Of a stretch of 64,000 bases of DNA, positions 1 to 64,000 are shown in pieces. Under the pieces are notes generated by a model that ran no database searches, was not told where the DNA came from, and saw nothing but the letters and a program-made list of their open reading frames with translations. Origin of the DNA: Cyanobacteriota bacterium. Lineage in GTDB: Bacteria; Acidobacteriota; Vicinamibacteria; Vicinamibacterales; UBA2999. The translations under genes were made by a program, and so were the position numbers. Position 1 is the first letter of the stretch. Each line of letters begins with the position of its first letter. The stretch is taken from assembly GCA_019752015.1 (NCBI GenBank), contig JAIEMQ010000072.1, forward strand, positions 1 to 64,000, in the 5' to 3' direction.

Positions 1-2
1 AC

Positions 3-26
3 GAAGAACTCAAACAGCGTAACTAA
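3..26 (+). CDS. Possible 3' end of an upstream gene (partial)
   Basis: Reading from base 3 gives EELKQRN followed by a TAA stop. This could be the tail of a gene that begins outside the window. Seven codons are too few for any identification and the reading frame could be fortuitous. Bases 27-135 hold nothing recognisable. Confidence 0.2.
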   Translation, partial: EELKQRN

Positions 27-135
27 ACCGTCCACTGAATCGGATCAGGCCTACCACGCGTTTCATCGGCGACAACGCCTGCCGGCTCTCGATTACCGAA
101 TACGTCGGCAACACTTTGATATTGCCTCCGCAGTA

Positions 136-160
136 GCGGTTGGTGCTTAGCACCAACCGC
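136..160 (-). terminator. Perfect 11-bp stem-loop after malate synthase
   Basis: GCGGTTGGTGC and its exact complement flank a TTA loop, ending 7 bp beyond the malate synthase stop codon. On the minus strand no T-run follows, so it is not a canonical intrinsic terminator. It may be a 3'-end-stabilising hairpin or a REP-like palindrome. Confidence 0.55.
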
Positions 161-167
161 GCCCGCT

Positions 168-2039
168 TCAGAAATCAAGATTCCGCGTTATTCGCGTACC
201 GTTGGCGGAAAATGCGTCCGCTAGCATCTTGATCCGGCGCTTCGCTTCGTTGAGGTCGTGGTTGCCAAGGGTGATGTTCAAGAGGTCGATGTACCACGGC
301 AGCTTCGTTTCATCGAGCAGGTAGGTCTCGACGATCTCGCGCGCGATCGGCAGCGTGGTCGTCTTCGAATCGTCGTGCACGTCGCGGTTACTCGCCTTCA
401 GCAGCTTGTCGTATTCCTCGCGCAGCAGCCGCATGCACAACTCTCGTGAGAACGTATCGCCTTCCTTGACGCCGGTCTCGTCATCGGCGGCCGTCAACTT
501 CGCGCCCTTGTGCAGCCACTCCCACAGGATGCTCAGCCTGATTTCGCCGGTCGCCATGTCCTCCATCAGGTAAAGCACGTCTTCGTTGCCGAAGAAATCC
601 GCCGGCTTGAGCGCGGCGGCCTGCATGCCCTGCCCGAAGGCGTTGCCGTACTGGATCGCCACGCTCATCAGGTCGCGCGCGCCGCGGATGGTGCGCGGCG
701 CCGGTTCGAGCAGCGTCAGATCGGCGGCGTCCTTCTCCGTGTAGGTCAGTCTCGGGAACGATCGCCCAAGTTGATTGGCGTCGCCGACCTTCTCCCACAC
801 CGGCCGGACGATGTGCACCATTTTCCAGTGGGCGACCCACTTGCCGCTCGCGCCCTCGCGCTGTTCGCGCTCGGCGCCGGCGGTCGCGCGCTTCATGCCC
901 GCGGCCACGCCGGCCTCCGATCCCACCGGAATGTTCGGCTCCATGCCGCCCTGCCAGAGCGTGAACTGTCCCTTGAGGTCTGGGGTATTGCAGGCGCGCC
1001 GCACGCGATCCTCGTAGACGCGCATATAGCCGTAGGTCATCGTGATCGCATCGATGTTGGGATTGATGAAATCGTCGTCCCACGCGACGGCGTCCGACAC
1101 GCTGTTGATGTAGTCCCAGCGCCCGGTGTTGAAGCCGACGAAGTGCAGCCCCAGGGCCGCGCGAATCTCCATCAACTGGTAGCAGACTTCGATCTGCTCG
1201 ACGAGGACATACACCTTGATCGTTCCAGCCGGGATGCCAAGCTGCTGCTCGATCGATGAAAGAATGTCGTTCCACAACGCCGCTTCTTCGGCAGTCTGAA
1301 TCTTCGGAAGATACAAAACGATCGACGCGCCGGCGTCGATCAGCTGCTTGTGGTTGTTGGCGATGTAGAGCGTGGCGTCGACGATCGATGCGGAGAAGCC
1401 GGACCGGTCGGCGTTGCGGACATGGCGGTCGTCGAGGTGCAGGCCGCGCGGCCGGAAGATCTTCGTCGTGAAATGAAGCTGCGTGCGCCAGTCGGCAATG
1501 GTCGGCTTCCCGAAAAATCCCGCCGCCCACTTGTTCATTTCCGCGGCAACGTTTTCCGCGACGGCCAGGAATTTCGGATCGCGATGGATCGCCAGCTTCA
1601 GGTTCCGCTGGTTGTCGAGCGACATCGTCGACACCTGGCCAAGCGCGTCCTCGCCGTCGAACATCCAGCCGTCGGCGCCGCTCAGCAGCGCATACGCAAC
1701 GTTGCGAAGGCCAATCTCGACCGGCGCGCCCGGGCGGGCGGCGGGGCCGGTGCCTTGAATCCATTGCCGCTTCAGGTCGCGGGGGATTTCGGCGCCGACG
1801 AAGTTGCCTTCGCGCGCGTCCCTGACCTTGATCGACGTCCGCGCGATCGTGCCGTTCGCATCGAGGAACCCGATGCGCTCTTTCCGGCTCGCGCGCCCGG
1901 CGCGCCGCTCGATGCGCGCCGCCATGACCTGCTTGCGCGCCACGTCAAATCGCGTGAGCGCTTCCATCACCCGCACCGCGTCGTCCGTGATTACATCCGG
2001 ATAATCCGCGCGAACTGTCTTCCTGAACTCGAGTGCCAT
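168..2039 (-). CDS. aceB: Malate synthase
   Basis: The product condenses glyoxylate with acetyl-CoA to give malate, the second step of the glyoxylate shunt, in the cytosol. At 623 residues it is longer than typical malate synthase A (about 530-560). Family hallmarks visible are LYLPKIQ near 242, the NTGRWDY signature at 304-310, GGMEPNIP near 364, and MEDMATGEI near 492-500, whose Asp fits the catalytic base. LWEWLHKG follows this motif. No isocitrate lyase lies in the window; it may be just upstream or elsewhere. The gene lies 44 bp downstream of a secreted methyltransferase gene on the same strand, and the spacer is largely an octamer tandem repeat. The assignment rests on motifs, and the family placement (A-like versus divergent) is less certain than the enzyme class. 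Confidence 0.88.
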   Translation of the reverse strand: MALEFRKTVRADYPDVITDDAVRVMEALTRFDVARKQVMAARIERRAGRASRKERIGFLDANGTIARTSIKVRDAREGNFVGAEIPRDLKRQWIQGTGPAARPGAPVEIGLRNVAYALLSGADGWMFDGEDALGQVSTMSLDNQRNLKLAIHRDPKFLAVAENVAAEMNKWAAGFFGKPTIADWRTQLHFTTKIFRPRGLHLDDRHVRNADRSGFSASIVDATLYIANNHKQLIDAGASIVLYLPKIQTAEEAALWNDILSSIEQQLGIPAGTIKVYVLVEQIEVCYQLMEIRAALGLHFVGFNTGRWDYINSVSDAVAWDDDFINPNIDAITMTYGYMRVYEDRVRRACNTPDLKGQFTLWQGGMEPNIPVGSEAGVAAGMKRATAGAEREQREGASGKWVAHWKMVHIVRPVWEKVGDANQLGRSFPRLTYTEKDAADLTLLEPAPRTIRGARDLMSVAIQYGNAFGQGMQAAALKPADFFGNEDVLYLMEDMATGEIRLSILWEWLHKGAKLTAADDETGVKEGDTFSRELCMRLLREEYDKLLKASNRDVHDDSKTTTLPIAREIVETYLLDETKLPWYIDLLNITLGNHDLNEAKRRIKMLADAFSANGTRITRNLDF

Positions 2040-2052
2040 CCTGTCCGCCTGA

Positions 2053-2084
2053 CTGCCTGTCTGCCTGTCTGCCTGTCTGCCTGT
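2053..2084. repeat. Four perfect tandem copies of CTGCCTGT
   Basis: An exact octamer array fills most of the 44-bp gap between the methyltransferase stop and the malate synthase start, close to the malate synthase ribosome binding region. Copy-number change by slippage would alter the spacing between the two genes but not a reading frame. Confidence 0.9.
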
Positions 2085-2590
2085 TACTTAACGACCCACA
2101 ACAACAGCTCTGCTTCGTCGACCTGGATGCGTTGATCCGGAACCCACTGCGGCATCTCGAACTGATGCGACACGATCCGCGTGCCCGGCTTCAACGCGCG
2201 CAGCTTCGGCTCGAGCACCTTCGTGATGCTCGGGGACAAATACATGGTGATGACCGTCGCCTTGCCGAGGTCCGCTTCGAAGAGATCGCCGACCACAAAT
2301 GAGACGCGGTTGGCGACTTCCGCCTGGTTGGCGATCTGCCAGGAAATCTCGACCAGCCGCGGGTCGATCTCGATGCCGACGGCCTTCGCCCCATATTTCT
2401 GCGCAGCGATGATTGGAATACGCCCGTCGCCGGAACCGAGGTCGTAGACCACATCATCCGCCGTGACTTTCGCCAGCTTCAACATGGCATCGGCGATATT
2501 GTGGCGGGTCGGCGAGAAGTGGATGTCCGGTGTCCGGGCCGGACCCTGCTGGACCAGCGCCGCCAGCAGAATTCCTGAGAGAAAACGCAT
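2084..2590 (-). CDS. Exported SAM-dependent methyltransferase-like protein
   Basis: This is a 168-residue protein. The ATG at 2590 gives a short hydrophobic leader (MRFLSGILLAALVQQG), so it is preferred to the ATG at 2605. The body has the class I methyltransferase motif I, VYDLGSGDGR, followed by GIEIDPRLVE (motif II) and a GDLFEADL segment (motif III/IV). The substrate is unknown. A methyltransferase fold behind a secretion signal is unusual because SAM is cytosolic, so the leader could also be a membrane anchor. It is paralogous to the protein at 19359-20153, sharing LGSGDGR, DLFE-DL, VITM and LKPGTRIVS. It could be co-transcribed with malate synthase. Confidence 0.75.
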   Translation of the reverse strand: MRFLSGILLAALVQQGPARTPDIHFSPTRHNIADAMLKLAKVTADDVVYDLGSGDGRIPIIAAQKYGAKAVGIEIDPRLVEISWQIANQAEVANRVSFVVGDLFEADLGKATVITMYLSPSITKVLEPKLRALKPGTRIVSHQFEMPQWVPDQRIQVDEAELLLWVVK

Positions 2591-2604
2591 AGCGCAGTAT
2601 CCCA

Positions 2605-2633
2605 TTGCGCGGTTGATATCGATTGTCTATATT
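2605..2633 (+). promoter_or_regulatory. Candidate promoter for the PadR gene
   Basis: TTGCGC (2605-2610) and TATATT (2628-2633) are separated by 17 bp, and the ATG follows 13 bp after the -10 box. The divergent methyltransferase gene begins at 2590, so both genes share this short control region. Confidence 0.4.
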
Positions 2634-2646
2634 GAATGCCTATACC

Positions 2647-2976
2647 ATGGCGCAACCAACCGAGATCCTCAAAGGCACGCTGGCGCTGCTGATTCTCCGC
2701 ACGCTCGAGCTCGAGCCGCGGCACGGGGTCAGCATTGCCGACCGCATCGAGCAGATCACCAAGGGCACCTTCAGCGTGAAGGCAGGCTCACTGTTCCCGG
2801 CGCTGCACCGGCTCGAGCAAGAGGGATTCATCACCGGCGAATGGTCGGTAACCGACGCGGGGCGTCGCGTCAAGTCGTACCGCCTCACCACTGCGGGCCG
2901 GCAGCAGTTGATCGCCGAGAAGAAGCAGTGGGCGCGGATCGTGTCGGCGGTCGGCCTCGTCCTCGACACGGACTGA
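2647..2976 (+). CDS. PadR-family transcriptional regulator
   Basis: The ATG at 2647 gives a 109-residue winged-helix protein: LKGTLALLILRTLELEPRHG (helix 1-2), FSVKAGSLFPALHRLEQEGF (recognition helix and wing), then a wing strand and a short C-terminal helix. PadR proteins of this size are repressors that usually act on neighbouring transport or permease genes and on themselves. Unlike the other two PadR genes in this window, no FtsX/MacB permease follows; a secreted cupin does. The frame extends upstream to 2623, but the 2647 start matches PadR N-termini better. The ligand is unknown. Confidence 0.9.
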   Translation: MAQPTEILKGTLALLILRTLELEPRHGVSIADRIEQITKGTFSVKAGSLFPALHRLEQEGFITGEWSVTDAGRRVKSYRLTTAGRQQLIAEKKQWARIVSAVGLVLDTD

Positions 2977-3012
2977 CGATCCATGCGCGCGTGGTCGGAG
3001 TAAACTGCGCGG

Positions 3013-3408
3013 ATGCTTCGCATCCTCTTTCTCGCCGCCGCGGTTACCGCGATTCTTTCCACTCCCGCTCACGCACAGGCGATCGGCGGACCCGAAAAGG
3101 GCCGGCCGGTCACTGGCGATCCGGGCATTTCATCGATGGTGGTGATGGATCGCGCGGACTTCCGCGTGCTGCGCGACTGGGCCGAGCCCGGCGCCGTCCG
3201 CCGCATGCACAACCACGCCGACGCGACCTATCACGTGTTCACGCTGCTGACCGGTCAGCTGACGCTGACGGTTGAAGGACAGGAGCCTGTGGAGGTGAAA
3301 GCCGGCGACGTGCTCGAGCTCAAAGGCGGCGCGATGCACACGTTCAAGAACACCGGAACGGTGACCGCCACGATCGTCGAGGTGTTTGGTAAAGCCCCGA
3401 AGAAGTAA
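3013..3408 (+). CDS. Secreted small cupin-domain protein
   Basis: This 131-residue protein has a clear signal peptide (MLRILFLAAAVTAILSTPAHA) and one conserved cupin beta-barrel. The first cupin motif is seen as HNHADATYHVFTLLTGQLTL and the second as GDVLELKGGAMHTFKNTG. The histidines could bind a metal. No enzymatic function can be inferred. It is 36 bp downstream of the PadR gene and may be its target, though that is only inference from proximity. It converges with the HELGH gene, the two stop codons being adjacent. Confidence 0.8.
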   Translation: MLRILFLAAAVTAILSTPAHAQAIGGPEKGRPVTGDPGISSMVVMDRADFRVLRDWAEPGAVRRMHNHADATYHVFTLLTGQLTLTVEGQEPVEVKAGDVLELKGGAMHTFKNTGTVTATIVEVFGKAPKK

Positions 3409-3888
3409 TCAGTCCTGCGACGGCGGCCCGAGGAATTCGATCAGGTTGCCGCGAATCCCTGTGCGCGACCACACCTTTTCGTAGACCGGCTCGAATGCCG
3501 ATCGATTGACGACGCGCATGGCAATGTCGTTGGCGAGCCGTTCGGTCTGCAGAAATGGATGATGCGTGTAGATCCACACGTGCCCGAGCTCGTGCGCGAT
3601 CGCCGCTTCGACTTCAGCAGGAGCCAGCTCCTGGACGAAGTCGCGATCGACTGAAATCACGAACGGGCCGCTGCGGCCATTGAGCGTCTCGACCGACATC
3701 ACCAGCGGATTGTGATCCACCAGCGTGACGTGCACGCGCTCCTTGATCTCGAGCCGTCCGCGCAGATCGTCGGTGAGATCCTGCAACGACACGATGCCCG
3801 TCTTGTCGCTCAGTCCCGTCAGTGCAGCCTGCTGAACGTCGGGACGCAGCGGTAGCAGCCACAAAAGCAGTACGACCCCAATGTGCAT
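3409..3888 (-). CDS. Exported HELGH zinc-metallopeptidase-like protein
   Basis: This is a 159-residue protein with an N-terminal hydrophobic leader (MHIGVVLLLWLLPL). The zinc-binding motif HELGH occurs in AAIAHELGHVWIYTHH, the HExxH helix of gluzincin-type peptidases. A downstream acidic residue in ERLANDIAMRVV could be the third ligand, as in M48-like enzymes. The protein is much shorter than typical M48 peptidases, so it is either a minimal peptidase or a substrate-binding relative. No partner is apparent. It converges with the cupin gene. Confidence 0.65.
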   Translation of the reverse strand: MHIGVVLLLWLLPLRPDVQQAALTGLSDKTGIVSLQDLTDDLRGRLEIKERVHVTLVDHNPLVMSVETLNGRSGPFVISVDRDFVQELAPAEVEAAIAHELGHVWIYTHHPFLQTERLANDIAMRVVNRSAFEPVYEKVWSRTGIRGNLIEFLGPPSQD

Positions 3889-4004
3889 GGGCGACGCGAA
3901 TCCTTGTTGAGAGGAGCCGCCAGTGTAGCAAACAATTCTTCCTCTGGACGGACTTCTTCAGTCGTACGCGCCTGTTCCCCGTTAACTCTGCCGTAGTTGA
4001 GCTC

Positions 4005-4394
4005 TCAGCTTTGTCCTGGCCAAGCCTTGTCGATCGGCTTCGCGGGATCAGCGGTGATTTTGACGTCGGCGCAGTGGCGTTTCGCGCGTGACGGCGACCG
4101 GATCGGGCGGCAGTTCGTCGAACGATTTCACCGCGAGCGCGACGCGATAGAAGCCGGGGTGATAGATCGTTTCCTGCACCTTGATGTGCAGCTTCGATCC
4201 TCCGACGACGGCGTTGACGACTCCGGCGGCGTGCCGGTGTTTGCCGACGTGCCGCCGCATGGCCCGAGCTTCTGAGGATCACCACGCTCATCCTACGCGA
4301 GGTTTGCGGCCGGCTCGAGCAGCCTGAAGTGTCCATCCGCAAACACCGGAGCGGTCCCTGACATCAATAGCGCGATCGAGAACAATCGACTCAA
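4005..4394 (-). pseudogene. Decayed SCE4755-like polysaccharide-monooxygenase-like gene
   Basis: Three pieces in two reading frames together resemble the SCE4755 family of LPMO-like secreted proteins. From a TTG at 4394 the sequence is a signal peptide then GHFRLLEPAANLA, interrupted by an in-frame TAG at 4293-4295. The same frame resumes as DERGDPQKLGPCGGTSANTG. Near 4225-4232 a one-base deletion shifts the frame to VVNAVVGGSKLHIKVQETIY, HPGFYRVALAVKS and DELPPDP. Near 4065-4085 a second break, with loss of the expected intervening segment, joins RHCADVKITADPAKPID and the terminal stop at 4005-4007. Nonsense, frameshift and deletion together argue for a true pseudogene rather than a sequencing error. 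The family name is from memory of its conserved HPGxYRVALA and HHCAD motifs. Confidence 0.7.
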
Positions 4395-4416
4395 TTTTAT
4401 TGAGCTTCCCCTCCGC

Positions 4417-4442
4417 CTTCGCCAAGGCTACGGCGAGACAGG
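4417..4442 (+). repeat. Dispersed TTCGCCAAGGCTACGG element
   Basis: CTTCGCCAAGGCTACGGCG plus GACAGG lies between the pseudogene and the sensor kinase stop. The same element recurs at 20871 and, inverted, at 20959; a diverged copy lies at 18143 inside a coding region. Confidence 0.7.
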
Positions 4443-4462
4443 CTCAGATTATGGCCGATTCG

Positions 4463-5461
4463 CTAGGCCGAGGGGAGCGTGAGGGTCGCGCGAAGGCCGC
4501 CGAGCGGCGACGAACCGAGGGCGATCGAGCCGCCATATAGCTCGACGAGATCCGCGACGATCGCGAGGCCCAGTCCCGAGCCCGGCGCCGCTTCATCGGC
4601 TCGTACGCCTCGTTGCAGCACCGTTTCCCACAACGACGGCTCCAGTCCCGGCCCATCATCGTCAACAGTCGTCACGACGTGGCTGTCTTCGAGCGCGGAT
4701 CGCACCTCGACGCGGCTGTTTGCCCACTTGCACGCGTTGTCGATGAGATTGCCGAGCATCTCTTCGAAATCCTCGCGCTGGCTGCGCACGAAGTGCTCGT
4801 GCGAGGCATCGACGTCGATCGCGAGATGTCGATCGGCATGGATCGTCTGCATGGTCCGCGCGAGCGCGTCCGCGGATGTCAGCACATGGCAACGCGCGCT
4901 CGGGTTGCCGCCGGCCGCCGAGGCCCGCGCGTGCGCCAGGTGATATTCGATCTGCCGCCGCATGCGCTCCACCTGCTGCATGATCGCGGAGGCGAGCTCG
5001 GTTTGCCCCGCTGCTTTGGCGCGTTCGGCCTGCTGATTCAACAGCGTCAACGGCGTTTTCAACCCGTGTGCGAGATCGCCGGCCTTACGATGCGCTTTGC
5101 CGATCCGGTCCTCGCGATCGCTCAACAGCGAATTCAAATCGGTGACGAGCGGCTGCACTTCGGTCGGGTACTCGCCGTCAAGCCGCGCGTCCTTCCCTTC
5201 GCGCACGCCGGACAGCCTGGCGCGGAGCTCGTCGAACGACGCGAATCCCTTCCTGACTTGCCGCAGCCCGAACACCATGGCCGCGACGGTGCCGACGCCG
5301 ACTTCCCACATGTGACGAAAAAAGAAGCGGTGGAAAAACGCGGGCGCGTCCGGATCGATGAACATGTAGTGCGTCAACGCGAAGCCGCTGAACAGGAACA
5401 AGCCCAGGCTCCACAGAATCGCGCCGAAGAACACGCGGCCGCGCAGCGACAGCGTCCTCAC
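4463..5461 (-). CDS. PhoQ-like sensor histidine kinase
   Basis: This is a 332-residue two-component sensor. Two membrane segments (about 11-33 and 50-66) flank a very short periplasmic loop. HAMP-like sequence follows, then the H-box GDLAHGLKTPLTLLN with phospho-acceptor His132. The ATPase domain has the N-box (GNLIDNACKWA), G1 (DDDGPGL) and G2 (GSGLGLAIV). The HGLKTPL form of the H-box is typical of PhoQ-type kinases. Its start overlaps the response regulator stop by 4 bp, so the pair is translationally coupled. The tiny sensor loop leaves the signal unclear; Mg2+ or cationic peptides would only be analogy. Confidence 0.93.
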   Translation of the reverse strand: MRTLSLRGRVFFGAILWSLGLFLFSGFALTHYMFIDPDAPAFFHRFFFRHMWEVGVGTVAAMVFGLRQVRKGFASFDELRARLSGVREGKDARLDGEYPTEVQPLVTDLNSLLSDREDRIGKAHRKAGDLAHGLKTPLTLLNQQAERAKAAGQTELASAIMQQVERMRRQIEYHLAHARASAAGGNPSARCHVLTSADALARTMQTIHADRHLAIDVDASHEHFVRSQREDFEEMLGNLIDNACKWANSRVEVRSALEDSHVVTTVDDDGPGLEPSLWETVLQRGVRADEAAPGSGLGLAIVADLVELYGGSIALGSSPLGGLRATLTLPSA

Positions 5462-6120
5462 TGGTCCGCCTCGATTCGATAGCCCATGCCGCGCACGGTC
5501 TCGATGACGGTGCCGCCCAGCTTTCGCCGCAGCCGCGCGATGAAGACTTCAACCGTGTTCGAATCGCGGTCGAATCCCTGCGCGTAGATGTGCTCCGTCA
5601 ATTCGGATTGCGAAACAATGCGGCCGCGATGGTGCATCAGGTACGACAACACGCGAAACTCATGGCTGGTCAGCTTCACCGGCGCGCCGTCAACAGTGAC
5701 GCGGGCGCCGCGCGGATCGAGCACGACACCACCGGCGCGTAATTCCGGCGTGACCTGGCCGGACGATCGCCGAATCAATGCGCGCAAACGCGCGAGCACT
5801 TCTTCGATCTGGAACGGCTTGGCGACGTAATCATCGGCGCCGCCGTCGATGCCTTGCACCTTCTCATGCCAGCTGCCGCGCGCGGTGAGCACGAGCACCG
5901 GCGTTGACACGCTGGCCTCGCGCCACTGGCGCAACACCGTGAGGCCGTCCATCTTCGGCAATCCCAGGTCGAGGATCACGGCGTCGTAGCCTTCGGTTCG
6001 TCCCAGGAACTCGCCGCGCTCGCCGTCCGCGGCGTGATCGACGGCGTACCCCGCCTCGCCCAGCGCGCGGCTAAGTTGCTCTGCCAAGAGGACTTCGTCC
6101 TCGACGATCAGGACCTTCAC
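5458..6120 (-). CDS. OmpR/PhoB-family response regulator
   Basis: This is a 220-residue regulator with a receiver domain (acidic pocket VEDE at 7-10, phospho-acceptor Asp51 in DAVILDLGLPKMDG, conserved Lys in ADDYVAKPF). A C-terminal winged-helix DNA-binding domain follows (LTSHEFRVLSYLMHHRGRIV, then NTVEVFIARLRRKLG). It is the partner of the adjacent kinase and precedes it in the transcript. An 11-bp-phased direct repeat about 30-45 bp upstream of its start (6147-6164) has the geometry of an OmpR-type site, suggesting autoregulation. Confidence 0.94.
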   Translation of the reverse strand: MKVLIVEDEVLLAEQLSRALGEAGYAVDHAADGERGEFLGRTEGYDAVILDLGLPKMDGLTVLRQWREASVSTPVLVLTARGSWHEKVQGIDGGADDYVAKPFQIEEVLARLRALIRRSSGQVTPELRAGGVVLDPRGARVTVDGAPVKLTSHEFRVLSYLMHHRGRIVSQSELTEHIYAQGFDRDSNTVEVFIARLRRKLGGTVIETVRGMGYRIEADQ

Positions 6121-6146
6121 AGCTCTCTACTTTTCACTCCAGCCTC

Positions 6147-6185
6147 TTAACAGTAGCTGAACAGAGCCTTCAGAGGTCGTTCAGC
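6147..6185. promoter_or_regulatory. Candidate response-regulator binding site
   Basis: TTAACAG (6147-6153) and TGAACAG (6158-6164) are directly repeated at 11-bp phase, the usual arrangement for OmpR/PhoB dimers. GCTGAAC (6156-6162) is also inverted against GTTCAGC (6179-6185). The site lies between the divergent two-component operon and the plus-strand small ORF/permease, so it could control both. Confidence 0.4.
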
Positions 6186-6209
6186 CGCGCCCACGTAGTC
6201 TTGCCGTCT

Positions 6210-6332
6210 ATGACACTCAAAGCCGTTTTCGCCATCGCCGCTGGACTCATTGGCGCCGCCGCCGTCGCCTGCCATCTGTATGCGCCCGAGCTCATGCAGC
6301 ACCTCGGACGAATGCTTCACGGAGCGCGCTAG
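6210..6332 (+). CDS. Possible 40-residue small membrane protein
   Basis: ATG at 6210 to TAG at 6330-6332 encodes a 40-residue peptide with one hydrophobic stretch, MTLKAVFAIAAGLIGAAAVA, then CHLYAPELMQ. It has no strong ribosome binding site. It lies directly after the candidate regulator site and ends 10 bp before the GTG start of the permease. It may be a small membrane effector of the two-component system or a leader ORF for the permease. Homology cannot be judged by eye. Confidence 0.35.
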   Translation: MTLKAVFAIAAGLIGAAAVACHLYAPELMQHLGRMLHGAR

Positions 6333-6342
6333 GATACTCCTC

Positions 6343-8745
6343 GTGATCCGTCACGCGTTTCGCACGATCAGCCGCATGCCCGGGCTTGCGGCGGTCGTGA
6401 TTCTCTCGCTCGGCGTCGGCATCGGCGTCAACACCACGGTGTTCTCGTGGATCCAGGCGATCCTGCTGAAGCCGATCCCGGGCGTCGACGACAGCGGCAG
6501 CTTCTATCACGTCGAGCCGAAGTCCGACACCGGCAGCTACCCCGGCATGTCGTGGGCGGAGTATCAGGATCTGAAACCGCGGCTGCGATCGATCGACGAG
6601 CTGGTCGTGTCGCGGATGGTGCCGCTCAACATCGGTGAGGCTGGCCGCACCGAGCGCACCTACGCACAGCTCGTTTCGGGAAATCTGTTCACCGCCCTCC
6701 ACCTTCGACCGGTCGCCGGACGATTCATCACGACGGACGAAACGTCACGGCCCGGCGGCGAGCCTGTCGTCGTGCTCTCGCATGATTACTGGCAGACGCA
6801 TTTCGCGGGATCGCCGTCGGCGATCGGGCAGACGCTGCGCGTCAACGATCTCGAGCTGACGATCATCGGCGTGGCGCCGGAGGATTTCCAGGGCACCATT
6901 CTCGCGCTGCAATTCGATCTGTGGGTACCGGCAACACTTGCTCCGGCGTTGTTTACCGGTTCGACCGAGCTCACCGATCGCAATCAACGCGGCTACTCGG
7001 CGCTCGGCCGTTTGCGCGATGGCGCGACCGAGGCCGGCGCGACCGGCGAATTCGCCTCTGCGATGCGCGAGTTCGCTGCTTCATATCCGGAAAGCAACGG
7101 CCGCATCAGCGGTGAGCTGATGCCCTACTGGTGGGCGCCGCGCGGCCCGCAGATGATGTTCATCACGGCGCTCGGCGTGCTGCAGGCCGTGATGCTGCTC
7201 GTCCTGCTGGCGGTCTGCGGCAACACCGCCAATCTCGTGCTGGCGCGCGCCAGCGCGCGGTATCGCGAAGTCGGCGTGCGACTCGCGCTTGGCGCCGGTC
7301 CGGGCACCGTCATTCGCCTGATGCTCACGGAAAACCTGCTGCTTGGCATCGGCGGCGCGATCGTCGGCATCCTGATCGCGTGGTGGGGCACGGAAGCGTT
7401 GCGCTCGATGCCGCGCTACGGCGCGTTCCCGGTCCGGTTTCAGACCAGCCTGGATGCCCTCGGGCTGGCATTCGCGGTCGGCCTCGGTGTCCTCTCGGGC
7501 CTGCTGTTCGGTGCCGCGCCCGCTCTACAACTGGGGCGCGTCGATCCGCAGCAGGCGCTGAGAAGCGGATCGAAATCGGCCGGCCGCAGCGTGATTCGCG
7601 ACACGCTGATGGCGCTGCAATGCGGTCTCGCACTCCTCGTGCTTGTCGTCGCCGGACTGTTCTTCCAGAGTTTCGTCGAGTCACAGGACACCAATCCTGG
7701 ATTCCGTGTCGAAGGGTTGCTGCTGGCGACTTACGACCTCGGCGGCGGTACGCCGCCGACCGATGAATACACCAGGCAGTTCGCCACGCAGCTGCTCGAT
7801 CGATTGACGCGCGTCCCGTCCGTCCAGTCGGTTGCGATCGCCAATTCGATGCCGCTCGACATTCACGGGCTGCCGATGAGGGCCTTTCTTCTCGAAGGCC
7901 GCGCCCAGACGACGGCACAGCGCGAAGCGGCGCTGAGCAACATCGTCTCGCCGGGCTATTTCAGTACGATGGGCATTCCGATCGTGGCCGGGCAAGACTT
8001 CACCGAAATGGCCGATCCGTCGACGCCGCCGCAGGTGATCGTCAATGAGGAATTCGTGCGGCGATACGTCGCGCCTGCTGATGCGATTGGGCGCCGGGTC
8101 ACGAATGGCGATACCGTCTACACGATCGCCGGCGTGGTGAAGGATTCCATGTACGACGCCTTCGGCGAACCGCCAACGCCGGCGTTCTTCTTCTCGTATC
8201 GCGACCGTCCGCGATGGCTGGGAGAGATTCATCTCCGCGCGCGGCCGGGATCGGAAACGATGCTCGCCGCCGAAGTGCAGCGCGCCGTCCGCGAGCTCGA
8301 TGCGTCGCTGCCGGTCTACAACATCCGCACGATGGCTGAGCACATCGAGCGCAACCTGTTCCTGCGAAAGATCCCCGCGCGCATGTTCCTGATCATCGCG
8401 CCGCTGCTGCTCGCGCTCGTCGCCATCGGCATCTACGCGGTCGTCAGCTACACCGTCTCACAGCGCACGACGGAGATCGGCGTGCGCATCGCCATGGGCG
8501 CTACTGCGGATCGCGTCGTCAAGCAGATCATCAAGGAGACGTTGATCGTGATCGGCGCCGGCGCGTTCCTCGCCTGGGTGATCGCGGTGATGCTCGACAC
8601 GCATCTGTTCGCGGGCGGAGTGGAAGACGCACCGGTCCTGCTCGGGGTGCCGATGATTCTGATGTTGGTAGGGACGTTCGCGTGCTGGCTGCCGGCGAGA
8701 AGAGCGACGACGGTCGATCCGGTTGTGGCGCTGAGATCCGAATAA
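6343..8745 (+). CDS. ADOP-type FtsX/MacB permease without ATPase
   Basis: Starting at GTG 6343 (VIRHAFRTISRMPGLAAVV) this is an 800-residue permease of the acidobacterial duplicated orphan type. It has two MacB_PCD-FtsX modules, each with an N-terminal membrane helix (LSLGVGIGVNTTVFSW), a large periplasmic domain, and a membrane core. The modules end in AVCGNTANLVLARASARYRE and SQRTTEIGVRIAMGATADRV. It closes with the conserved RRATTVDPVVALRSE. The frame extends to 6250, but the upstream residues do not look like a permease N-terminus. No ABC ATPase is adjacent, so the energising partner is unknown. It could be regulated by the divergent two-component system. Confidence 0.9.
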   Translation: MIRHAFRTISRMPGLAAVVILSLGVGIGVNTTVFSWIQAILLKPIPGVDDSGSFYHVEPKSDTGSYPGMSWAEYQDLKPRLRSIDELVVSRMVPLNIGEAGRTERTYAQLVSGNLFTALHLRPVAGRFITTDETSRPGGEPVVVLSHDYWQTHFAGSPSAIGQTLRVNDLELTIIGVAPEDFQGTILALQFDLWVPATLAPALFTGSTELTDRNQRGYSALGRLRDGATEAGATGEFASAMREFAASYPESNGRISGELMPYWWAPRGPQMMFITALGVLQAVMLLVLLAVCGNTANLVLARASARYREVGVRLALGAGPGTVIRLMLTENLLLGIGGAIVGILIAWWGTEALRSMPRYGAFPVRFQTSLDALGLAFAVGLGVLSGLLFGAAPALQLGRVDPQQALRSGSKSAGRSVIRDTLMALQCGLALLVLVVAGLFFQSFVESQDTNPGFRVEGLLLATYDLGGGTPPTDEYTRQFATQLLDRLTRVPSVQSVAIANSMPLDIHGLPMRAFLLEGRAQTTAQREAALSNIVSPGYFSTMGIPIVAGQDFTEMADPSTPPQVIVNEEFVRRYVAPADAIGRRVTNGDTVYTIAGVVKDSMYDAFGEPPTPAFFFSYRDRPRWLGEIHLRARPGSETMLAAEVQRAVRELDASLPVYNIRTMAEHIERNLFLRKIPARMFLIIAPLLLALVAIGIYAVVSYTVSQRTTEIGVRIAMGATADRVVKQIIKETLIVIGAGAFLAWVIAVMLDTHLFAGGVEDAPVLLGVPMILMLVGTFACWLPARRATTVDPVVALRSE

Positions 8746-8841
8746 AAGGCAACCACGAAGGACTCGAAGAACGCGAAGGATCACGAAGGCTAATTGCATC
8801 AAATGCTTCGTGCTTCCTTCGAGACCTTCGTGGTTGCCTTT
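8745..8841. repeat. 17-bp perfect inverted repeat of the CACGAAGG family
   Basis: AAAGGCAACCACGAAGG (8745-8761) and its exact complement (8825-8841) enclose further CGAAG/CTTCG copies. The element occupies the gap between two convergent genes, so it could serve as a bidirectional terminator. The same motif recurs at 9641-9685. Confidence 0.85.
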
Positions 8842-8845
8842 CGTG

Positions 8846-9685
8846 TCACCAGTATTCGATCGTTCGCTTGATGATCTGTTCGAGGCTGTGTGGGTTGGGG
8901 CCCGACCAGTTAATCAATTCCCTCTTTTGGATCCAATTGCCGGCCGCGTCGTATTCGTACGAGGTAAGCTTGGTTCGATTCCCGCCGCGTGACTCCACTT
9001 CGTTGCCCCTGGCATCCCGAACGATCGTGTCGCACTCGCGCCGGTTGAAAGGACGGCCGACTACGCACACTTCCTCGCGGTTATCGGTATAGACATATTC
9101 AATAGTCTGCTCGACGGTTGGCCTGTTCTCACTGACCTCTACTGCTTTCACGACGCGTCCGCGCTCATCGAGCGTTTCAGTTGTGAGCGACCACGAACCA
9201 AAAGCCCGCCGCCGACGATTGATCACGTTCTGGCCGTACTCAACCTTCTCGTGCGTGCTGAACTCGCCCTTGGAATCCGTCACGTGTTCGATGAGGCGAC
9301 CCTGCGAATCGTAGGCGCAGGTCGTCGTGGAGTGAACGTCGCCGCCCCGCTTTTGAACCGCCCGAACCAGCCGACCGTTTTCGTATTCCCCCGTCGATGT
9401 AATGACAATGGCGAACGGAGGGTTGTTGTCATAGATAACGGTTTCGACCGTGCGCCCATCGGCTGAAATCGTCATCCGCATGACCGGTCTTTCGCCGCCG
9501 GCAGCCGTCATGATCCCGGGACGCTCATCAACCCTGTCGCTGATGCTCTTGACGCGACCGAAATACTCGAGAGGCCCGCAGGCGGAAGCGGAGCGCTCGC
9601 CAGCGATCAAACACACCAGGACGCCGAACAAAACATTAATTGCTTCGTGCGTGCTTCGCGGCCTTCGTGTTCTTCGTGGTTGCAT
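8846..9685 (-). CDS. Secreted protein with YD/RHS-like repeats
   Basis: The ATG at 9685 gives 279 residues: a basic N-terminus, a hydrophobic segment (INVLFGVLVCLIAGERSASA) and a signal-peptide-like cleavage region. Repeated beta-strand units follow, resembling YD repeats: CAYDSQGRLIEHVTD, ETLDERGRVVKAVE and YEYDAAGNWIQKRELI. The repeats suggest a small surface or periplasmic beta-structure rather than an enzyme. The first 17 codons are read through a CACGAAG-type DNA repeat (9641-9685), giving the odd basic sequence MQPRRTRRPRSTHE. Function is unknown. Confidence 0.65.
   Translation of the reverse strand: MQPRRTRRPRSTHEAINVLFGVLVCLIAGERSASACGPLEYFGRVKSISDRVDERPGIMTAAGGERPVMRMTISADGRTVETVIYDNNPPFAIVITSTGEYENGRLVRAVQKRGGDVHSTTTCAYDSQGRLIEHVTDSKGEFSTHEKVEYGQNVINRRRRAFGSWSLTTETLDERGRVVKAVEVSENRPTVEQTIEYVYTDNREEVCVVGRPFNRRECDTIVRDARGNEVESRGGNRTKLTSYEYDAAGNWIQKRELINWSGPNPHSLEQIIKRTIEYW
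9641..9685. repeat. Tandem CTTCGTG-type repeat encoding a protein N-terminus
   Basis: GCTTCGTGC, TTCGCGGCC, TTCGTGTTC and TTCGTGGTT follow each other at about 9-bp steps. They match one arm of the inverted repeat at 8745-8841. The array lies inside the first codons of the minus-strand gene. Confidence 0.7.
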
Positions 9686-9708
9686 TTTTTGATGTCTTAA
9701 AAGAAAAG

Positions 9709-9728
9709 GACCGGCGCTGAGGCCGGTC
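9709..9728 (-). terminator. Intrinsic terminator of the DUF1592-to-sulfite-oxidase operon
   Basis: GACCGGC pairs with GCCGGTC around a 6-nt loop. On the minus strand the stem is followed by CTTTTCTTTTAA, a T-rich tail. It lies 67 bp beyond the stop of the molybdoenzyme gene. Confidence 0.75.
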
Positions 9729-9738
9729 ATCGAAGTTT

Positions 9739-9799
9739 GGGGCGAACCAAAGTTCGCCCCTACAAGTCTGCGCAGGCGGAACTAAAGTTCCGCCTCTAC
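9739..9799. repeat. Two adjacent 9-bp-arm palindromes of one dispersed family
   Basis: GGGGCGAAC/CAAA/GTTCGCCCC (9739-9760) and AGGCGGAAC/TAAA/GTTCCGCCT (9774-9795) are each perfect, and each is followed by a (C)TAC tail. A double copy of the same design occurs inside the MFS gene at 23461-23510. Confidence 0.85.
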
Positions 9800-10965
9800 G
9801 AAATCATGATCTTCCTCGGATGTTGCGAGTTGTCCTCGAGGAACGTCTTCTTGCTCTCGATCTCCTCCGACGTCGGCTGCACCATGCCGTTCACGTCGGT
9901 GACGCGCGACACCAGCGTGTGCTCGCCGGCGGGCGCGTTCTTCCACGTGTAGTGATACAGCTTCCACCCGTACTTCGCGGTGGTCGCCGGATCGGCGGTG
10001 GCGGCCATCCACGGGCCGTCATCGACCTTCACCTCGACGGACTTTACCGGCGTGCCGTCGTTCAGCACGATCATCGTCAGCTTGTGATCGGCGCCGTTCT
10101 TGGTGACGCGCGCGACGAACGACTTCAGGTTGAGATGGCTGACGGCCTTTTCGACCCACTTCACTTCGCCGTTGATCATCTCGCCGCGCAGCGTGCGGTA
10201 CCAGTTCGCCTGGAACTTGCCGAGGTACGGCTCTTCCTGCACGTGGATGTCCGACAGCCACTTCACGTTCGGCGCGCCGTACCAGCCCGGCATGATCAAA
10301 CGAAGCGGAGCGCCCTGGTGCTTGGTGAGCGGCTCGCCGTTCAGCGCGTAGGCGAGGAACGGCGCGCGATCGCTCGACAGCGCCTGGTCGCGCTGGATGC
10401 TGCGGCCGTACTGCTGCTCGACGTCGTAGTTGGTGCCGCGGAAGTTGACGCTCTCCTTGCCGCGATCGGCGCCGAAGAACACAATCTCGCGCGCGTTCGA
10501 CTTGAGGCCGGCCTTGTCGAGCACGGTCTTGAGCGGCACGCCCGTCCACCGGCCGTTGCCAATCAAGCCCTGAATCGGACGACGGTTGCCCGAGCACTCG
10601 AAGCCGTTGATGAGCTCCGCGTTGCCCATCTTCTTCAACTCGTCGAGGGACAACGCCAGCGACGTGTTGACGAAACCGCCGACCTTCAGCCGGAACGCCA
10701 CCGGATCCACCTCGGGGTGGCCGTAATGCTGCGTCGTGAAGAACTGATCCTTCGGCGTGAACGGCGTGGTCAGGTTGCGCGTGTCGAACATGCGGCGATC
10801 GGGAGCCGGGTTCGGATTGAACGGCGGGTTCACGTGCGAGTCGGTGAACGGCACCATCACCTCGCCCTGCGCCATGGCGGGGAGGATCCAGTCGAAATCA
10901 GCGGCGGCCGCGAGGGCGGCGGCGGAAAGACCCGTTTTGATTGCGTCGCGGCGATTCATGGTCAT
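9796..10965 (-). CDS. Sulfite-oxidase-family molybdopterin enzyme (SorA/SoxC-like), exported
   Basis: This is a 389-residue protein of the sulfite oxidase family, which oxidises sulfite or related oxyanions using a Mo-pterin cofactor in the periplasm. The N-terminus (MNRRDAIKTGLSAAALAAA) fits a twin-arginine signal. The Mo-ligating cysteine is Cys124 in GFECSGNRRPIQG. Further family features are RWTGVPLKTVLDKAG and HQGAPLRLIMPGWYG. A C-terminal Mo-co dimerisation domain begins near residue 275 and includes VKSVEVKVDDGPW and YTWKNAPAGEHTLVSRVTD. An AGAGGA ribosome binding site precedes ATG 10965. It starts 1 bp after the selenoprotein stop, so the two are coupled. No cytochrome c partner gene is adjacent. 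Confidence 0.88.
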   Translation of the reverse strand: MTMNRRDAIKTGLSAAALAAAADFDWILPAMAQGEVMVPFTDSHVNPPFNPNPAPDRRMFDTRNLTTPFTPKDQFFTTQHYGHPEVDPVAFRLKVGGFVNTSLALSLDELKKMGNAELINGFECSGNRRPIQGLIGNGRWTGVPLKTVLDKAGLKSNAREIVFFGADRGKESVNFRGTNYDVEQQYGRSIQRDQALSSDRAPFLAYALNGEPLTKHQGAPLRLIMPGWYGAPNVKWLSDIHVQEEPYLGKFQANWYRTLRGEMINGEVKWVEKAVSHLNLKSFVARVTKNGADHKLTMIVLNDGTPVKSVEVKVDDGPWMAATADPATTAKYGWKLYHYTWKNAPAGEHTLVSRVTDVNGMVQPTSEEIESKKTFLEDNSQHPRKIMIS

Positions 10966-10966
10966 A

Positions 10967-12424
10967 TCAGTTCCTCTGGGACTTCAAAGTCTCTATGTAC
11001 CAAGTGACTCTGTCAACGGCATCACCGTGCGGCTCGACGCCGGTGAATTGATAGCGAATCGTCCCCGTCGCATCGACATAAAACGTCGTCGGCGTGTCGT
11101 GAACGTTGAACACCTTCGCCGCCTGCTCGCGCGAATAGCGCGCGACGGGCATCGCAAACTTGCGCTCGGCCACATAGCGATCCAGCCGCGCCGGATCGTC
11201 ATCAAGGCTAATCAGGAAGAACCTGACCTTCGGATCGCCCTGATACTTCTCGTAGGCCTTCTGGATGAGCGGTAACTCCGCCCGGCAGGCCCCTCACCAG
11301 GCGCTGAAGAAATTCAGCAGCACCACGTTGCCGCGCTCGGCGCGGAGGTCGACGTCGTTGCCCTGAAGATCTTTCAGCACCAATGCCGGCACCCTGCGGT
11401 CGGCCATGCTGCTCACGAGCGCCTTACGGCGCTCTTCGCGCTTCCGTTCGAGCGTGGCGGCCAGCCACTTTTCGAAGTCGGCGGGATTCTCGCCGTTCTT
11501 CGCCTGCACCTCGGCAAGCGCGGCCTTGGCCTGATCGCGCTGCGGCGGCGTGATGCCGGCCAGGCCGAGCGCGGTCAGATAGTGCTCGCGCGCCGTCTCG
11601 AGATCGTTCTTCTTGCGCGACAGCTCGGCGAGGTGCAGCTGGTTGGTCGCATCGACATTGCGATAGAGGCGCGCCGCTTCGGCGAGGCGCTTCTCGGCGG
11701 CCGCGAGATCGCCCTGCAGATACAACGCCCAGCCAGCGATGTCCGCGAACACCGCGGCATTGCGATCGAGCGACCCGCGCACCTTGCCATCGAGCTTGTA
11801 GCTGCTCTCGTTCTCCCAGATGAACCGATCGCCGGCCACGCGGCCCTCGGCGGCGAGCCGCAGCACGAACGGCAGATCACTGTTGCGCGCGAGCAGCAGA
11901 TTGGCGCCGGCGATATACGACATCGGATCGGGACGCAGCTTGATGCGCACGTCGATCGCATTCCGAATCGCCGACGCCGATGCCTGCGGACTGGCTTGCA
12001 GTTTCGCAATCGCCGCGTCGGCGGCCTTCACCGAATTCTCGAGACCGTTGGCTTCGAGAATCCACTCCGGCTTCGGCTCACCCGCGGCCTCGAACTCAGC
12101 CTCGGCGCGCGGACGATACGACACTTCCTCGTGGAAGCCGGGGAACGCGCCTTCGGCCTTGTTGCCCTTGAAGTCGTAGATGCGGCCGAGCCAGAAATGC
12201 GCCTGCGCAGCCGTGGCAGGAATCCTGGTGGCGGCGATCAGCTTCTGTTCCGCCGATTTCGTTCGCATCGCGAACCAATCAGCTTTTCCTTGTTCGAGAA
12301 GTGATTGTTCTCTGGCGGTCTGTGCGGAGAGAAAGGCAAAGGGCAGAAGGCAAAAGGCAAAAGTAAAGGCCTTAAACCATTTCCTTCTGCCTTCTGCCTT
12401 TCGCCTTCTGCCTTTTGCAGGCAT
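10967..12424 (-). CDS. TlpA-like thioredoxin-fold selenoprotein (UGA at the CxxC)
   Basis: Read through the TGA at 11294-11296, this is one 485-residue exported protein. A signal peptide (KWFKAFTFAFCLLPFAFLSA) precedes a TPR-like helical region (about 40-330). A C-terminal TlpA/ResA thioredoxin domain follows, with VLKDLQGNDVDLRAERGNVV, then VLLNFFSAW-U-GAC, then cis-Pro HDTPTTFYVDATG. The TGA replaces exactly the first Cys of the CxxC, as residue 377. After it, 108 codons stay open and conserved to the next stop, 1 bp before the sulfite-oxidase-like gene. A bSECIS-like hairpin follows the TGA. Selenocysteine is therefore far likelier than truncation. The expected role is periplasmic disulfide or peroxide redox chemistry. 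The first residues (MPAKGRRRKAEGRR) come from a DNA repeat, so the exact start is uncertain. Confidence 0.85.
11267..11283 (-). promoter_or_regulatory. Candidate bacterial SECIS hairpin
   Basis: On the transcript GGGCGG pairs with CCGCUC (one G-U) around the loop AGUUA. The loop begins 16 nt after the UGA, with a G in its first two positions. These match the usual bacterial SECIS limits (short apical loop, roughly 16-37 nt from UGA). It supports recoding of UGA to selenocysteine. Confidence 0.6.
12332..12421. repeat. Inverted arrays of the 7-bp TTCTGCC repeat
   Basis: The left arm (AAAGGCAAAGGGCAGAAGGC and onward) and right arm (TTCTGCC, TTCTGCC, TTTCGCC, TTCTGCC, TTTTGCA) are mutually complementary. 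The arrays span the start of the selenoprotein gene and encode part of its N-terminus. The same 7-mer recurs three times at 49330-49350. Confidence 0.75.
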
Positions 12425-12427
12425 TTC

Positions 12428-14263
12428 CTAGCAAGTCACGCAGCGATTGTTGTTCTTCGCACCGAGCTTGGTCAGCAGCTCGATGGTCTCCGGAATCGCC
12501 GAGAGGCGCTGCACCGGGCCGTTCGCCATGTCGACGGTGGTCTGGCCGCTGCGCGCCACGGCTTTCACGTCGGCGCCCTTGCTCACGAGATACAGGATCA
12601 TCGCGTTGTCGCCGCGGGCCGCCGCGTGATGGAGCGGCGTGTAGCCGTCGTTGTCGCGCATGTTGACGTCGGCGCCGAGCTCTTCGACGAGATACTTCAT
12701 CACGCTGAGCCACGCGTCCGGGGCGTGACGATGGGCGTTGCCGGCGAAGCCTTCGCCGTACTCGACGCCGGCGGCGGCGTGAATCGCGAATGCGCCGGGA
12801 CCACCGTAGGGAATCGGCGGCGCGTCGTATTTCTCCATGCCCGCTCCAGCGGTCGGCGTGACGGCGCCGCCGGCGCCCTGCGGCTGTCCGCCCGGGGCGT
12901 CGCCGCCGCGGCGAATCTGCGCGCGGGGAGCGGTGGTCGGAATCTCAGGATCGGCGCCGTAGGCGACGAGCAGCTTCATCGCCATCAGGTCGGTGCCGTA
13001 GGCCGCGCGCCAGAACGCCGTCGATCCGGTCGTGTCGGCGAGACCGCAGTTGCGATTGCCGCAGCCCGTGTAAACGAGGTACCACGGGTGCGAGCTGATG
13101 CGGTGATTGACGTCGGCGCCCTTGTCGAGCAGCGCCTTCATCACTTCCAGATAGGTGTGCTTCTGCAGCTCCATCTGCTGGGGCTGCGGGAAGCGCGTGC
13201 GCGGCTGCCACGCGGTGTTGACGGCGGCCCACAGCGGCGTCACGCCGTTGTTGCTCGCGGCGAGATTGACGTTGGCGCCGCGCTCGATCAGGAACATCGC
13301 CATGTCGAACTCACCGTTGATCACGGCGGTGAGCAGCGGGCTGGTGTTGTCGCCCTTCTGCACGACGTTGATGTCCGCGCCGCCGTCCAGCAGCGCCTTC
13401 GCCGCTTCGATATAGCCCTGGCGCGCCGCGTGGAGCAGCGCGGTCATGCCGCCCTTGCTCGAGACCGGCGGATTGATCTCTTCGGGATTGAAGCCGCGCG
13501 GCGGCGGCGCGTTCGGATCCGGCGGCGGAATCTTGCCGGACTTCAAGAGCTCGCGCGACGCTTCGATCGCCGCCTGCATCTGCGCCGGCGACGGCCGCGC
13601 GTTCGAGTCCTTGCCGATGAAGCCTTCGATCACCTTGCGCTGGCGCTCGACGGCCGCGCGATCGAGCTGCCCCTGCTTGCTGACGTCGATCACTTTGGTC
13701 GAGACGTTCGGATCGGCGCCGCGCTTGATCAACGCCGCGATCGCCTCGGGGCGGTTCCATGACGCCGCGAAGATCAGCGGCGTCTGTTCCCATTCAGCTT
13801 CCTTCGCGTTGACGTCGGCCTTGGCGTCGGCGAGGAGGTTGATCACCTCCGCGCTGCCCGACAACGCGGCGAGATGGATCGGCGTCGCGCCGCTCGGATT
13901 CGCCCTGGCGTTGACGTCGGCGCCGGCCTCGATGATCGCCCTGGCGACGGCGGGGCTCGCCGATTTCGCGGCGAGGTGCAGCGGCGTGTAGAGGCCGATG
14001 CGCGTCACCGCCGAGACGTTGGCGCCCGCGACGATCAGCAGCTGCGCGAGCTCGGCATCGCCGCGCTCCGCGGCCCAGTGCAGCGCTGTCATGCCGTCGC
14101 CCTGCGGCACGCCGATGTCGGCGCCGTCCTTGAGCAGCTGTTTGACGGCGTCCTTGTCGCCCTTCATCGCCGCATCCGCGAGCGGCGAGGTCGACTGGGC
14201 CGCGCCCAGCGTTGCTCCGAGGAACAACGCCACAACAACGTTAGTCAGTAATCGACGCGTCAT
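12428..14263 (-). CDS. Secreted ankyrin-repeat protein
   Basis: This is a 611-residue protein with a signal peptide (RRLLTNVVVALFLGATLGAAQ) followed by about ten ankyrin repeats. Examples are DGMTALHWAAERGDAELAQL, TPLHLAAKSASPAVARAIIE, TPIHLAALSGSAEVINLL and YTPLHHAAARGDNAMILYLV. Two proline- and glycine-rich linkers (about 220-260 and 425-450) interrupt the solenoid. Ankyrin arrays bind proteins; the periplasmic partner is unknown but may be one of the co-encoded DUF1592/DUF1552 proteins. The start is preceded by a GGGGGAG ribosome binding site. Only 3 bp separate its stop from the selenoprotein start, placing both in one operon. Confidence 0.92.
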   Translation of the reverse strand: MTRRLLTNVVVALFLGATLGAAQSTSPLADAAMKGDKDAVKQLLKDGADIGVPQGDGMTALHWAAERGDAELAQLLIVAGANVSAVTRIGLYTPLHLAAKSASPAVARAIIEAGADVNARANPSGATPIHLAALSGSAEVINLLADAKADVNAKEAEWEQTPLIFAASWNRPEAIAALIKRGADPNVSTKVIDVSKQGQLDRAAVERQRKVIEGFIGKDSNARPSPAQMQAAIEASRELLKSGKIPPPDPNAPPPRGFNPEEINPPVSSKGGMTALLHAARQGYIEAAKALLDGGADINVVQKGDNTSPLLTAVINGEFDMAMFLIERGANVNLAASNNGVTPLWAAVNTAWQPRTRFPQPQQMELQKHTYLEVMKALLDKGADVNHRISSHPWYLVYTGCGNRNCGLADTTGSTAFWRAAYGTDLMAMKLLVAYGADPEIPTTAPRAQIRRGGDAPGGQPQGAGGAVTPTAGAGMEKYDAPPIPYGGPGAFAIHAAAGVEYGEGFAGNAHRHAPDAWLSVMKYLVEELGADVNMRDNDGYTPLHHAAARGDNAMILYLVSKGADVKAVARSGQTTVDMANGPVQRLSAIPETIELLTKLGAKNNNRCVTC

Positions 14264-14278
14264 GTCCGTCTCCCCCGA

Positions 14279-15694
14279 TTAAGCAACCGTCGCGGGCGCG
14301 GCCTGCGTGACCGACTGCTCGCCGTTGCTGTCACCGAACGACTTGACGTCTTCCATGCCCAGGCCGTGCGCGAGCGTCAGGAAGACGTTCGCCATCGGCG
14401 TGGCATCGGCGGCCTTGATATGCAGGTTGCCCTTGAGCAGGCCGTTGGCGTGGCCGAACAGCATCAGCGGGCAGCGGCGATGGTTGTGCACGTTCGGATC
14501 CGCCATCGGCGAACCCCAGACGACCAGCGTCTTCTCGAGCAGGTTGCCGTCGCCTTCCTGGACCGCCTTGAGGCGATCGAGCAGGTACGGGATCTGGCCG
14601 ACGCGGAACTTGTTGATCTTGTTGAAGTCCATGATCCGATCTTCGCGATCGCCGTGATGCGAGGTCGGGTGGAACGGCAGGTTGACGCCGCTCTCCGGGA
14701 ACGAGCGGTTCTGCGCGTCGCGTCCGGTCTTGAACGAGATGATGCGCGTCATGTCGGTCTCGAGCGCGAGCACCTGCAGGTCGAACATCAGGCGCATGTG
14801 CTCCTGGAACGAGTCGGGCACGCCCGCGGGCGCGTCCGGCAGCGCGCGCGCCTCGCCGCTGGTGTTGCGCGCTTCGATCGCCTGGATGCGGCGCTCGATT
14901 TCGCGCACGTGCGTGAGGTAGCGATCGAGACGGTTCTTGTCGCCGTTGCCGAGCTCCTTGCGCACGTCGGCCACTTCACCCTGGATGAAGTCGAGGATGC
15001 TGCGGCGCGTCTTGCGGCGGTTGGTGCGGTCGGCCTCGGAGCCGCCGGTGCCGAACAGCATGTCGAAGGCGACGCGCGGGTCGCGGATCATCGGCAGCGG
15101 CTCGTTCGGCGACGCCCAGCTGATCGAGTCGGTGTAGGCGCACGAGTAGTTGTAGGTGCAGCCGCCGGCCTGGTCGAGGCTCTCGATGCAGAACTGCATC
15201 GACGGCATCGGCGTGCCCTGCCCGAAGTGCTGCGCATACATCTGGTCGAACGACGTGCCGGCCCAGATGTCGGAGCCCTGCGTCTGCTTCGGATGCGACT
15301 GCGTCAGGAACACCGCGCTCGAGCGGAAGTGGTCGCCGCCGATTTCCGGGGCGGTGAACGCTTCGGCCATCCGGACGTCGGTGTTCGAGACGATCGTCAT
15401 GTGCTCGCGATACGGCTCGAGCGACGACAGCGCGCTGTCGGCGGTAATCGTGAAGTTGCTGCCGGTGGTTTCCGGCGCGTAGAGGAACCTGCTGGCGCCC
15501 CACTTGTTGCAGCCGGCGAGGCCGTGCACCTCCTCGACGCAGATCAGGCGGGTGCGGTCGGCTGCCGCGGCCCCCGTGCTGCGCGTGGCCTTGGCGGCCA
15601 CCATGGCATCAAGGAACGGAAGTGCCACCGCGGCGCCCATTGCGCCGCGCAGGAAAGTCCGGCGCTCCATCTGCTTGCCAGTAATGAAATGCAT
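14279..15694 (-). CDS. DUF1552 secreted protein (Tat signal)
   Basis: This is a 471-residue DUF1552 protein, a family of unknown biochemical role that almost always accompanies DUF1592 proteins in Planctomycetota, Acidobacteriota and Myxococcota. The N-terminus MERRTFLRGAMGAAVALPFL (alternative start at 15670) is a twin-arginine signal. Conserved segments include CVEEVHGLAGCNKWG, DHFRSSAVFLTQ, TRIISFKTGRDAQNRSFPES and VWGSPMADPNVHNHRRCPLM. It is co-directional with the DUF1592 gene upstream (spacer of 50 bp holding an 8-bp repeat array) and the ankyrin gene downstream (15 bp). Confidence 0.92.
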   Translation of the reverse strand: MHFITGKQMERRTFLRGAMGAAVALPFLDAMVAAKATRSTGAAAADRTRLICVEEVHGLAGCNKWGASRFLYAPETTGSNFTITADSALSSLEPYREHMTIVSNTDVRMAEAFTAPEIGGDHFRSSAVFLTQSHPKQTQGSDIWAGTSFDQMYAQHFGQGTPMPSMQFCIESLDQAGGCTYNYSCAYTDSISWASPNEPLPMIRDPRVAFDMLFGTGGSEADRTNRRKTRRSILDFIQGEVADVRKELGNGDKNRLDRYLTHVREIERRIQAIEARNTSGEARALPDAPAGVPDSFQEHMRLMFDLQVLALETDMTRIISFKTGRDAQNRSFPESGVNLPFHPTSHHGDREDRIMDFNKINKFRVGQIPYLLDRLKAVQEGDGNLLEKTLVVWGSPMADPNVHNHRRCPLMLFGHANGLLKGNLHIKAADATPMANVFLTLAHGLGMEDVKSFGDSNGEQSVTQAAPATVA

Positions 15695-15704
15695 CGACGT
15701 CTCC

Positions 15705-15744
15705 TAAATCACCAAATCACCACATCGCGAAATCGCGAGATGGT
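15705..15744. repeat. 8-bp periodic array TAAATCAC/CAAATCAC
   Basis: Units TAAATCAC, CAAATCAC, CACATCGC, GAAATCGC and GAGATGG follow at 8-bp period between the DUF1552 start and the DUF1592 stop. It is the same family as the arrays at 24086-24125 and 48803-48850. Confidence 0.75.
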
Positions 15745-18264
15745 TTAGCGTCCGCTCGCCTTCGTTGTATCGGTCGTTGCTGCTTCGGGTTCCACTCGCC
15801 GCATCCTGAACGCGTCGCTCTTGACGACGCCGAGGATGAACGACGAAATCCTGTAGTTGTTCGCTTCGGCGCTCTTCGCAATCGCGCGGATCGCCGGCTG
15901 ATCGAAATACTCAGTGCGGCGGCCCAGCCCGTAGGCCATCAGGTTCTCGCTGAAGTTGCGCACGATCGGCATCGGGCGCTTCAACAACGCGGCGGTCAGG
16001 TCCTCGGTCGAGTGCACCTTGGTGCCGTCGTAGAAGTCGCCGTTGGTGTCGAGCGGCATGCCGTTCTCGCGCTCGCGCCAGCGGCCGGTGACGTCGAAAT
16101 TATCGAGCGCCAGGCCGATCGGATCCATGAAGCGATGGCAGCTGTTGCACGTCGCATTCTGCCGGTGAATCTCGAGGCGCTCTCTCGTCGTCAACAGGCG
16201 GCCCTCCTTGGAGCCGGCCGAGGCTTCGAGATCCGGAACGTCAGGCGGCGGTGGCGGCGGCGGCGTGCCGAGCAGCACTTCCATCACCCACTTGCCGCGC
16301 AACACCGGCGACGTGCGATTGGCCAGCGAGGACTGCACGAGCATCGTGCCCTGGCCGAGCACGCCGCGGCGCGTCGCATCGGGATACGTGACGCGGCGGA
16401 ACTCGCGGCCGACGACGCCCTTGATGCCGTAGTGCTTGGCCAGGCGATCGTTGAGGAACGTGTAGTCGGCGGTCAGCAGCTCGAGCACCGATCGATCTTC
16501 GCGAACCAGGTTGCGGAAGAACAGCTTCGTCTCGGTGCGCATCGCCTCGGCGAGGTTCTCGTCGAAGTTCGGATAGAAGTTCGGATCCGGATGCACCTTG
16601 TCGACGTCCTGCAGGCGCAGCCACTGCGCCGCGAACCGCTCGGCGAGCGCGTCGCTGCGCGGATCGGCGAGCATGCGGCGCGCGTGCTTCTCGAGGCCGG
16701 CCAGCGTCGACAGTTCCTTGCGCTGCGCGGCGTCGATCAGCTGCTGATCCGGCGGCAGGCCCCACAGGAAGAACGACAGGCGCGATGCGAGATCGATGTC
16801 CGCCACGCGATAGGTGCCGCCCGAGCGCGCGTCGGTCGGCGCCTTCTCGAGACGGAAGATGAAGTGCGGGCTGGCGAGGATCGCTTCGAGCGAAGCGCGC
16901 ACGCCGGCTTCGAAACCATTCTTCGCCGCTTCCGCTTCGTAGAAGGGCATCAGGCGGCTGATCTCGACCGCCGTCGCCGGACGGCGATACGCCTCGCCGG
17001 CCATGCGCGTGACGATCTGTTTCGCGCACGTCGCCTCATCCGCCTTCGACGTCGGACGGCAGCTGAAGATTTTCTTGCGGCTCGGCGTCATCGAGATGCC
17101 GGTCGTCTTGTACGGACCGCGCACCACCACGTCGCGCAGCTGCGGCAACGTCGTCACGCCGCCGCCGCCCGATCCGCCGCCGGCGTTCGACCACTCGTGC
17201 GGGCGAATCAGATCTTCGTAAGGACCGTCGGAGCGCTTGACGAACGCGGCCGCGAGCTTGTGCTGGCCGGCCTTGACCAGGATCGGGTCCGTGAAGAGGG
17301 GCGTGGCGCCGCTGCCGTCGGCGGCGATCTGCGGGCCGTTCTCGTACGCGAGCAGCGCCACACGCTGCCCGTCGATCGAAATGTCGATGTCCTCGTAGCG
17401 CGAGTTGTCGCCGTTGGTGAACGTCACTTCGAAGGCGTATTCACCGTCGGCGGGGAACACGTGATCGACGACCATGCCGCCGCGCGTGCCGTACGGCGCG
17501 CCCTCGACGTGATCCCACGGATGCTGCGAGACGTAGGTCGGATTGGTGTAGGTCTTGTCGATCGCCGGCGCGTTCTTGTCGCCGACCGCCATGCGGCTGA
17601 TGTCGCCGGCCGCATTCAAGTACGACTCGAGCAGCGTCGGCGAGAGCGCCTGTTCATCGGCGATGTTGTCGAAGTTCGCGCTCATCGTGTCCTGCGGCAG
17701 CCAGCTCGCCGCGTTGACGTCGATGTCGAGCAGCTCCTTGATGGCGCGCGAATACTCGGCGCGGTTGAGGCGCGGGAACGTGCGTCCGCCCGGATTGGGA
17801 TTGGCTTTCGCGTAGGCGTCGACGCTCGTCTCGAGCGCGTGAATGAAACCCTGATACACCGCGGGCTCAGGACGCGGCATGCCCGGCGGCGGCATCATGC
17901 TCGCCTGCAGCTTGCGAATCACGCGCTCGCTGACGTCGGCGTGCTCGCCGGCCTTCGCGAAGTCGAACGACGCGAGCGTGAGGCTGCCGGCGCGATCCTT
18001 GTTGCGATCGTTGTGGCAGCCGACGCAGTACCGCTTGACGAGACCGTTGTAATCAGCCGCCGCAGTGGTCGTCGAATGAGAAACAGCAACCTTCGCTGTC
18101 GCGACAGCAGCCTTGGTCGCAGGCGATGGCGATTGCGCCGGCTTGCCCTCCGTCGCTTTCGCGGAGGAGGGTTGTTGCGCTGCGATCGCGGTGACGAGCC
18201 CCAGGCACAACGCAGCGGTGCCGAGGGAGATTGAACCGGCTGTTTTCATTCCTGTATTCCCCAC
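15745..18264 (-). CDS. DUF1592/DUF1588 c-type-cytochrome-like secreted protein
   Basis: This is an 839-residue exported protein with the DUF1587-DUF1595-DUF1592-DUF1588-DUF1585 order of the planctomycete cytochrome-like family. A haem-binding CVGCH (about residue 80) is followed by NRAEYSRAIKELLDIDV (DUF1587), PHFIFRLEK and RLSFFLWGLPPDQQL (DUF1592), RRGVLGQGTMLVQSSLANRT (DUF1588), and a second CNSCH with FMDPIGLALDNFDVTGRWR. The signal peptide starts at residue 1 or at Met5. Between the leader and the first haem site is SSAKATEGKP, which is encoded by a copy of a dispersed DNA repeat (18143-18172). It heads the five-gene operon. The activity is unknown; electron transfer or oxidation of polymers has been suggested for such pairs. 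Confidence 0.9.
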   Translation of the reverse strand: MGNTGMKTAGSISLGTAALCLGLVTAIAAQQPSSAKATEGKPAQSPSPATKAAVATAKVAVSHSTTTAAADYNGLVKRYCVGCHNDRNKDRAGSLTLASFDFAKAGEHADVSERVIRKLQASMMPPPGMPRPEPAVYQGFIHALETSVDAYAKANPNPGGRTFPRLNRAEYSRAIKELLDIDVNAASWLPQDTMSANFDNIADEQALSPTLLESYLNAAGDISRMAVGDKNAPAIDKTYTNPTYVSQHPWDHVEGAPYGTRGGMVVDHVFPADGEYAFEVTFTNGDNSRYEDIDISIDGQRVALLAYENGPQIAADGSGATPLFTDPILVKAGQHKLAAAFVKRSDGPYEDLIRPHEWSNAGGGSGGGGVTTLPQLRDVVVRGPYKTTGISMTPSRKKIFSCRPTSKADEATCAKQIVTRMAGEAYRRPATAVEISRLMPFYEAEAAKNGFEAGVRASLEAILASPHFIFRLEKAPTDARSGGTYRVADIDLASRLSFFLWGLPPDQQLIDAAQRKELSTLAGLEKHARRMLADPRSDALAERFAAQWLRLQDVDKVHPDPNFYPNFDENLAEAMRTETKLFFRNLVREDRSVLELLTADYTFLNDRLAKHYGIKGVVGREFRRVTYPDATRRGVLGQGTMLVQSSLANRTSPVLRGKWVMEVLLGTPPPPPPPDVPDLEASAGSKEGRLLTTRERLEIHRQNATCNSCHRFMDPIGLALDNFDVTGRWRERENGMPLDTNGDFYDGTKVHSTEDLTAALLKRPMPIVRNFSENLMAYGLGRRTEYFDQPAIRAIAKSAEANNYRISSFILGVVKSDAFRMRRVEPEAATTDTTKASGR
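18143..18172. repeat. In-frame copy of the AKATE(D/G)K repeat element
   Basis: On the minus strand the segment aligns base by base with the element at 20871-20898, with a handful of substitutions. It is translated as SSAKATEGKP in a low-complexity linker after the DUF1592 signal peptide. Confidence 0.65.
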
Positions 18265-18415
18265 GACGCACGAACATCCAATGGCGCCGAGAGGCTATCT
18301 CGGCGTCCTACTTGAATCTGCGGAAAATATACACCCAATCGGCCGTAAGCATAGATGGGGCAAGAAGATATGACCTTTGAAGACAACCGCTTACAAGGCC
18401 CCTGAACGAGGAAAA

Positions 18416-18440
18416 GCGGGCGGTTGACCTAACCGCCCGC
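18416..18440 (-). terminator. Intrinsic terminator after the metallo-beta-lactamase-fold gene
   Basis: GCGGGCGGTT and AACCGCCCGC form a perfect 10-bp stem with loop GACCT. On the minus strand it is followed by TTTTCCTC. It lies 37 bp past the stop at 18478. Bases 18265-18415 hold no other recognisable feature. Confidence 0.8.
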
Positions 18441-18477
18441 CCCAGATCGTCGAAATACTCAGAATTTCGCGGTTTTG

Positions 18478-19362
18478 CTACCTGGTCTCGTCGTAAATCA
18501 GCTGCACCGCGGCTTTGACGTTCTCGTTCTTATAGCCGGGATACTTGGCAACGCTGAAGGCGGCCGTGGCCTCGTCCACCGACCTGCCCGCCTTCTTCGA
18601 GGCTTGCGCCGACGCAACGAGATCGGCGAGGAACTTCGCGTACTCCTGGACGTCGCTCACTTTCATCATCGGGCTGTGGCCCGGGATGACGGTGTCGATG
18701 TTCTTCAACGCCGCCGCCGCGCCGGCAAGCGTCTTCGGATAGTCGACGCACGACCCGCCGTTCGCGGCATCGCAGCGCGGTGCGTCCTTCCACGCGAACA
18801 TGTCGCCCATCGCGGCAATGCGCAGCGCGGGAAACACGATCACCGCATCACCGTTCGTGTGCGCGCGGCCGAAGTAGTGCAGATCGATCTGCGACGCGCC
18901 CTTGCCCAGCGTCAACTTCGTGGCAAAGGTCTTCGACGGCAGGAACTGCGCCTTGTCGCCGCCGAACACCGGCATCTTCGCCATGTTCGCCTTGGTGTTC
19001 TCGTGCGCGACGATCTCCACCTTGCCGAACTTGTCGTCGTTGCCGGTGTGATCGCCGTGCGTGTGCGTGTTGATGATCATCGTCACCGGTTTCGCCGTGA
19101 TGCCCTTCACTTTCTCGAGCAGCGCCGGGCCCCATGCCGCGAGCTTGGTGTCGACCAGCGTGACGCCGGCATCGGTGATGAACACGGACACATTGCCGCC
19201 GCTGAACGCTTCCCGCGGCTGCGGGCTCGAGCTCGTGATCACGAAAAAGTTGTCCTTCAACTTCACGACTTCGAGCTGCGCGGCGGTCGGCGTCGTCGCT
19301 TGATAAGCGGCGACCGCCGAGCCGACGGCCACGATGCCAGCAAGAATGAGAAGGCGTTTCAT
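18478..19362 (-). CDS. Secreted metallo-beta-lactamase-fold hydrolase
   Basis: The ATG at 19362 overlaps the previous stop by 4 bp and gives a 294-residue protein with a signal peptide (MKRLLILAGIVAVGSAVAAY). The metal-binding motif NTHTHGDHTGNDD (HxHxDH) and the later HTNGDAVIVFPALRIAAMGD and VIPGHSPMM identify the metallo-beta-lactamase fold. The substrate is unknown; subclass B3-like lactamases and lactonases share this layout. The frame continues upstream into the methyltransferase gene but that part is out-of-frame coding. It is coupled to the exported methyltransferase and followed by a terminator. Confidence 0.88.
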   Translation of the reverse strand: MKRLLILAGIVAVGSAVAAYQATTPTAAQLEVVKLKDNFFVITSSSPQPREAFSGGNVSVFITDAGVTLVDTKLAAWGPALLEKVKGITAKPVTMIINTHTHGDHTGNDDKFGKVEIVAHENTKANMAKMPVFGGDKAQFLPSKTFATKLTLGKGASQIDLHYFGRAHTNGDAVIVFPALRIAAMGDMFAWKDAPRCDAANGGSCVDYPKTLAGAAAALKNIDTVIPGHSPMMKVSDVQEYAKFLADLVASAQASKKAGRSVDEATAAFSVAKYPGYKNENVKAAVQLIYDETR

Positions 19363-20153
19363 TTGCCCCTGGTTGCGGTCATCGCCGAAGGCGACGTGAA
19401 GACGATCGAGTTGCCGTTCACCGTGCCGGTCCACTTCTGGCTGCCGGCCTGCAGCGTGATCTCGTTGCCGCGGAGGCGGCCCTGGACCGCCTGGCTGCCG
19501 AGCGTGCCGGACAGCATCTGGAAGTTCTGCGTCAGCGTCAGCGCGCCGCTCGGCGTGCTCCACGTGCCGGCCACCTTCGCGGGCACGATCCAGAAGAGGG
19601 CCGTGCACCAGCTGGACGAGCAGCCGTCGGTCACGGTCGCCGTCTCATCGGCCTGCCAGTCTTCCATCGTGAACGTGTTCGACACGATGCGCGTGCCGGG
19701 CTTCAGGTCCAGAATCTTCGGCCGCAGCTTCAGGTTGATCGACGGCAGCAGGAACATCGTGATGACGTCGGCCTTGGACAGATCGGTTTCGAAAAGGTCG
19801 GCCTTCACGAACGTCGCGCGATCGGTCACGCCGGCGGCCTTCGCGTTGCGATTCGACAACTCCACCATGTCGGGGTTGTATTCGATGCCCATCGATCGCG
19901 CGCCGCGCTTCGCGGCGGTGATCACGGTGCGGCCGTCGCCCGATCCCAGGTCCATCACGAAGTCGGTCTTCGTGACCTTGGCCATGTCGAGCATCTTGTC
20001 GACCACGGCCTGCGGCGTGGGGACCCACACCACGTCCTTACCGGCCTGGCCGACCTGCGGCTCGAACGGCTTCTGCCCGGTGGTCTGGGCGAACGCCGTG
20101 GCCGCGACCATCAGGGTCACCACCAGGGGTGCAATAACTCGTCGTGTGATCAT
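19359..20153 (-). CDS. Exported SAM-methyltransferase-like protein with C-terminal extension
   Basis: The ATG at 20153 gives 264 residues with a signal peptide (TRRVIAPLVVTLMVAATAFAQ); an ATG at 20174 is an alternative. The methyltransferase core carries FVMDLGSGDGRTVITAAKRG, MGIEYNPDMVELS and KADLFETDLSKADVITMFLL. A C-terminal 80-residue part (TWSTPSGALTLTQNFQMLSG, GNEITLQAGSQKWTG) looks like a small beta-domain absent from its paralog at 2084-2590. An exported methyltransferase is unexpected because SAM is cytosolic. It is translationally coupled to the metallo-beta-lactamase-fold gene. Confidence 0.78.
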   Translation of the reverse strand: MITRRVIAPLVVTLMVAATAFAQTTGQKPFEPQVGQAGKDVVWVPTPQAVVDKMLDMAKVTKTDFVMDLGSGDGRTVITAAKRGARSMGIEYNPDMVELSNRNAKAAGVTDRATFVKADLFETDLSKADVITMFLLPSINLKLRPKILDLKPGTRIVSNTFTMEDWQADETATVTDGCSSSWCTALFWIVPAKVAGTWSTPSGALTLTQNFQMLSGTLGSQAVQGRLRGNEITLQAGSQKWTGTVNGNSIVFTSPSAMTATRGK

Positions 20154-20216
20154 CGGAATCATCTCCATCAGCAAAAGTTCAGGGCAGAGAGTATACGTCG
20201 GCGGAACGATGGAAAT

Positions 20217-20986
20217 TTACGGTTGCGGGGATTGCTGGATGCGATACAACGCGGCGTCGGTCCTCAGGAAGATCGCGCCGCCGGCCACCGCCATCGATGC
20301 GAGATGACCGCCATCGAGTTTGTTGGTGGCGAGACGGCGCGCCGGGTTTCCGGGCTCGACGACGGTCGTCACACCCTGCTCGGCAGGAAAATACAGCCGG
20401 CCGTCGGCAAACACCGGCGATGCGGAATAGGTGCCTCCGAGCCGGCTTTGCCAGATCACATTGCCGGTGCGCGCGTCGATACACGTCGCGATGCCGCCGT
20501 CGTTCACGATATACAACTCGTTGCCGACCACGATCGGCGAGGGCGTGAGCGGCGCGCCGCGCTTCAATGACCAGGCGATGTGGGTCTTCGTCACGTCGCC
20601 TTTGCCGTCGGGCCGCACCGCGAGCAGTTCGGGCTGCTGAAAGCCGGTGGTGATGAACACCAGGCCGTGCGCGAATACCGGGCGCGGCACGTTCGAAAAT
20701 CCCTCGTCGTAACGGACGCGCCAGATTTCCTTGCCCGTCAGCGGATCGTAGGCCCGCGCGCGGAATGCACCGACGCTGATCAGCTGATCCTGGTTTCGCT
20801 CCACTCGATCGGCAGTCCACGTTCGGTAGAGTGTCCCTGCGCGCCAGGTCCTCGAAACTCGGGCCATCCATCCTTCGCCAAGGCTACGGAGGACAAGCGT
20901 TGCGCCCCAGCCTCGCAGACGCACAACAGCGTCAACGCGATCGCGAGCGATCCTCGCCCCCTGTAGCCTTGGCGAAGAGAGGTCAA
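20217..20986 (-). pseudogene. Broken PQQ-binding-like beta-propeller gene
   Basis: Two frames encode the ends of a secreted PQQ-propeller protein. The 5' part has a leader and DGWPEFRGPGAQGHSTERGL PIEWSET, the typical first blade. At about 20790-20800 the frame shifts directly to a late blade (AYDPLTGKEIWRVRYDEGFS, then YIVNDGGIATCIDARTGNVI and LGGTYSASPVFADGRLYFPA). The expected middle blades are missing, so an internal deletion removed part of the propeller and broke the frame. Copies of a dispersed repeat lie in the leader (encoding SLRQGYRG from a TTG start) and before the first blade (encoding LSSVALAKDG). The first codon overlaps the sensor kinase stop. Confidence 0.75.
20871..20980. 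repeat. Inverted pair of the CTTCGCCAAGGCTACGG element
   Basis: One copy (20871-20898) reads CCTTCGCCAAGGCTACGG and continues AGGACAAGCG on the plus strand. The second (20959-20980) is the inverted core, CTGTAGCCTTGGCGAAGAG. They are about 60 bp apart inside the remnant PQQ gene. Confidence 0.75.
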
Positions 20987-22800
20987 GTCTGATTCGCCAG
21001 AACTTCAGCCGGAGTGGACTTCGCCGCGGGCAGCGTGAAGTAGAACGTGGCGCCGCCGGCAATCTTGCCTTCGGCCCAGACGCGGCCGCCGTGGCGGGTG
21101 ATGATGCGATGCACGATCGCCAGGCCGACGCCGGTGCCTTCGAACTCGTCGTTGCGATGCAGCCGCTGGAACACGCCGAACAGTTTCTCGGCGTAGCGCT
21201 CGTCGAAGCCGGCGCCGTTGTCGCGGACCAGGTAGACGGTTTCGCCGTTGATGATGTTGCAGCCGATCGTGATCGCCGGATTCGGCACGCCCGACGTGAA
21301 CTTGATCGCGTTCGAGATCAGGTTGATGAACACCTGGTTGAGCAGCGCCGGCTCGCCGTAACACGGCGGCAGCGGCTTCACCGACAGCTCGATGTCGCGG
21401 CCCGACGCGGCGATCGCCTCCCGCGCCGCCGTCGTCGCCAGCGCGGTGAGATCGACCGCCTGCCTCGACATCGTCGTGCGTCCGATGCGCGAGAACGCGA
21501 GCAGATCGTCGATCAGCTGTCCCATGCGCCGCGCGTTCTGCTTGACGCGCTCGAGATGGTGGCGCGCCTGCGGCTCGAGCGTGTCGCCGTGATCCTCCTC
21601 GAGAATCTGCACGAAGCCGGCGATCGCCCGCAGCGGCGCGCGCAGATCGTGCGACACGGAATAGCTGAACGCCTCGAGCTCGCGGTTGGCGGCGCGCAGC
21701 TCCGATGTCCGCGTCTCGACGCGCAGCTCGAGATCGGCGCGCGCCAGCTCCACTTTCTGCGCCATGGTGTTGAACGAGTCCGCGAGCCGGCCGATCTCGT
21801 CTTCGCGATCGATCTCGACGTGCACGTGCGCGCGCGATTCGGCGACGGCCTCGGCGGCTTCGGTCACTTCGAGCAGCGGCGTCGTGATCCGCCGCGTCGT
21901 CACCAGTCCGATCGCGGCGGCAATCAACAGCACGGTCGTGGCGATCACGAGCGAACGCATCAGGAACCGCCGCACCGGACCGAGCACGGCCGAGCGCGGC
22001 ATTTCCACCGCGATCACCCACGGCGTTTGCGGTATCGCCACCGCCCACGCGTAGGCGCGCGGCATGCCATCGCGCTCGTAATCCCACAGGCGATCGGCGC
22101 CGGCGCCGGTGATCGGAATGCCGGTGACCGGCGCGGCCAGATTCGTCCACGCCGAGCCGTCCTGGTTGCCGATTACGATCGACGCCTCGGATCCGATCAA
22201 GCCGCTCAAGAGCGCGACCGTCTGCTGCGTCTGCGACGGATTCGCGAGCCGGCGCCGCTCGACGACGTAACCGAGGGCTTCGCCGTCGGCTTCAACGCGC
22301 CCGCCAACGGGATACAGGAGCCGCGAGCCTTCGGTCCGCAGCGCGCCGATGCTGGCGGTGTTGGCGGAGTTCAACTCGGCCAGCAGCGTCTTCAGCGTTT
22401 CACCGGTTACTTCAGTGAACGCCGCTCCCGCCGCGAAGATTCGTTTCCCCAACGGATCCCAGAGCTCAACGTCGCCGAACTCGATCGCATTGCCAAGGTA
22501 AGTGGTGATCGCGTTGCGGATCGTCGTTTCATGCGAGGCGTCGCGCGATCTCAGGTATGCAGCCACTTCGGGGCGGCGCATGAACTGCTGCATGGCGGTC
22601 ACACGCTGGCGCGCCGACGCGCCGAACACGGTCGCCATTTGTGCTGCCGCGTCCTGCAGCCGCTGCGATGCCATATCGACGAGCGCGCGTTGCAGCTCGA
22701 CGTACGACGCCACGGTCATGGCGCCGAGCGCCGCCAGGAGCAGCAGCGACTGCAGCAGTGGAATCTTGACGGCGAGAGACTGCCGGCTGCGAAAAGGCAT
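20983..22800 (-). CDS. Membrane sensor histidine kinase (Cache-HAMP-HisKA-HATPase)
   Basis: This is a 605-residue kinase. A first membrane helix (LLQSLLLLAALGAMTVASYV) precedes a periplasmic sensor of about 250 residues with Cache-like features (YVVERRRLAN, AVAIPQTPWVIAVE). A second membrane helix (LVIATTVLLIAAAIGLVTT), HAMP and a short coiled coil follow. The H-box AFSYSVSHDLRAPLRAIAGF is of the phytochrome-like type. The ATPase has NQVFINLISNAIKFT (N), RDNGAGFDERYAEKLFGVFQ RLH (G1/F) and GTGVGLAIVHRI (G2). No response regulator is adjacent, so it is an orphan kinase. It is divergent from the MFS transporter with only 18 bp between start codons. Confidence 0.93.
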   Translation of the reverse strand: MPFRSRQSLAVKIPLLQSLLLLAALGAMTVASYVELQRALVDMASQRLQDAAAQMATVFGASARQRVTAMQQFMRRPEVAAYLRSRDASHETTIRNAITTYLGNAIEFGDVELWDPLGKRIFAAGAAFTEVTGETLKTLLAELNSANTASIGALRTEGSRLLYPVGGRVEADGEALGYVVERRRLANPSQTQQTVALLSGLIGSEASIVIGNQDGSAWTNLAAPVTGIPITGAGADRLWDYERDGMPRAYAWAVAIPQTPWVIAVEMPRSAVLGPVRRFLMRSLVIATTVLLIAAAIGLVTTRRITTPLLEVTEAAEAVAESRAHVHVEIDREDEIGRLADSFNTMAQKVELARADLELRVETRTSELRAANRELEAFSYSVSHDLRAPLRAIAGFVQILEEDHGDTLEPQARHHLERVKQNARRMGQLIDDLLAFSRIGRTTMSRQAVDLTALATTAAREAIAASGRDIELSVKPLPPCYGEPALLNQVFINLISNAIKFTSGVPNPAITIGCNIINGETVYLVRDNGAGFDERYAEKLFGVFQRLHRNDEFEGTGVGLAIVHRIITRHGGRVWAEGKIAGGATFYFTLPAAKSTPAEVLANQT

Positions 22801-22818
22801 GTCCGGCTACAGCCTACA

Positions 22819-24138
22819 ATGAGAGCGGTGTCGTATCGCTGGGTAATGCTGTTGCTCGCCGCGGCCGCCATGGTCGGCACATTACCGGGGCGTACGCAGG
22901 GTCTCGGCCTGATTACCGAACCCCTGCTCGAGGACCTCGGCATTGGCCGCGTTGACTATGCACAGCTGAATCTGTGGGCGACGCTCGCCGGATCGCTCTT
23001 CGCGATCGGCATCGGGCGATTCATCGATCGTCTCGGCGCCCGCATTGTCCTCACCATCGTCGCCGCCGCGCTTGGGCTCGTCGTCTGCGCAATGAGCTCG
23101 GTGCATTCGTTCTGGGCGCTGGCGATTGCCGTCACGCTGACGCGCGGTTTCGGTCAGAGCGCGCTGTCGGTGGTCAGCCTTGTGATGGTCGGCCAATGGT
23201 TTTCGCAATCCCCCGCCGGAGGCGGGGCCAAGCAAAATAGCCTTGGCGAGGCGGAGCCAAAGTTTCGAGGCGCAGCCTCGCCAACGGTTGATACGGCGAT
23301 GGCCGTTTACAGCATCGTGATGAGCATCGGCTTCATGATCGCCTTTCCGGTGGTTGGATCGATGGTGCAGTCGTTGGGATGGCGGTCGGCATGGCTGGCG
23401 ATCGGCGTTGCCTTACTCGTCGTTCTTGCGCCGATCAGTTTTGTGCTTGCGCGTACGGCAGGCGGGTCTGAAGACCCGCCTCTACGTAGAGGCGAGTCTT
23501 TAGACTCGCCTGATCGAGAAGGCGCGACGTGGCAACAGGCGTTAGCGACGCCGGCGTTCTGGGTTTTCTCCATCGGCGCGGCGCTGTACGGCCTGGTCGC
23601 GTCAGGTATTGGCCTGTTCAACGAATCGATTCTCAAAGAGCGCGGGTTTGGTTACGACGTTTATTACCAGACGCTGGTCGTCACGGCGGTGACGGCGTTG
23701 ATCGGCAACTTCGGCGGCGGATGGTCAGCGACGCGTATTTCCCTGACCAACCTGCTGGCGACGTCGCTGTTCGTGCTGGCGCTGGGCCTGGCGGCGATGC
23801 CGCACATCACCGCGATCGGCCACGTGATGGCGTGGGCCACGGCGATGGGACTCGGCGGCGGACTGGTGATGGTGCTGTTCTTCAGCGTCTGGCCGCGCGT
23901 CTATGGCCGCGCGCATCTCGGGCGCATTCAGGGCGCGGCGCAGGCGATGACGGTGATCGCATCGGCGGTCGGACCTCTTCTTCTGGCGTGGTGCGTCGAG
24001 TGGACCGGCAGCTACGCCGCGATGTTCAACATGCTCGCCGCCGTGATCGGCGCGCTCGCGTTCGTCTCGATGGTGACTCCCCTACCAAATCACCAGATCA
24101 CAAGGTCACCAGATCACCAGATTCGCCATTCCACTTGA
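22819..24138 (+). CDS. MFS transporter with two repeat-derived insertions
   Basis: ATG 22819 gives a 439-residue major facilitator superfamily protein with about 12 helices. The family motif A-like sequence is GRFIDRLGARIVLT. The substrate is unknown. Two cytoplasmic-loop regions carry in-frame DNA repeats. After VMVGQWFSQ comes SPAGGGAKQNSLGEAEPKFR GAASPTVD (23205-23297). In the central loop comes GGSEDPPLRRGESLDSPDRE (23461-23520). Relatives would be expected to have short loops there. The C-terminus (NHQITRSPDHQIRHST) is encoded by an 8-bp repeat array. The transporter frame remains intact, so the insertions appear tolerated. Confidence 0.88.
   Translation: MRAVSYRWVMLLLAAAAMVGTLPGRTQGLGLITEPLLEDLGIGRVDYAQLNLWATLAGSLFAIGIGRFIDRLGARIVLTIVAAALGLVVCAMSSVHSFWALAIAVTLTRGFGQSALSVVSLVMVGQWFSQSPAGGGAKQNSLGEAEPKFRGAASPTVDTAMAVYSIVMSIGFMIAFPVVGSMVQSLGWRSAWLAIGVALLVVLAPISFVLARTAGGSEDPPLRRGESLDSPDREGATWQQALATPAFWVFSIGAALYGLVASGIGLFNESILKERGFGYDVYYQTLVVTAVTALIGNFGGGWSATRISLTNLLATSLFVLALGLAAMPHITAIGHVMAWATAMGLGGGLVMVLFFSVWPRVYGRAHLGRIQGAAQAMTVIASAVGPLLLAWCVEWTGSYAAMFNMLAAVIGALAFVSMVTPLPNHQITRSPDHQIRHST
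23205..23290. repeat. Palindromic repeat insertion inside the MFS gene (first)
   Basis: CCCCGCC/GGA/GGCGGGG and a longer hairpin with arms TTGGCGAGGC and GCCTCGCCAA lie in tandem within the loop after the fourth helix. The stretch includes AGCCTTGGCGA, related to the element at 20959. Confidence 0.75.
23460..23510. repeat. Double palindrome insertion inside the MFS gene (second)
   Basis: GGCGGGTCT/GA/AGACCCGCC (23461-23480), the palindrome TCTACGTAGA, and GGCGAGTCT/TT/AGACTCGCC (23491-23510) form two hairpins back to back. Each unit has the same CGCCTCTAC design as the intergenic copies at 9739-9799. Confidence 0.85.
24086..24125. repeat. 8-bp periodic array CAGATCAC at the MFS 3' end
   Basis: Units CAAATCAC, CAGATCAC, AAGGTCAC, CAGATCAC and CAGATTCG follow at 8-bp period. 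They are translated as the C-terminus of the MFS protein. The order of unit variants is nearly the same as at 48803-48850. Confidence 0.85.
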
Positions 24139-24168
24139 CAGGCTAGTGGACCGGGAAGATAGTCCACT
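24135..24168 (+). promoter_or_regulatory. PadR promoter with overlapping operator, near-leaderless
   Basis: TTGACA (24135-24140) and GATAGT (24158-24163) are 17 bp apart. The inverted repeat AGTGGAC (24145-24151) / GTCCACT (24162-24168) covers the -10 box. The ATG at 24172 is only 8 bp past the -10, so the transcript should start at or next to the start codon. Confidence 0.65.
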
Positions 24169-24171
24169 GGT

Positions 24172-24507
24172 ATGTCTAGTGAAAAGGTCGAGCTCCTTCA
24201 GGGCACTCTGGATCTGATCATCCTGCGCGCGCTGTCGACCATGGGCCCGCAGCACGCCTATCGCCTGGCCGCGCGACTCGCGCAGGTCTCCGATCATCCC
24301 CTCTCCCTCAACCAGGGCACGTTGTATCCGGCGCTCGTCCGCCTCGAGCAAAAGGGCTGGATCAAAGGCTCGTGGGGCAAGACGGAAACCAATCGCGAAG
24401 CGAAGTTCTATGCGTTGACGAAGGCCGGCGAAAAGGCGGTGCACGTCGAAGCCGAAAAATGGCGCCGCCTGGCGGGCCTCGTCGACAAGCTGCTGCTCGA
24501 GTCGTGA
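24172..24507 (+). CDS. PadR-family regulator of the downstream permease block
   Basis: This is a 111-residue winged-helix protein: LLQGTLDLIILRALSTMGPQ, then LNQGTLYPALVRLEQKGWIK, then TNREAKFYALTKAGEKAV. It belongs to the short PadR group found beside acidobacterial orphan permeases. It starts from a strong promoter whose inverted repeat overlaps the -10 box, suggesting autorepression. The permease start follows 2 bp after its stop, so the two form one transcriptional unit. Confidence 0.95.
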   Translation: MSSEKVELLQGTLDLIILRALSTMGPQHAYRLAARLAQVSDHPLSLNQGTLYPALVRLEQKGWIKGSWGKTETNREAKFYALTKAGEKAVHVEAEKWRRLAGLVDKLLLES

Positions 24508-24509
24508 CC

Positions 24510-27203
24510 ATGTCGGGCGCGCGGCGGTTTTTCCAGAGACTCCTGTCGGCGATTCGCCACGATCGCGCCGAGGACGACCTCGCCCGCGAGGTCGCCGCGC
24601 ACCTGGCGCTGCTCGAAGAACAGTTTCGAAGCGACGGCATGACGCCGGAGGCGGCGCGGCTGGCGGCGCGGCGCGCGTTCGGCGGTGTCGAACAGGCCAA
24701 GGAACATCAGCGCGATGCGCGATCGTTCCGCTGGATCGCCGACCTGAGACAGGACATTACCTACGGCGCGCGCAGCTTTGCGCGCAGTCCTGGCTTCACG
24801 ATCGCCGCGGTCCTGACGCTGGCGCTTGGCATCGGCGCGGCCACGACCATCTTCGGCGCGTTGTACTTCATCGGCCTGCGCCCGCTGCCCTATGCCGATC
24901 CCGATCGCATCATGCGCGTCTTCGAATACCTGCCGCCGCGTGACGGCATCGGCGCGCCACGCCGCGGCCATCCGTTCGCGCCGAGTCAGCTCGACGTGGT
25001 GCGGAAATCCGCGTCGTTTTCCGACATCGGTCTCGAGATCCCGCGGTTGATGATCATGAAGGCGGGCGACACGCCGGCGCGCGTCGGCGGCAGCCGCATG
25101 TCGGCGGCGATCTTCGATCTGATCGACGTGCAACCGATCCGCGGCCGCGGCTTCCAGGAACCGGAGGAGCACAAAGGCGCCGACAACGTCGTGGTCATCA
25201 GCCATTCGCTCTGGCAGCGTCAGCTCGGCGGGCGCGACGATGTGATCGGCGCCACGCTGACGCTCGACGATCGCCCGCACACGATCGTCGGCGTGATGCC
25301 CGCCGGGTTTCAGTTCCCGCCCGGATCAACCGGCGAGATCTGGACGCCGCTCGTGCCCGCGGCCACGCCGCCAGCATTCCGGTTGCCGTTCTACGCCCGC
25401 CTGCACGACGGCGTGTCGCCGGCCGCGGCGCAGCAGGAGATCGCCGCGATCTATGACGCCGTGCGCGGCACCAACGCGTCGAATCGTCCGCGCCTGGAAG
25501 TGCTGCCGGCGAAAGATGTCCTGATCGAGCCGTTCAAGCCGGCGATTACCGTGCTCGCCGTCGCGGTGATCGTGGTGTTGCTGATCGCCTGTGTCAACGT
25601 CGCCAACCTCGTGCTGGCGCGATCGACGGTTCGTGAATACGAGGTCGCGCTTCGCGCCGCGCTCGGCGCCAGCCGCTCGCGCATCATTCGGCAGCATCTG
25701 GCCGAAGGCGTGCTGCTCGCCCTGGCTGCCGGCTTCGGCGGGATCGCGATCGCCGTTGCCGGAACGTCGTGGCTCAGCGCATTCGGAAGCGTCGGCCCGC
25801 GGCGCGACATGCTTCCCGGCATCAACATTCCGCGCCTCTCCGAAACCGCGGTCGACGCGACCGTGATTGGATTCGCGCTCGCGGTATCCGTGCTCGCCGG
25901 ACTGGCGTTCGGCCTGATCGCCGGCGTTCGCCGGCCCGCGACGCTGGCGTCGAGCCTTCGGCGCGAGCGGCCCCGATGGTCCTGGCTGGGCGTTCGCGGC
26001 ATGCAGCAGTCGCTGGTGATCGCCGAAGTGGCGATGGCGATGGTGCTGTTCGTCGGCAGCGCGTTGATGATTCGGAGTTTCATGCATCTGTCGTCGATCG
26101 ACACCGGCTTCACCGCGGAAGGTCTGTTGAGCCTGCAGGTGACGTTACCGGCGTCGCGCACTCCCCCTGAAGTCACGAATTTTGGCGAGGCGCTGATCGA
26201 TCGCGTCGCGTCGCTGCCGCAAGTCGAGGCCGCTGCGTATGCGGAATCGCTGCCGATGGTTCCGGTGGGACGGCCCGCGCCGCTCAGCCGCACACCAGTC
26301 ATTCCAAAACCGGATCCGGCGGCACCACTGCTGGACGTGCGCATTGTGAGCCACGATTTCACCACCGTGATGGGCATGCGCATCCTCTCGGGCAGGCCGC
26401 TCGCCGCCGCCGACGGAGCGGCCGCATCGCGCGCCGTCCTGATCAACGAGACGCTCGCGCGGCAGATGTTTGAGGGCGCGCCGGTGGTCGGCGGGATGCT
26501 GTTCATCGGCGGGCCGACGTTCGATCCGCCGGGCCGATCCGGCCCGCTCCAACCGTGGGAAATCGTCGGGGTCATCGCGGACGTGAAACAGCGCAACGTG
26601 ATCGATGCGCCGGCGCCGCAGATCTTCATCGATCAGCGGCAGGTGCCCGGCCCTACAGGCGTGACTGCGATCAACCTCGTGATCCGATCGACCGGCGACA
26701 CCGCCGGACTGCTCGCGAGTTTGCGGCCGATGGTCACGCAGTTGGAGCCGCAGGCCTTCATCGACAACGTCGCGCCGTTGAACAGCCTGGTCGCCAACAC
26801 CTATGCGCGGCCGCGGCTCTACGCGCTGGTGCTCGGCCTCTACTCGACGATCGCGATCGGGCTCGTCGCGATCGGCATCTACGGCGTGATCGCGTTCGCG
26901 GTGGCGCAACGCACGCGTGAAATCGGCATTCGCATGGCGCTCGGCGCGCGGCGCTATCAGGTCCGCGCGCTGGTCGTCCGCGACAGCGCCCTCGTCACCG
27001 CCGCCGGACTCGTGATCGGGCTCGGCGGCGCGGCGTGGTCGTCGCGCCTGTTCGAAGGATTGTTGTTCGGCGTCGCGCCCCTCGATCGAGGGACGTATGC
27101 CGCGGTGGCGGTGGCGTTCGCGGCCATCGCGCTCGTTGCCGCCTTCATCCCGGCTCGACGCGCCTCAGCGGTCGACCCGGTGACCGCGCTTCGCGCCGAG
27201 TAG
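24510..27203 (+). CDS. ADOP-type FtsX/MacB permease with N-terminal helical domain
   Basis: This is an 897-residue permease. The first 75 residues form a soluble helical domain (RHDRAEDDLAREVAAHLALL, ARRAFGGVEQAKEHQRDARS) typical of PadR-linked members. Two MacB_PCD-FtsX modules follow, the first with ACVNVANLVLARSTVREYEV and the second with AQRTREIGIRMALGARRYQV. The end is RRASAVDPVTALRAE. No ABC ATPase is nearby. It is coupled to the PadR gene. A GTG two codons upstream (24504) is an alternative start. Confidence 0.93.
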   Translation: MSGARRFFQRLLSAIRHDRAEDDLAREVAAHLALLEEQFRSDGMTPEAARLAARRAFGGVEQAKEHQRDARSFRWIADLRQDITYGARSFARSPGFTIAAVLTLALGIGAATTIFGALYFIGLRPLPYADPDRIMRVFEYLPPRDGIGAPRRGHPFAPSQLDVVRKSASFSDIGLEIPRLMIMKAGDTPARVGGSRMSAAIFDLIDVQPIRGRGFQEPEEHKGADNVVVISHSLWQRQLGGRDDVIGATLTLDDRPHTIVGVMPAGFQFPPGSTGEIWTPLVPAATPPAFRLPFYARLHDGVSPAAAQQEIAAIYDAVRGTNASNRPRLEVLPAKDVLIEPFKPAITVLAVAVIVVLLIACVNVANLVLARSTVREYEVALRAALGASRSRIIRQHLAEGVLLALAAGFGGIAIAVAGTSWLSAFGSVGPRRDMLPGINIPRLSETAVDATVIGFALAVSVLAGLAFGLIAGVRRPATLASSLRRERPRWSWLGVRGMQQSLVIAEVAMAMVLFVGSALMIRSFMHLSSIDTGFTAEGLLSLQVTLPASRTPPEVTNFGEALIDRVASLPQVEAAAYAESLPMVPVGRPAPLSRTPVIPKPDPAAPLLDVRIVSHDFTTVMGMRILSGRPLAAADGAAASRAVLINETLARQMFEGAPVVGGMLFIGGPTFDPPGRSGPLQPWEIVGVIADVKQRNVIDAPAPQIFIDQRQVPGPTGVTAINLVIRSTGDTAGLLASLRPMVTQLEPQAFIDNVAPLNSLVANTYARPRLYALVLGLYSTIAIGLVAIGIYGVIAFAVAQRTREIGIRMALGARRYQVRALVVRDSALVTAAGLVIGLGGAAWSSRLFEGLLFGVAPLDRGTYAAVAVAFAAIALVAAFIPARRASAVDPVTALRAE

Positions 27204-27212
27204 GAGTTGACG

Positions 27213-29708
27213 ATGCGAGAGATTCGATACGCGATGCGATCGCTGCTTCGCACGCCGGCCTTCACGATCGCCACGGTGCTCACGCTCGCCATCGGCATCG
27301 GCGCCGCCACGGCGATCTACTCCGTCGTCGACACCATCCTGTTCAGGCCGCTGCCCTTCGAAGGCGGCGATCGTCTCGTGCGCCTGATCGAATACAGCCC
27401 GCACTTCCGAGCCGGGGAGCCGCCGGTGCGCCGCGGTATCAACTACCAGGAATATCGAGGCTGGCGCGATCGCGCGAACACCATCGAGGAAGCCGTTGCC
27501 ATTGTCGGCATGGCGCAGCGCATGGTGAAGACGCCGGATGGCGCCGCGGGCATGTGGGGCGCCATGGTGTCCGGCAATCTGTTTTCGCTGCTGCCGGCGC
27601 GTGCGCATCTCGGACGCACGCTGCAGCCGGCCGACGAGAGCAATCCAACCGTGGTCGTGATCAGTTACGACATGTGGCGGCGTCACTACCATTCCGATCC
27701 GTCAATCATCGGCCGCGCGCTCGAGTTCCGCATGGGCGCGCTGTTGCCCGCGCGGCCGCCGATGTTCCTGACGGTCGTCGGTGTGCTGGCCCGCGATTAC
27801 GAATTCCCGACCGGCACGCTCGACTTCGTGATGCCGGTGGCGCTCGATCCTTCGGCGAAGCCTCCGGGCACGAACACGATCGCCCGCCTCGCACGCGATG
27901 TGTCGATTGCGTCTGCGACGCAGGAAGCCAACACGATGGGCACGGCGATGCGCCCTGCCTGGCCTGCCGATCGCGTGGCGCCGTCGGGGCCGCGATTCGA
28001 GTACGTCAGCATCAAAGAACAACTCGTCGAGCCGCTGCGGCCCGCCCTGCGCGTGATCCTCACCGCCGTCGTCGTGTTGTTGCTGATCGTGTGCGCGAAC
28101 GCGGCGAACCTGCTCCTCGCCCGCGGCACCAGCTGCCGACGTGAGATCGCCGTGAGGCTCGCGGTTGGCGCGAGCCGCGTTCAGGTGTTCCGCCAAATCC
28201 TTCTCGAATGCGGAATGCTGGCCGCGGCCGGCGGCCTGTTCGGTGCGGCGCTCGGAGCCGCGGGTGTGGTTCTCGTCAGGCAGCTGGCCACCGTCGACGC
28301 TCAGGGCATCTTCCGGTTGATGTTCGGCAGCAACATCCTGCCGCGCGCGAACGAGGTCACCGTGGACTGGCGGCTGTTCGCGATCGCCTTTGCGATCGCG
28401 GCAATCACCGCGATCGTCTTCGGACTTTTGCCCGCAGTGCAGCTGTCGCGCACGAATCATATGCAGGCCATGGGATCGCGCGGCGGCGGCAGCTCGCGTG
28501 GCGAATCACGATTGCGCAGCGCGTTGACGCTCGCGCAGCTGACGCTGGCCACGGTGCTGCTGACCGGCGCGGCGTTGCTGGCCAACAGCTTCATCAAGCT
28601 GGCGACGTTCAACAAAGGCTACGACCCGAAGCACGTGCTGGCCTTCAATCTCCTGTTGCCGGACACGTACTCAACGGCGCGCAAAGGCGAAACGATCGAA
28701 GCGCTGCTCGGCCGTTTGCGCTCGAATCCCGATGTTCGCGCGGCTGGATTCGCGCGTCACGGCCTGCTGATTGGTGAAGAGCTCTACATCGGGAGGTTCG
28801 TCCCGCCCGGCAAGACGCTCCAGGAGATGGACTTCGGCATCCGCTCGCGATCCGTCAGCGACGGCTTCCTGACGGCAATGGGCGTGCTGATTCTCCAGGG
28901 CCGCGATCTGTCACCGGCCGATTCCGGAGATGCGCCAGGGGCGATCGTCATCAATCGGTCGGCGGCGCACCGCTTGTTCGGTGACGCCAATCCCGTCGGG
29001 CAGTCCGTGCAGTGGGTCGTCGGAAAGACCCAGTCGAACATGACCGTGGTTGGCGTCGTCGAGGACATGCACCAGGAAGAGGCCACGGACACCCTGGTCC
29101 CGGAAATCTTCTTCGACTATCGCCAGTTCCTGCGCTTTCATGACGCGAACGGGAACGAGAGCGCCATCGGCTTTCTCTCCTTCGCCATTCGCACGACCGG
29201 CGGCCCGTCAGCGCTCGTGCCTGCGGTCCGCGAATCGATCACTTCAATCGATCCGAACATCGGCATCGACGCGATTGCCCCAATGGAGCAGCTCGAAGCG
29301 AGCGCGCGCGCGCAACAGCGTTTCTACGCCGTCATGCTCGGCGTCTTCGCCGCCGTGTCCGCGATGCTCGCCGCAATCGGCGTCTACGGCATGCTCACTT
29401 ACGCCGTGTCGCAGCGCACGAAAGAGATCGGTGTCCGCATGGCGCTCGGCGCGCGTGCGAATCAAGTACTGACGCTGTTCATGCGGCGCGGACTCGTCTT
29501 GACCGCAGCCGGTGTCGGGCTCGGATTGAGCGCCGCCGCCGTGGGTGCACGGTCGATCGAATCAATGTTGTTCGGCATCACGCCGCTCGATGCGCCGACC
29601 TTCGGCGCCGTCGCGATTGGCTTCGCGCTGGTCGCCGCCGTCGCCAGTTATTTCCCCGCGCGTTACGCGACCCGGGTCGATCCGATCGTGACGCTGAGAG
29701 AGGACTAA
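27213..29708 (+). CDS. ADOP-type FtsX/MacB permease
   Basis: ATG 27213 is preceded by a TAGGAG ribosome binding site and gives 831 residues (MREIRYAMRSLLRTPAFTIA). It has the duplicated MacB_PCD-FtsX organisation, with CANAANLLLARGTSCRREIA closing the first module and SQRTKEIGVRMALGARANQV in the second. It lacks the N-terminal helical domain of its upstream neighbour. The stop overlaps the next permease start (TAATG), so three permeases are probably co-transcribed. They share about the same architecture and may form heteromeric complexes. Confidence 0.92.
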   Translation: MREIRYAMRSLLRTPAFTIATVLTLAIGIGAATAIYSVVDTILFRPLPFEGGDRLVRLIEYSPHFRAGEPPVRRGINYQEYRGWRDRANTIEEAVAIVGMAQRMVKTPDGAAGMWGAMVSGNLFSLLPARAHLGRTLQPADESNPTVVVISYDMWRRHYHSDPSIIGRALEFRMGALLPARPPMFLTVVGVLARDYEFPTGTLDFVMPVALDPSAKPPGTNTIARLARDVSIASATQEANTMGTAMRPAWPADRVAPSGPRFEYVSIKEQLVEPLRPALRVILTAVVVLLLIVCANAANLLLARGTSCRREIAVRLAVGASRVQVFRQILLECGMLAAAGGLFGAALGAAGVVLVRQLATVDAQGIFRLMFGSNILPRANEVTVDWRLFAIAFAIAAITAIVFGLLPAVQLSRTNHMQAMGSRGGGSSRGESRLRSALTLAQLTLATVLLTGAALLANSFIKLATFNKGYDPKHVLAFNLLLPDTYSTARKGETIEALLGRLRSNPDVRAAGFARHGLLIGEELYIGRFVPPGKTLQEMDFGIRSRSVSDGFLTAMGVLILQGRDLSPADSGDAPGAIVINRSAAHRLFGDANPVGQSVQWVVGKTQSNMTVVGVVEDMHQEEATDTLVPEIFFDYRQFLRFHDANGNESAIGFLSFAIRTTGGPSALVPAVRESITSIDPNIGIDAIAPMEQLEASARAQQRFYAVMLGVFAAVSAMLAAIGVYGMLTYAVSQRTKEIGVRMALGARANQVLTLFMRRGLVLTAAGVGLGLSAAAVGARSIESMLFGITPLDAPTFGAVAIGFALVAAVASYFPARYATRVDPIVTLRED

Positions 29709-32492
29709 TGGCCACCGTCCGCCAATTCATCGCCCGGCTCATCGCGCTGTTCCGCAACGGCTCATCGGAGCGCGCGCTGACGCGCGAGATCGATTCGCAC
29801 TTGCAGCTGCTCGAGGACGAGTTCATCGCGACAGGAATGGCACCGGCGGATGCGAAGCTCGCCGCGCAACGCGCGTTCGGCGGCGTCGATCAAGCGAAGG
29901 AGCATCAACGCGATGCGCGATCGTTTCGATGGATCGCCGATCTGCCTCGCGACGCGTCGTACGCGATTCGTTCGTTGCGAAAGAACCCGTCGTTCACGAT
30001 CGCGGCGGTCCTGACGCTCGCGATCGGGATCGGCGCGACGACCGCGATCTACAGCGTTGTCGACACCGTATTGCTGAGGCCGCTGCCCTTTGATGGCAGC
30101 GATCGAATCGTCGCGATCACCGAGCCCGAGCGGCCGCGCAACACGCCCGGCATCAACTATCAGGAATTTCTCGAATGGCGCACGCGCACGTCCACGCTCG
30201 AAGGGATGGCCGCAATCACCGGCAACCCGCAAGTCATCATGGCCACGCGGTCAGGGACGGCGCGGCTGTCGGCCGCCATGGTCTCGTCGAATTTCTTCGA
30301 CGTTTTCGGCGTGCGTGCCGGCCTCGGCAGGCTGATCGAGCCGCGGGACGATGCAAATCCCGATGTCGTGGTGTTGAGCAACACCGCTTGGCGCACTTAT
30401 TTCCGGAGCAATCCCGACGCGGTCGGATCGGTCATCGAGCTGCGCGGCAGCATCGGAGCCGGTCCGAGCAATCTCAACGCCAAGCCGGGCGACGCAGGAC
30501 GGCTGCTCACCGTGATTGGTGTACTGCCGCCTGAATACGACACGCTCGGACTTGTTCAGGACATCTATCTGATCCTGATTCCGGACAAGGTCGGCCGTCC
30601 CCCAGGTGTGAGTATCAACGCGCGGCTTCGCGAGGGCGTAACGCTGGCGGCGGCCGAGGAAGAGGCCGGCGTGATCGGCGGCGCGGTGCGGCCGCCGCGG
30701 CCGCAGGATGCGCCGGCGCTGACCGGCCCGCGGTTCCGAGTGTCGTCGGTGAAAGACGATCTCGTCGCGCCGATTCGGCCGGCATTGCGCGTCTTCCTCG
30801 CCGCCGTCGGCGTCGTGCTGCTGATCGTGTGCGCGAACGTCGCGAACCTGCTGATGGCGCGAGGCACGGCGCGCGCGCGCGAGATTGCCGTGCGGCTCGC
30901 GATTGGCGCCAGCCGCGCGCGCGTGATGCGGCAAATCCTGACTGAATGTCTGGTGCTGGCCGGCATCGGCGGCGTGCTCGGCGCCGCGATTGGCGCCGCC
31001 GGCGTCAGCCTCATCGCGGCTCGCCACCATCAACGCGCAAGGCGTGTTTCGAATCGTGTTCGGCGGCAACCTGCTGCCGCGGTTGCAGGAGGTTGACGTC
31101 GATGGCCGCGTGATGCTGATTGCCATGGGCCTGTCGCTCGCGGCCAGTGTGCTGTTTGGCGTGTTGCCGGCGTGGCAACTGTCGCGCGTCAGCCAGTTGC
31201 AGGCACTCGGTACTCGTGCTTTCAGCGGATCGCGACGCGACACTCGCACACGCACGGCGCTGGTCGTGAGCCAGCTCGTTCTGGCAACGGTGCTGCTCGT
31301 CGCCGCCGGGCTGCTCGTCAACAGCTTCATCAGCCTGTCGCGCGTCGAGAAAGGCTACGACCCGACCGACGTCGTCGCCTTTCAACTCGTGTTGCCCGCC
31401 GACTATGCGACCGAGCGCAAGGCCGCAACAATCGCATCGCTGTTGAGCGCGTTGCGCAACCGCACAGAAGTCCGGCAGGCGGGCTTTGCCTACGCAGGTA
31501 TTCTGCTCGGCCTGCAGGATACCGTCGGCGTGTTCATTCCGCCGGGAAGGACCATCGAAGAAATGCAGGGCGAAGAGGAAAAGCCGCGATTGAAGTCGTT
31601 GAGTCCGGGCTATCTCGAAGCGATGGGCGTTCCGCTATTGAGCGGCCGGTATCTGGAAGAGCGCGATAGCACCGGCGCCTTCAACATCATCGTCAACCGC
31701 ACCGTCGCGAAGCGCTACTTCGGCGACGCGAATCCGCTCGGCCAGACACTCGTGTGGCGCACCGGGCAGGGCCTCAATCCGACGCTGCGTCCCTTCGATG
31801 CGCCGCTGCAGATCGTTGGTGTGGTCGAGGACATCCGGCAGGGGCGTGTCGCAACGCCGGCTTACGCGGAAATTTTCATGGACTATCGCCAGGTCCGGGA
31901 GATTCACGAGCGCATGAAGTTTCCGAAGGGCCGCGTCGAGCAGATCAGCCTTGGTTTCATGTCGTTCGGCGTACGGACCCGCGGCAACCCCACGGCGTTT
32001 TTCCCCGCCGTCCGCGAGGCGGTTCGCACCATCGATCCGAACGCCAGCATCGACGCCATTCACACCATGGATGAAATGGTCGGCTACTCGACGGCGCGGC
32101 AGCGTTTCTATGCCGTGCTGCTCAGCGTCTTCGCCGGCGTGGCAGGTTTACTGGCTGTGATCGGCATTTACGGAGTGCTGGCGTACGCCGTGATGCAGCG
32201 CACCCAGGAGATCGGAATCCGCATGGCTCTCGGCGCCGAACGGCGCCAGGTGATGTCACTGATCCTTCGGCGCGGCGTCGTCGTCGCCGTCATCGGCATC
32301 ACCATCGGAATGATCGGCGCGTTCGCGGGGGCTCGATACATGCAGTCGATGCTGTTCGGCGTCGAACCGCGCGACCCGTCAACGTTCACCGCCGTTGCAA
32401 TCGCCTTTGCGATGGTTGCCGTCGCGGCCTCATATCTGCCCGCGCGCCGCGCCACGAAAGTCGATCCAATGGTGGCGCTCCGCGTCGACTGA
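29708..32492 (+). pseudogene. ADOP-type permease with a frameshift
   Basis: The 5' frame encodes the N-terminal helical domain (EIDSHLQLLEDEFIATGMAP) and the first MacB_PCD-FtsX module. At about 31014-31021 it changes frame; the second frame continues LATINAQGVFRIVFGGNLLP and the complete second module to RRATKVDPMVALRVD. Alignment with the preceding paralog (VRQLATVDAQG) suggests loss of a CG dinucleotide in a CGCGCG-like run. Apart from this lesion the gene is intact, so a sequencing error or very recent inactivation is possible. Restored, it would be about 928 residues. Confidence 0.85.
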
Positions 32493-32534
32493 TGCGTAAC
32501 GAACACCGCCCTTCCTGCTACCGTATAGCCAGAG

Positions 32535-34970
32535 ATGGGCTTCCGCGACCTCAAGCACGCCCTCCGCAGCCTCGTGCACGACGCCGGCGTCTCGACCATC
32601 GTCATCCTGTGCCTGGCGCTCGGCATCGGCGTCAACGCCACGCTGTTCAGCGTCGTTGACGGCGTCCTGATTCAGCCGCTGCCTTACACCGAGCCCGACC
32701 GGCTGCTGGTTCTCAACGAAAGCTTCGAGCGCGGCGGCATTCGCGATGCCGGCGTATCGTACCCGGATCTCAGAGACTTCAAGGAGCGCACCACTGCGTT
32801 CTCGACGATCACGGCGGTCAGCGGTCGTACCCTGGCGCTCACCGAAGGCGACGAGCCCGAACGCCTCCAGGGCTCCGCGATCTCATGGGACATGTTCCCG
32901 ACCCTCGGCGTGGCGCCGGTACTTGGCCGTCACTTCAACGCGCAAGACGACGTCCCTGGCGCGGAACCGGTCGTGATCCTCAGCCACGAAGTCTGGCAGC
33001 GCCGTTATCTTGGCGATCAAGCGATCGCCGGCCGCCGCGTGTCGATCAACGGACGGCCACACACCGTGATTGGCGTCATGCCGGTGAGGTTCAGCTTCCC
33101 GGAGAACCAGAAGATCTGGGTGCCGCTCGGTCCGCTCGCCTTCAACGAGGCGCGCACCTCGCGCAACCTCTTTACCTTCGGACGTCTCAAGCCCGGCGTC
33201 GATATCACGCGCGCCCGGGAAGACCTCAAGTCGATGAGTGCGGCGCTCGCGAACGAGTATCCGACGACCAACGAGGGCTGGAGCGCCAGCGCGGGGCCGT
33301 TGTCGGATGAGTTCATTCCCGACGACGTGAGACTGGTGCTCCTGACGATGATGGGCGCGGTGACGATCGTGTTGATGATCGCGTGCGCCAACGTCGCGAA
33401 CCTGATGCTGGCGCGCGCGTCGGGACGCCAGCGCGAGTTCTGCGTGCGGGCCGCGCTGGGCGCGGGACGCGCGACCTTGATCAAGCAGCTGTTGATCGAG
33501 TGCGTCGTCTTAGGTCTTGCATCAGCGCCGCTCGGCCTCGCGATCGCGTACTACGGCGTGTGGCTGCTCGATCAAGCGGTCCCGGCCGGACAGGTGCCGT
33601 ATTACATCCACTGGGAGATCAGCGTCCGCGGCATCACGTATACCGTTGTCGTCTCAGCGCTGACCGGGCTCGTCTTCGGACTCGCACCCGCGTTGCAGGC
33701 GGGCCGCTTGAACCTGACTGAGGCCCTGCGCGACGGTGCGCGCGGATCGGGACAGAGTGGACGGCGTGCGCGTCTCCGTAACACGCTCGTCGTGATCGAG
33801 ATTGCGATGGCGCTGATCCTCCTCGTCGGCGCGTCGCTGTTCGTGCGCAGCTTCCTCGAGCTGCGCAGCACCAGCCCCGGGTTCGACACCAGTCCTCTGC
33901 TCACGGCGCGCTTCTTCATGTCGGGTGAAAGTTACGCCACCGAAGATCTCAAGTCGCAGCGCGTTGAAGACATCGTCAACCGCATTGAAGCGCTGCCCGG
34001 CGTCACGAGCGCGTTTGCGTCGAACTTCGTGCCGCTCGACGCCGGCGGCGGCAGCGGACACGTCATCGTTGACGGCCGGACGTATCAGAAGGGTGAAGAG
34101 CCGCTGATTCTGTTCACGGCGGTCACGCCGCATCTCTACAAGACAATGGGACTGCCGCTCCTCAAAGGACGCGACTTCACGGACAACGAAGGTGCGGGCA
34201 AGACGCCGGTCGCCGTGATCAACGACACCATGGCGAAGAAGCTCTGGCCTGATGCCGACGCGGTTGGCCGCAGGTTCCGTCTCGTCGAGGTCGATCCCAA
34301 CCGCGATGTCGAATCACCAGCCGACTGGTTCACGGTGATCGGCGTGGCGCCGGGCATCCGCATGTTCGACATGGACGACGACACGCCGGATTTTTCCGTG
34401 GCTTACGTGCCGTATCGCTTTTCGGGATTCGCGAACATCGGCGTGACGATTCGCGCCGCCGGCGATCCGGCCGGCCTTGCGCCCGCCGTACGCAGCGCCA
34501 TTCGCGCATCGGATTCGTCGCTGCCGATCTTCAACATCCGCACGATGGAGGATTTGCGGCGCGAAGGCTTCTGGCAGTTCCGGTTGTTCGGATTCATGTT
34601 CGGCATTTTCGGCGCGGCGGCGTTGTTCCTCGCCGGCGTCGGCGTTTACGGGGTGCTGTCGTTTTCCGTGTCGCAGCGGACGCAGGAAATGGGCGTGCGG
34701 ATTGCGCTCGGCGCGAAGCAGGCGGATGTGCTCGGGCTGGTCGTCAGGCAGGGCCTCGCGCTCGCGGCCGCTGGCGTGGTGCTTGGACTCGTGGGCGCGT
34801 TCGGGATCACGCGCGTGATCCGCTCGTTGCTCTACAACGTCACCCCCACCGATCCCCTGAGCTTCGGCGGCGTGGCCGTCTTTCTCGCGCTGATCGCGGT
34901 GCTGGCCAGCTACCTGCCGGCGCGGCGTGCGACGAATGTCGATCCGATGGTGGCGTTGAGAAACGAGTAA
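32535..34970 (+). CDS. ADOP-type FtsX/MacB permease
   Basis: This is an 811-residue duplicated permease (MGFRDLKHALRSLVHDAGVS) without the N-terminal helical domain. Module landmarks are LALGIGVNATLFSVVDG, ACANVANLMLARASGRQREF and SQRTQEMGVRIALGAKQADV, with the C-terminal RRATNVDPMVALRNE. It begins 42 bp after the preceding permease, a wider gap than the upstream couplings, so it may have its own start. No ATPase adjoins it. Confidence 0.92.
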   Translation: MGFRDLKHALRSLVHDAGVSTIVILCLALGIGVNATLFSVVDGVLIQPLPYTEPDRLLVLNESFERGGIRDAGVSYPDLRDFKERTTAFSTITAVSGRTLALTEGDEPERLQGSAISWDMFPTLGVAPVLGRHFNAQDDVPGAEPVVILSHEVWQRRYLGDQAIAGRRVSINGRPHTVIGVMPVRFSFPENQKIWVPLGPLAFNEARTSRNLFTFGRLKPGVDITRAREDLKSMSAALANEYPTTNEGWSASAGPLSDEFIPDDVRLVLLTMMGAVTIVLMIACANVANLMLARASGRQREFCVRAALGAGRATLIKQLLIECVVLGLASAPLGLAIAYYGVWLLDQAVPAGQVPYYIHWEISVRGITYTVVVSALTGLVFGLAPALQAGRLNLTEALRDGARGSGQSGRRARLRNTLVVIEIAMALILLVGASLFVRSFLELRSTSPGFDTSPLLTARFFMSGESYATEDLKSQRVEDIVNRIEALPGVTSAFASNFVPLDAGGGSGHVIVDGRTYQKGEEPLILFTAVTPHLYKTMGLPLLKGRDFTDNEGAGKTPVAVINDTMAKKLWPDADAVGRRFRLVEVDPNRDVESPADWFTVIGVAPGIRMFDMDDDTPDFSVAYVPYRFSGFANIGVTIRAAGDPAGLAPAVRSAIRASDSSLPIFNIRTMEDLRREGFWQFRLFGFMFGIFGAAALFLAGVGVYGVLSFSVSQRTQEMGVRIALGAKQADVLGLVVRQGLALAAAGVVLGLVGAFGITRVIRSLLYNVTPTDPLSFGGVAVFLALIAVLASYLPARRATNVDPMVALRNE

Positions 34971-34980
34971 CGTAGGAGGG

Positions 34981-36597
34981 ATGAAGAGTCCCGCATCCGA
35001 TGCGGCTGGGTTTGAGTCGCTCGGACTGTCGGCGGCGCTGGTCGGCGCCGTCAACGCGCTCGGCTACGAAGAACCGACGCCCATCCAGAAAGAAGCGATC
35101 CCCGTCCTGTTGGCCGGCAGCGACATGCTCGGCCAGGCCGCCACCGGCACCGGCAAGACCGCGGCGTTCGCGCTGCCACTCCTCGACACGCTGTCACGCG
35201 ACGCTAAGGGCCGCGGCAAGGTTCGCGCGCTCGTACTCGTGCCGACGCGCGAGCTGGCGATGCAAGTCGCCGAGGCGCTGCACAAGTACGCAAAAGGATC
35301 GAACCTCAACGTCGTGCCCGTCTACGGCGGCGCGCCGATGGATCACCAGATCCGCGCGCTGCGGCGCGGCACGGAAGTCGTGGTCGGGACGCCCGGCCGT
35401 GTCCTCGATCACCTGCGCCGCCGGACGCTCGATCTGAGCGCCGTTCAAGTGCTGGTGCTCGATGAAGCCGACGAAATGCTCGACATGGGCTTCGCCGAAG
35501 ACATCGACGCCATAGTCAGTGAGACACCCGAGACGCGGCAGACGGCGCTGTTCGCGGCAACGTTCGCGCCGAAGATCATGGCGATCGCCGGACGGCACCT
35601 CAAGAATCCGAAGAAGGTGCAAATCGCGCAGGAGAAGCGCGCCGCCGGCAAGCTGCCGCGCATCCGTCAGGTCGCTTTCATTGTCGGCAAGGGTCAGAAG
35701 ATCGCCGCGCTCGGCCGCATTCTCGACTTCGAAAGCCCGAAGTCGGCGATCGTGTTCTGCCGCACCCGGCTCGAGGTCGACGAGCTCGCCGACACGTTGA
35801 ACGCGCACGGCTACGGCGCGCAGGCGCTGCACGGCGGCATGGTGCAGAAGCAGCGCGACCGCGTCATGCAGCTGTTCCGCACCGAGAAGGCCGACATCCT
35901 CGTCGCCACCGATGTCGCCGCGCGCGGCCTCGACATCGATCACGTTTCGCACGTCGTCAACTTCGACCTGCCGACGGCGGCGGAAGTGTACGTGCACCGC
36001 ATTGGACGCACCGGCCGCATCGGGCGCGAGGGCGTGGCGATCACGCTGCTGGCGCCCCGCGAGCAGCGTTTCCTTCAATACGTCGAGCGGCTGACGAAGC
36101 AGAAGATCGAGATCGGCAAGCTGCCGACGGAAGCGGATCTGCGCAAGCGCCGGCTCGAGAGCGCGAGGGAAACGCTGCGCGCGCGCATTGCCGCCGGCGG
36201 CCTGGAAGAGATGCGCGAGCTGATCGAGTCGATGGCCGAGGAGTTCGACATCATCGACGTCGCGGCGGCGGCGGTGGCGATTGCGAACGACGGCGCCGAG
36301 AAAGCGCCGCCGCCCGACGAGGTCGAGGACGAGCCGTTCGATCACGGCTCGTCAGGACGCCTCACGCTGCTGCGAATCAGCGTCGGCAAGGAAGAAAGCA
36401 TCAGGCCCGCCGATTTGGTCGGTGCGATCGCCGGCGAAGCCGGGGTTCCGTCGCGGGTGATCGGCGCGATCAAGATTCACGACGATTATTCGCTCGTGGA
36501 AGTGCCGGCGGAGTTGTCGGAGCGAATCATCGAGGCGCTGAAACGCACTAAGATCCGCGGCAACAAGGTCACGGTCCAGTCGAAGCCGGCGCGGTAG
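34981..36597 (+). CDS. DEAD-box RNA helicase with DbpA-type C-terminal domain
   Basis: This is a 538-residue cytosolic RNA helicase, probably for ribosome assembly or cold-shock RNA remodelling. The motifs in order are the Q-motif (FESLGLSAALVGAVNALGYE, then PTPIQ), Walker A (AATGTGKT), PTRELA, TPGR, DEAD, motif III seen as AAT rather than SAT (FAATF), VATDVAARGLDI and HRIGRTGR. A DbpA RNA-binding domain (LTLLRISVGKEESIRPADLV) ends the protein. AGGAGG ends only one base before the ATG, which is closer than usual; no better in-frame start is visible. It is unrelated to the flanking permeases. Confidence 0.94.
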   Translation: MKSPASDAAGFESLGLSAALVGAVNALGYEEPTPIQKEAIPVLLAGSDMLGQAATGTGKTAAFALPLLDTLSRDAKGRGKVRALVLVPTRELAMQVAEALHKYAKGSNLNVVPVYGGAPMDHQIRALRRGTEVVVGTPGRVLDHLRRRTLDLSAVQVLVLDEADEMLDMGFAEDIDAIVSETPETRQTALFAATFAPKIMAIAGRHLKNPKKVQIAQEKRAAGKLPRIRQVAFIVGKGQKIAALGRILDFESPKSAIVFCRTRLEVDELADTLNAHGYGAQALHGGMVQKQRDRVMQLFRTEKADILVATDVAARGLDIDHVSHVVNFDLPTAAEVYVHRIGRTGRIGREGVAITLLAPREQRFLQYVERLTKQKIEIGKLPTEADLRKRRLESARETLRARIAAGGLEEMRELIESMAEEFDIIDVAAAAVAIANDGAEKAPPPDEVEDEPFDHGSSGRLTLLRISVGKEESIRPADLVGAIAGEAGVPSRVIGAIKIHDDYSLVEVPAELSERIIEALKRTKIRGNKVTVQSKPAR

Positions 36598-36652
36598 CGG
36601 GATCGGGGAGGTCGCGGAATGATTTGTCTGACATTCTGATTAGACTTGCACC

Positions 36653-37903
36653 ATGAACTTCCGATCCCCGATCCCTGATCGCCGATCCCTTGTGCTGGCG
36701 CTCGGCATCGTGCTGCTCTTGGCAGGCGTAGCGAGCGCACAATCCAGGGCCGTTCGCTTCGGCCGGCTGTGGGACGGGTCGAAAGTCATCACCGATGCAG
36801 TCGTCGTGATTGATGGCGATCGAATTACGGCGGTTGGCAGCGGGTCCGCCGCGGTGCCGGCCGGCGCGGCGATTGTCGATCTCCGGAAATATTTCGGACT
36901 CCCCGGCCTGATCGATCTCCACACGCACATCACCTATTACTGGGATCGCAAGCCCGGTACGCGCCCGCGAGGCACGCCGCGGCTGCCGGCCGTGACCGTG
37001 TATCTCGCGCAGCACAACGCCAGGAAGACCCTCGAAACCGGCGTCACGACGATTCGCGATCTCAACGCCGGCAGCGACATGGATCTCGCCATGCGTGAAC
37101 TGATCGCCAGCGGCGCCATGATCGGACCGCGCATGTTCGTATCGGGCGCCGGCCTCTCGTCGCGTCCCAATCAACCGCTGAACGCCGAGAACGTGGCCAG
37201 CCTCGTGGGCGCGCGCGTGAAATCCGGCGTCGACTGGATCAAGGTGTTCGGCTCACGCGGCAGCTACGAGGTGGTCGACGGCACCCAGACCGTCACCTTC
37301 GAAGAAATGAAAAGCATCGTCGACGCCGCTCACGCCGCAGGGAAGAAGGTCACCATCCATTCCTACGGGGCCAGCGGCGTCCGCGATGCGGTCCGCGCGG
37401 GCGCCGATTCGATCGAGCACGGCGCGGACGTGGACGATGAGACGTTCGTCGACATGGCGAAGAAAGGCATCGTCTGGGTGCCCACCGTCGATCACAACCG
37501 CTACTACATCGACGCGCGCGACGAATTCGGCTTCGCGCCCGGCGTCGAAGGTCCGCTCAAGGACTACATCGATCGCAACCTGGAGTCGGTTCGCCGCGCC
37601 GTCAAGGCCGGCGTGAAAATCGGCATGGGGTCCGATGCGGTCTACACGATGTTTGGCCAGAACACGCGCGAGCTCGAGTGGCTGGTCAAGGCCGGTATGA
37701 CCCCGGTCCAGGCACTGGGCGCCGCCACGACCACGCCGGCAGAGCTGCTGGGCATGGGCGATCGCCTGGGACGAATCGCCCCCGGCTATTTCGCCGATCT
37801 GGTGGCCGTGGAAGGCGATCCCACCACGGATATCCGGGCCGTGCTCACCGGCGTGAGCTGGGTGATGAAGGGCGGCCAGGCCGTCGTCACCCGGCAGCAG
37901 TAA
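36653..37903 (+). CDS. Secreted amidohydrolase
   Basis: This is a 416-residue amidohydrolase-superfamily enzyme with a signal peptide (RRSLVLALGIVLLLAGVASA). The TIM-barrel metal centre is represented by GLIDLHTHI, a lysine in VDWIKVFGS, the histidine in KVTIHSYG, GADSIEHGADVDDE and MGSDAV. The small beta-sandwich flanks it (FGRLWDGSKVITDAVVVIDG and RIAPGYFADLVAVEGD). Relatives hydrolyse imidazolonepropionate-like rings, dipeptides or organophosphates; the substrate here cannot be predicted. It is monocistronic by appearance. Confidence 0.9.
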   Translation: MNFRSPIPDRRSLVLALGIVLLLAGVASAQSRAVRFGRLWDGSKVITDAVVVIDGDRITAVGSGSAAVPAGAAIVDLRKYFGLPGLIDLHTHITYYWDRKPGTRPRGTPRLPAVTVYLAQHNARKTLETGVTTIRDLNAGSDMDLAMRELIASGAMIGPRMFVSGAGLSSRPNQPLNAENVASLVGARVKSGVDWIKVFGSRGSYEVVDGTQTVTFEEMKSIVDAAHAAGKKVTIHSYGASGVRDAVRAGADSIEHGADVDDETFVDMAKKGIVWVPTVDHNRYYIDARDEFGFAPGVEGPLKDYIDRNLESVRRAVKAGVKIGMGSDAVYTMFGQNTRELEWLVKAGMTPVQALGAATTTPAELLGMGDRLGRIAPGYFADLVAVEGDPTTDIRAVLTGVSWVMKGGQAVVTRQQ

Positions 37904-37934
37904 ACCTTTTCGCCACGCGCTCCGTCTATGTGCG

Positions 37935-37962
37935 GTGACGTTATATCCAGAGTGGATATAAT
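37935..37962 (+). promoter_or_regulatory. PadR promoter with perfect palindromic operator, near-leaderless
   Basis: TTATATCC (37941-37948) and GGATATAA (37954-37961) form a perfect inverted repeat around AGAGT. The right arm contains TATAAT (37957-37962), an ideal -10 box; GTGACG at 37935 can serve as -35 (16-bp spacing). The PadR ATG is 8 bp further on, the same geometry as at 24172. Confidence 0.75.
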
Positions 37963-37970
37963 CACCGGAC

Positions 37971-38330
37971 ATGAGCCCTGAACCCCGTCCCGAATCGCTG
38001 CTGCCCCTGCAACCGGCGGTCTTCCACATCCTCATGGCGCTTGCCGATGAGGATCGCCACGGCTACGCCATCATCCAGGAAGTTCTCGCCCGCACCAGCG
38101 GCGAAGTGCGCCTGAGTCCGGGCACGCTCTATCGATCCATCCAGCGCATGCTGGACGACGACCTGATCGTCGAAGTGCACCAGCGGCCCGCGCCCGAGCT
38201 CGATGACGAACGCCGGCGGTACTACCGCATCACGAAATTCGGCAAGGCGGTCGCGCGCGAGGAAGCCAATCGCCTGAGCGAGCTGGTGCGCCTCGCCCGT
38301 GCGAGCGGCTTTGTCACCAGGAAGGCCTGA
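37971..38330 (+). CDS. PadR-family regulator
   Basis: This is a 119-residue PadR protein: LLPLQPAVFHILMALADEDR, HGYAIIQEVLARTSGEVRLS, PGTLYRSIQRMLDDDLIVEV, then YYRITKFGKAVAREEANRLS. It is the longer-winged type. Its own promoter carries a perfect palindrome over the -10 box, strongly suggesting autorepression. A permease begins 1 bp after its stop, so the regulator probably controls both. Confidence 0.95.
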   Translation: MSPEPRPESLLPLQPAVFHILMALADEDRHGYAIIQEVLARTSGEVRLSPGTLYRSIQRMLDDDLIVEVHQRPAPELDDERRRYYRITKFGKAVAREEANRLSELVRLARASGFVTRKA

Positions 38331-38331
38331 G

Positions 38332-40935
38332 ATGAATTTCTACCGCGCGCTGCTCCGCCTGTTTCCACGCTCGTTCCGCGCCGAATACGGCGCCGAGATG
38401 GAAAAGGACTTCGCGCGCGAGTGGGCGGGCGGCAGCAAGCCAGCCGCCGTTGCCCGCGCGCTCGGCGACGTGACCGGCAACGCGATGCGTGTGCATCTCG
38501 ACATCCTCCGGCAGGACCTCAGGTACTCGCTGCGATCGCTGCGGCGATCGCCCGGATTCACCATCACCGCAATCCTCGTCGCGGCCATCGGCATCGGCGC
38601 GACGACGGCGACCTTCACGCTCGCCGATCACGTCTTGATGCGCGCGTTGCCTTTTCCCGAGCCGGATGAGCTCGTCAAAGTATGGGAAGACCATTCGGCG
38701 CGCGGCTATCCGCGGCTGGAGCCCTCGCCGCCCGATTTTCTCGACTGGCAACGGCAGGCGACATCCTTCGAGCGGCTCGAAGCGTACACAGGCTTCGGCA
38801 GCACGCTGACCGGCCGGGGCGACGCCGCGCGCATCAACGGCGCATTCGTGACTCCGGGCACCATGCAGATGCTCGGCCGGCAGGCCGCACTCGGCCGCAT
38901 CCTGGCTGAAAGCGACGCCACCGCCACCGATCAACCCGTCGTGATCAGCGATGCGTTCTGGCGATCGTCATTCGGGGCCAGCACCGATGTGCTCGGGCAA
39001 ACGTTAACACTCGATACCTTCAAGTTCACCATCGTCGGCGTCATGCCGCCGGACTTTCTGTTTCCCAATCGCGACGCCAGCTTCTGGATCGTGATGATGT
39101 TTTCACCGGACAACGGCGACAGCGACCGCACTAATCATCGTCTCGAAGTCCTCGGCCGCCTGAAGGACGGGGTGTCACTCGATGCGGCGCTCGCCGAAAT
39201 GAGGCGCATTGGCGATGATCTCGCCCGCACCTATCCAAAAGAACTGGCCGGTACCAGCGTCACGCTCGCGCCGTGGCGCGACCAGGTCGCGCAGCAGCCG
39301 CGATTGCTGTTGCTCGGCCTCGTCGGCGCATCAATCTGCGTATTGCTGATCGCCTGTACCAACCTGGCGAACCTGCTGATGTCCCGCGCGCTGGCGCGGC
39401 GTCCCGAATTCGCCGTGCGGGCTGCCGTCGGCGCCAGCGTCGACCGGCTGGTCCGCCAGATGCTGACCGACAGTCTCGTGCTTGCGTCGTGCGGCGGTTT
39501 GTTCGGGATCCTGCTCGCGATCACGGCGTTGCCGCTGCTGGCGCGACTGGTCCCGAACGCATTGCCGATTGCCGAACTGCCGCCGGTTGATGTCCGAATG
39601 CTCGGCGCCACGCTGCTGCTGACGGCGATGACCGGGCTGGCGTTCGGCCTGTTGCCGGCGTTGCGGGTGTGCCGGAAGACCGACAGCTCCGCGCTCAAGG
39701 ACGGCATCCGCGGTGGCACGAGCCGCGGCACCGAACGTGTCCGATCCTCGCTCGTCGTCGCCGAGATCGTCGCATCGGTGGTGCTGATGGTTTGCGTCGC
39801 ACTGCTGGTGCAGGCGCTGCTCGCGGTACAGCGTGTCGATCCCGGATTTCGACCGGACAACCTGCTGACGCTGCGCACGCAACTGCCCTTTACCAAGTTC
39901 GGCCAGCTCCCCGCGAGACTGCAGTTCTATTCGCGCGTGCTCGACCGGATCCACGCGCTACCGGGCGTGCAGAGTGCCGCCTATACCAGCTTCCTGCCAA
40001 TGACGTTTCGCGGCGGGATCTGGGAAGTGTTGTCGACCAAGGTCGATGCGGCCAGCCCGGGCGGATTTGCGCCACTCGATGCCACGCACACCTCCAACGC
40101 GGTCATTCGTTACATTACGCCTCGATTCTTCGAGACGATCGGCACGCCAGTCGTGAAAGGACGCGACCTCAGCGTATCCGACACGATCGACTCACCTTTC
40201 GTTGCCGTCGTCAGCGAATCATTCGCGCGGCGCCACTTTCCCAACCAGGATCCCCTGGGCCGCTCGTTCGCGATTGCGTTCACGACTCGGACCATCGTCG
40301 GGGTTGTCGGAGACGTCAAGTTCCGCGGCCTCGAACGGCAAAGCGAGCCGCAGGTCTACATGCCGGCCTCGCAGCAGCCGACGCTGCTGTTCTATGCGCC
40401 GAAAGATCTCGTCATTCGCGCGAGTGTGCCGGCCACGACTCTGGCGCCGGCCGTGCGCGCGATCGTCGCCGCGGCGGAGCCTGACCTGCCGATCACCGCC
40501 GTGCAAACCATGGAACAAGTCGTCGCGGGTGAAACGGCGCCGCGCGTCGCACAGTTGCGCGTGCTCGGTGCGTTTGCCTTTGTCTCGTTCCTGCTGGCCG
40601 CGATCGGCATTCATGGATTGCTCTCGTTCACGGTCTCGTCGAGAGCTCGTGAGATTGGCGTCCGCATTGCGCTCGGCGCCAGGGCCGACGACATCATGCG
40701 GATGGTGATGGCGCGGAGCGCCACGCTCGCCGTGATCGGGGTCGTCATCGGCGCAGCCGCGGCCTACGCTGCCGCGCGCTCGATGCAGTCGGTGCTGTTT
40801 GGCATCAATCCAGCCGACGTCGCCGCGTTCGCGTCCGCGGCCGGATTGGCACTGCTGATGACACTCGCGGGCAGCCTGCTCCCGGCCTGGCGCGCCGTGC
40901 GCGTCGATCCGATTACAGCCACCAGGGCGGAGTGA
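38332..40935 (+). CDS. ADOP-type FtsX/MacB permease with N-terminal helical domain
   Basis: ATG 38332 gives 867 residues. The N-terminus (MNFYRALLRLFPRSFRAEYG) begins a different soluble helical domain from that of 24510, ending near residue 65. Two MacB_PCD-FtsX modules follow, with ACTNLANLLMSRALARRPEF and SSRAREIGVRIALGARADDI as landmarks and VRVDPITATRAE at the end. It is adjacent to its PadR partner and has no ATPase neighbour. It closes the permease-rich region and is followed by a long hairpin. Confidence 0.92.
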   Translation: MNFYRALLRLFPRSFRAEYGAEMEKDFAREWAGGSKPAAVARALGDVTGNAMRVHLDILRQDLRYSLRSLRRSPGFTITAILVAAIGIGATTATFTLADHVLMRALPFPEPDELVKVWEDHSARGYPRLEPSPPDFLDWQRQATSFERLEAYTGFGSTLTGRGDAARINGAFVTPGTMQMLGRQAALGRILAESDATATDQPVVISDAFWRSSFGASTDVLGQTLTLDTFKFTIVGVMPPDFLFPNRDASFWIVMMFSPDNGDSDRTNHRLEVLGRLKDGVSLDAALAEMRRIGDDLARTYPKELAGTSVTLAPWRDQVAQQPRLLLLGLVGASICVLLIACTNLANLLMSRALARRPEFAVRAAVGASVDRLVRQMLTDSLVLASCGGLFGILLAITALPLLARLVPNALPIAELPPVDVRMLGATLLLTAMTGLAFGLLPALRVCRKTDSSALKDGIRGGTSRGTERVRSSLVVAEIVASVVLMVCVALLVQALLAVQRVDPGFRPDNLLTLRTQLPFTKFGQLPARLQFYSRVLDRIHALPGVQSAAYTSFLPMTFRGGIWEVLSTKVDAASPGGFAPLDATHTSNAVIRYITPRFFETIGTPVVKGRDLSVSDTIDSPFVAVVSESFARRHFPNQDPLGRSFAIAFTTRTIVGVVGDVKFRGLERQSEPQVYMPASQQPTLLFYAPKDLVIRASVPATTLAPAVRAIVAAAEPDLPITAVQTMEQVVAGETAPRVAQLRVLGAFAFVSFLLAAIGIHGLLSFTVSSRAREIGVRIALGARADDIMRMVMARSATLAVIGVVIGAAAAYAAARSMQSVLFGINPADVAAFASAAGLALLMTLAGSLLPAWRAVRVDPITATRAE

Positions 40936-41055
40936 ACAAACATACACAGAATCACGGAATCACAGAATCACGGAAACACTTTGTACGGATCCTGCTTAGC
41001 AAGATCCCAAAAGGTTTCCGTGTTTCTGTGTTTCTGTGATTCCGTGTATGTTTGT
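40936..41055. repeat. Long inverted repeat built of AATCACAG/AATCACGG octamers
   Basis: The two 42-nt arms (40936-40977 and 41014-41055) pair along their whole length with about five mismatches. Each arm is itself a run of 8-bp units such as AATCACGG, AATCACAG and AAACACGG. It fills the 126-bp gap between the permease and the next gene and may act as a terminator. Confidence 0.9.
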
Positions 41056-41061
41056 CCAATT

Positions 41062-41880
41062 ATGCGGATCTATGTAATCGCTACGCTACTTTGCGTAATT
41101 GCGATCGGAGCGACCGGACAAGATCATCTCGCCACGCTTGGCATCAGCGAGGGGCGCGCGAAGGAGGCGGTGTTCGACTCCTTCATGTCCGACGCGGTCT
41201 CGATCGCCGGCAAGCCCGCGGCGTTCACGTCGATGACTCCGGCCGCGCGCGTCGCGCTCGTCAACTTCGCGCTCAATCTCGCGCGCGCGTTTGCGGAGAG
41301 CGACGAGTTCAAGCGGCGCTACGCGGATCATCGCGAGGCCAACGGACCCGAGCCGCTGCCGGAAGCGCAGTCCGCCGACGCGATCTTCGCCAAGCAGCGC
41401 GCCGGCTTCGAAAACCAGGTCGCCGAAATGCGCAAGCTGTTCGATCAGATCACGCCGGAGCAGCGCGCCACGCTCGAGGCCGGCTGGGCCGACATGCGCA
41501 GGCAGCTCGATGACATGGAAAAAGGCGATCGCCGCAAACAGATTGAAGGCCTGCTGAACGAACAGCGCGCCGAACAGGCCCGCCAGCGCGATGCGGCCCT
41601 GAAGGAGTTCGAAAAGGTGTATCCCGCGGACCCGCGCGCACTGATCGCCGCGCGACTGCGCCACTACCTGGACGTAACCAAAGACGTTGATTTCTCCGCG
41701 CAGCTCGTCGACACCTCATTAGGCGATAAAACCAAGAAGAAGGTGTTCGCCGACCCTGCGCTCGAAGCCCGGCCGTCCGAGTGGAAAATGAGTTTTCGGG
41801 CCGGAAAACCCGCTTCTGACGCCGCCCGGGCGTTCGCGCAGAAGTGGCTCGGCGACCTGCAGGCGCAGGGGATCAAGTAG
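41062..41880 (+). CDS. Secreted helical protein of unknown function
   Basis: ATG 41062 gives 272 residues with a signal peptide (MRIYVIATLLCVIAIGATG). The mature part is mostly charged helix, with coiled-coil-like sequence from about 125 to 195 (FENQVAEMRKLFDQITPEQR, KGDRRKQIEGLLNEQRAEQA). A C-terminal motif ends in FAQKWLGDLQAQGIK. I do not recognise the family. It follows the long hairpin and is co-directional with the Tat-exported HD protein 76 bp downstream. Confidence 0.75.
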   Translation: MRIYVIATLLCVIAIGATGQDHLATLGISEGRAKEAVFDSFMSDAVSIAGKPAAFTSMTPAARVALVNFALNLARAFAESDEFKRRYADHREANGPEPLPEAQSADAIFAKQRAGFENQVAEMRKLFDQITPEQRATLEAGWADMRRQLDDMEKGDRRKQIEGLLNEQRAEQARQRDAALKEFEKVYPADPRALIAARLRHYLDVTKDVDFSAQLVDTSLGDKTKKKVFADPALEARPSEWKMSFRAGKPASDAARAFAQKWLGDLQAQGIK

Positions 41881-41956
41881 CAGTTGAACCTGACCCGTAA
41901 AGGGCGTATTTTCTCGGGGGTTAGGTCGCCTGCCGTTGCGCAGGCGTGGAGGATTC

Positions 41957-42778
41957 ATGGATATCAATCGCAGAGCGTTCATCGCCAGCCTCGGCGGCAC
42001 GGCCGCCGTCAGCCTGATGGACTCGGAAGCCAAGGCCGACGCACTCGAGCACTGGATGGAAGAACAGCTCGACGAGCAGGTCGCCGCCAACCAGGCCGGC
42101 CAGCGCGAGAAGTTCCCGACCGTCGCCGAAATCGAGGCGCAGATCGAGACGCGCAACTACCGGCGCGGTGCCGGCAGCCTGTTCGTGTCGGGACGCGGCA
42201 ACGTCAAGAAGCTCACGCCGATGCCGAAGAATCCGACGCTCAAGGATTTCTTCGAGCTCCGCTTCGCGCCCGCCAATCACGTGCTGCAGAGCGCGACGCG
42301 CGCGCTGAAGACCGGCATGTCCGAGGAAATCGTCCTCGCCTGCCTGCTGCATGACTGCGTGCTGAATCTGATCAAGCCCGATCACGGCTGGTGGGGCGCG
42401 CAGCTGTTCGAGCCGTACATCCCGGAGAAGTCGACGTTCGCAATCCGCTATCACCAGACGCTCCGCTTCTATCCGGACGCCGACGCGGGTTACGAGTATC
42501 CCGACCAGTACTTCCGGATCTTCGGCGAAGACTACAAGCCGCCACAGCACATCGAGGCGACCTACAAGATGCTCAAGAACCACAAGTGGTACATGGAGCC
42601 CCGCCTCGTGACGGTCAACGACCTCTACGCGTTCGATCCGAACGCCAAGGTCTCGTTCGATCCGTTCACCGACATCGTCGGGCGCCACTTCAAGCAGCCG
42701 AAGGAAGGCCTCGGCAACGACAACAGCCCGAGCGCGCACATGTGGCGCACGCTGGCTAATCCGGACCAGCCCCTGTAA
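41957..42778 (+). CDS. Tat-exported HD-domain-like protein
   Basis: ATG 41957, preceded by GGAGGA, gives 273 residues with a twin-arginine leader (MDINRRAFIASLGGTAAVSL). The metal-ligand pattern of an HD domain is present: His108, LLHD (His132-Asp133), PDHGWWGA (His143), RYHQ (His166) and a later Asp. The PhnZ/inositol-oxygenase side of the HD superfamily has a similar core, so either a hydrolase or a mixed-valent di-iron oxygenase is possible. Tat export would suit a protein folded with metal in the cytosol. The substrate is unknown. Confidence 0.65.
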   Translation: MDINRRAFIASLGGTAAVSLMDSEAKADALEHWMEEQLDEQVAANQAGQREKFPTVAEIEAQIETRNYRRGAGSLFVSGRGNVKKLTPMPKNPTLKDFFELRFAPANHVLQSATRALKTGMSEEIVLACLLHDCVLNLIKPDHGWWGAQLFEPYIPEKSTFAIRYHQTLRFYPDADAGYEYPDQYFRIFGEDYKPPQHIEATYKMLKNHKWYMEPRLVTVNDLYAFDPNAKVSFDPFTDIVGRHFKQPKEGLGNDNSPSAHMWRTLANPDQPL

Positions 42779-42858
42779 AGTTAAAAAGAAAAAGGAAGAA
42801 CGAAAAACAAAATGCGTCGAGAGATCCTTTTTACTTTTTCGTTTTTCCTTTTTACTTT
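42777..42858. repeat. Inverted AAAAAGGAAAAACG repeat encoding a signal peptide
   Basis: The left part (AAAGTTAAAAAGAAAAAGGA and onward, 42777-42808) is roughly complementary to the right part (CCTTTTTACTTTTTCG, TTTTTCCTTTTTACTTT). The right part encodes FTFSFFLFTF, the hydrophobic core of the next protein's signal peptide. Confidence 0.75.
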
Positions 42859-43243
42859 CAGTAACGTCGTCGCGCAGGCCCCAGCGAATTACAAGGGCCT
42901 GCAACTCACTCCGATCAATATAGAGCGCGCGAAGAACGTGGCGCTCATCGACTGCCCGCCCGGGCAGAACAGCGTCCGCGGCAACGCGCGCGGCGAAGAG
43001 GAATTCATCGTCGTCAACGTCGCGTTCAAGGTGACGCCGGCGTTCGACGCCAGGACCATCGTCAAGAAGCCGGTCCTCACCGACGCGTCGGGCAAGACCT
43101 ACAACACGTCCGTGTCGATCATCGACGCCGGCTCGGTGCCGGAGTACAAGTGCGGCTTCCCGTTCCGCGTGCCGCTCGGCACCAAGGCCGCCTCGATCGC
43201 GGTGGACACGACCACGATCAACATCGCGTCCCTCGACAAATAG
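42812..43243 (+). CDS. Small secreted protein of unknown function
   Basis: This is a 143-residue protein. The N-terminus REILFTFSFFLFTFSNVVAQ is a signal peptide whose core is encoded by an A/T-rich repeat arm. The mature region has beta-rich character (ERAKNVALIDCPPGQNSVRG, GEEEFIVVNVAFKVTPAFDA) and two cysteines (LIDCPP and EYKCGFPF) that could form a disulfide. I do not recognise the family. It follows the HD protein by 33 bp and precedes a small methyltransferase gene by 17 bp. Confidence 0.7.
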   Translation: MRREILFTFSFFLFTFSNVVAQAPANYKGLQLTPINIERAKNVALIDCPPGQNSVRGNARGEEEFIVVNVAFKVTPAFDARTIVKKPVLTDASGKTYNTSVSIIDAGSVPEYKCGFPFRVPLGTKAASIAVDTTTINIASLDK

Positions 43244-43260
43244 CCGGTCTCGCCGGAAGC

Positions 43261-43710
43261 GTGAGCGAAGGCGGATTGCAACTCGCGGAGCACGTCGCCG
43301 AGACTCTGGATATCGGTCCCGGCACGCGCGTCTTTGAAGTCGACTGCGGCCGCGGCGAATTCCTCTTCCCGCTTCATCAAAACGGCTACATCGTCGGCGG
43401 CATCGACGGCGATGCGGACGCGATCAGGGCCGCGATCGCGGCGATGCCGGATGGCCTGTTCCAGGTCGGGATGGCGTCGGCACTCGATCCGGCTGTGCCG
43501 TGGGACGTCGTCGTCTGCCGCTCACTCGCCGCCGCACCGTCGAATGACTACATCCGCGGTCTCGTCGCACGCATGTTCGCGAAGGCGACGCACGCCGTGG
43601 CCCTCATCGACGTCCCCGACAAACAACACCAGCCGCTGATGCATGCCCTGACCGAAGCTGGATCGCAGGCGATTCAGATCGAGGGCTCACACATCTTCGC
43701 GCGCGTCTGA
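43261..43710 (+). CDS. Small SAM-dependent methyltransferase-like protein
   Basis: The GTG at 43261 gives 149 residues starting at SEGGLQLAEHVAETLDIGPG. Motif I is TRVFEVDCGRGEFLFPLHQN, motif II GGIDGDADAI, and VPWDVVVCRSLAAAP corresponds to motif IV. The frame extends to 43150 but would overlap the previous gene. At this length it is a minimal class I methyltransferase core without a substrate-binding cap. No signal peptide is seen. The substrate is unknown. Confidence 0.7.
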   Translation: MSEGGLQLAEHVAETLDIGPGTRVFEVDCGRGEFLFPLHQNGYIVGGIDGDADAIRAAIAAMPDGLFQVGMASALDPAVPWDVVVCRSLAAAPSNDYIRGLVARMFAKATHAVALIDVPDKQHQPLMHALTEAGSQAIQIEGSHIFARV

Positions 43711-43771
43711 GATCGTCATCACGCTGTAATTGTTTGTGTCTTCGCGTGTCTAATCGCGAATCCCGCCAGAT

Positions 43772-43815
43772 CGATTGTCAAATGGAAGGGTCAGCTAACC
43801 TATCGGAGACAATCG
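43772..43815 (+). promoter_or_regulatory. Inverted repeat at the 5' side of the small secreted protein gene
   Basis: CGATTGTC (43772-43779) and GACAATCG (43808-43815) can pair, the right arm touching the GGAGAC ribosome binding sequence 4 bp before the ATG. TTGTCA at 43775 also resembles a -35 box, but no convincing -10 follows at normal spacing. Either an operator or an mRNA structure is possible. Confidence 0.3.
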
Positions 43816-43818
43816 ACC

Positions 43819-44136
43819 ATGAAGAAACTCGTAATGCTTGTCTGCGCGCTGGCGATCGCCACGTCCGCGTTCGCCGCCGGTCAGAGCAAGCCCATCACGG
43901 CCAACTACTCGGGCATCGTCGAGAAGTACGACGCCGCCACCAGGACCCTGATCGTCAAGAAGAAGGACAAGCAGGGTGAGTTCATCATCACCGACGCGTC
44001 CGCGGTCGAGCTGAACAAGGCGAAGGCCGATGCCTCCGCGTTCGCCGCCGGCCAGAAGGTCGACGTCGAGTTCGTGATGGACGGCTCGAAGAAAGTCGCG
44101 CAGAAGGTGAAGCTGCAGGGCACGACGACGAAATAA
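43819..44136 (+). CDS. Small secreted lysine-rich protein
   Basis: This is a 105-residue protein with a clear signal peptide (MKKLVMLVCALAIATSAFAA) and a basic beta-rich body (ANYSGIVEKYDAATRTLIVK, GEFIITDASAVELNKAKADA, VDVEFVMDGSKKVAQKVKL). Small periplasmic OB-fold-like proteins look like this, but I cannot name a family. It has a GGAGAC ribosome binding site and is convergent with the oxidase operon across a terminator. Confidence 0.75.
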   Translation: MKKLVMLVCALAIATSAFAAGQSKPITANYSGIVEKYDAATRTLIVKKKDKQGEFIITDASAVELNKAKADASAFAAGQKVDVEFVMDGSKKVAQKVKLQGTTTK

Positions 44137-44160
44137 CATTCGCGCGTCGGCATAAAAACA

Positions 44161-44189
44161 GGCAGGGCGGCAGTTTGTGCCGCCCTGCC
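44161..44189 (-). terminator. Intrinsic terminator of the act/cox operon
   Basis: GGCAGGGCGGC and GCCGCCCTGCC form a perfect 11-bp stem with a 7-nt loop. On the minus strand it is followed by TGTTTTTAT. It lies 3 bp beyond the coxD stop. On the plus strand the tail is GC-rich, so it mainly serves the minus-strand operon. Confidence 0.88.
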
Positions 44190-44192
44190 CGA

Positions 44193-44564
44193 CTAGTGCG
44201 GCGGCGGTGCTCCGGGCGCGCCGAGCACGGAGTCGTCATCGGTCGGCGGCGGCATCGGCGTGAATCCCTTCGACGAGTAGTCAATCAGCATCATGCCCAG
44301 CAGGATCGCGAGGAAGAACAAGCCGGTCGCGACCGTGAGCCTGGTCAGCGGGCTCTGATACTTCACGTGCATGAAGTACCAAATCACCAGCGATGCCTTG
44401 AAGACGGCGATAATCATCGCGACCAGGAAGTTGAACTGGCCGAGGTTGACGAACGCCGCGCCCACCGTCACACCCGTCAGCACCATCAGCGCCAGGAAAA
44501 TCGTGACGTAGAGCGAGACCGGCGACACGTGCCCGGCGCCGTGCGAAGCGTGATCCGACGCCAT
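44193..44564 (-). CDS. coxD: Cytochrome c oxidase subunit IV
   Basis: ATG 44564 gives a 123-residue membrane protein with three hydrophobic helices (LYVTIFLALMVLTGVTVGAA, NFLVAMIIAVFKASLVIWYF, LTVATGLFFLAILLGMMLID). FKASLVIWYFMHVKY is typical of the caa3/prokaryotic subunit IV family, which stabilises the oxidase core. The start overlaps the coxC stop by 1 bp (TAATG). A proline-rich cytoplasmic or periplasmic tail ends the protein just before the operon terminator. Confidence 0.92.
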   Translation of the reverse strand: MASDHASHGAGHVSPVSLYVTIFLALMVLTGVTVGAAFVNLGQFNFLVAMIIAVFKASLVIWYFMHVKYQSPLTRLTVATGLFFLAILLGMMLIDYSSKGFTPMPPPTDDDSVLGAPGAPPPH

Positions 44565-45331
44565 TACTGGTGCCTCTCGACAAGGTAAAGCAGCGGGAAC
44601 AGGAAAATCCACACAATGTCGACGAAGTGCCAGTAGAGGCCGCTCATCTCCACGGGCGTGTAGTACTGGTCGTCGAATTTGCCCTGCCACGCCATCCACG
44701 TGATCACGGACATCAAACCAATGCCGATGATCATGTGCAGTGCGTGCAGGCCCGTCATCGTGAAATACAGGCTGAAGTAGATCTGCGTGGTCCGCTGCAG
44801 CTGCCCGGGTGACAGCGCCAGTTGACGATGCGCGGCGCCTGGTGCGGGCGCGGCATGCTCCCCGCCCGCGGCGGCGGCTCGCTCGTCGTGGTACATCCAG
44901 TTGTAGGTCGCGCCGGGCACTTCGTAGTTCGCAAACTTGTCCTGGTATTCGATGACCTTCACGCCGAGGAAGACGGCGCCGAGGATCATCGTGAGGATCA
45001 GCCAGTTCACCGTCGCGGTGCGCTTGTTGGTCTGCGCGCCCCTGACCGCCATCGCCATCGTCAACGAGCTGCCGATCAGCACGGCGGTGTTGAGGCCGCC
45101 CCAGAACAGGCTCAGGCGGCGGCTGGCTTCGGCGAACGCCTCGAAGTACCAGACGCGGTAAATCATATAGGCCGCGAACAGGCCGCCGAAGAACAGGATT
45201 TCGGTGAGCAGGAACACCCACATCCCGAGGACCGCGGCTTCCTTCTGCTGCGGCATCGTGTCGAAATGATGCTGCTGCGCCGGATGGTGCGCGTGCGCGT
45301 GATGGTCTGCCTGCGCGACCGCGTTAGACAC
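44564..45331 (-). CDS. coxC: Cytochrome c oxidase subunit III
   Basis: This is a 255-residue seven-helix subunit III. The N-terminus is histidine-rich ([20 protein letters not shown]) and could bind metal. Helices include [48 protein letters not shown] and [20 protein letters not shown]. The C-terminus [20 protein letters not shown] is diagnostic. A region of about 25 residues rich in Ala/Gly ([20 protein letters not shown]) lengthens one loop. It overlaps the coxA stop by 8 bp. Confidence 0.95.
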
Positions 45332-46949
45332 GTTCTTTCTCCTTGACGACGGAGTGCTCGTACTCGTAAGGCTCGTTGATCACTTCAGGAACCTCGACGA
45401 AGTTTTCGGTCAGCGGCGGCGACTGCAGGTGCCATTCGAGGCCCGAGGCGCCCCATGGGTTCGGACCGGCGACCGCGCCCCTTCTCAGCGAGTACAGGAA
45501 ATAGAGCACCGGCAGCACGTAGCCGAGGCCGAGCACCGTCGCCCCCGCCGACGACATCACGTTCAGCACCTGCATTTCATCCGGATACGAGTGATAGCGG
45601 CGCGGCATGCCGAGGTAGCCGACCACGAACTGCGGGAAGAACGTGACGTTGAATCCGACGAACACCATGATCGCCGAGACGCGGGAGAAGAACTCCGAGT
45701 ACATCCGGCCGGTCATCTTCGGCCACCAGAAGTGCAGGCCGCCCAGGTAGCCCATGATCGCGCCGCCGACCATGATGTAGTGGAAGTGCGCCACCACGAA
45801 GTAGGTGTCGTGCATGTGGACGTCGAGGCCGAGCGTCGCGAGGAACAGGCCGGTCAGGCCGCCGATCGCGAACAGCCCCATGAAACCGTAGGCGTAGAGC
45901 ATCGGTGTGTCGAACGACACCGAGCCCTTGTAGAGCGTGGCGGACCAGTTGAACACCTTCACCGCCGACGGAATCGCGACCGAGAAGCTGAGGAACGAGA
46001 ACACCATGGCGGCGTAGGTCGAAATGCCGGCCACGAACATATGGTGCGCCCACACGATGAAGCCGAACACCGCGATCGCCAGCGACGAGAAAGCGACGAA
46101 GCTATAACCGAAGATCGTCTTGCGCGAGAACGTCGAGATCAGCTCGCTCTGCACGCCGAGCGCCGGCAGGATCATGATGTAGACCGCCGGGTGCGAGTAG
46201 AACCAGAACAGGTGCTGGAACAGCACCGGGTCGCCGCCGCGGGCGGCGTCGAAAATGCCGAAGCCAAGGCCGCGCTCGACGCCCAGCATCACGAGCGTAA
46301 TGGCGATCACGGGGGTGCCGAGCACCTGCACCAGGCTGGTGGCGTAGTGCGCCCACACGAACAGCGGCAGCCGGAACCAGGTCATGCCCGGGGCGCGCAT
46401 GCGGTGGATGGTGACGATGAAGTTGAGGCCGGTCAGGATCGACGAGAAGCCGGCGATGAAAATGCCGACCGCGGTCGGCACGACGCTGGTGTTCGAGGCC
46501 GTAGCGCTGTACGGCGTGTAGAAGGTCCAGCCGGTATCGACTCCGCCGACGACCATCGAGTAGAGCGTGAAGGCGGCACCGATCCAGAAAATGTAGAGGC
46601 TCAGCAGGTTGATGCGCGGAAACGCCAGGTCCTTGGCGCCGATCATCGGCGGGATCAGGAAGTTGCCGAGCACCGCGGGGATCGACGGGATCAGGAAGAA
46701 GAACACCATGATCACGCCGTGCATGGTGAAGAACTTGTTGTAGGTGTCGGCGGTGACGAAGTCGCCCTGCGGCGTGGCGAGCTCGAACCGGATGCCGACG
46801 GCGAACATGCCGCCGATGAAGAACATGATCGAGATCGACATCAGGTACATGATGGCGATCCGTTTGTGGTCCTTCGTAAACAGCCACGACCTCAGGCTGT
46901 GGCCGTCGTTCAGGTAATGGCGTCCCGGAATCTTCAGCGTGTCCAACAT
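45324..46949 (-). CDS. coxA: Cytochrome c oxidase subunit I (A2-type haem-copper oxidase)
   Basis: This is the 541-residue, 12-helix catalytic subunit that reduces oxygen to water and pumps protons. Ligand signatures are [13 protein letters not shown] (low-spin haem His), [18 protein letters not shown] (CuB His and the cross-linked Tyr), WAHHMFVAG (CuB histidine pair) and [15 protein letters not shown] (haem a3 and haem a ligands). Where A1 enzymes have the Glu of GHPEVY, this has YSHPAVY, the Tyr-Ser motif of A2-type oxidases such as the Rhodothermus caa3. It lies 2 bp after coxB. Confidence 0.97.
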
Positions 46950-46951
46950 GA

Positions 46952-47959
46952 TTATTTCTTCTCCGGCCGGTCCGGCGCAGCGCCTGTGGCGGCGGGTGGG
47001 GCGGCCGGCGCCGCCGTCGTCGCCCCCTTCGGCGACATCGATTTCACGTGTTCGATGAGGGCGATCAGGTTCTCTTCGCTGATGAGGCCCTGGAAGGTCG
47101 GCATCAGGGGTTTGAAACCGTTCACGATCTTCGCCTGCGAGTTCAGGATCGACTCGCGCAGGTAGGCGTCGTCAACCACCGCCGTCGATCCGTCCTGCAG
47201 GGTCACGGTCGTGCCGACGATGTCGCGTAATGAGGGGCCGCGGCCCTGGCCGGCGTCGAGGTGGCAGGTGTCGCACTGCAGGCTCGTGAACAGCTTCGCG
47301 CCGCGCTGCGCCAGCGTGCCCTCGATGCCGCCGCCCTGGAGCCACGCCTGATACTGCGGCGGATCGAGCACCGTCACGCTGCCGATCATGCCGGCGTGGT
47401 TGGTGCCGCAATACTCGGTGCAGAAAATATGGTACGTGCCGGGCGCCTGCGCCTCGAACCACAGCTCGGTGTAGCGCCCGGGAATCGCGTCCATCTTCGT
47501 GCGGAACGACGGGAAATACAGGCTGTGCAGCACGTCTTCCGAGCTGATCGTGATCTTGATCGGCCGGCCGGCCGGAATGTGCAGCTCGTTGATCTCACGC
47601 TGGCCTTCCAGGTGCTGGAACTTCCACATCCACTGCTTGCCCACCGCGTAGATCTGCATCGCCTCGTCGGGCGGACGCCGCAGGTGATAGAACACCGATG
47701 CGCCCCAGCCGAACATCACCATCGCGATGAGGGTGGGAATGACGCTCCACAGCAGTTCCAGCGGCAGGCTGCCCTCGATGCGCGCGCCAATCTCGCCGTC
47801 GTGGTTGCGGTGGTAGCGAAGGCCGAAGTAAATCACCGACACCGCCACCGCCAGTGCGAAGAACGCGCTGACGGTGAAGATGAAGAAATACAGCGCGTCG
47901 ACGTCCTTGGCGAACGTCGAAGCCTGCTCGGGGAAAATCGGAATGCCGAAAATTTTCAT
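46952..47959 (-). CDS. coxB: Cytochrome c oxidase subunit II with fused cytochrome c (caa3 type)
   Basis: ATG 47959 overlaps the SCO1 stop by 4 bp and gives 335 residues. Two membrane helices ([20 protein letters not shown] and [19 protein letters not shown]) precede the CuA cupredoxin domain, with ligands in [13 protein letters not shown] fused cytochrome c domain follows, with CDTCH and a probable Met ligand in [12 protein letters not shown]. The tail is alanine/proline-rich. Such fusions receive electrons directly from a membrane complex, consistent with the adjoining Alternative Complex III. Confidence 0.96.
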
Positions 47960-48804
47960 GAGCTGGTGTCCGGCCGCCTGTGGTCCCACCGGAGGGAAGC
48001 AACTACAAAACCTGCGAGCGCCAGCATCGTCACCGCGCCGCCAATCCGCACCACCCGCATCGCCACCAGGCCGTAACCGCCCTTCCCGGCATCGTAGTGA
48101 TAGCAATAGAGCAACAGCTTGTCGGCAAGCGTGCCGATCGTTTCATTCGACGACTCGATCAGCGCGAACTTGACGTCGCGCGGCGAATAGTCGATGCCGA
48201 AGAAATATCGCGACACTTTGCCCGCCGGCGTCGTCACGACAATGCCGCTCGGATGCGCGAACTGGTGCGAGGCCTCGTCCCACGTGAAGTTGAAGCCCGC
48301 GGCCCGGGTCAGCGCATCGATCGCGGCTTGATCGCCGGTCAGGAAGTGCCAGCCCTGCTCCGCTTCCGGCCGCTGGTAGCGCTCGAGATACGCCTTCTTC
48401 TTGCCCGCCGCCAGCACCGGCGTTTCCTTCGGATCGAAGCTGACGGTGACGACGTCGAATTCCCTGCCCACCGTTTCGTTCAACACGCGTAGTGAGCTTT
48501 CGAGGCCGTTCAGCACCTGCGTGCAGAGCATCGGGCACTCGTAATACACGAACGTCAGCACCACCGGCTTGCGGCCATAGAAATCGCCGAGCTTCACCGT
48601 CCGCCCGCTCTCGTCCTTGAACTCCACATCGAGCGGCAGCTGTTCGTTCAAGCGCTGCTCGAACGACACCTTGCTCAACACATTCGGCACCTGGCTCGAC
48701 GGCATCGTCGGATCCGGGCGGACGCCGGGAGCGTTGCCCTGCGCCGACACGAAGGCCGGCATGAGCACGATGCTCATCACGATCAGGGCCATTCGAGTCT
48801 TCAC
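47956..48804 (-). CDS. SCO1/SenC-type copper chaperone
   Basis: From GTG 48804 (KTRMALIVMSIVLMPAFVSA leader; ATG 48792 and GTG 48810 are alternatives) this is a 282-residue membrane-anchored thioredoxin-fold protein. It delivers copper to the CuA site of CoxB. The copper ligands are CPMLC (in VVLTFVYYECPMLCTQVLNG) and a later His in HFLTGDQ or HQFAHPSG. A C-terminal membrane helix (GGAVTMLALAGFVVASLRWD) is unusual for SCO1 and may anchor it beside the oxidase. It lies directly upstream of coxB, overlapping its start. Confidence 0.93.
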   Translation of the reverse strand: MKTRMALIVMSIVLMPAFVSAQGNAPGVRPDPTMPSSQVPNVLSKVSFEQRLNEQLPLDVEFKDESGRTVKLGDFYGRKPVVLTFVYYECPMLCTQVLNGLESSLRVLNETVGREFDVVTVSFDPKETPVLAAGKKKAYLERYQRPEAEQGWHFLTGDQAAIDALTRAAGFNFTWDEASHQFAHPSGIVVTTPAGKVSRYFFGIDYSPRDVKFALIESSNETIGTLADKLLLYCYHYDAGKGGYGLVAMRVVRIGGAVTMLALAGFVVASLRWDHRRPDTSS

Positions 48805-48850
48805 GATCACCAGATCACCAGATCACCAGATCAAAAGGTCAACAGATTCA
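48803..48850. repeat. 8-bp periodic array CAGATCAC in the act/cox operon
   Basis: Units ACGATCAC, CAGATCAC, CAGATCAC, CAGATCAA, AAGGTCAA and CAGATTCA fill the gap between the SCO1 start and the upstream small membrane protein stop. The array matches that at 24086-24125, including the AAGGTCA variant and the CAGATTC ending. Confidence 0.88.
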
Positions 48851-49327
48851 CCGAGGCACGATGGTCCGCCCGGATGAACTGTCCTGTGTCACAACGTCCA
48901 GCGCGTTGCCGCCTTCAGCGCGCGCGGGAAAGCCGCGCTGCAGCATTACTTCCATGGCGCGATCGATCGGGATGTGCGTGACGCCGCCGTCCTTGTCGAC
49001 CCAGCCGTAGCCGGTCAGCTGCTTGTCTTCTTCCGCGCGCAGTTCGAACACGTCCTTGAACGGCTGCCTCTGCAGGTTCGGCATCGGCGGCTCCTTCGGC
49101 CCGCTGATCGCGAGCGGATACTTCCGCGCCCGCGTGTCGGCGGACTTCGCCTGCGACTCGAACAGCCAGAACGCGCCCCAGACGATGCCGACCGAGATCA
49201 GCATCGACACGGCCAGCCACAGCGCGAACTTGTAGCCGACGGCAACGTCGATGTCGGTGTGCTCGTGCTTCGCTCCAGGCGGAGTCGGACCGTACTCGAG
49301 ATCGTGCCCGCTGACGTGTTCACTCAT
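48848..49327 (-). CDS. Small membrane protein of the ACIII/caa3 locus
   Basis: ATG 49327 gives 159 residues: a charged N-terminus (SEHVSGHDLEYGPTPPGAKH), one membrane helix (FALWLAVSMLISVGIVWGAF) and a periplasmic domain. That domain has PMPNLQRQPFKDVFELRAEE and YGWVDKDGGVTHIPIDRAME. Proteins of this type accompany ACIII-oxidase clusters; a structural or assembly role is inferred from position only. The upstream frame to 49366 reads through a 7-bp DNA repeat and is not a likely start. Confidence 0.75.
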   Translation of the reverse strand: MSEHVSGHDLEYGPTPPGAKHEHTDIDVAVGYKFALWLAVSMLISVGIVWGAFWLFESQAKSADTRARKYPLAISGPKEPPMPNLQRQPFKDVFELRAEEDKQLTGYGWVDKDGGVTHIPIDRAMEVMLQRGFPARAEGGNALDVVTQDSSSGRTIVPR

Positions 49328-49329
49328 CG

Positions 49330-49350
49330 TTCTGCCTTCTGCCTTCTGCC
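49330..49350. repeat. Three tandem copies of TTCTGCC
   Basis: The 7-mer array lies between ActF and the small membrane protein start. It is the same unit as the larger inverted arrays at 12332-12421. Confidence 0.85.
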
Positions 49351-49355
49351 TTCCA

Positions 49356-50561
49356 TCAGTGGACATGGTGATGCAGCGCCTTGTCTAAATCCGGATCGTT
49401 GACCGGCAGCAGCGATCGGCCGCCGAGGTTCGACACGAACAGCGAAATGAAAATCCCGCCCAGCGCGAGCGGCAGCGCGACGTCGAGCAGGTTGATCGTC
49501 ATGCCGTCCTTGTGCAGCTCCGGGGCAACATGCCAGAAGTACTCGGCCAGCCGCGCGATCAGCAGCCAGGTCGCGATGACGCGGAGCCGCGTGACGCTGC
49601 GCTTCAAATCGCGTGACAGCAACAGCGCGTACGGCACCATGAAGTGGCCGACGACAATGAAAATGCTGAGGAACTTCCAGGTGTTCTCCCAGCGATCCAG
49701 GTAGTGCGGAATCTCTTCCGGGATGTTCGCCGACCAGATGATCAGGAACTGCGAGAACGACAGGTACGCCCACAGCATCAGGAACGCGAACAGCAGCTTC
49801 CCGAGATCGTGGAAGTGGTGATTGGTGATGACGCGGTTGAGCGGCGCGGTCTGCGCGAGCATTGCCAGCACGCAGATGCCGAACGCGAACGCCGACAGGC
49901 CCTGGCCGCCGACGTAGAGCATGCCCCAGATCGTCGAGAACCAGTGCGGGTTGACCGACATCGTCCAGTCGACCATCGCGAAGGTGACGGTCAGGCCGTA
50001 GATCACCAGGCCGGCGCCGGACAGCCTCGACATCTTGTCCAGCAGCGCGACGTCGCCGGTGCGATCGTGCTCGGCCGACCACTTCGACAGCAGCAAGCCA
50101 ATCAGGTTCCAGACCGCGAAGTAGATCCCCTGCCGGATGTAGAAGAACGTGGTGTTGAGATACGGCGTCTTGGCCTGGATGATCGGATCATTGGCCGCCG
50201 CCGCGTGCGTCCACTCGTAGAGCGAGTGCATGCCGAAGACGATCGGCAGGAACAGCAGCGTCATGATCGGCATCGTTCGCACGGCCGCTTCGAAGGGCCG
50301 GCGCAGCACGATCCCCCACACGCCGCCGGACAGGTGCTGGACCATCAGCAGCGCCAGGCAGCCGAGCACGACGCCCATCCAGAACGTGTAGGCGACCAGA
50401 TACGCCTGGAAGAAGCGATCGACGCCAAACTCGCCCGACATGAAGAAGCCGGCAATCGCCAGCACGACGCCGAGCACGCCGGCGATCATGCCGAACTGGC
50501 GCATGCCCGGCAGCGCCACGCCGGACGGTGTATAGGTTTCCGAAGTCGCAACCGCTGACAC
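49356..50561 (-). CDS. actF: Alternative Complex III subunit ActF (NrfD-like)
   Basis: This is a 401-residue integral membrane protein with about ten helices, a shorter paralog of ActC. It belongs to the quinol:electron-acceptor oxidoreductase ACIII. The N-terminus (SGVALPGMRQFGMIAGVLGV) and segments such as FFYIRQGIYFAVWNLIGLLL, WTMSVNPHWFSTIWGMLYVG and FSQFLIIWSANIPEEIPHYL are typical. GTG is the start codon, overlapping the ActE stop by 1 bp (TAGTG). The C-terminal LPVNDPDLDKALHHHVH resembles other ActF tails. Confidence 0.93.
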   Translation of the reverse strand: MSAVATSETYTPSGVALPGMRQFGMIAGVLGVVLAIAGFFMSGEFGVDRFFQAYLVAYTFWMGVVLGCLALLMVQHLSGGVWGIVLRRPFEAAVRTMPIMTLLFLPIVFGMHSLYEWTHAAAANDPIIQAKTPYLNTTFFYIRQGIYFAVWNLIGLLLSKWSAEHDRTGDVALLDKMSRLSGAGLVIYGLTVTFAMVDWTMSVNPHWFSTIWGMLYVGGQGLSAFAFGICVLAMLAQTAPLNRVITNHHFHDLGKLLFAFLMLWAYLSFSQFLIIWSANIPEEIPHYLDRWENTWKFLSIFIVVGHFMVPYALLLSRDLKRSVTRLRVIATWLLIARLAEYFWHVAPELHKDGMTINLLDVALPLALGGIFISLFVSNLGGRSLLPVNDPDLDKALHHHVH

Positions 50562-51178
50562 TAGTGTTTCTCCGCCGGCCTGGCCGTCGTGGTTCCCTGT
50601 GAAGCGGCGGGCTTGGCATCAAGCGCACCGCGGCGATCCGCGGGCACGTCGGCGAGCGACGCGTGCTGGCTCAATTGCAGGGTGCGGACGTAGGCGACGA
50701 TCAGCCAGCGGTCGCGAACCGGGATTTGTTCCGCGTAGCCCTGCATGGCGCCGAAGCCGTTCGTGATCACGTCGTAGAAGTAGCCGGCCTCTTCCTGGCG
50801 CAGCCGATCCTGGTGATACGACGCCGCCTGACGCAATCCGCGCTGCACCACCATGCCGTTGCCGTCGCCGAGCCGGCCGTGGCACGGCGTGCAGTAGATG
50901 TTGAAGCGCTGCTGCCCGCGCGCCAGATCGGCGGCGCCGATCGCAAACGGGAACTCCTCGATGAACTCGCCGTTGATTTTGCCGGTGTAGAGCGCTTCGT
51001 CGTCGCGCAGCCAGCCGCGCGCCACCGTTCCCACCGGCGCCGAACGCGAGGCGCGGCCGTCGGGGAACGACTGGCTGGCTTCGAACGCTTCGTAGCGCGG
51101 CGTGTCGTGCATGTCCTGGCGGCAGCCGGCAACGATCGTCGTCGCCGCGACCAGCGCGAGGAGGTGTTTATTCCGCAA
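50561..51178 (-). CDS. actE: Alternative Complex III subunit ActE (monohaem lipoprotein cytochrome c)
   Basis: TTG 51178, preceded by AAAGGGAG, gives 205 residues; a GTG at 51208 is an alternative. The leader LLALVAATTIVAGC is a lipobox, so the protein is probably lipid-anchored. A single haem site is CTPCHGRLGDGNGMVVQRG, with NGFGAMQGY probably carrying the axial Met and WLIVAYVRTLQLSQ closing the fold. It belongs to the ACIII electron-exit side. It overlaps ActD slightly. Confidence 0.92.
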   Translation of the reverse strand: MRNKHLLALVAATTIVAGCRQDMHDTPRYEAFEASQSFPDGRASRSAPVGTVARGWLRDDEALYTGKINGEFIEEFPFAIGAADLARGQQRFNIYCTPCHGRLGDGNGMVVQRGLRQAASYHQDRLRQEEAGYFYDVITNGFGAMQGYAEQIPVRDRWLIVAYVRTLQLSQHASLADVPADRRGALDAKPAASQGTTTARPAEKH

Positions 51179-51713
51179 CGTCGTACACTCCCTTTGCTCC
51201 GGTCTCACGCAGGAACGCGGCCGCCGCGCCGAATTGCGGGTCCTCCGATTCGATCACCAGGAAGAATTTGTCCGAGCTCGCCATCGAGAAGCGCTCGACG
51301 TTGAACACCGGGTGATACGGCCGCGGCAGTCCGTTCAGCACGATCATCCCGAACGCCGCGGTCAGCGCCGAAAACAGGATCGTCAGCTCGTACGACGGCA
51401 CGATGAACGTCGTCCAGCTCGCCAGCGGACGGCCGCCGATGTTCATCGGGTATTCGATCACCGACGCCCAGTACTGCAGCGCGAAGCCGGTGGCCATGCC
51501 GGTCAGGCCGCCGGCGAGGATCAGCTTCGGCAGCACGGTGCGCGTCTTGTGGATGATGGTGTTCAGATCCTCGATCGGCACCGGCGAATACGCCTCGACC
51601 CTCGTGAATCCCTGCGCCATCGTCTTCTTCGCCGCGTCGACGAGCGCCTGGCCGCTGTCGTACTCGGCCATCACGCCGTGCAGCGCGTTTGTGGTTTCGA
51701 CTGTGTGCGCCAT
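51168..51713 (-). CDS. actD: Alternative Complex III subunit ActD (DUF3341)
   Basis: This is a 181-residue protein with two membrane helices (LILAGGLTGMATGFALQYWA and LTILFSALTAAFGMIVLNGL) and the DUF3341 signature (GVMAEYDSGQALVDAAKKTM near the N-terminus, HPVFNVERFSMASSDKFFLV later). It is the peripheral membrane subunit between the quinol-binding ActC/ActF pair and the haem subunits. The C-terminal segment (ESEDPQFGAAAAFLRETGAK) is soluble. It lies 41 bp after ActC. Confidence 0.94.
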   Translation of the reverse strand: MAHTVETTNALHGVMAEYDSGQALVDAAKKTMAQGFTRVEAYSPVPIEDLNTIIHKTRTVLPKLILAGGLTGMATGFALQYWASVIEYPMNIGGRPLASWTTFIVPSYELTILFSALTAAFGMIVLNGLPRPYHPVFNVERFSMASSDKFFLVIESEDPQFGAAAAFLRETGAKGVYDVAE

Positions 51714-51754
51714 AAAAATTTATCTGCGCCTTCGGTGGCCCTGGGAAGCACCCA

Positions 51755-53139
51755 TCAGTGTTCCGCCTCGACCTTGGCCTGCGGCAGCAGCGTCTTGACC
51801 TCGAAGATCGAAATCATCGGCACGAAGCGCAGGAACAGCAGGAACGCAGTCAGGAACAGGCCGAACGTGCCCGCATACAACAGGTAGTCCCAGAACGTCG
51901 GCGTGTAGTGCGCCCACGACGACGGCACGAAGTCGTTGGCCAGCGACGTGACGACGATCACGAAGCGCTCGAGCCACATGCCGACGTTGACGATCAGCGA
52001 CATCACGAACAGCAGGCCGACGTTCTGCCGGACGCGCTTGAGCCACAGGAACTGCACCATCACGACGTTGATCGAAATCAGCGTCCAGTACGACCAGGCG
52101 TACTGCCCGAACATGCGGTTGTAGATCATGAACTGCTCGTGCGGGTTCGCGCTGTACCACGCAAAGAACGCTTCCATGCTGTAGCCGTAGCCGACGATCA
52201 AGCCGGTCGCCAGCATGACCTTGGCCATGTTGTCGATGTGCCGCATCGTGATCAGCGATTCCATGCCGTAGAAGCGGCGCACCGGAATCGCCAGCGTCAA
52301 CACCATCGCGAAGCCGGAATAGATGGCGCCGGCCACGAAGTAGGGGGGGAAGATCGTCGCGTGCCAGCCGGGAATCACCGACACCGCGAAGTCGAAGCTG
52401 ACGACCGTGTGGACCGACAGCACCAGCGGCGTCGACAGCCCCGCGAGGATCAGCGAGGCCACTTCATAGCGGTGCCAATGCCGCGCCGAGCCACGCCAGC
52501 CGAGCGCCACCATGCCGTAGATGCGCGCCTTGATCTTCGAGGTCGCGCGATCGCGCAGCGTCGCGAGATCGGGGATCAAGCCAACATACCAGAACACCAC
52601 CGACACCGTCGCGTAGGTCGAGACCGCGAACACGTCCCAGATCAGCGGGCTCTTGAACTGCGGCCACAGGCCCATCGCGTTCGGATACGGGAACAGCCAG
52701 TAGGCCGCCAGCCACGGACGGCCGGTGTGGAACACCGGGAAGATCGCCGCGCAGGCCACCGCGAAGATCGTCATCGCCTCGGCGAAGCGCGCGATCGACA
52801 TGCGCCACTGCTGCTTGAAGAGCATCAGAATCGCGGAGATGAGCGTGCCGGCATGGCCGATGCCGATCCACCAGACGAAGTTGATGATCGGGAACGCCCA
52901 GCCGACCGGCTGGTTGGTGCCGAAGATGCCGATGCCCTTCATCACCAGGTAACCGAGCGCCATGTGCAGCGCGCCGAGCAGGGCGAGCGAGACGAGAATG
53001 AAGCCGACCCAGCCGAGCGGGAACCGCCTGGCGAGCGGAATCTCCGCAATGGTCTCGGTGACCGTCTCGAAGTCGTGACCCGGCAGGATCACGGGCGTCT
53101 GTTGCAACGCCATCGGTCGATGGAGGTTCGGGTCCGCCA

Positions 53140-53140
<1 letters not shown>
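51755..53140 (-). CDS. actC: Alternative Complex III subunit ActC (NrfD-like quinol-binding)
   Basis: ATG 53140 overlaps the ActB stop by 1 bp (TAATG) and gives 461 residues with about ten helices. Typical NrfD/ActC segments are WAFPIINFVWWIGIGHAGTL, ALGWRGSARHWHRYEVASLI, HTVVSFDFAVSVIPGWHATI and WYSANPHEQFMIYNRMFGQY. ActC binds menaquinol or another quinol near the FeS subunit ActB and may translocate protons. The upstream extension of the frame into ActB is not coding. Confidence 0.95.
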
Positions 53141-56345
<3,205 letters not shown>

Positions 56346-56349
<4 letters not shown>

Positions 56350-57005
56350 CGATGGCACACCGAGCAACTCGTCAAATGTTCGACGTCCGCAATCCGGTAT
56401 TCCTTCACGAGCTTCGGGCCGAGAACGTTCTGCGGCTCCGCGGGCACGTATCCCATCTGCGTGATCTGATCGAGCGGCCGCACGTAGCGCGACGGATCGC
56501 GGTGACAGTCGAGGCACCACTCCATCTGCAGCGATTGCTTCTGGATCACCAGCGGCATGCGATCGACGCGGCCGTGGCAGGTTTCACACCCGACGCCGTT
56601 AGCGACGTGGATGCTGTGATTGAAATAGACAAAGTCCGGCAGGTCGTGCACGCGGACCCAGGTGAGCGGCTTGTCCTCGCGGAAGCTGGCGCGGACCGGC
56701 TCGAGGTACGCGCTGGTGTTCCAGATCTGCGAGTGGCAGTTGAGACAGGTCTTCGTCGGCGGGATGCCGGCGGAGGGCGACACTTCCACCGAGGTGTGGC
56801 AGTAGCGGCATTCGATGCCGATGCCGCCGGCGTGATGCTGGTGGCTGAATTGAACCGGTTGCTCGACGAACTCGTTCGCCGAGGTGACGAAATCCGACCG
56901 TTGAAGAGTGAGCACCAGCCAGCCGAGGCCGAGCACGAGGAACGCGATCGCGATCAGACTGGCCCTCGACCAGGAGTTGGCTTTTCTGGGGAATACTTGC
57001 GACAT
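56346..57005 (-). CDS. actA: Alternative Complex III subunit ActA (pentahaem cytochrome c)
   Basis: ATG 57005 with a CAGGAA ribosome binding site gives 219 residues; the longer frame to 57086 has a non-membrane arginine-rich start. One N-terminal helix (LIAIAFLVLGLGWLVLTL) anchors a periplasmic domain. It has five CxxCH haem sites: CRYCH, CLNCH, CETCH, CLDCH and CSVCH, plus spaced histidines (FSHQHHAGG, FNHSIH). It collects electrons from the FeS subunit. It is the first gene of the operon, with the 286-bp gap to hemA as its control region. Confidence 0.95.
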
Positions 57006-57291
57006 CGTTCCTGCGGCCTTGTGTGTCCTTGCGCCGTTCTCGGCGCGGTCTGCGCGTCTTCTAGCCCGGGGAAAGAGGCATCTCAACCGTTACTCGAGTG
57101 CCCGCAACCTTCAACTGTACTCTCAAATTTGCGGTGCCAAAGCGTGTGCAAATTCCTCACGTTCTTGTGAAAAATTTCTCAAGCTCAATTCTATATGGGT
57201 GGGCGCTCGAAAGACAAGGACGCGATCGTATCCAGTTCCCCCTTTGCGCTTGACGAGCCCCTCTAATGTTCCCTATCGTCCGAGGTCAGCA
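57006..57291. promoter_or_regulatory. Divergent control region between act/cox and hem operons
   Basis: This 286-bp gap separates two divergent operons. For hemA, TTGACG (57250-57255) and TATCGT (57274-57279) are separated by 18 bp and the ATG at 57292 follows 12 bp later. An A/T-rich stretch (57150-57195) lies between the start points. No clear palindrome for a haem or redox regulator was found by eye. I could not assign an act promoter confidently. Confidence 0.45.
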
Positions 57292-58368
57292 ATGCTCATC
57301 AATCGGATTGTGTGCGTCGGTGTCAACTTCCGGACTGCACCCGTTGAGTACCGCGAACAGCTCGGCAGTGATCTGCCCGGGGTGTGCGAACGGGCGCACG
57401 CAGCATCGAACGGAGACGGAACAGCGATACGCGAGCTGGCATGGCTCTCCACGTGCAATCGCGTCGAGCTCTACGCGGTTGTCGGCGAGAATGGTGGGAC
57501 CGCGCCGATGGTCGCGATCCTGGCCGATGCCGCCCGCCTGAATCCGGGCGACGTCGCGGGACATACCTACCGCCACCACGGCTACGAAGCGGTCCGCCAC
57601 TTGTGCCGGGTCGCCTCGGGTCTCGACTCGATGGTGCTCGGCGAACCCCAGATCCTCGGCCAGGTGGCCCAGGCGCTTACGGACGCCCGATCCAGCCGAA
57701 CAGCCGGCCCGGTATTGGACCGCGTCTTCCGCCGCGCCGTCCGCACGGGACGCCGCGCACGGACCGAGACTGCAATCGGCAGAAACCCCGCGAGCATGAG
57801 CTCCGTCGCCGTCGCACTCGCCGGCAGCGTCGTTGGCGCTCTCCGCGAACGGCGCGTGCTGGTCCTCGGCCTCGGCGAGATGGGCTCGGTCACGCTCAAG
57901 GCGCTGCGCGCGCGACAGGTCAGGGAGATCGCGGTCGCGAACCGCACGCACGCCCGCGCCGAGCACGCCGCCGCTCGGTGGGGATACCGCGCGTACCCGA
58001 TGGACGAGCTTGCGGCGGCCCTGGAATGGGCGGACGTGGTGCTCAGCTCCACGAGCTGCCCGCACCCGCTCGTCAACGGCGAGGTGGTGAGGGACGTGGT
58101 CGCGCGCCGCGACGGCCGCTCGCTCGTCTTCGTCGACATCGCGGTTCCGCGCGACATCGATCCGGCAGTTCGCGAGCTGCCCGGCGTCCATCTCTTCGAC
58201 GCCGACGACTTGAGCGGCAACCTTGACGACGGTCTCGCCGCGCGCAGGAACGAGATCCCCAGAGTGGAAGGCATCGTCGCCGAAGAGATCGCGAGGCTCG
58301 AGCGGGCCGTGCGCGAGGAGCGCGGCTACGCGCACGCGGGAGCGATTCGCGGCCCCTTTGGACTCTGA
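57292..58368 (+). CDS. hemA: Glutamyl-tRNA reductase (short C-terminus)
   Basis: This is a 358-residue enzyme that reduces glutamyl-tRNA(Glu) to glutamate-1-semialdehyde using NADPH, the first committed step of tetrapyrrole synthesis. The catalytic Cys lies in LAWLSTCNRVELYAVV. LCRVASGLDSMVLGEPQILG and RVLVLGLGEMGSVTLKAL (NADPH site) are classic. Typical enzymes have about 420 residues; this one stops at VREERGYAHAGAIRGPFGL, so most of the C-terminal dimerisation domain is missing. It leads the hem operon. hemL, the next step, is absent from the window. Confidence 0.95.
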   Translation: MLINRIVCVGVNFRTAPVEYREQLGSDLPGVCERAHAASNGDGTAIRELAWLSTCNRVELYAVVGENGGTAPMVAILADAARLNPGDVAGHTYRHHGYEAVRHLCRVASGLDSMVLGEPQILGQVAQALTDARSSRTAGPVLDRVFRRAVRTGRRARTETAIGRNPASMSSVAVALAGSVVGALRERRVLVLGLGEMGSVTLKALRARQVREIAVANRTHARAEHAAARWGYRAYPMDELAAALEWADVVLSSTSCPHPLVNGEVVRDVVARRDGRSLVFVDIAVPRDIDPAVRELPGVHLFDADDLSGNLDDGLAARRNEIPRVEGIVAEEIARLERAVREERGYAHAGAIRGPFGL

Positions 58369-58386
58369 CGGTCGTGCCGTTCGCCC

Positions 58387-60132
58387 ATGCCGCCGTTCGA
58401 AAAAAACCGTCTTGTCGTAGGCTCGCGCAAGTCCCGGCTCGCGCTGTGGCAGAGCGAGCACGTGATCGAGCTGTTGCAGCGTGCGTGGCCGGATGTCGTG
58501 CTGGAGATCCGGACCTACACCACCGAAGGCGACGCCAACGTGCTGACGGCGCTCCCGGAGATCGGTGGCAAAGGGGTTTTCACAACCCAACTCGAGGAGG
58601 CTCTCGCCGCGGAGGAAATCGATCTCGCGGTCCACTCGTTGAAGGATCTCCCGGTGGACATCGGCCGAGAGTTGATGATCGGCGCCATCAGCAGCCGCAT
58701 CGACCCGCGCGATTGCCTGGTCGCGCGCGACGCCAGGACGATCGCAACGCTCCCGCGCGGTGCGGTCGTCGGAACGAGCAGCCTGCGCCGGCAAGGCCAG
58801 TTGCTCGCTCGACGCCCGGATCTTGCAGTGAAGCCGATTCGAGGCAACGTCGACACGAGAGTGCGCAAAGTGCTCGACGGTGAATACGACGCCGCGTTGC
58901 TGGCGGCAGCCGGAGTAACGCGCCTCGGACTCGCCGCTCACGTGACCGAATGGATCCCGGCGGATGCGATTCTCCCTGCGCCCGGCCAGGGTGCTCTCGC
59001 GGTGCAGTGCCGATCGAGAGACCAGGAAACGCTCCTCCGGCTCGCGGCGATCGATGAGCCGGGTGCCCGCGCAGCAGTGGAGGCTGAACGGGAGTTTCTT
59101 CAGCACCTGGGCGGCGGATGCTCGGCGCCGATCGCGGCTTACGCGCGCTTTGAAAGAGGGCGTCTCTGCATGACCGGACTGGTCGCCTCGCCCGACGGCA
59201 GGCGCGTCGTTCGCGTGGAAGACGAGGCGGAGAACGGTAGTGCCCTCGCCCGGCGGCTCGCCGCGCGGGCTCTCGACGAGGGCGCGCAATCAATCCTGAC
59301 GGAATTCCGCGGGCGCAAATCCGCGACGGCGCCGGCGGGTCACGACGGCGGCCTCGAAGGACGGCGCGTCGTGGTGACGCGCGCGCGCGAGGAGGCCGAA
59401 CTGCTGTGCGAACGGCTTGCCGCATTGGGCGCCACACCGATTTGTGCTCCGGCGATCAGGATTGAGCCGGTCGACGATCTCCGCCCCCTTGACGATGCGA
59501 TCGCAAGCATCGCGTCGTTCGACTGGATCGTGTTCACCAGCACGGATGCCGTGGAAATCTTCTGCCAGCGCTGGACGCACATGGGTAAGACATCCGCGGA
59601 ATTCCGCGGCATCAAGCTCGCCGCCGTCGGTCCCGTGACGGCACGCGCGCTCGCCGCGTGGGGGGCACAGCCCGGCTTCGTGCCGGACGAGTTCGCCGGA
59701 AACGCGCTGGCCGAAGGGCTCGCGATCGTTCCCGGTCACCGCGTGCTCCTGCCCCGCGCCGAGATTGCGCGCCATGAGACGGTGGAGATCCTCGAGCGTC
59801 GCGGTGCCACGGTGGTGGTGCTCCCCATCTATCGGACCGTGGCGGCGGAGATTGACGCAACCGTGATCGAGGACATTCGCCGAGGCGTCGACGCTGTGCT
59901 GTTCACGAGCGGTTCGACGGTACAGCACTTCATGAACATCATGCGGCAGCACGATCCGGGTTTCGTATTCCCCGCTCACGCGCGGATCTTGTGCATCGGT
60001 CCGGTGACCGCCGACGCGGCTCGGGACGCCGGCCTGCGAGTCGACTCCGTGGCCGAGGTCCATACGACGGAAGGTCTGGTGGACAGTTTGGTGGGCGTGT
60101 TTGCCAAAGGCGCGGTGGCTCATGGCGAATGA
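58387..60132 (+). CDS. hemCD: HemC-HemD fusion: hydroxymethylbilane synthase and uroporphyrinogen-III synthase
   Basis: This is a 581-residue bifunctional protein. Residues 1-305 are porphobilinogen deaminase: GSRKSRLALWQSEHVIELLQ, LAVHSLKDLPVD, GTSSLRRQGQLLARRPDL, and the dipyrromethane-cofactor Cys in FLQHLGGGCSAPIAAY. After a short linker (FRGRKSATAPAGHDGGLEGR) residues 325-575 match uroporphyrinogen-III synthase (RRVVVTRAREEAELLCERLA, FDWIVFTSTDAVEIFCQRW, AVLFTSGSTVQHFMN). A single chain would channel hydroxymethylbilane before it cyclises spontaneously. It starts 18 bp after hemA. Confidence 0.96.
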   Translation: MPPFEKNRLVVGSRKSRLALWQSEHVIELLQRAWPDVVLEIRTYTTEGDANVLTALPEIGGKGVFTTQLEEALAAEEIDLAVHSLKDLPVDIGRELMIGAISSRIDPRDCLVARDARTIATLPRGAVVGTSSLRRQGQLLARRPDLAVKPIRGNVDTRVRKVLDGEYDAALLAAAGVTRLGLAAHVTEWIPADAILPAPGQGALAVQCRSRDQETLLRLAAIDEPGARAAVEAEREFLQHLGGGCSAPIAAYARFERGRLCMTGLVASPDGRRVVRVEDEAENGSALARRLAARALDEGAQSILTEFRGRKSATAPAGHDGGLEGRRVVVTRAREEAELLCERLAALGATPICAPAIRIEPVDDLRPLDDAIASIASFDWIVFTSTDAVEIFCQRWTHMGKTSAEFRGIKLAAVGPVTARALAAWGAQPGFVPDEFAGNALAEGLAIVPGHRVLLPRAEIARHETVEILERRGATVVVLPIYRTVAAEIDATVIEDIRRGVDAVLFTSGSTVQHFMNIMRQHDPGFVFPAHARILCIGPVTADAARDAGLRVDSVAEVHTTEGLVDSLVGVFAKGAVAHGE

Positions 60133-61171
60133 GACGCAGCGTTCGGAATCCGCGCTGGCGCGGCGGTCGATCGCGCGGCGCGAACGGCGGCTGCGGGCGA
60201 CGCCGGCGCTGCGGCGGATGGTGCGTGAAACGTCGCTGGCGGCGGACGACTTCGTCTACCCGCTGTTCGTGACGCACGGGCGCAGCGTGCGCAAACCGAT
60301 CGCCTCGATGCCGGGCATCTTTCAGCTCTCGGTCGATCAGGCCGTCGAAGAAGCCGCGCTCGCCGCGTCGCTCGGCGTACCCGCCGTGCTGCTCTTCGGG
60401 ATTCCGGCGTCCAAGGATCCGATCGGCGAAGACAACTTCTCGCCGCGTGGCGTGGTCGCGCAGGCCGTGCGCGCGATCAAACAGGCGGTGCCGGAGCTGG
60501 TCGTGATTACCGACGTGTGCCTGTGCGAGTACACCGATCATGGCCACTGCGGAGTCCTGAACACCGGCGGCCAGGAACGGCCGTATCCGCACCTCCCCGA
60601 GGGCTACGTCCTGAACGACGAGACGCTCGAGGTGCTCGATCGCGTCGCGGTCGCGCACGCGGCAGCGGGCGCCGACCTCGTGGCGCCGAGCGGCATGATC
60701 GACGGCATGGTGCGGAGCATCCGCGCGGCCCTCGACGATGCCGGCCTCGCGCACGTCGGGATCCTTTCGTACTCGGTGAAGTACGCGTCTTCGTTCTACG
60801 GACCGTTCCGCGAGGCCGCCGAGGGGACGCCGAAGTCCGGCGATCGCAAGACTCACCAGATGGATCCGGCGAACGCCCGCGAAGCCCTGCGCGAAGCGGA
60901 GCGCGACGTGGCAGAGGGCGCCGACATGCTCATGGTGAAGCCGGCGCTGGCGTACCTCGACGTGGTCCGGCTGCTGCGCGATCGCTTCGACTCCCACCCG
61001 CTGGCCGCGTACAACGTGAGCGGCGAATACGCCATGATCAAGGCCGCGGCGGCCAACGGGTGGATCGACGAGCGCGCCGCGGTGCTGGAGACACTCACCG
61101 CTATCAAACGGGCGGGAGCGGACATCATCATCACGTACCACGCAAAGGAAGCGGCCCAATGGCTGAAGTGA
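60122..61171 (+). CDS. hemB: Porphobilinogen synthase (delta-aminolevulinate dehydratase)
   Basis: ATG 60122 overlaps the hemCD stop by 11 bp and gives 349 residues. The enzyme condenses two 5-aminolevulinates to porphobilinogen. The Zn-type metal site is DVCLCEYTDHGHCGVL. The two active-site lysines lie in GILSYSVKYASSFYGPFREA and DMLMVKPALAYLDVV. KTHQMDPANAREALRE and AYNVSGEYAMIKAA complete the signature. The cysteine-containing site points to a Zn-dependent form. Confidence 0.96.
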   Translation: MANETQRSESALARRSIARRERRLRATPALRRMVRETSLAADDFVYPLFVTHGRSVRKPIASMPGIFQLSVDQAVEEAALAASLGVPAVLLFGIPASKDPIGEDNFSPRGVVAQAVRAIKQAVPELVVITDVCLCEYTDHGHCGVLNTGGQERPYPHLPEGYVLNDETLEVLDRVAVAHAAAGADLVAPSGMIDGMVRSIRAALDDAGLAHVGILSYSVKYASSFYGPFREAAEGTPKSGDRKTHQMDPANAREALREAERDVAEGADMLMVKPALAYLDVVRLLRDRFDSHPLAAYNVSGEYAMIKAAAANGWIDERAAVLETLTAIKRAGADIIITYHAKEAAQWLK

Positions 61172-61905
61172 TGCAGGGAAGGCCGGGCGCCGAGTCCGGG
61201 AAGCTCGATATCCTCGAGCACGGCCGCGCCGGGGATGGCAGCGGGATTACGAGCAACCGGCGGCTCTTCATGCAGCTCGTCGCCTACGGCGGCTGCGGAG
61301 AGACGACGACGTTGGTCAAGGCCCTCGAGAGCAATGCCATCGCGGGCGCTCTCTACGAGGACGTCAACGATCCGCACGGTGTGGCGCTGCTCACATTCAG
61401 CGAGGACCCCGCGTATTTCGTCGACGACGTGCGGCCGTTTCTTCGTCGAACGCCGTTCGCCGGGCTCGTGCCGAAGCCGGAGTACACGATGTTCGGGCGC
61501 ACCTACACGCTGGGCTACGAGGCCGACCTCGACGACACGTTGATCCACAGGCCAATCAGCCGTGCGCTGGATCCGAAGCTGGCCTGGGTCATTTGGTATC
61601 CGCTGCGCAGAGCCGGCTCGTTCGAGCAGCTCCCGCACAACGAGCAGATGGCGATCCTCATGGAGCACGGCGGCGTGGGTCGGGCGTACGGCAAAGCCGG
61701 ATACGTTCACGACGTCCGCCTCGCGTGCCACGGTCTCGACAAGTACGACAACGACTTTCTGATCGGACTGCTCGGACCGGAGCTCTTCCCTCTCTCCTCC
61801 TGCGTGCAGCGAATGCGGCGGACGCGACAGACCGCGCTTCACCTGGAACGACTGGGGCCATTCTTCGTGGGGCGCGTCGCGTGGCAGTCGGCGCCGCCGC
61901 GATGA
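61159..61905 (+). CDS. hemQ: HemQ: chlorite-dismutase-family coproheme decarboxylase
   Basis: ATG 61159 overlaps hemB by 13 bp and gives 248 residues. The protein belongs to the chlorite dismutase superfamily, HemQ/ChdC branch, which decarboxylates coproheme to protoheme using peroxide. YTMFGRTYTLGYEADLDDTL, WVIWYPLRRAGSFEQLPHNE, and MAILMEHGGVGRAYGKAGYV (with the probable axial His) are seen, then GLDKYDNDFLIGLL. Its position between hemB and hemE, plus HemH and HemY, argues for a coproporphyrin-dependent pathway rather than a protoporphyrin one. Confidence 0.9.
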   Translation: MAEVMQGRPGAESGKLDILEHGRAGDGSGITSNRRLFMQLVAYGGCGETTTLVKALESNAIAGALYEDVNDPHGVALLTFSEDPAYFVDDVRPFLRRTPFAGLVPKPEYTMFGRTYTLGYEADLDDTLIHRPISRALDPKLAWVIWYPLRRAGSFEQLPHNEQMAILMEHGGVGRAYGKAGYVHDVRLACHGLDKYDNDFLIGLLGPELFPLSSCVQRMRRTRQTALHLERLGPFFVGRVAWQSAPPR

Positions 61906-62984
61906 GCGAGACCGGTCGCGCTGAACTCGCGCCCGTAGCGGAGCCCGCCTCACCCTTCCTGCGAGCCTGCCGCCGGCTTCCGAACGAACGCTCGCCGGTC
62001 TGGCTCATGCGCCAGGCGGGACGCTACATGCCGGAGTACCGCGCCCTGCGCGAGAGGCACGGTATCCTCGACATCATTGGCGCGCCTGAGTTGGCGGCCG
62101 AGGTGACACTACAACCCATCCGCGCTTTTGGGTTCGACGCCGCCATTATCTTTGCCGACATTCTGCCGCCGCTCGTCGGCATGGGCCTCGATCTGGCGTT
62201 CTCTGATGGCGAAGGCCCGCGAATCAGCAACCGCATCATGAGTCCGCGCGACGTCGACCGCCTCGGAACGCCGCCCGCTGAAGAGACCATGCCTCACACA
62301 CTGGCGGCGATCCGCATCGTCGCTCGCGAGCTGGAAGCGAGCGGGACGCCACTCATCGGATTCGCCGGCGCGCCGTTCACGCTTGCCTGCTATGCCGTCG
62401 AAGGGGGCACCTCGAAGTCGTTCGCGAAAGCGAAGGCGCTGATGTTTGGTGAGCCCGCCGCCTGGAAGCGTCTCATGACGAAGCTCGTCACCGTGCAGGC
62501 AGACTACCTGGCCGCGCAGGCGCGCGCCGGCGCCCAGGCGCTGCAGGTGTTCGATTCCTGGGCGGGGATCGCGCTCAGCCTCACGGACTACCGCCGCTTC
62601 GCGCTCCCCTACACAACGATGCTTCTCGAACGTCTGAAGGACGTCGGCGTGCCGGTGATCAACTTCAGCATGGGCACCTCCTGCTACATCGACGAGGTCG
62701 CGCGCGCGGGTGGCGACGTGATCGGTGTGGACTGGCGGCGACCTCTCGACGAAGCCTGGAAGGCGATCGGCTACGAGCGCGCGATCCAGGGGAATCTCGA
62801 CCCCGCGGTCTTGCTCGCGCCGTGGCGCGAACTCCGCTACCAGATCGACGACGTCCTCGATCGTGCCGGTGGGCGCCCCGGCCACATCTTCAATCTCGGT
62901 CACGGTGTGCTGCCGGAAACGCCGGTCGACAACGTTCGGCGGCTGGTGGACTTCGTGCACGAGCGAACGCTGATCCCACGATGA
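61902..62984 (+). CDS. hemE: Uroporphyrinogen decarboxylase
   Basis: ATG 61902 overlaps the hemQ stop (ATGA) and gives 360 residues. The enzyme removes four acetate carboxylates to give coproporphyrinogen III. PVWLMRQAGRYMPEYR is the N-terminal signature; FDAAIIFADILPPLVGMGLD, IGFAGAPFTLACYAVEGGTS, FDSWAGIALSLTDYRRFALP and INFSMGTSCYIDEVARAGGD follow. GHIFNLGHGVLPETPVDNVR is the C-terminal signature. The next gene, hemH, overlaps its stop by 4 bp. Confidence 0.97.
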   Translation: MSETGRAELAPVAEPASPFLRACRRLPNERSPVWLMRQAGRYMPEYRALRERHGILDIIGAPELAAEVTLQPIRAFGFDAAIIFADILPPLVGMGLDLAFSDGEGPRISNRIMSPRDVDRLGTPPAEETMPHTLAAIRIVARELEASGTPLIGFAGAPFTLACYAVEGGTSKSFAKAKALMFGEPAAWKRLMTKLVTVQADYLAAQARAGAQALQVFDSWAGIALSLTDYRRFALPYTTMLLERLKDVGVPVINFSMGTSCYIDEVARAGGDVIGVDWRRPLDEAWKAIGYERAIQGNLDPAVLLAPWRELRYQIDDVLDRAGGRPGHIFNLGHGVLPETPVDNVRRLVDFVHERTLIPR

Positions 62985-63934
62985 CAGCCCGGCCTATCGG
63001 TCTTCTGGTCATGGCGTACGGCGGCCCGCAGTCGCTGGACGACCTGCCCGGCTACCTCGCCGACATTCGCCGCGGGCGGCCGACCACACGCGCGGTCCTC
63101 GACGAGATCGCGCACAACTACCGTTCGATCGGCGGGACGTCGCCGCTCCTCTCGAGGACCCGCCAGCAGGTATCCGCTCTGGCCGGGCGTCTCGGGACCG
63201 GACGCTTCGAGTGTTACCTCGGCATGCGTCACTGGGCGCCGTGGATCGAGGAAACCGTGGCGTGCATGGTCGACAATGGGGTCTCGCACGCGGTGAGCCT
63301 GGTCCTCGCCCCGCACTACAGCCGTATCAGCGTGGGCGCCTATCAGCAGAAGATCGCCGAGGGACTGGAGATGGCGCACGGCAATATCGATTTCATTCAC
63401 GTGGCGAGCTACCACGATGCGCCCAAGTACATCGATGCGCTGGTGCGGCGCGTGCGCGACGGCATCGCCTGCTGGCCTGAGCCGGAGCGCGATCAGGTGC
63501 ACGTGGTCTTCAGCGCGCACAGCCTGCCGGCTCGCATCATCGCGGCCGGCGACGTCTACGACGCGCAGTGCCGCGACACGGCGCAACGGGTGGCCGCCGG
63601 CGCAGAACTTCCCGATCGCCGCTGGTCGTGGAGCTATCAATCCGCCGGGCGCAGCCCGGAGCCGTGGCTCGGGCCGGCGATCGAGGATCACATTGGAATG
63701 CTCGCAGGCACGGGTGTGCGTCATGTGTTGAGCGTTCCTGTTGGGTTCGTTTCGGACCACGTGGAAGTCCTCTATGACATCGACATCAAGGCGAGAGAGC
63801 ACGCGTTCTCTCTCGGCGTTCGGCTCGAGCGCGTGCCCATGCTCAACGACGATCCGCTCTTCATCGAGGCGCTCGCGGAGACCGTCGAGACGCACGCGAG
63901 CGCGTGGCTGCGCGGAACGGTGGATGCGGCGTGA
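62981..63934 (+). CDS. hemH: Ferrochelatase (coproporphyrin type likely)
   Basis: This is a 317-residue ferrochelatase, inserting Fe2+ into a porphyrin. GLLVMAYGGPQSLDDLPGYL is the N-terminal motif. The catalytic His is in VVFSAHSLPARI, and the acidic groove in SVPVGFVSDHVEVLYDIDIK. WSWSYQSAGRSPEPWLGPAI is also conserved. With HemQ and HemY in the same operon it most likely acts on coproporphyrin III (CpfC). The start overlaps hemE, and its stop overlaps the following hemY start. Confidence 0.95.
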   Translation: MTARPIGLLVMAYGGPQSLDDLPGYLADIRRGRPTTRAVLDEIAHNYRSIGGTSPLLSRTRQQVSALAGRLGTGRFECYLGMRHWAPWIEETVACMVDNGVSHAVSLVLAPHYSRISVGAYQQKIAEGLEMAHGNIDFIHVASYHDAPKYIDALVRRVRDGIACWPEPERDQVHVVFSAHSLPARIIAAGDVYDAQCRDTAQRVAAGAELPDRRWSWSYQSAGRSPEPWLGPAIEDHIGMLAGTGVRHVLSVPVGFVSDHVEVLYDIDIKAREHAFSLGVRLERVPMLNDDPLFIEALAETVETHASAWLRGTVDAA

Positions 63935-64000
63935 TGCAGATCGCGGTTGTTGGGGGCGGGATTACCGGACTCGCCGCGGCGCTTCGCGTGCGGCAGCGCG
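63934..64000 (+). CDS. hemY: Start of protoporphyrinogen/coproporphyrinogen oxidase (partial)
   Basis: ATG 63934 shares a base with the hemH stop (TGATG). The visible 22 codons encode MQIAVVGGGITGLAAALRVR, an N-terminal FAD-binding Rossmann motif (GxGxxG). Together with the hemE-hemH order this fits HemY/CgoX, as in Bacillus hemEHY. The gene continues past the window end, so identity rests on context and this motif only. Confidence 0.75.
   Translation, partial: MQIAVVGGGITGLAAALRVRQR

Follow-up and report, generated by a model that had tools for sequence, protein, structure and literature searches.

A gene in the 64,000-nucleotide stretch of Acidobacteriota DNA analysed here (hereafter the window) very probably uses an in-frame TGA to encode selenocysteine (Sec) in a secreted protein of thioredoxin-like type, as judged from its sequence, its homologues and the coding capacity of its genome. 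That the product is a TlpA/ResA-like selenoprotein, made and acting by the Sec insertion and disulfide mechanism proposed below, can be held with good confidence on the same grounds. A sequence-only reading of the window had proposed a UxxC selenoprotein of the TlpA/ResA type, and this proposal has gained support from the Sec machinery, the homologues, a bacterial SECIS (bSECIS) hairpin and domain matches. The gene (Table 1) adds a selenoprotein family that falls below all NCBIfam cut-offs and whose protein is truncated at the active site by standard gene calling.

Table 1. Positions in the window of the predicted selenoprotein gene, its parts and its two neighbours.
Feature	Coordinates	Strand	Remarks
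Predicted selenoprotein gene	10967..12424	(-)	Start ATG at 12424, terminal TGA 10969-10967; 485 residues, U = 377
In-frame TGA, residue 377, very probably read as Sec, position 1 of UxxC	11294..11296	(-)	TGA in 10/12 and TGC in 2/12 close members
Cys380 codon, partner (resolving) Cys of UGAC	11285..11287	(-)	Invariant in 12/12 aligned proteins
Pro445 codon, conserved Pro of DTPTT	11090..11092	(-)	Invariant in 12/12
bSECIS hairpin	11267..11283	(-)	6-bp stem, AGTTA loop; GGGCGG / AGTTA / CCGCTC
Thioredoxin-fold domain (AhpC-TSA/Redoxin, ResA/TlpA-like), across the TGA	11051..11398	(-)	Pfam, NCBIfam and structure-sequence matches
Helical, TPR-like N-terminal region, residues ~36-340	11405..12319	(-)	Weak TPR_2; helices in low-confidence model
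N-terminal basic and hydrophobic stretch, likely signal peptide	12320..12424	(-)	By eye; coded mostly by imperfect inverted repeat
SorA/SoxC-like molybdopterin enzyme, twin-Arg start (by eye)	9796..10965	(-)	1 bp downstream of the selenoprotein gene
Ankyrin-repeat protein, upstream neighbour	12428..14263	(-)	Adjoins the molybdopterin enzyme in six genus genomes without the selenoprotein gene

Reading frame and gene neighbourhood

The 486-codon minus-strand frame from 12424 to 10967 is interrupted once, by the TGA at 11296-11294, where the standard reading ends an open reading frame (12424-11294, minus strand) of 376 amino acids. Read through, the frame continues after U377 for 108 more residues up to the terminal TGA at 10969-10967, and the next gene opens with an ATG (10965) after a spacer of 1 bp. 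The motif at the TGA is NFFSAW-U-GAC-RAELP, with DTPTTFYVD further downstream; from the thioredoxin fold, Pro445 is taken to be the cis-Pro. The reading frame thus bears out the earlier placement of the TGA at the first Cys of the thioredoxin motif (FFSAW-U-GAC), as well as the continuation through DTPTTFYVD to a stop directly ahead of the neighbouring gene.

In the window's genome and in two others (G277 and G453) the gene order is DUF1592, DUF1552, ankyrin, selenoprotein and SorA-like enzyme. This repeated order, together with the 1-bp spacing in the window, speaks for a selenoprotein dedicated to the assembly or repair of the adjacent sulfite-oxidase-like enzyme, or to electron transfer with it, much as the sequence-only reading had tied the two together. 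The tie does not extend across the family: the two genes adjoin in only 3/12 loci of the close members described below, and the other nine loci, of which 5-20 kb were read and several are cut by contig ends, gave no match at E ≤ 1e-10 to the enzyme or to the DUF1592, DUF1552 and ankyrin neighbours. Moreover, the enzyme is encoded in 38/43 genomes of the taxonomic family (E ≤ 1e-60), four of which have a selenoprotein match, and in six of the nine genus genomes the selenoprotein gene is absent and the ankyrin gene ends ~20-110 bp before the enzyme (in one of these six, G454, the contig carries just the final 30 residues of the ankyrin gene). Since the enzyme is widespread and the locus often lacks the selenoprotein gene, the adjacency says little about a joint function, and a dedicated partnership is accordingly considered unlikely. 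The preferred reading does not include the SorA-like neighbour in the definition of the family, although the two genes are perhaps co-transcribed in the window's genus. At this locus the selenoprotein gene is either an accessory insertion or has been repeatedly lost.

Selenocysteine machinery and the SECIS hairpin

The genome that contains the window (82 contigs, listed as 100% complete) encodes selA (541 bits), selB (341.9 bits including in-frame neighbours, against a cut-off of 242.25), selD (353 bits) and one tRNA-Sec that scores 61.2 bits, over the gathering score, and that ARAGORN identifies as SeC (anticodon TCA). All four of selA, selB, selC and selD, whose absence would have counted against Sec, are therefore present. 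Among chosen related genomes (those of the 11 other members and nine more), 20/20 have a tRNA-Sec above cut-off and 19 of them a selA above cut-off, the exception being G421, an 81% complete genome with a Cys version of the gene.

The hairpin starts 10 nt, and its loop 16 nt, 3' of the TGA. According to the accessible text of PMC13188914, the bSECIS model calls for a loop of 3-9 nt whose first two positions include a G, a stem of 4-16 bp, a distance of 16-37 nt from the TGA and an MFE ≤ -7.5. The window's hairpin conforms to this model with a loop of 5 nt, a stem of 6 bp, a distance of 16 nt and -8.1 kcal/mol, its spacing and energy lying near the limits. When genes were scanned with the further demand that the loop G be followed by G or U, a bSECIS-type hairpin was found in 10/10 TGA genes, 0/2 Cys orthologues and 0/18 Cys homologues, against a background of 148/3336 upstream codon positions (4.4%) in the 12 genes; these counts are not independent events because the sequences are related. 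All stem cells are paired in the nine distinct rows formed by the ten TGA genes, with covariation confined to one pair (U-A in 6 rows, G-U in 3).

Codon usage around the hairpin is likewise distinctive. The codon right after Sec is GGG in 10/10 TGA genes versus GGC in 2/2 Cys orthologues, and the loop Leu codon is TTA or TTG in 10/10 versus CTG in 2/2. In the pooled genes Leu is most often encoded by CTG, with TTA plus TTG accounting for 54/486. At columns with an invariant residue, the 13 codons 3' of the TGA show a pairwise codon difference of 0.22 (7 columns), compared with 0.46 further downstream (26 columns); for the 100 codons 5' of the TGA it is 0.48 (23 columns). Comparison of folding energies with those of synonymous recodings gave p values of 0.04-0.76 over the ten TGA genes, not significant for most, and a 6-bp stem arises at the hairpin site by chance in ~4-7% of synonymous recodings per gene. 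Because the energy test was mostly non-significant, the case for a SECIS rests on the controlled model test and the codon signature. An Rfam search for SECIS elements gave no match, apart from one weak match on the other strand, far below threshold.

The UGA could also be read as something other than Sec, by a near-cognate Trp tRNA or by a Cys- or Ser-charged or unusual SelC-like tRNA, and the window's genome does contain seven sub-threshold tRNA-Sec-like matches (33.9-46.5 bits), which are taken to be ordinary long-arm tRNAs. Such decoding is very improbable in a genome that encodes SelA, SelB, SelD and an over-cut-off tRNA-Sec, in which SelD itself has a Sec TGA, and in a family where the SECIS accompanies TGA genes only. 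Nor is UGA generally reassigned, because the selenoprotein gene itself ends in a TGA stop.

Two further genes of the same genome are of note in this context. The in-frame TGA of selD (L067, G000:C19:36115-37035, plus strand) lies within SCAGUASK, and a second redox gene with an in-frame TGA (L066, G000:C43:2912-3280, minus strand) encodes a peroxiredoxin-like protein, secreted-looking by eye, with the motif AGUTAEC; the 48 nt directly 3' of this TGA fold into a stem-loop. The genome has ten AhpC-TSA matches, two of which, L066 among them, bear a TGA.

Family members and exchange of Sec and Cys

The window protein was searched against 396 genomes of the phylum, drawn evenly (E ≤ 1e-20), 162 genomes of the order and 38 genomes of the class of G203 (both E ≤ 1e-30); given these thresholds and the even draw, remote or partial members will have been missed. 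Twelve close members including the window's were retrieved, all with E ≤ 2e-89, and the 11 others share 38-72% identity with the window protein. Ten of the 12 have TGA and two, G408 (L048) and G421 (L053), have TGC. Cys occupies the Sec column in all 18 remoter homologues examined, namely 17 matches from the phylum search and L054 (G400, 3.8e-32), which was excluded from the close members and served as a Cys control. The homologues examined thus have either the TGA or Cys at residue 377, where the sequence-only reading had proposed to look for Sec or Cys, and in each of the 11 other close members and the 18 remoter homologues the frame continues past this codon. A single-protein search of genome contigs produced no relatives. 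An alignment-based search of the contigs produced 395, nine of the best 80 of which were already in the set; it used two patterns, one of which required Cys, so that its list leans against TGA.

This continuity bears on the possibility that the TGA is a true stop, leaving a 376-aa TPR-like protein with the downstream part unused or separately translated. The standard ORF reading does end there, and at least three loci (L056, L059 and L061) have an ORF of at least 100 aa that begins from a TTG a few codons past the TGA. That TTG, however, encodes the Leu within the SECIS loop, and the two Cys-bearing close members and 18/18 remoter homologues run through without interruption. In the known thioredoxin fold, and weakly in our model, the TGA falls between the central strand and the active-site helix, so that neither half would fold as the domain. 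A genuine stop is consequently even less probable than decoding as another amino acid.

For seven ortholog pairs, dN/dS is 0.11-0.46 after the TGA and 0.15-0.50 in the 150 codons before it; by this measure, purifying selection acts on the protein sequence encoded 3' of the TGA. The least probable reading, with a chance close to nil, is an ordinary CxxC protein altered by a recent nonsense mutation or by a sequencing or assembly error: TGA is one base from TGC and TGT and two of the 12 close members have the Cys version, but the identical TGA recurs in nine other genomes, one of another class, with the domain kept, selection has been maintained beyond it, and the hairpin tracks TGA and not Cys, in line with the earlier judgement that a nonsense mutation was unlikely.

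With Sec as the preferred reading, the phylogenetic tree gives some insight into the history of the codon. The TGA gene from another class (G203, L027/L058) groups with six f6 genes with support of 96/89, while a seventh f6 gene, the Cys version from G408, falls outside this group. Its placement among the order's f6 genes suggests acquisition of the G203 gene, with its SECIS, by horizontal transfer. Three Sec/Cys changes are required by the tree, and one gain with two losses or two gains with one loss both fit. The genomes of the two Cys orthologues keep tRNA-Sec, and G408 also keeps selA; selA above cut-off was not found in the 81%-complete G421. In G408 at least, Sec and Cys have thus been exchanged while the Sec trait was kept. 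Sec and Cys orthologues within one order, with SECIS presence to match, constitute a natural experiment, to which sister genomes that carry or lack the gene at a single locus add.

Architecture, proposed chemistry and described relatives

On the read-through protein, Pfam detects AhpC-TSA (2.9e-17, residues 343-458) and Redoxin (9e-16, residues 342-467). Among the best 60 of 122 matches to solved structures, the nearest by sequence is ResA (4nmu, E 9.1e-21), and the others are proteins of the ResA/TlpA/DsbE type and of the thioredoxin family. In the alignment with these relatives, U377 takes the place of the first Cys of CxxC, which in the thioredoxin fold is the exposed nucleophile. The sequence has the UxxC/CxxC motif and the conserved Pro of a thioredoxin-fold oxidoreductase. 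Every NCBIfam match listed stays below its curated cut-off, the best being ResA (75.5 bits against 170), with TlpA at 44 of 230 and dsbE at 47.9 of 123.15. A single-sequence AlphaFold model was poor (mean pLDDT 53.5). With regard to the TPR-TlpA fusion originally proposed, the TlpA-type domain stands, and the N-terminal part is better called TPR-like only, as TPR_2 scores 19.7 bits against a Pfam cut-off of 27.

The most likely function on these grounds would be periplasmic thiol-disulfide reduction with a selenolate nucleophile. A periplasmic reductase is favoured because of the ResA relatives, the alignment of U377, the invariant Cys380, the signal-like N-terminus and the one DsbD_TM protein (126.6 bits) encoded in the window's genome; the direction of the reaction (reductase, oxidase or isomerase) and the client are read, by analogy, from the relatives. 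Peroxide chemistry, an alternative raised for the selenolate, was set aside as leading idea, the nearest relatives by sequence being thiol-disulfide reductases.

Briefly, SelB, held at the hairpin together with Sec-tRNA (anticodon UCA), would insert Sec at the UGA (11296-11294), after which the protein would be exported and its helical TPR-like region, presumably the partner-binding part, would hold the partner. The U377 selenolate would then attack a periplasmic client at a disulfide (or an oxidised thiol) to give a mixed selenyl-sulfide, which Cys380 would resolve to leave a U377-Cys380 bond for re-reduction by a DsbD-type membrane reductase. The advantage of Sec could lie in faster attack or in less irreversible oxidation of the enzyme. 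A more speculative extension, for which we see only a slim chance, is that selenium supply switches between the full-length reductase and the truncated 376-aa form as a client-binding scaffold, in an undescribed, horizontally mobile Acidobacteriota family that combines a TPR-like scaffold with a selenolate reductase; if true, the selenoprotein would be a selenium-gated chaperone/reductase switch.

Related selenoproteins have been reported previously, including a 'thiol-disulfide isomerase-like protein' with UXXC (4 sequences, PMC1088965), Trx-like 1 selenoproteins with UxxC (321, PMC2398784) and the UxxC entries for cd02966 and PF08534 (PMC13188914). As far as their descriptions in the accessible text go, the cd02966 and Trx-like 1 (COG0526) UxxC selenoproteins resemble the window protein in having Sec first in the CxxC of a TlpA/Trx-type domain with widespread Cys homologues, but no TPR-like N-terminal region is mentioned for them, the comparison being by description and not by sequence; the terms 'TPR' and 'tetratricopeptide' are absent from the main text of PMC13188914. 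The periplasmic reductases ResA, TlpA and CcmG (DsbE) have the domain and the CxxC position in common with the window protein, which differs in Sec for the first Cys, in a helical region of ~300 residues ahead of the domain and in scores below the equivalog and subfamily cut-offs. NF041054 (WAxxUGC_long) and the 'UGC-containing TlpA disulfide reductase family', as presented in the accessible part of PMC13188914, are likewise ResA/TlpA-like selenoproteins; the NF041054 motif is by name UGC (UxC), in contrast to UxxC in the window protein, which scores 41.1 bits against its cut-off of 300. The TlpA selenoprotein of PMC7539508 shares the name, yet it is algal and, from the text available, carries a hemerythrin metal-binding domain, 80% of the members of that family being Sec-containing.

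The original statement that such chemistry was not described holds at most for the TPR-like plus TlpA-Sec architecture, for which no report was found in the accessible literature on TlpA- and ResA-like selenoproteins, supplements aside; it does not hold for UxxC TlpA-like and Trx-like selenoproteins as such, which figure in the available text of PMC13188914 and PMC2398784. A search for selenoprotein literature on Vicinamibacter found none, and the portion of a 2006 survey available to us gives the Acidobacteria phylum three families and four selenoproteins (PMC1794560). A member of the present family may be among the UxxC entries of PMC1088965, PMC2398784 and PMC13188914, or among the candidate selenoproteins of a survey of >44,000 groundwater metagenome-assembled genomes that is cited in the accessible text of PMC13188914. 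A new family within the UxxC TlpA-like selenoproteins, set apart from the listed UxxC entries by their descriptions, is nevertheless well supported.

Most codons of the likely signal peptide lie at 12331-12418, where a GGCAGAAGGCAAAAGG-type motif forms an imperfect inverted repeat with 28-nt arms that are 86-89% complementary, and a further copy of the GGCAGAAGGCAAAAGG-type motif occurs at 49334-49349. The N-terminus of G277 is similar to this repeat-coded one and that of G453 differs; from these sequences, it seems that the signal peptide arose from a dispersed repeat.
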